Assembly (NCBI GenBank): GCA_022925895.1
Contig: JAKSYS010000810.1
Location: forward strand, 1-23,064
Reading direction: 5' to 3'
DNA: 23,064 bases
DNA from: Fragilaria crotonensis
Lineage: Eukaryota > Bacillariophyta > Fragilariophyceae > Fragilariales > Fragilariaceae
In this document: in pieces, positions 1 to 23,064 of the stretch
Layout of the letters: the number at the start of each line of letters is the position of its first letter
Numbering within the stretch: the stretch's first letter is position 1
The notes under the pieces: generated by a model
The model's database searches: none
What the model was told of the DNA's origin: nothing
What the model saw: the letters and a program-made list of their open reading frames with translations, nothing else
Position numbers and translations under genes: made by a program

Positions 1-43
1 CGCCATCCACCATTTGTTCAGCGAAATCAGTAGTAACCGCACC

Positions 44-1243
44 ATGAAGCTTCCTACCTCTGCGTCATTGCTTTGCCTAATGGGAGCCACGAGCGCCTTT
101 CAATCCCCCTCAATGTCTCCCAAGTCCACGACAACGAGGATTTTGACATCGCAATCGTCGATCGCAGAAAGCATTGATTTTGACGCCATCAAAGATCGCC
201 TGGTCAGTGAATTTAGGGAGATTTCAGCGTGTGCCAGTATAATGATAGGGCCCATATTTCAACCAGACATCTCCGTGACTCCTGAAGATGTCGTCATGGT
301 CTGTGATGAGTTGGATGCGCTCACGCTCGATTCGAGCCTTTTCACCTCTGAACAACTGCAATTGCGACGACGATCATTAGAATTCAAGCGATATGAACTT
401 TTGGCAAAGATGATGAGAAAGGATTATAACGCCTACGTTGCGACTGCCTCGTTTTTGTCGCCAAGCAGAATCCCTCGTCTGAAGCTACCTAACCTACAAG
501 ATATTCCATTCGATAAGGCACTAGCAGCTACCCTGGCTACAGAAAGTGGTCTCGTCGCAGACTGCACGTTGGAAGATATGGAATACAACGAATCAATTCT
601 TGACAAGCTCTTGCTAAATCTTTTTCGCAAGCTTGTGGTGCAGAATACGGGAGGGATCACAAGCGATAAGCCTGGGATTGAGGGCCTCCTGGAGCAAGGC
701 CGAGCGTACTTGCTTCAACCGGGACAAACTGACCAGAACCAACACAAAATGGTCCGTGACACCCTCGCCGGACTGATGACTCCTGCCCTGCCACCCTTCT
801 ACCGCATCTTTATGTCGGGTATTGTCCCCAAGTTGGGAACGGACTTGGATGGGAAACAATTCGGGCCTTGGTTTTATGCACCATTCCTAACATCCTTCGT
901 AACGCCCACCTTTTTTGGGTTCCTTGTAGGGCCGTCCTAACCAAATCGTCGCAAAGACGGTCATCTAGGAGGCCTTGTCGTGGAAAAGTGCAAATTCTTG
1001 CAGGAAAGTGGTTGCAAAGGTTTGTGCCTTCATCAATGCAAATTGCCAGCGCAACAATTCTTCAAGAATGAGCTGGGGCTGGCGCTCACAGTGTCGCCAA
1101 ACTTCGTGACGCAAGAATGCCAATGGAGCTTTGGCGAAGAACCATTGCTCCCTTCGGACGATCCCTCTTTCCCGAAGGGATGTTTGGTGGGATGCGAGTC
1201 CAGAAAAGCCGTTGCAGGAACTAATGTGGACTTGTGTAACTAA
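44..1243 (+). CDS. D27-like beta-carotene isomerase (DUF4033), interrupted by an in-frame stop
   Basis: Seen: the ATG at 44 (context accATGaag) opens a frame with a signal peptide ending ATSAF|Q, the diatom plastid presequence pattern; a longer frame from 14 has a poorer start. After 298 residues comes TAA (938-940). The same frame then stays open to 1243 and carries the most conserved part of the D27 family: VEKCKFLQESGCKGLC, CKLPAQQFF, and later Cys residues (CQWSFGE, GCLVGC). Known: D27 proteins are plastid iron-binding carotenoid isomerases, best known for 9-cis/all-trans beta-carotene isomerisation in strigolactone synthesis. Inferred: the stop removes nearly all of DUF4033, so the short product should be inactive; without the stop the protein would be about 399 residues. 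No GT-AG pair of multiple-of-three length near the stop could remove it. It may be a null allele, a sequencing error or readthrough. Family assignment is firm; intactness is not. Confidence 0.8.
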
Positions 1244-1926
1244 GTATGCATCAATGTGATGCTTTCTCTCGACATGGCTATCATCGCGGCTTACTTTCCC
1301 TATCTACCGATTGTTTTCCTCATAGAATTGGTTGGCAGTCAGTTCTCGAATCGTTCGGATGGGGCTGAGGTTGGGCGACGTAACGTAAGCCCGTTACGAA
1401 GCAAGTTAACATGTACGGCGAAGGCTCAACCCCCTGATTTGTACTACAGAAGTAGGGGGACTACTCTGGTAACATGGTACCATACTCCTTACTCTAGAGA
1501 GTCTCTATCAGAGAGATTGAGACTTGTCGATGTGCTCTATGCTCTACGTCGTATGTGCACACATTCTATAGGTACGCAGTCCTTGATGGCCATTGGATCT
1601 CGGAACTCGTTTTAGGCGGACGGTACAGGTACTCCAGTAGATTTGAGACCGTTATTTGATTAACCGCTATAAAAGATTTCGAGCCTAAATGAATTTTAAA
1701 CTTTGCAAGGCGCTACGCTAATTTTCTTGCATGAATACGTATTCCTTCCAACTGGATGGCTCTCGACACTCCTCAGACCTCTGACTTGTCTGTGATGGCC
1801 CTACACGAACCACGCAAATCGAATTTGGACCCCACACAACGTCAGTCGCCATCAGAAGAAAGAAAACAATCCGCGCAGATATAAAAACGGATTATAATCT
1901 CCATCGACGAGGCAAAAGACTGTATT
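1244..1926. other. Intergenic region upstream of EF-Ts; no gene seen
   Basis: This stretch holds only unconvincing short open frames, including a 119-codon one at 1256-1615 with no recognisable domain. It contains several GTAC motifs (about 1412, 1440, 1477, 1573, 1622), the palindrome ATGGTACCAT near 1474, a possible small hairpin with CCCCT/AGGGG arms at about 1430-1458, and a purine/pyrimidine mirror-like stretch at 1491-1525. CpG is frequent here, unlike the right end of the window. Confidence 0.5.
1880..1887 (+). promoter_or_regulatory. Possible TATA box of the EF-Ts gene
   Basis: TATAAAAA begins 47 bases before the EF-Ts start codon. If used, transcription would start roughly 15-20 bases before the ATG, giving a very short leader. 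This is a motif match only; a second CTATAAAAG lies at about 1668. Confidence 0.3.
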
Positions 1927-4309
1927 ATGAAGCTTTCTACTAGCATTGTCTTGTTGTCCTTGGTCGCCACAGGAACTGACGGCTTTGGCGTTCAAAGGGG
2001 TCAGGTGTCGATGCGCATCGGACATTACGACATGGTCCGTCGTCAGAAGTTCAACAAACTCCTCACCAAGGTCGAAGAAAGTCCCACGAAGGAGACTGTC
2101 GCTACTGTTCTTTTGACCCCTGAGACCAGTGATCTCATCGAAAAGTGTAACTGGAAGTTGCGCAACACGATGATTCGCAAGGTGACGGCTATTGCACGAG
2201 CAAACGGTGCCGACGTTGATGCCTCGTTTGGTGTTCGGTAAGTTCGATGTTTAGATAACGTTGATGTTGATCTGGTACACTCTTTGGCATTGCAACTCAT
2301 TGCTTCTTAATGACTGGCATAGGCCATCACAGAGCGAAAAGGAGCTCATTGACCAAGCGAGAAAAGTTGAAACATTAGCAGCACGTGCAGCCAAGAGAGA
2401 AGCTGAACAAGCAGCTGCGAAGGCTCTGGCAGAAACGAAGGCCAAGAATAAAGCCGCCCGGAGTAAGTGAAACCTGTGCTTTCTTTTTATCCGTCCTGGC
2501 TCGTACCGTGTCTTACATCTGCTGTCGTTTTCAGTTGAAAAGACCAAAGAGGCGCTCGCACGTGCAGCAGAAGCGAAAAAGATCGCATCTCCTCCTGCAC
2601 CGGTGCCAGTTGCCGTTGCCGAACCGGAGCCCATTGCCGTTGTAGAGCCGGAGCCAGTTGCTGTTGTGGAACCGGAGCCTGTTGCTGTTGTGGAACCGGA
2701 GCCAGTTACCGTCGCTGAACCGGAGCCAGTTGCCGTTGCCGAACCAGAGCCTGTTGCTGTTGTGGAACCGGAGGCAGTTGCCGTTGCTGAACCGGAGCCA
2801 GTTGCCGTTGCTGAACCGGAGCCAGTTGCCGTTGTGGAACCTGAGCCAGTTGCCGTTGCTGAACCGGAGCCGGTTGCCGTTGCTGAACCGGAGCCAGTTG
2901 CCGTTGTGGAACCTGAGCCTGTTGCCGTTGTGGAACCTGAGCCTGTTGCCGTTGCTGAACCGGAGCCAGTTGCCGTTGCTGAACCGGAGCCAGTTGCCGT
3001 CGCTGAACCGGAGCCAGTTACCGTCGCTGAACCGGAGCCAGTTGCCGTTGCCGAACCAGAGCCAGTTGCCGTTGCCGAACCAGAGCCAGTTGCTGTTGCT
3101 GAACCGGAGCCAGTTGCCGTTGCTGAACCGGAGCCAGTTGCCGTTGTGGAACCTGAGCCAGTTGCCGTTGTGGAACCTGAGCCTGTTGCCGTTGTGGAAC
3201 CTGAGCCAGTTGCCGTTGCTGAACCGGAGCCGGTTGCCGTTGCTGAACCGGAGCCAGTTGCCGTTGCTGAACCGGAGCCAGTTGCCGTCGCTGAACCGGA
3301 GCCAGTTGCCGTCGCTGAACCGGAGCCAGTTGCCGTTGCCGAACCAGAGCCAGTTGCCGTTGCCGAACCAGAGCCAGTTGCCGTTGCCGTTGCCGAACCC
3401 ACGCCTGCAGCCGCTACACCTGCTGCTTCCGGCGGAGACATCACACCTAAGAGAATCAAAGAGCTCCGAGATGCCACTGGTGCCGGAATGATGGACTGCA
3501 AGAAGGCACTCATCGATTCTGACGGCGACATGGAAGCTGCCACAGAAGTTCTTCGCGCCAAGGGTCTCGCCAAGGCCGACAAGAAGGCTAGCCGCATCGC
3601 CGCTGAAGGAAAGATCGCGGGTGCTACTTCGGGTAGCAAGGCAGTACTTGTCGAAATCAACTGTGAGACTGACTTTGTCGCGAAAGATGCATCCTTCATG
3701 GAATTCACCAAGGGAGTTGCCAATGCCGCACTGGCCGTTGGTGGAGATAATGTTGAAGAGCTGTTGGGTGTCAGCGTAGATGGCTCTACAGTTGAAGAAA
3801 CTCGCCAAGCCCTCGTTGCAAAGATTGGAGAAAATATCCAGGTTCGCCGTCTTGTCGGACGTGGAGGTGGCGATACCACAGTCGGCGCGTACGTCCACAT
3901 GAACCGCATTGGAGTTCTTGTGGAAATTGAGGGAGGAACCCCTGAACTAGCTGAAGATGTTGCCATGCATGTTGCTGCCATGAACCCGCCATTCGCCAGG
4001 CCAGAAGATGTTTCCCAAGAAGTTTTGGATAAGGAGCGCGACTTCCTTACACAACAAGCATTGGACTCTGGAAAACCGAAAGAGATTGTTGAGAAGATGA
4101 TTGAGGGCCGAATTCGCAAATACCTGGAGGAAATCTGTCTGGTTTCCCAAACCTATGTGAAGACTAACGACAAAACAGTTGGAAAGCTGTTGGAAGAGAA
4201 CGGTGCCAAGATGGTCGGCTTCACTAGAATTGAAGTCGGTGAGGGCCTTGAAAAGAGACAGGACGATTTTGCCGCCGAGGTTGCGAAGATGGCTTCTGGC
4301 GGAGTTTAG
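1927..4309 (+). CDS. tsf: Translation elongation factor Ts, probably plastid-targeted, with a giant EPEPVAVA repeat linker
   Basis: Exons 1927-2237, 2323-2462 and 2535-4309 give 741 residues. The introns are 85 bases (GTAAGT...ATAG) and 72 bases (GTAAGT...TCAG), and both joins keep frame. Residues 1-20 form a signal peptide ending near DGF|G, consistent with import into a secondary plastid. A basic, Ala-rich helical region spans about 105-170. Residues 180-435 are 32 copies of the octapeptide EPEPVAVA/V. The EF-Ts core is about 452-741, starting [20 protein letters not shown] and carrying the nucleotide-exchange motif TDFVA at 529-533. Known: EF-Ts recharges EF-Tu with GTP during elongation; plant and green-algal plastid EF-Ts also has long N-terminal extensions. 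Inferred: the Pro/Glu-rich array is a flexible tether. Bacterial EF-Ts is about 280-300 residues, so the core is full length. Confidence 0.93.
2621..3388 (+). repeat. Coding minisatellite, 32 x 24 bases, in the EF-Ts linker
   Basis: Each unit encodes EPEPVAVA or EPEPVAVV, with rare PVTV, PIAV and EAVAV variants. The unit is a multiple of three and lacks stops in several frames, so it creates long false open frames on both strands. Shared variants recur at multi-unit distances: the GCCGGTTGCC variant at about 2870 and 3230 (360 bases, 15 units); GAGCCAGTTACC at about 2698 and 3010 (312 bases, 13 units); and a block near 3001 resembles one near 3289 (288 bases, 12 units). This suggests growth by duplication of blocks rather than only single units. 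Confidence 0.95.
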
Positions 4310-4753
4310 ATTCAAAATAGCTTCAAATGGATTACATATATAGTTAAGGTGCACTCTAAGTTCAACGACCATTCCTACAAACGAAACACTTGAGAGACAT
4401 GCCATGTTCGTGGCATTCTACTTGTTTGCACAACACTTTCCGACGCCTATCAAGAAATCCATCCATCCATCCATCCATCCATCCATCCATCCATCCATCC
4501 CTTCTCGCGCGGAGGACCACCGTATGCCCGAGCAATCAACACGGCAAACCCGATGTCAGAAAGCAACATTGTCACTAATTACTAATTACTATTCAGCTTA
4601 TCAGTGATTCCAGTTTCGATTTTCCTCGGCCCTCTACTACCGGTAGTACAACTGTACGCCAGTACACAGTAATCCAGTAAGGTCATATGCATAGTCACAG
4701 TATTTCAACAAGTAATTCAAAATGAAAAACAGAAATGACGCCATGTTCTCCTC
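4310..4753. other. Intergenic region with a microsatellite; no gene seen
   Basis: After the EF-Ts stop this stretch holds a tetranucleotide microsatellite (listed separately), a TAATTACTAATTACTATT stretch near 4577, and a GTAC-rich patch at about 4640-4672. Short open frames crossing the microsatellite (ending HPSIHPS) are repeat artefacts. Confidence 0.5.
4457..4500 (+). repeat. (ATCC)11 microsatellite
   Basis: Eleven uninterrupted ATCC units occupy 44 bases in the gap downstream of EF-Ts. A perfect tetranucleotide run of this length is likely to vary in length between strains. Confidence 0.97.
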
Positions 4754-6270
4754 ATGATGCCGACCTTAGACTCTAGAGCTAAATGTGCACTTGAGGGGAA
4801 GAGTGTTGTGAGCGAAAATGCATTCGCATCCATTGATCGTATCGACGCTTTCAAGAAACAAGGCAACTCATTGCGGATCCCGGCGTCACGCATCGCGGCC
4901 TTGGCTGGCTATCACCCTTTCGCGGTCCTCCCCAAACTTCTCATTGATTTAGTCTATCAGGGACCAGTAGGCCACGCATTGCGTCTTCAAGACTGTCATG
5001 ATTTGGGGATTGAGCTTGTGTCAACGGATGTACTATTGATGGAACTAGCTCAGAAAGCCGGGAGTGACACTGCCAAAGCGTTAGAGGAGGCGATAAAAGT
5101 CAAAGAGGGATCACAAGTTTTGGAAAATGTCAAGGCCGCTGCAAGGATCAAAATGAGAATAATGGAGGAAGCGAAAAAATCCAAGAATTTGAACCGTGAA
5201 GAATTGAAACGACTGGAAGAGGGCAGTCGAAGCTATGTCGACACTGGGTTTGGAACCAGCCATGAAGATAGTGCGCTGGATCTTTTTCAGAGACAGTGCG
5301 GATGGGAAGTACGGGATCGTAATGCATCGATTATCAATTGGCCATTTGCTCGATCGGAAGATGTTGGCTACGTAGCGGAGGAGCCAACTGTGGTTCCCTT
5401 GGCTGAGGCATCCGCCCGTGAACCACACGGTCAGGTCGATGAACATCCTCACCCAGTACACCGCATGAACTCCGAGGATGACGGACTCATCGACAAGCAG
5501 AAGGTCAAGCCATTCTTTGTAATTTGTGGTGCCGTCGATGGAGTTCGGGACGAGCTTTGTTGCTGTCCAAATGATATCACCGATAGACAGGTCGGCGACG
5601 ATGATTGGAAACTGCGAAAGGTGATTGTGGAATGCAAACATCGCATGCGAAGAGGCAATGCCACGCCCCCGTTGTATGATCAGATTCAAACCACGGCTTA
5701 TTGTCTTATGTACGGCACTGAAGTAGCAGATATAATTCAAGTCTTTCGGAAAGAGAAGCAGAACAACCCGCCAGCAAAACGGACAAAGATTGACGGGAAG
5801 GTGGCAAAACTCGATGAGACTAGGCAAGGAGGTCAACACATTAAGATCGTTCAGTTTCTGCAACTGCAAGCATTAGGTGACGTATCGAGAGCACAGAGCA
5901 CCACCACCTCGTCTGCGACTGCGCAGATGGATCAGAAGGAAAATTGGATCCCGACGAGGTTGTGGAGGCAAGGCCCGACAACGCGATGGAAAAGCTGGAG
6001 CAAGCCATTGAAATTGCCGTGTATCGTCTAACACTCGATGACGGCATCAACAATCACCGACAAAACTGGCACGTGTTTATACTCCCTCGCCTCCGCTCAT
6101 TTGTTGACGCTGTCTATCGCATGAGAGCCGACGATGATACCCGAAAACTGTTCCTGCAAATGGTGGTTGAAGAGGAGCAATCGGGATACGCAACGCAAGC
6201 GAGTTGGGACATGCTCCACCGTGAGTGCCCTTGGCTGAAAGACTGTGATACGGCGTGGTCAAGAATTTAA
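4754..6270 (+). CDS. PD-(D/E)XK (YqaJ-like) nuclease-fold protein, function unknown
   Basis: Proposed exons 4754-5876 and 5927-6270 give 488 residues. The 50-base intron (GTGACG...GCGCAG) is inferred because frame 1 runs on into unrelated sequence while frame 2 continues with a compact, charged C-terminus (LDPDEVVEARPDN...); a sequencing indel near AAGGAAAATTGG is the alternative. Motifs that recall YqaJ/lambda-exonuclease-like nucleases: ASRIAALAGYHPF at 44-56, VDG with Asp262, VECK with Glu293 and Lys295, and QIQTTAYCLMYG starting near Gln310. Known: this fold cuts DNA using Asp, Glu-x-Lys and a later Gln. Inferred: a nuclease or degenerate relative, with no named eukaryotic orthologue that I recognise. 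A short upstream frame (ATG at 4743) ends at the TGA overlapping the start. It converges with BCP1, 54 bases away. Confidence 0.65.
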
Positions 6271-6324
6271 TGAAATAACGGGAACATTATTGAAAATAGT
6301 ACTCAGGATGTTGGCATCAGAACT

Positions 6325-7290
6325 TCAAGATCCCACCAGCTTTTTGAGCTCCTTCATTGCCTCTCGATGGCCTGTCTTGGTCATGACTATCACACTGCAA
6401 ATTTGCTTCTCGTCAGCCCCAAAACTCTTGGGAGCATCAATTGTGTAGAGCAACTCTGAATTGTTGGCAAATATTTCATCATCAAAATACTTATAATCGA
6501 CCATTCCACGCTCACCTGGCGTCCCAGGTGCCAGCCGGATAAAAACCCCAAAGTCCAGAGACTTCCGTTCATCTTCACCACCTTCGGCGTTCTCTACCGC
6601 CCAATCCATATCCAAGACGAGTTGCTGATGCAAGATTTCACAAATTTCAAGCGGCAAATTGACCATGCGACTGTGTAGCAAGAAACCAACGGGTCTCTTG
6701 GTCGTGCCAGACAAAACTGTCTCCATTTCGCCCTTGTGCGGTGCTGGGCATTTGTCGAGACAGAGCTGTTTCAAGTATTTGATACCATTGTCAGATGCAT
6801 TGGTCGTGAGATTTATGACAGACGCAAATCCAAAGACATTGCCATCAGTATCACCCTCAGTTGAAATGACGGTTCCAACTGAAGGGTTTTCAATCATGAG
6901 ATCTGCAAGGGAGGATGACTGAGCGGCGTACACTGTACTACTGGAATGTAAGAGGGTCTTGATGCCATAAAAGAACTTCTCTTTCATGTCCCAAAAGGTA
7001 AATTCCACATGTGTAATGTCTGGTTCTCGACTTGAAGGTTTCTTGCGCTTGCGAGATAGTTTGTCATCTTTTTTGGCAGCCGATGGCGTTTCCTCCTCAT
7101 CGGAGTCTTCGTCGGAATCGTCGGAATCTGAAACATCAGGATTTCGAATCAAAACACCCTCCAACACCAAGTCATCGTCTTCTCCGCTATCCGAATCATC
7201 CGAATCTTCGTCACTGTCTTGACGAGGTGGTACTTGGGCCACCTCTTCCGTCGCGGTCGGTTTGGTGGGTTGTTGATCCTCGCTAGACAT
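6325..7290 (-). CDS. BCP1: BCP1/BCCIP family protein
   Basis: A single exon of 321 residues. The N-terminus is strongly acidic (about 24-67, Asp/Glu/Ser runs) and is followed by a basic cluster KKDDKLSRKRKK at 73-84 that could act as a nuclear localisation signal. The family core follows: HVEFTFWDMKEKFFYGIKTLL at about 94-114, a VGTVISTEGDTDGNVFGF segment typical of BCP1, then VGFLLHSRMVNLPLEI and a C-terminal YFDDEIFANNSELLYT region. Known: yeast Bcp1 is a nuclear export and chaperone factor for Mss4 and ribosomal protein L23; human BCCIP binds BRCA2 and p21. Inferred: a nuclear housekeeping role here. Length and composition match the family. It is divergent from the adenosyltransferase gene, so the gap may carry both promoters. 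Confidence 0.9.
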   Translation of the reverse strand: MSSEDQQPTKPTATEEVAQVPPRQDSDEDSDDSDSGEDDDLVLEGVLIRNPDVSDSDDSDEDSDEEETPSAAKKDDKLSRKRKKPSSREPDITHVEFTFWDMKEKFFYGIKTLLHSSSTVYAAQSSSLADLMIENPSVGTVISTEGDTDGNVFGFASVINLTTNASDNGIKYLKQLCLDKCPAPHKGEMETVLSGTTKRPVGFLLHSRMVNLPLEICEILHQQLVLDMDWAVENAEGGEDERKSLDFGVFIRLAPGTPGERGMVDYKYFDDEIFANNSELLYTIDAPKSFGADEKQICSVIVMTKTGHREAMKELKKLVGS

Positions 7291-7861
7291 GATTGCTCCT
7301 TATGAATGCAAAAGGTGATTGATCAGTGATGGTATGACGGTGGATTGATGCATTTTTGTAATTGACGATCAAGCGCCGGTGTGGAGGAGAGACGCTGGAT
7401 ATTGTTCAAAATCCAAAACACGGAGAACGAAATTCGTTGGTGGCCAGTGGCCAGTGGCCAGTGGCCACGCAACTGGAAACGGGAAACACGCGAGTAATTG
7501 TTCTCTGCAAAGGTTACTGGATACATCGGATTGCAAGCCAGACGGCACCCCCGTATTTAATCCCTGTGAAGCACGTTCTTCCAAAACAAACCTGCCTCCG
7601 AACTCCGAACCTATTGTTTCTGCACAATGCGAGAAATGCGAACAGTCGAACGTTTTGATCACGCACCAGTGACACTCTTAACGGGCACAATACACCACGA
7701 ACCCGACATCGTCAGCCGTTCGGAGCAAAGAATTACCAAAGACTTGCGTATCTTCCCCATTCATTGCTCCCTTTGAGCTCGTCTTGCAATCATCTTTCAC
7801 CACGATTTTCCGTTCACAATTCATTCCCGCCGCCGTTGGGCGAGTGCGTTTTCTGGCTTCC
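7291..7861. promoter_or_regulatory. Divergent intergenic region between BCP1 and the adenosyltransferase
   Basis: Presumed shared 5' region of two divergent genes. It includes the TGGCCAG repeats (listed separately). From 7682 to 7861 the adenosyltransferase frame is open upstream of the first ATG. Other short open frames on both strands show no domain and overlap one another, so I do not call them. Confidence 0.45.
7441..7468 (+). repeat. Four 7-base TGGCCAG tandem units
   Basis: Three TGGCCAG units and a fourth ending in C run head to tail. Each contains the palindrome TGGCCA. The array lies between two divergent genes, so it may be a cluster of binding sites or a simple minisatellite. Confidence 0.9.
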
Positions 7862-8932
7862 ATGGCACCTCAGACGACAACGCACATTTGCAAGCTGACA
7901 CCATCAGCAGAAGATGTTGCTGCGCTTGATATTGAAGATCTTCACCGCCAAGCTGTTCAGCGAGGTGACACGACGTATGTGGACCCAGCCACTGATTTTA
8001 TGGTCTTCACAGAACTTGCGCACCTCAAACGAGGTGTCTGTTGTGGTCGACAGTGTCGGCACTGTCCTTATGGATGGGTTAATGTTCCAGACATAACTTT
8101 CCGACGAGAACCCAAGGTTCAGAGTGGTGATAAGGATGCTGTCAAACGACTTGCCAACAAATTAATTCTCCAACATGTCGATGACGACAATGATCTGCAA
8201 CGTGCACGACAAGCAACAACCCTTAACGGAAAAGGAGGTCGCCATGGAGGGACATTGACACGGAAAAATGTCCCTTACACTCGCAAAGGCGATCAAGGAA
8301 CATCGCAATTACTAACTGGCGAGCGGCGTTTCAAAGATGACAACGCGTTTGAAGCCATGGGTACAGTCGATGAACTGTGCTCTGTGGTGGGAGTTGCTCA
8401 CGCCGAGCTTATTGCGTCTGGTATTGACAAGTATGCGAATCTCGAACAGTATTTGCTTGAAATCATGAGTCGCTTATTCGACATTGGAAGTCATCTAGCG
8501 AAACCGAAGAAAGTCCACGATGATGACGACAGCGACGAGGAAGTGGAGCATTTCCACCCGGATGGAGTAGGTGGCGGCTTTCACGAGAGTCATATTCAAG
8601 ACTTGGAAGAATGGATTGATCTGTACACTGAAGAGCTTCCTGAGCTTCTGTCTTTCATCCTTCCCACTGGAAACAAATTAGCCGCTCAACTACACGTCGC
8701 AAGAACAGTTTGTCGACGAGCGGAGCGCCGTTGTGTAACCCTGGTCGAACAAAGAGTGTGCGATCCTCAGGCTCTCAAATACCTCAATCGTTTATCCGAC
8801 TTCTTCTTTTCGGCAGCCCGGTACGCCAATTTCCGGGAAGGCAAACCAGATTTGCTGTATCGACTTCCGTATTCTGGAGCCAAGCAAAGGCATTGTGTGC
8901 CGTCAGCTAAGCCAAGTAATGTTGAATCGTAG
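7862..8932 (+). CDS. MMAB: DUF5522 domain fused to a PduO-type ATP:cob(I)alamin adenosyltransferase
   Basis: From the first ATG (tccATGG) the protein has 356 residues. Residues 28-72 match the Cys-rich DUF5522 type: YVDPATDFMVF, then GVCCGRQCRHCPYGW with Cys60, 61, 65 and 68. An adenosyltransferase of the PduO/MMAB family follows from about 137: YTRKGDQGTSQLLTGE (ATP-binding loop), FEAMGTVDELCS, ILPTGNKLAAQLHVART, CRRAERR and LNRLSDFFFSAARYANF. An acidic insert DDDDSDEEVE interrupts it. Known: the enzyme moves the adenosyl group of ATP to cobalamin for methylmalonyl-CoA mutase, normally in mitochondria. The 5' frame stays open to 7682 without an ATG and reads as a basic, Ser-rich presequence, so an upstream exon or a non-AUG start may supply mitochondrial targeting. 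Enzyme identity is firm; the N-terminus is uncertain. Confidence 0.9.
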   Translation: MAPQTTTHICKLTPSAEDVAALDIEDLHRQAVQRGDTTYVDPATDFMVFTELAHLKRGVCCGRQCRHCPYGWVNVPDITFRREPKVQSGDKDAVKRLANKLILQHVDDDNDLQRARQATTLNGKGGRHGGTLTRKNVPYTRKGDQGTSQLLTGERRFKDDNAFEAMGTVDELCSVVGVAHAELIASGIDKYANLEQYLLEIMSRLFDIGSHLAKPKKVHDDDDSDEEVEHFHPDGVGGGFHESHIQDLEEWIDLYTEELPELLSFILPTGNKLAAQLHVARTVCRRAERRCVTLVEQRVCDPQALKYLNRLSDFFFSAARYANFREGKPDLLYRLPYSGAKQRHCVPSAKPSNVES

Positions 8933-9039
8933 CACAAAATGAAGCAATCCTGTTTGCTTAGGATCAGCATGGCTATGTGAAGCATACATGCAGTAATGTA
9001 TCGTTCTATCTGTGTGCAGACTTATGGCGCGCGCATGCA

Positions 9040-10924
9040 TTACGCTGCGCCAGTCTCATTACGAAAAATAGTTTCGGCGTCTATTGCCAGGTCTTCCACC
9101 TCGTGGAACCAGAAGCCCGCAGCAAGCATGGTATAGATGCCAATTAAGGCTGTGCCCACAAGCCAGTTGGTAGTCCCACCCTGCAGGACTGCCGCCACGG
9201 CAATCACACCGAAAAAGAGACAGCACGTTTCGTAACCACCCATGAATAGGGTCATGGATCGATCAACAAACATTCCGACCAAGACGCAGCCCGGCAGCAC
9301 AAAGCAGGCTATTTGAATGGCGCTACCCACTGTTACACCAACGCAGAGATCCATCTCATTTCTGTAGGCAAAGAGAATCGCACTAACTTGTTCGGCAACA
9401 TTGGAAAAGAATGGTACAATGACCATGGACGTGAAGACTTCGCTAAGGTCACATCTCGCGGCGAAGCCGTCAATCGTATCCACAAGAATGTCGCTCATGG
9501 CGGAAATACAAAGAGTAATGATGAAAAGCCACACAATTCCGACACGGAACGACATGAGCGCTGCCAATAGCAAAAGTGAGCAACGGTGTTTGGTGTGCGC
9601 ATAGGCGAAATCACTTGAACGACACAAGTCAACTCACGTGGTCCACGTTCGTCGTTGGACAAATCCCTATGCGGATCTCCACCAACGTCCGTAACATTCG
9701 TATCACGCGACGTCTTTGACAGTATCACAACATCTTTTGCAGCGCCATTCGATGTGGTTGGTTCCACACCACGTCGACGCCTTCTTCGACTTCCCGTCTC
9801 CAGACTTGGAAGAGATTGCGATTCCAAGGCAGATTCTAAGGATTCTCGAAAAATTTCATCTCCTTCATTCTTGTTGTCGCTTTCATCCGAATCCGAGAGA
9901 TCCGAGTTGTCCATAGCACCCATCTCCAATCCAGCATCGGAAGTTCTGGACTTATTCAATGGGCCATGTTCCGTCGACGAATCCACCGTCGCATACCCTT
10001 GTCGTTGAGTTTCTCGAGAGAACAATTTCATACAAAAATTGTTGCGCGCGGCCCTCTTTTTTCGTCCGTGCCGAGACGTAAAATGTGGAGACAGAATAAG
10101 TAGGTTATCCGGTGTCTCAACAATATTCTCCTCCTCGTCGAATTCTTCCTTGTGCGTCCCGAGTTGAAAGAGGAGGTAGCATACATACATACCCATTAGA
10201 ACAACGGCATTCACTCGAGAAAAATGTAATTCGTCGGTTGATGGCATACCCTGAGGTGAATCTTTGTGTTGCATTTGTCCACTCATATTCAGCGACGCTG
10301 GCAATAGAGATCCGGCTGTCGCTACCAAGAGCAGTAGAACTGAAACATTACCAGATGTGATTCGTAACTCTTGAACTTGCCATCGAAGACCTCCAACCAA
10401 GCAGGACACACCAAAGACAAATAGTAGGTTGGTCAACATGGAACCCAGCATGGCAAGCTGCACGACACGGTAAAACCCAGACCGAAGGGCTGCTGTTGAT
10501 ATCAACAATTCAGGAGCATTGCCGAAGGTCGCATTCAGCAACGCGCCAATGGTTCCGTTGGTGTGTGCGGCGACTTGCTCCGTCACAAAGGATAGTCTAT
10601 AAAAAGGGAAACACGATGAGTGATGACGTGATGACGCGTTTCACAAACGAAATATAAAACACGACGCGAAAGCCAACAATACAGCAGCCCATAACTAAGT
10701 ACTCACCGTTCAGCACATGGAATCAAGGCCAATCCGGAGCATGCAAAGCAAACCGCTTCTCCCAAAAGCCCAGTAGCATCGCCCACCAATGCGACTGGTC
10801 CTAGCACCAAAAGCCATGTCAACCGGCTCTGAAATAACAAATCGGTCGACACCCAAATTTCTCGCATCAATATGGAGCCAAACTCCCAATACGTTGATCG
10901 AGGTTGAGTTACCGGATTCAACAT
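9040..10924 (-). CDS. CAX: Ca2+/H+ antiporter (CAX family) with a long acidic cytosolic-type loop
   Basis: Exons on the minus strand are 10924-10707, 10596-9638 and 9560-9040, giving 565 residues. Introns are 110 bases (GTGAGT...ATAG) and 77 bases (GTGAGT...GCAG). Repeat 1 carries GNAPELLIS at 98-106; repeat 2 carries PFFSNVAEQVSAI from 442, followed by DLCVGVTVGSAIQIACFVLP. Hydrophobic segments fit about 11 membrane helices. Residues 220-392 between the halves form a long Ser/Asp/Glu-rich loop with a GSRRRRRRG run. Known: CAX proteins move Ca2+ or other cations into vacuoles in exchange for protons, and the central loop is often acidic. Odd: the second motif is usually GNAAEH, but here it reads SNVAEQ, with Gln450 in place of the conserved His. 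Family is firm; ion specificity is open. Confidence 0.92.
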
Positions 10925-11610
10925 TGTGTAGAGTAAGCTTGTGTCTTGTGTGATTTAAGAATGTGCTTCTTGAGTACTCCAGAACTGTACGCCGTAAACG
11001 CTACAACGCCCTTGTGGAATCAACTCGAGATGAAGTTTGACCTTTCCAAAGCTTCGTGCTTCAGGCGTAATTCGTTCGCACTGACAAGGATGGAGATACC
11101 AGGTAACTCAAATCAGGGTCAACAGTCAACACGTAGACGAAGACTCCCAGGTAGCTTATTCGAAGTAGTCTCTCGTGCTGAGGGTCTTGACAACAATGAC
11201 TTGAGTTGTGCGTTCAGGAGTGACGGCGGTAATCACGAGTCGAAAGACGAGAATGTGTCCAAGGTCCAAAGGCTCGTGGGTATACTCGGAGTACTACCTA
11301 CACCCGTATCATACCAGTTCCCGGGTACATGTACTCCAGAATGTAGCTGTTGGTGGGAGTGTGGATGAGCGCAGCAGCTGGTGCGCCCTGCGCCGGCACC
11401 GTGTTGCCTCCGTACTACAAGTACTGCTCCACTCCGATGGCACTTTTGTGGAAGTGACCGTTACGCTCAAAAAATTCGATTTTGATTAGACACTCCCGAA
11501 TCCAGATTCAGACAGACAAACGAACGTCATTATGCAAGTAATCAGCAATACAGTAGAAAACGCTAGTATACCGTCCCCGTGTCACAAAAAATCTTTTCGA
11601 GAACAAAATC
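10925..11610. promoter_or_regulatory. Divergent intergenic region between the antiporter and FAN1; no gene seen
   Basis: About 690 bases between two divergent starts. GTAC motifs cluster at about 10974-10997 and 11290-11417. A 140-codon open frame at 10946-11368 has no domain and a composition like the surrounding DNA, so it is not called. An upstream ATG at 11532 opens a frame overlapping the FAN1 start and would hinder FAN1 translation if it is in the mRNA. Confidence 0.45.
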
Positions 11611-14600
11611 ATGGCACCATCGCCGCCTGTGCCGCCGTCGCCCATGGTCTGGGTGACGCAGGGGAAGACACAGCACTTGGCGCTTCTCCTGGAAGAGAAC
11701 AAGGAAAAGGCGTTGATTCGTTGGGATTCGAATCGCAAAGTCGAATGGGTATCGCTCACCAGTGTTGAGAAATACTTGCCTCCGAGACGAGGTCGTGGAC
11801 GAGTGGAGCCTGTGGAACTGAACCAACGAAAGGATCTGGTGAAAAGCGAGATCGACGTTTCCGTTGGAGATGATAACAATGATGATGAAGTGGAAGTTCT
11901 TTTTACCATTAACCCCCCAACCCCAAAGCGACCATTGAGCCCTGACGACAACGACGAGGACGCTTTAAGAAATTGCAAGCGTCGATTGCACTTTGGCATG
12001 TTGAAACGCACCGGGGAATCCAGTGATGATTCAGACAACGTTTCCTTAGACACACAGGAGGATATTGTTCTAGCAGACTTGGTGGCTGCGAGGGGTAAGG
12101 TAACGGACTCTGATGATAAACAATTGAATTGTTCTACAAAATCCGACGAAAACAATGACGCAGCTCCAACGGAGGAAATAAAAGGCATTAGTACAGAAGA
12201 AGAGATGAATGACGCGAAAGCTGATGCATTTGATAAGCCAGAAAATCGTATTGGTGGGAAACAAGACTTCGAAAAGTCCGATGCTGGTCATAGCGAGACA
12301 GTTGGAGTTGCATCCTCGCAGGTTGTACAGGAAGCTCGTGGATTGCCTAACTTTGATGCACTTGGTGAGTTGAATACATTCATTGTAGACGACGATGAAA
12401 GTAAAAGACTGACTAGCGCAGATGTGCTCCCCTCACCAAACACTGGTTTGCCGATGTCGTCGTTCACGCATAAATCGTCGGCCTACGTTCAGAATCTCGC
12501 CGAGATTTGCCACACCATAATGAATGATCGACGCTGGCGAATAGGGCATGGCATGAAACCCTTGTTTGCATGGGAATACGGTGATGATCTCATGGCCATT
12601 CTCACTCTGAGTCGCATGTATCAACCGCCAAAGCCCCCGCCAGTCAGGAGATCATGTGCCTGTCTACTTGGCTGCCAAAGTACTCACGCCGAAACGGATG
12701 GAGATGATCACACTGCTATAGATCAAACGAGTATCTTTACCGAGGAGATAGACGGGAACGACTGCGATTCCAGAGCCTTGAATACTTACTGTCGACTGTT
12801 CTACCGGAAAGGACCATGGTTTCGAATCGACGACATTTACACAAAATATTACGCTCCCAGGAGGACTTCAAGAGGTGCTGATACTAACTCTAGTAATGGC
12901 CAAGACCAAGCCAAGCGCGCCGTCACGACCTATTTTGACGACATTGTCTTCCAGAAGGCGCTTTTGAACATGAAGGAAATGCTTTCTGATCTCAATCATT
13001 TACGAGATCAAGGTCTTCTACGAACATTCAGCGACGAGGAAGAATGTGGAACAATTGCAGGTTCGGCAAGAATTGATGGGAATGGAGCATTGCTCAGTGC
13101 CGACGAGCGGCGAGCTGTTATTGAAAAGATTGGAGGATCAAGGAAAAAGGCAAGCGCTTGCGCGGGGTCAAAGTTCAAAATGCCGAGCGAAAATGAAATA
13201 ATGAAACAGATGAGCCAGCAACAGTCGATTGCGGCTTGGTTTTTACCGTCCAAAGACCAAGAGCGTTCAAGACGCCTTCTCCCAGTTCGTCCACATGTGA
13301 ATCACGAAATACTGAGCAAGCTTGCAACAGCGGTTGTCATGACAGCAAGCAAAGTTGAGTACTTGCCTGCCTCGATTCTTCGTGCGAAGCTTATTGAAGT
13401 TAAGCAGTCTCTCTGTAACATCATTGACCAGCGCAGTACCAAAGCCTTTAGTTTTTCTAAGCTTGACACTTGCTATCGACTTCGAGAAGCGCCGCTTCGT
13501 ACGCTTCGAAGGTGCTGTCGTCTCTATCTTTGTGCCACCAGTGGCCCTGGCGATATGCGAGGTGATGGCACCAACGGTTGGAAAAGCATTCGAGATTCGC
13601 TTGAAGGGGGATCCGTTTGTCTGCCGATAGCACGATTCATTCCACCTCCAGGGGATTCGACGTGGAACACTATAGCCTATCCAGGCTTGTTGTCTCGGTT
13701 CGGATTAGCGCACTTCGGTTTCACAGACGCCTACGTGCACTTGCCAGTCTCAGACGTTTCTAGTAATGCTGACTTGAGGATGGAACAGGTCTTTTCGAAT
13801 CTACTTTCATTTCAGCTTTGGGAGTTGTCCGTTGAGATCCGTGCAAATGTTGACTACTTGATGGAATTAAACGAGCTGATTTTATATGATGAACGACGAA
13901 AGGTTCGAGAAGCCAAGGCCGAGGAGGACGAGAACAGAGTTCCGCGACGATCAGAAACGGAATCCTACTTGCTCGATGCTTCCGATAACGGTGAAAATGT
14001 GTCGAAGATACATGTTGACTTTCTGAACCTACTTCAGAAAACTTCTCGAGGGACTGTGATTTCTCAATTATGTATGGAGGCGGGAGTTTCCGACGGAGAG
14101 GGAAGCTGCGAGAGCGTCGTACAGGCAGTTGAACAGTCTATTTCTGGCGTCTTTCTTGGAAAGGGTCTCGACGCTACCGATAGTGACCCAATGACCGTTG
14201 GAGAAAAGCATGTCTTTCGGACGGATTGCGAAAAAGTGATATTTGTCATTTCTGTGATTCTGACGAACGTCTTCAACTTCTGTTATCAACGCATGCCACA
14301 GGAAGAGAAGTTGATCAAGACCCGGCGATGTTGGTTGAGACACATGTGGTGGGAGGGAGTCCTCGCGTATGTTCTTTGGGACTGCATCCCAGTTCTCGAG
14401 AAGCGTGGATTGTATGGCTTTGCCTCGCGTGCGTTGGAAGTGTTGGTTTTGGATCCTTTCAACCCGAGTGCTGGAGGCAAACTTGTCTAGGTGATGGTGG
14501 GTGGGGTATGTCGTTAGAGAGCGCACCTGTTGGAGATTTAATGATATCGAGACGTGCCCGAGGAAAGGCCATCGAGAGATTGATGATTGACTACATTCAT

Positions 14601-16124
14601 ATCCTACGCAGCGAGAGCAAGGTTCAGAGTGCTGGAAAACTGAAATCCGAGGAGAAGCCTTCACATGTCAAGAAAGGGAAACAGCCAAAAGCGAATTTAA
14701 CCAGTCAGTCAGCGGCTCTCAGGGTCAATGCACTGTGTACCAGAGTCCTCAACGTGGCGTCAAGCAGCGCTTTCATTTCCTTTTCAGCTATCCGAGCCCT
14801 TGCCAGGAGGTTAAAGAGGCCCTTGGACCACCTGCTGGAGGCTGGCGGTGGTATCGAGGCAAGGGAACTTGGGATGCGAATGCGAAACAATAGTAGCACC
14901 TCTGGACACGAAATAAAGTCTTACGTCGATTGGGTTCCTGCAACAGATCATGCCGTGGCTGTGGCACTGGGAGGGGCGCAAACTACCGCGGGATCCCGAT
15001 GTAGCTATGTTGGCTTCGAGGATACAGAAAATGGCATGGCAGATGCAACGTCTTTAAACGTCGAGCAGCTTGCTCTCGAGTACTATGCTACAGGGAGACT
15101 TCCACTTGGCAACGAAGAGCTGACTGGTGGGAAGTGGGAGGGGTGGCACGACGAAGGCGGCCGTCTCAGAACTCTCTTTCGAATCATGTGCGCAAGTCCT
15201 CTCCTCGGTATGGATGGGGGCTGTGGAATCAAAGACCCAAGCGATGCTAATAGCGAGCATTACACAGTTCATCTTGTCAAGTATCAAGGGGCCCCGTTCG
15301 ATCTACATGTTGGCTCCTGGAGTCACGTTAGAAATGGTAAGGCAACGCAGCGAGTATCCGGTTTTTACCACCGACGGTCTCAGAGAATCGAAGCATTCCT
15401 GGCCAGACTTGAGAAGTCAAACCCCCAAGAACTGTGTGATTGCGTCTACGATTCTATCAAAGCCAGAGTCTTGGTTGCCAGGGCATCCTTACATTCCAAT
15501 GCGACGCTGGTGCGGGATATTCAACAGATGAGAACTCTCTCAATGCTAGCTGCAGGATTCGGCGGTAAACATCTCGCAGCGGCCTTCCGTTGTATGGTGT
15601 ACGACTATCGACACTTCAGTGGAGGCTTGCCAGACTTACTCTTGACAAGGGCACTATATTCAGACACAAATGGCACGAAAGAGTTTGTTGACCTTGGCGC
15701 TTGGGTCGGTGAAGAGTTCACGGAGGAAGCCAAAGTGGCACTGACATCTGACAATCGGTCGGCATTGCTGAGTGACAAGGATGATGAATTCTTGGGATGC
15801 AGTAAAGTGGGTGATTCGGGTGCTGCTCGGTCTGCTAATCGATGGAATCGGCAGCAGGCACAGGGCGATGTGAAACGCGTGACCCCTATTCCAGACTTAC
15901 CCGCCAAGCTTGAACTGGCTCACAATGGACGCCCTATCGCAGTGCAGTGCCTATTCGTTGAGGTCAAAAGCCAGAACGATCGATTGGACGGTCGACAAGA
16001 AGACTGGTTGAACGTCTTGGATCGAGTTGGCCACGCACGAGTGTGCAAGTTTCTCAGCAAAACGAAATCTGCCACTAAAAGTGGCGAGCAGAAGCAGGAC
16101 AAAAATGCTAAATGCGAGGAATAG
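11611..16124 (+). CDS. FAN1: FAN1-type structure-specific nuclease (VRR-NUC) with a Tudor-like N-terminus
   Basis: Proposed exons 11611-14467 and 14518-16124 give 1487 residues, against about 1000 in human FAN1. Residues 13-56 (VWVTQGK...ALIRWDS..KVEWV..VEKYLPP) look like a small Tudor/PWWP-type barrel; no UBZ finger is seen. About 65-290 is acidic and disordered. FAN1 landmarks follow: YCRLFYRKGPWFRI at 393, LREAPLRTLRRCC, and the helical WWEGVLAYVLWDCIPVLEKR segment. The VRR-NUC domain shows NVEQLALEYY (Glu1135), GGLPDLLL (Asp1325) and FVEVKSQNDRL (Glu1434, Lys1436), the expected metal and catalytic residues. Known: FAN1 cuts 5' flaps and unhooks interstrand crosslinks. The 50-base intron (GTGCTG...GTTAG) is inferred because the two halves lie in different frames; its donor is weak. 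A roughly 100-residue insert separates the last two catalytic motifs. Confidence 0.88.
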
Positions 16125-17124
16125 TAGACAAAGCCTCGAGTTCCATCTTTTCCTCCTCATTTATTTTCGGAACGCCTCCGAGACCCACACTTTCCCTCCA
16201 CAAGCTTCGCATTTCGTTCATTCTCTCATAATAGCGCTCATGGAAGTCGCCCTCCGATTTGGGATTGTAGGTCAAAAAGACTGCTCTTCGCGGAAATGGC
16301 GAAGCATTCGGCGCCGATCGATGGGGGGCCCACCCACTAAAGACAAGAATATCCCCACCTTGGCATTCGACATTGTCGAACATCAAATCTTGCGCTACGT
16401 CTGGTGGTATCGCTCCAGCTCTTCCACCAGAATCCGGATTGTCGCCTTCTTGCGGTTGAACTACCGCGCAATGTTTTGATTCAGACCAATCACCTTTGCT
16501 GACCCGCAAGCACCCATTGGCTGCAGTCATATTATCGATTGCTACCATGACTGTGACAAAAGTCTGCGGTCCATCATCACCCAGAGCCACTCGCAACGAC
16601 GGTGTGTCGAGATGAGGTGCAAAGCCACTTCCACCAGGTGGTTTGAGATTTAGCTTTTCTTTGTATAGGACCATTGGTGTTTTGAACAGCGCCGAGATAC
16701 AGTCTGCCAAGTACCCATGACAAAGTTCCTTCCATTCTTCATGATAACTAACAAAGTTTTCAAGTCGCGTCAGGGTACGACGCTCCACAATTTCCCCGGA
16801 AGCCTTCATTACCTTGATGTTCTCAAACGTACGATCGCCTTTTACACCGTCGCCACCCCAGACCAACTCGTCCGTCAACCGCCTCATGAGAGATGAAGAG
16901 AGCGAAAGATTTTTCGGGAGCAGACACATGGATTCGTTTTTGTAGACGGCTGCCAGATTGAATTGCTCAACAACCGTTGCTGGGTCTTCAGCTAGTGTTG
17001 GCTGGGAATCTTCGTGCTCAATGAAAACTGTATCAAGCGATTTCAAACCCAACATTTCGCAGAGAGCCTCATCGGAGCTACCACCCACATCTCCATCACT
17101 ATCATAATTGCTTGCATCGTTCAT
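16108..17124 (-). CDS. Phytanoyl-CoA dioxygenase (PhyH)-like 2OG-Fe(II) oxygenase
   Basis: Counted from Met at 17124 the protein has 338 residues. The double-stranded beta-helix signature is present: APHLDTPSL gives His171 and Asp173 (iron ligands), and GWAPHRSAPNASPFPRRAVFLTYNP gives the distal His268 and Arg279/280 (2-oxoglutarate binding). KLNLKPPGGSGFAPHLD and AIDNMTAANGCLRVSKG are typical PhyH surroundings. Known: members hydroxylate lipids, osmolytes or small metabolites; the substrate cannot be read here. The frame stays open to 17481, but that part overlaps the MMS2 start on the other strand and has no homology; Met at 17208 is the alternative start. Its 3' end overlaps FAN1 by 17 bases. 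No signal peptide is seen with either start. Confidence 0.85.
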   Translation of the reverse strand: MNDASNYDSDGDVGGSSDEALCEMLGLKSLDTVFIEHEDSQPTLAEDPATVVEQFNLAAVYKNESMCLLPKNLSLSSSLMRRLTDELVWGGDGVKGDRTFENIKVMKASGEIVERRTLTRLENFVSYHEEWKELCHGYLADCISALFKTPMVLYKEKLNLKPPGGSGFAPHLDTPSLRVALGDDGPQTFVTVMVAIDNMTAANGCLRVSKGDWSESKHCAVVQPQEGDNPDSGGRAGAIPPDVAQDLMFDNVECQGGDILVFSGWAPHRSAPNASPFPRRAVFLTYNPKSEGDFHERYYERMNEMRSLWRESVGLGGVPKINEEEKMELEALSTIPRI

Positions 17125-17356
17125 AGTTGCAACAACACTACTAGCTCTATTGTCGCTCGGCGCAACATGGCAATGATCATAAATCAGTGGTGTGCTTTTT
17201 GTTTTCATGTCTCTGCCTTCCTTTTTATAAACTTCGGACCTCGACCCAGACGATGTCGAGTTCCACAATTGATAGAGCTCGCATTCTTCGAAAATCAGGA
17301 ACAAAAAGCAGGGGCCTGCCTGCTCGACTAGCGACTTGCTCCAAAATTCTTGGCTC
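17125..17356. promoter_or_regulatory. Probable bidirectional promoter between the PhyH oxygenase and MMS2 genes
   Basis: The two divergent genes are separated by 232 bases (148 if the oxygenase starts at 17208). The region must hold both promoters. A TATAAA lies at 17226-17231 on the plus strand, about 130 bases before the MMS2 start; no element is clearly placed. Confidence 0.4.
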
Positions 17357-17971
17357 ATGGCGTCACGGCCCCAGAGCACGATGCAACGTACGCCTGCAGG
17401 AGAAACAGTTATCGTCCCTCGAAACTTCAAGCTCTTGGAGGAGCTGGAGAGAAGCGAGAAGGGAGTTGGAGATATGTCCATTTCTTTCGGTCTTGTGGAT
17501 TCAGGTGATACTTTCTTGACACACTGGAATGGCGGGATCTTGGGTCCCGGCGGGGTGAGTTTTTGTATTGAAATTCATGCATTTGTCTATTTCAACAGAA
17601 ATATAATATCGTGTGAAATAGCGGGTCTAAATGGATTTATTCTGCCTTTTCCTGTTATCACCATAGTCTCACCAGTAAGTTCCCCTCGCGCTTTCTTTCT
17701 GCAGACACAACATGATGGCAGGTTCTATGAACTCCGAATTCGTTGCCCTGAAAAGTACCCAGCCGTTCCTCCTGAAGTTCGGTTCGTGTCGAAGATTAAC
17801 ATGACGTGCGTCGATCCCAAGACAGGCGTTGTCAACCCCAACAAGGTGCCAGCCATGCGAAGTTGGAATCGTAACTTAGGGATTGAACAAGTTCTAGGGA
17901 GTCTCCGTGCGGAGATGTGTTCGGAACAAAATCGCAGACTGCGTCAGGCTGCTGAAGGGACTACGTTTTAG
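17357..17971 (+). CDS. MMS2: Ubiquitin-conjugating enzyme E2 variant (UEV1/MMS2)
   Basis: Exons 17357-17554 and 17705-17971 give 154 residues, the usual length of the family. After a short Ser/Pro-rich leader comes VPRNFKLLEELERSEKGVGD, the family's N-terminal helix, then SFGLVDSGD, THWNGGILGPGG, YELRIRCPEKYPAVPPEVRF and VSKINMTCVDPKTGVVNP. The E2 active-site Cys region is replaced, as in all UEVs, and the C-terminus LRQAAEGTTF matches MMS2. Known: UEVs pair with UBC13 to build K63-linked ubiquitin chains for DNA-damage tolerance and signalling. The 150-base intron (GTGAGT...CTGCAG) has length 3n and no in-frame stop, so a retained intron would add 50 residues. The start at 17357 is preferred over an upstream in-frame Met at 17336 because MASRPQ leads directly into the fold. 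Confidence 0.92.
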   Translation: MASRPQSTMQRTPAGETVIVPRNFKLLEELERSEKGVGDMSISFGLVDSGDTFLTHWNGGILGPGGVSFCIEIHAFVYFNRNIISCEIAGLNGFILPFPVITIVSPVSSPRAFFLQTQHDGRFYELRIRCPEKYPAVPPEVRFVSKINMTCVDPKTGVVNPNKVPAMRSWNRNLGIEQVLGSLRAEMCSEQNRRLRQAAEGTTF

Positions 17972-18078
17972 GACACCAAGTCAAATAAAAACATTAGACT
18001 CTATCGGTAGTCTGTTTGAGACGAAATCTTTAAATCAAGCCTTGTTCTTTAAGCGTAAAGTCGACAAAATCGGCTTGT

Positions 18079-18984
18079 TTAATATCGTTCTTGCAGAGCT
18101 TCCTGTTCTGAGATGCCGCGACGTTGAAAGTAGCGAAAGCGAGCCTTGGCAAGCTTTTCGGCTCTCCGTTGATATAATGACATAGTAGGCGTTGTTTCAT
18201 TCTCCAACTCATTGTCGTCTGCGTTTGCTGAGGATGCCTCAAATCCGTCCAGAAAAGATGGCTTCGACGTTGCTGTATGTGCCTCTGCGTCGTCGGTCTC
18301 ACCCGCTGGTGCGAATCCATCCAGAAAGCTAGGACGAGATGTCTCGCCTGAATCCTGTTTGTCATCATCTTTCATTACTTCCTCCTTACCTCCCATGGAT
18401 GCATTCTTGCTCAAATTGCTGTAAAATCCGACCAGACCATCCTTTCGCTTTGTCACATCCACTTGTTCATCCCGACGACTCTGCTCTTCCTCCTCTTGTT
18501 TCCACAATTCCCGTTCTGCCAGTTTCTTTTTATACGCAGCCGTAATGAATTTCTCTTTTCCCAAGAAATCTGCTTCCTCCGCAGCTTGTTCCTTGGCCAA
18601 CTTACGTTCCAACGCCATGTCTCGTTCATAGTTGCGCTTGGCAGCTTTTTTCATCATATCGGATATGTACCGCGATTCTCGTTTAGGACTTTTTGGTGCA
18701 TCGCTGCCCGCCTTGCTTGTTGCTTCATACGTGCCATCAAAGTCGTACGAATCGAGTGCGGAGGAGGCTCGCCGCCGCAGAGCTTCCTGCTCTCGGAGCA
18801 AATCGCGATTCACCTGGTCACGACCAGTCTCGTCTTGATCGTTGTCGTCCTCGTCCTCGTCCTCGTCATCGCCAAAAACATTGGATTTCTTGACACTTGC
18901 AGAAGTAGTATTGAGACCAAAGGATAGCTTCGCCTTCTTTTGTTTTTGCTTTTCGGCTGCGGACAACAAGGAAATGTTCATCAT
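18079..18984 (-). CDS. NSRP1: NSRP1-like nuclear speckle splicing regulator (DUF2040)
   Basis: A single exon of 301 residues, starting at tandem ATGs. KLSFGLN at 19-25 and NVFGDDEDEDED at 35-46 match the start of NSRP1 proteins. The DUF2040 coiled coil spans about 105-194: SRYISDMMKKAAKRNYERDM, then FLGKEKFITAAYKKKLAER and DVTKRKDGLVGFYSNLSKN. The tail holds two copies of PSFLDGF (218-224 and 242-248) in an acidic, Ala/Asp-rich setting, and ends in a basic helix RRAEKLAKARFRYFQRRG. Known: human NSRP1 acts in nuclear speckles on alternative splice-site choice. Inferred: the same compartment and a splicing role here. It converges with MMS2, 107 bases away. Confidence 0.9.
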   Translation of the reverse strand: MMNISLLSAAEKQKQKKAKLSFGLNTTSASVKKSNVFGDDEDEDEDDNDQDETGRDQVNRDLLREQEALRRRASSALDSYDFDGTYEATSKAGSDAPKSPKRESRYISDMMKKAAKRNYERDMALERKLAKEQAAEEADFLGKEKFITAAYKKKLAERELWKQEEEEQSRRDEQVDVTKRKDGLVGFYSNLSKNASMGGKEEVMKDDDKQDSGETSRPSFLDGFAPAGETDDAEAHTATSKPSFLDGFEASSANADDNELENETTPTMSLYQRRAEKLAKARFRYFQRRGISEQEALQERY

Positions 18985-19365
18985 GGTCTAATGCATTAAA
19001 CAAGTGTATTCAGTGATGGGAGCCGGGGCGCGGGGAACACTCGCTATGAGCACTGGACGCTGCTCAAAAAATACTACGCTACTGTAGGAGAATCTGACAG
19101 TATCTCTTTTTTCTGGATGTGTAGAGTGTAGATGTGTAGATTATACTCGAAGTCTGCGAGTACTACTACATCACAAGATGATCCCGTGATCATTGCTGGA
19201 TTGCTGTCCCATACAAACAATCCAAGGCTACCAGGTCCTAGAGTACCAGGTACCAAGAGAAAGGCTAGAAATGATAGCAACCAGAGAAAAGGAAATGACA
19301 ATCGCAGAAACCCTAGAGCGTCCAACCAAGGATTCTCACAAAGGAGAGTCGAAAATCCACTCAAC
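18985..19365. other. Intergenic region upstream of NSRP1; no gene seen
   Basis: Lies between the NSRP1 start and the end of the next minus-strand gene. It contains short repeats of GTGTAGA at 19119-19140, the inverted repeat ATGATC...GATCAT at 19177-19192, and GTAC motifs at about 19160 and 19235-19253. A plus-strand open frame at 19132-19740 runs antisense to the final exon of the next gene and shows no domain. Confidence 0.45.
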
Positions 19366-19822
19366 CTAACAGTTGGGGCAGAAGTGCAACTCCACAACCG
19401 CTCCAGAATAAGGGACGAACACATCCAACTTCATCACATTCCTCTTGTTCGCAATAACACGCTGCACAGCGTTATCTCCAAGGCCCTTGTAGGTAAAGGT
19501 TTCCACCTTTCCGTCCTGGTACGTGAAGACAAGCCTCTGCAAATTGGTGCCTGGAATGTCCAACAACGCAATGTCAGAAAACAAGACTGGTTGAGTGAAT
19601 GTGAACGTCATGGTTCCACCTGTAGCATTGTCGTCTGGAGTGGTTTTATTGCTCTCTTGAATAATCAAGACATCTGTAAGTACATGACACGCAGGCAGGG
19701 TGAGTTTCAGGATTGTGGTGAACGGGCTCAACGAGTATAGTACGTGATCTTACTTCCGAGGGGCTTGCAGTTCTCCCCAAGTTTGCCTGGAATTCCGTTT
19801 TTGCCCACACCTGGTCCACCAC

Positions 19823-19830
19823 CTGGACAG
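19823..19830. repeat. Target-site duplication, left copy (CTGGACAG)
   Basis: Eight bases identical to 20279-20286 and directly abutting the left terminal repeat. They belong to the coding exon of the minus-strand gene. Confidence 0.9.
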
Positions 19831-20278
19831 CAGTGCATGACATCTGAGATAAAAACGGCACCCGAAGCCGCAGCCGGCCGATTTTTTGCAGAGGCTTTTG
19901 GCCGCAGCCGGCCGTATGCCGATATGTGAGCCCGGCCGTACCCGTCTGCAGTCCGACAGTCCCTGCCCGCACAGGGCCGCAGCCGGACTGTCACTGCCCG
20001 TACCCGTACCCGGCCGCAGTCGTAAGGAAGTACAGTACATACTATAAACATAGTACACAGTACTGTACTGACAGTACGTTGTCAGCAACCACCGTACCCG
20101 TGAAAAATGACAGGTGTGATCCGCCCTTTACCCGGGATTGGCCAAAAAGTGATAGGAATCGACCGGAGCCGGCCGGAACCGGCCGGGACCTAAATACACG
20201 GACCGCAGCCGCCCGAAATCACGGCCGGCCCGCGATTTCCGGCCGGCTGCGGCTAACGGGCCCCGATGTCATGCACTG
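19831..20278. mobile_element. Non-autonomous hAT-like DNA transposon (MITE), 448 bases
   Basis: Perfect 14-base terminal inverted repeats: CAGTGCATGACATC at 19831-19844 and its reverse complement at 20265-20278. Perfect 8-base target duplications flank them. A second, 15-base inverted pair AGCCGCAGCCGGCCG lies inside (19866-19880 and 20240-20254), and the interior is rich in GGCCG and CCGTACCCG motifs with a GTAC-rich centre (20029-20100). There is no transposase frame. Known: hAT elements make 8-base duplications of the form nTnnnnAn and have ends beginning CAG or TAG; CTGGACAG (CTGTCCAG on the gene strand) fits. Inferred: a MITE mobilised by a hAT transposase elsewhere in the genome. Perfect duplications and ends suggest a recent insertion. 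Confidence 0.9.
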
Positions 20279-20286
20279 CTGGACAG
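20279..20286. repeat. Target-site duplication, right copy (CTGGACAG)
   Basis: Eight bases identical to 19823-19830 and directly abutting the right terminal repeat. One copy is enough to restore the reading frame of the interrupted exon. Confidence 0.9.
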
Positions 20287-21180
20287 GCGGAGTTGGGACT
20301 AGTACCCAAATCGGGGTCTCCGTTTTCCAGGGTTCCAGGGTTTGAAGTGTCGAAAACACGAGCCATGTTGTTAGGGCTATAACCGCCAGTTGCGGTGACC
20401 GTCAGGCCGTACTTGTTGAACCACTCATTTTTTACATACGCGCCCCGAGCGAGGACTGTTCCGTCTCCTTCCGTAGAGAAGTCGATTGTCACACAGGTTG
20501 GACACTTCGATTGACTGAGGCTTACAAATAATGTGCCGAGATTCGTTGAGTCCAAGAACCCGGGCCCGTCGCTAATGGGACATTGTGTACTCAAGATTTG
20601 TGCCAATGATGACCCACTGATGATGACGTCAATGATTGGATTGACTCCAAGGCAGCCAGGGTACAAAGGAACAAGTTCTTTTGCAAAGGCTGCCTCCAAC
20701 GTCGCTTCCATCTGTGGTTTGAAGGTATTTGTAAACCATGCGCTAACAAGACCCCTGTGCCCGTCATTGGCTTCACCCCCTTTACCATTGTTACATAGCA
20801 CTCTCTTATCCCCATTATCAGCTGAGCACATTCCTCGGCGGCAACCCCCGATGCCTCTCCACATAAACCGGGACACTCGCAGGCGGCGCCTCGTTGCAGA
20901 TGTGGGAGCTGGGCATACACCAGCAATGTATGCTGCATCGTCATAAGCACCTGCATCACCAACACCGTAGTTCAACAAGATGGTATTTATGTCGTGTCCA
21001 AGTAAGAGTTGGTCAGCCAGCCTGCAGGATTGTGTCAGCAAATTCTGAGGAGTTATCGATACGGTGATGTCAAAGAAATCTACCACTCCCGGATCCAGTG
21101 CACACACCACTGCCGCGGTTCGTCCTCGGGACGATTGCATCAACTGCTCAGTAAAGTTTTGTTGAACGATATGCTTGACA

Positions 21181-21390
21181 TGGTACCTGGTACCTGGTAC
21201 TTGTACCCAAACAAATGCTCCATGATGCGACTCGTTTATCTGGTCGCTGGTCATGGCCATGGTACAGTAGTGTGTACGTGGTATGTTGTAGGTCGTACTC
21301 TTACTCCAGTACAGGTACTTGCAGTACGTTCTGGACTCTGGAGTCTGGAGTATCATACGCTACTACCGCTACTCTAGTACTCTAGTACAC
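21181..21390. repeat. GTAC-rich tract with TGGTACC tandem units
   Basis: By hand count GTAC occurs 12 times between 21183 and 21388, against about one expected by chance. It starts with TGGTACC, TGGTACC, TGGTACT in tandem at 21181-21201. The inverted repeat GACTC..GAGTC lies near 21333-21344. The tract is at the 5' side of the interrupted gene, so it could be a promoter, an intron or a decayed repeat. Confidence 0.75.
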
Positions 21391-23064
21391 GTAATTATGG
21401 TCTGCATTTGTGCACACACAAACGTCGATCAAACCACGACAGATGATAGGATGCCCGCAAGTCTCAAAAGGTGTGAAATACATGGCCATTGGCAATTTAA
21501 ATCTTGCGAATGTGCTATGCCCATGATTGCTGGTCCAAGGTAATGTCACAGAGGCAACTATATTGGGTATTCTTCTGGGAAAGGAAACGCTACTATGTCC
21601 TGGTTTTGGACTCATATCTAACGCTGAACCTTAGCAATCATAGTGATCAGGAGGAGTCTCACCGCGAATAATTGTTTCGGACACTTTCCCATTCAATTTA
21701 TAGTTGCCTTGGTGAGCAGTGTTCAATCAGCATGGTATCAAAGTACTATGTTGACCAATTCAGTTATTCGAGTGCACCATTTGTTGCATTGGTACTTGCC
21801 ACAACCTTCTTCAGTCTGTTCATGCATGACACTTTTTGCAAAATGATGGTGTTGTAAAGGGCATGTGAGTTCTAATTGATGGATATCATGTGTGCAGGCC
21901 AGGTGGTACATGTTTGCCTCAATTCTACCATCACGACCTGTTCCCTGGTGATGCTGTCCAAAATCAGGACATTTGGGATGTCATCATCTTGTGGAAATAG
22001 CAGGGTGTAGTACCAGAGTTTGATTCTGAACAGAAAATGTCGTGGTAATTTGTGCACTGCTGCTGGCATGCATGGCTCTACCAAGAACAGACAAACCATT
22101 GGACATTTTTTTACATTTATTGTTTGTCATCTTACCACCATAACCACTGCAGTCATGATCATAATTCTGGGTAACCAATAATAATTCTTGGTTGTGTTGA
22201 GCACATGTGTCAGGCTGCCTTGACCTGACATCGTACTAGAGTATTGTTCAGGGACACAGTCCATTTTTACAGGGATTGTATGCATATATGAACTTCAGAG
22301 TATACAATCAGCCAGGTTCTTTGGGTCACAACATGTCAATCCCTCATGCTGTGTAATGTATCAACTCCAATTGTTACCGGCGGGCAGCAGGCAGGCATAG
22401 TATGTCACAACACACATATGCTGCATGGTCATGATGTCATCGCCACCGCCTAAGGAAGAAGCAAGTGCACACCATCATTCATGTGCCAGAACCAGCAAGA
22501 CATACCTCTAGATAATACTAAGTGGGTCGGTCCTCAGCCGCTGCTGGATGGTCATAAAACCTGTCACACATGATGGTAACAAACATCTTTCCCTCAGTGT
22601 TGGCTGGTTTTCATGAAGTACAGACCACCAAGGTGTTGTTGCTCAGCAATCTAGTATGTTTAAACACGCGTATACATTACGGTGCTCATGATGCAAATTG
22701 TGCTCATATCTGATCAGGATTCCTCATGCATGTGGTACAAATCTGGCCATCCATTCCACAAAATCACTCCTGCACAAACCAGCACAGAGAACAGCTTAGT
22801 ATGATATGGTTCCACAGGACCTTTGGCTGATGAAGGGATCATGTCAAACTCTCGCTCACCATGTGTCAATGAAAGAAGGATTCAAGAGTAGGCCATCCTG
22901 TATCATGAAGGATGTGCCGGAATGAGTTTCTGTAATCTGTGTTAGTTCTTCTTGTCATAAGGCTTGCTTACTTTGGGTGGTTCTGGATTTTTTGATGAAA
23001 TGGAGGAAGATTTGTTTATACCAGCATAGCTATAAGTATGATATGAATTGAGAATATCTCTATT
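21391..23064. other. Gene-free tract, strongly CpG-depleted from about 21720
   Basis: No open frame longer than about 77 codons is found on either strand and none resembles a protein. From 21721 to 23064 I count about 15 CpG dinucleotides by hand in 1344 bases, roughly a quarter of chance expectation, while TG and CA (CATG, TGCA, TGTG) are very frequent. The rest of the window, including other intergenic DNA, is CpG-rich. Known: methylated CpG mutates to TpG/CpA. Inferred: an old methylated repeat or transposon remnant, without recognisable ends inside the window. Confidence 0.6.

Follow-up and report, generated by a model that had tools for sequence, protein, structure and literature searches.

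Does the 448-bp segment that lies inside a coding exon of the diatom Fragilaria crotonensis represent a transposon that broke the gene, an intron that the transcript loses, or neither? We examined it in a window of 23,064 nucleotides, the whole stretch of DNA analyzed here (contig JAKSYS010000810.1 of assembly GCA_022925895.1, positions 1 to 23,064; contig C791 in our numbering). Our reading, held with high confidence, is that a non-autonomous hAT transposon (MITE) inserted in a coding exon of a gene formerly under purifying selection. The hAT-family insertion proposed in a first-pass annotation of the window is supported by further copies in the genome, by a paralogue without the element and by a hAT element with an open transposase frame on another contig (C146).

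Ends and structure of the element

Re-measurement of the segment, which occupies 19831-20278, bore out the structure that the annotation had described, i.e. 14-base perfect terminal inverted repeats (TIR), an exact 8-base target-site duplication (TSD) on both sides and a nested 15-base inverted pair with 100% complementarity. The duplication fits nTnnnnAn, as the annotation had stated, its second base being T and its seventh A; nTnnnnAn is the target pattern reported for Hermes (PMC2803484, PMC10368747).

19831..20278, plus strand: non-autonomous hAT element (MITE), 448 bp, recognized by its ends, TIR, TSD and genome copies
19823..19830: TSD CTGGACAG, copy 1
20279..20286: TSD CTGGACAG, copy 2
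19831..19844, plus strand: left TIR CAGTGCATGACATC
20265..20278, minus strand: right TIR, perfect complement of the left
19866..19880, plus strand: nested 15-bp pair, left arm; holds a CGGCCG sub-terminal site (19875-19880)
20240..20254, minus strand: nested 15-bp pair, right arm; holds a CGGCCG sub-terminal site (20240-20245)

Being short (448 bp) and carrying both a 14-bp TIR and an 8-bp TSD, the segment has the build of a MITE. A rough estimate for a window-sized sequence, which took lengths of 200-1000 and assumed independence, puts the chance of meeting a 14-bp TIR together with an 8-bp TSD at ~1e-6. The GC content of the element is 60%, compared with about 44 to 58% across the 1-kb bins of the window. 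A MITE should lack coding capacity; here one plus-strand frame (19848-20345) spans most of the element without a stop, and its part up to 20276 matched no Pfam family up to E 1. Elsewhere in the window, the gene at 2471-4309 encodes elongation factor Ts, with a long Pro-Glu-Val-Ala repeat ahead of the EF-Ts domain, and the region has long open frames on the opposite strand too.

The interrupted gene and its paralogue

The host gene is read from the minus strand and consists of the following parts:

20279..21260, minus strand: interrupted exon, 5' part, with a possible ATG at 21260 (the true start may be upstream)
19754..19830, minus strand: interrupted exon, 3' part
19674..19753, minus strand: intron of 80 nt (GTAAG...TTACAG), predicted from sequence
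19366..19673, minus strand: last exon, ending at the stop
20253..20255, minus strand: first of three element-borne in-frame stops; the other two begin at 20192 and 20084

Leaving out the element and one duplication gave an open host frame of 391 codons from stop to stop, or 358 codons counted from the ATG at 21260; the restored frame of the annotation thus stood, and its length of 413 codons did not. When the downstream 80-nt intron was left out as well, the frame reached a stop at 452 aa. With the element present, the frame from the ATG at 21260 stops at 20253-20255 after 335 residues. Given that the element adds three in-frame stop codons to the exon, the protein from the interrupted copy should end after those 335 residues, without about its last quarter. 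We infer that the host gene is dead; loss of function is short of proved, because the host frame beyond the element remains open and some frame-compatible GT...AG pairs exist. The window copy of the element carries a private 2-bp insertion at 20114-20115 (element positions 284-285), with which element and duplication together measure 456 bp, a length divisible by three. This is probably a coincidence, since the three in-frame stops persist.

The annotation had named the same sequence kept as a spliced intron in paralogues as a finding that would speak against an insertion. Examination of a paralogue on contig C25 (L040) revealed a sequence that is continuous across the homologous position and lacks the element, and that shares the place of the next intron (82 nt, compared with 80 nt in the window gene). 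Base identity between the two genes is 80.7% and residue identity 79.6%, measured over 422 of 453 codons (the first 27 and all gapped and stop codons being dropped), with dN 0.13 and dS 0.63 (NG86) or dN 0.14 and dS 0.51 (YN00). The low dN against dS (0.13 vs 0.63) shows constraint on the gene, and these rates indicate that it had been under purifying selection. No Pfam family matched the host protein. The annotation had raised the possibility of a heterozygous or strain-specific allele; the protein search of the genome itself found no second allele of the gene. The first residues of the window gene differ from the start of the paralogue, and its 5' end is therefore uncertain.

Near its 3' end the paralogue itself has a shifted frame; it may be damaged as well, or the shift may be an assembly error. 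Both close members of the gene pair thus appear damaged in the assembly, and in view of the shifted frame on C25 the pair may be dispensable. We considered an 8-nt alignment difference near the 3' end as an excision footprint in C25 and dropped this reading because the residues of a more distant homologue (L055) agree with C25's version; we prefer an in-frame loss from the window gene together with a frame change in C25.

Copies of the element and their target sites

The annotation had proposed a search of the genome for copies with the same ends and different 8-base duplications, and had named the lack of any other copy as evidence against its reading. In 62.1 Mb on 881 contigs the window element gave at least 43 DNA matches, a lower bound, and 40 loci were examined (39 outside the window plus the window). 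Perfect 8-bp TSDs were found at 36 of the 40, 34 of them directly (window included), one after placement of the ends (L013) and one in a nested copy (L018); L034, L037, L038 and L039 are truncated or partial and have no clean duplication. As 16 of the loci represent one multiplied insertion and L016 and L017 form a duplicate pair, these correspond to 20 independent insertion sites with a perfect TSD. The family therefore has multiple copies at unrelated sites, as expected of a MITE.

Among 19 independent sites, the nested L018 being left out of the test, T occupies position 2 in 15 and A position 7 in 17, and both occur together in 13 (binomial about 6e-11). Once L018 is counted, 14 of 20 sites have both, i.e. 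the 8-bp duplications have the nTnnnnAn tendency of hAT elements. The TIR pattern, with at most one mismatch allowed, occurs 117 times in the genome, compared with 29 occurrences of the reversed control. One TIR with a single mismatch, CAGTGCATGCCATC, recurs at least 11 times among the matches listed, which suggests a sister family. Around the exact TIR matches L048, L049, L050, L051, L053 and L054 no paired element was found within 3 kb, L051 being a right end only. L052 is a further divergent copy with the TSD CTACCCAA and flanks common with L036. The nested copy L018 (C433:19300-19747), with a duplication of its own, sits inside an inverted relative of the MITE family. L016 (C49) and L017 (C68) hold the same MITE insertion in stretches that are 99.86% identical over 2848 columns, reflecting either a recent duplication or redundant assembly.

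One insertion has been multiplied together with the sequence around it:

Filled carriers L003, L004, L010, L015, L019, L021-L027, L029-L031 and L033: one MITE insertion, at least 16 copies

All 16 have the same duplication, and their flanks correspond for more than ~750 bp to either side; they hence represent a single insertion multiplied with its carrier. The carrier is a larger repeat that is also present without the MITE in at least 23 places. The joined flanks matched unbroken over at least 493 of 500 letters at 23 places with 82-90% identity, and at one further place over 407 letters (40 of 55 candidates were scored). Reading the junction in all 23 revealed that L058 alone has the filled form minus the element and that the other 22 are without 8 or 9 further bases. 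Because only L058 has the simple empty form, the carrier repeat is weaker evidence for an empty site than the C25 paralogue. All 16 filled copies have CTGTGCTG-GTGTGCAG before the element, L058 has CTATGCTG-GTGCGCAG at the junction and L059 has CTGTGCAG. An imperfect 8-bp doubling (CTGTGCTG-GTGTGCAG) is thus present in the filled carriers and L058, and a short single form in the other 22; the doubling could be an older hAT excision footprint or a plain local duplication.

The annotation had called the insertion recent. Five copies (L005, L006, L007, L008 and L009), each at its own site and with a different duplication, do not differ at any of 446 bp, and L001 and L002 are identical over 445 bp at two sites; identical copies at different sites indicate that the MITE family moved recently. 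For the window copy itself recency found moderate support only. Between it and L001/L002 there are 8 substitutions and 3 gap columns. In comparison with the other aligned copies (the alignment left out L018, L032, L034, L037, L038 and L039), four substitutions and the 2-bp insertion are private to it, a fifth substitution recurs in L035 and in two of the carrier copies, and the other three substitutions, like one gap, were assigned to the L001/L002 side. No aligned copy is an identical sister. The pattern lends moderate support to a window copy that is young and not the youngest, and some of its changes may predate the insertion.

Could the element be spliced as an intron?

An introner-like intron, with the element spliced from the mRNA and the host gene still working, is a reading to which we assign very little probability. 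Frame-compatible GT...AG pairs are present, and on either side of the element the host frame has stayed open. In Aureococcus, introners bring both splice sites with them and contribute codons from the element and the 8-bp TSD, and introners derived from DNA transposons resemble our case in having a TIR, an 8-bp TSD and an insertion in a protein-coding exon (PMC9860276). The best-looking acceptor, TTTTTATCTCAG, lies inside the element near its left end on the minus strand, and the sole frame-keeping GT donor inside the element that can be used with it is a weak GTTAGCC; their use would add 14 codons. Against splicing, the candidate donors are by eye unlike the gene's own GTAAGAT donor, and the C25 paralogue has no intron at the homologous position. 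Furthermore, only the window copy, one of 24 non-redundant loci, lies in a coding frame backed by a homologue (24 of the 40 remained once L017 and all but one of the 16 same-site carrier copies had been set aside as redundant). The frames of L012, L013 and L035 were inspected and lie outside the homologue search. L028 was considered as a second coding insertion and rejected, its 244-codon frame being a tandem repeat.

Introner copies would be expected mostly in genes as introns, and here 1 of 24 loci lies in a coding frame backed by a homologue. Given the weak donors and this single homologue-backed coding frame, the MITE family lacks the look of an introner family as described in PMC9860276: it is not concentrated in genes and, judged by eye, offers no good donor. 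An intron in the making, in which the usable acceptor and weak donor are spliced in some transcripts and the 14 added codons are tolerated in a constrained gene, seems to us improbable as well. If it were true, a hAT MITE would now and then give rise to new introns in this alga.

A candidate autonomous partner

The annotation had proposed to look for a hAT transposase with the ends of the element. Such an element was found at C146:41745-51496 (L044, L047). It is 9752 bp long, with TIR matches at 41745 and 51496 and the TSD CTTCGGAG outside both. Over the last 110 bp on the right it shares 94.5% identity with the window element, and 77.5% over 178 bp on the left; compared with 13 other MITE copies the identity of the right end reaches 96.4%. 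The MITE thus has ends in common with an element of autonomous type. The partner carries one unbroken transposase frame of 780 aa, which matches Hermes (PDB) in three stretches with E 6.3e-35 and the Pfam families Dimer_Tnp_hAT (PF05699; 9.8e-17) and DBD_Tnp_Hermes (5.7e-7), placing the dimerisation domain of hAT transposases in the frame. The motifs TLDIWTD, VVTDSASNN and SKSECNFS start at residues 285, 362 and 743, the first and last of them align with Hermes, and their acidic residues are the putative catalytic ones.

A tandem array from 4326 to 9111 of the partner, 4.8 kb or about half the element, has a TRF period of 186 and strong self-matches at steps of ~375 bp. In its 9.75 kb and this array the partner is unlike Hermes, which is shorter than 9.75 kb. 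One copy of this transposase was found in the genome, the next by score being 42% identical. The unbroken frame suggests that the protein may be active and, with the matching ends, that it may mobilise the MITE family. Because its left end is just 77.5% identical, the C146 element may be a cousin rather than the source of the MITE, and a closer partner could lie elsewhere in the genome, beyond the TIR matches listed and the six of 31 loci with hAT dimerisation-domain matches that were examined for ends.

Both elements carry CGGCCG near their ends. It occurs at 8 places in the MITE (element positions 45, 79, 103, 181, 340, 350, 392 and 410), which form two clusters:

19875..20016: left cluster, four CGGCCG sites (45, 79, 103, 181), proposed transposase binding sites
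20170..20245: right cluster, four CGGCCG sites (340, 350, 392, 410)

In the partner it occurs at 9 places (45, 79, 104, 177, 9613, 9644, 9654, 9696 and 9714), all confined to the outermost 182 bp on the left and 140 bp on the right, with none in the ~9.4 kb between, and four right-side sites are common to MITE and partner at the same distances from the right end. According to PMC10368747, Hermes is proposed to bind sub-terminal repeats via BED domains and in cells needs about 220 bp of each end; the 448-bp element approximates two Hermes-sized ends of about 220 bp. From their arrangement, the CGGCCG sites are putative transposase binding sites in both elements.

In the mechanism that we propose, a Hermes-like hAT transposase, encoded by an element like the one of 9752 bp on C146 and acting in trans, would bind the common TIRs and the sub-terminal CGGCCG sites. 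It would then cut the short element out and join it across a staggered 8-bp target, whose repair would create the duplication, and the insertion would account for the three stops in frame within the host exon.

Duplications of 8 bp are not confined to hAT elements and by themselves would be compatible with another superfamily that makes duplications of this length. That the element belongs to such a superfamily is very improbable: the C146 element, whose ends match, codes for a hAT protein resembling Hermes, and the duplications conform to nTnnnnAn, as reported for Hermes (PMC2803484, PMC10368747). An assembly artefact or a chance inverted repeat, which might be raised because the evidence comes from a single assembly, has next to no credibility in view of the many copies that have precise ends and differ in their duplications, and of a chance estimate of about 1e-6.

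Relation to known elements and significance

The C146 partner resembles Hermes (PMC10368747) in its protein, along three stretches, in the nTnnnnAn preference and in short repeats near both ends, and differs from it in the TIR (14 bp here, an imperfect 17 bp in Hermes) and in the sub-terminal motif. BniHAT families of Brassica nigra (PMC7385995) are likewise short non-autonomous hAT elements with many copies; the likeness is by description only, the host lineage is another one and copy number here is moderate (at least 43 matches). Ac/Ds of maize (PMC3260210), also likened by description only, likewise includes short non-autonomous elements with the ends of a larger autonomous one, and for our MITE the interaction with the partner is a proposed one. 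As to the host, a light-harvesting protein of this genome (L061) had its best match among fucoxanthin-chlorophyll proteins (6ly5_A, E 1.1e-87), entry 6ly5 being from a diatom, which points to a probable diatom; a second such protein (L062) was closest to LHCI chains of entry 9vfj. Among algae, the diatom Cyclotella cryptica, which has been screened for MITEs too, has hAT elements listed (PMC7466962), and a hAT family with a detected transposase is described in the haptophyte Tisochrysis lutea (PMC5963040). In the part of the literature on hAT MITEs in diatoms or stramenopiles that we covered, this MITE family was not found named.

The biology is otherwise ordinary; hAT MITEs are a kind of element already known. 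What one algal genome holds here is a nearly complete natural set for hAT mobility: a recently multiplied MITE family, filled sites, an insertion-free paralogue, a probably broken gene and a candidate autonomous partner with an open transposase frame. With this set in one genome, hAT mobility in the lineage becomes directly testable, and the MITE and its partner might yield a transposon tool.
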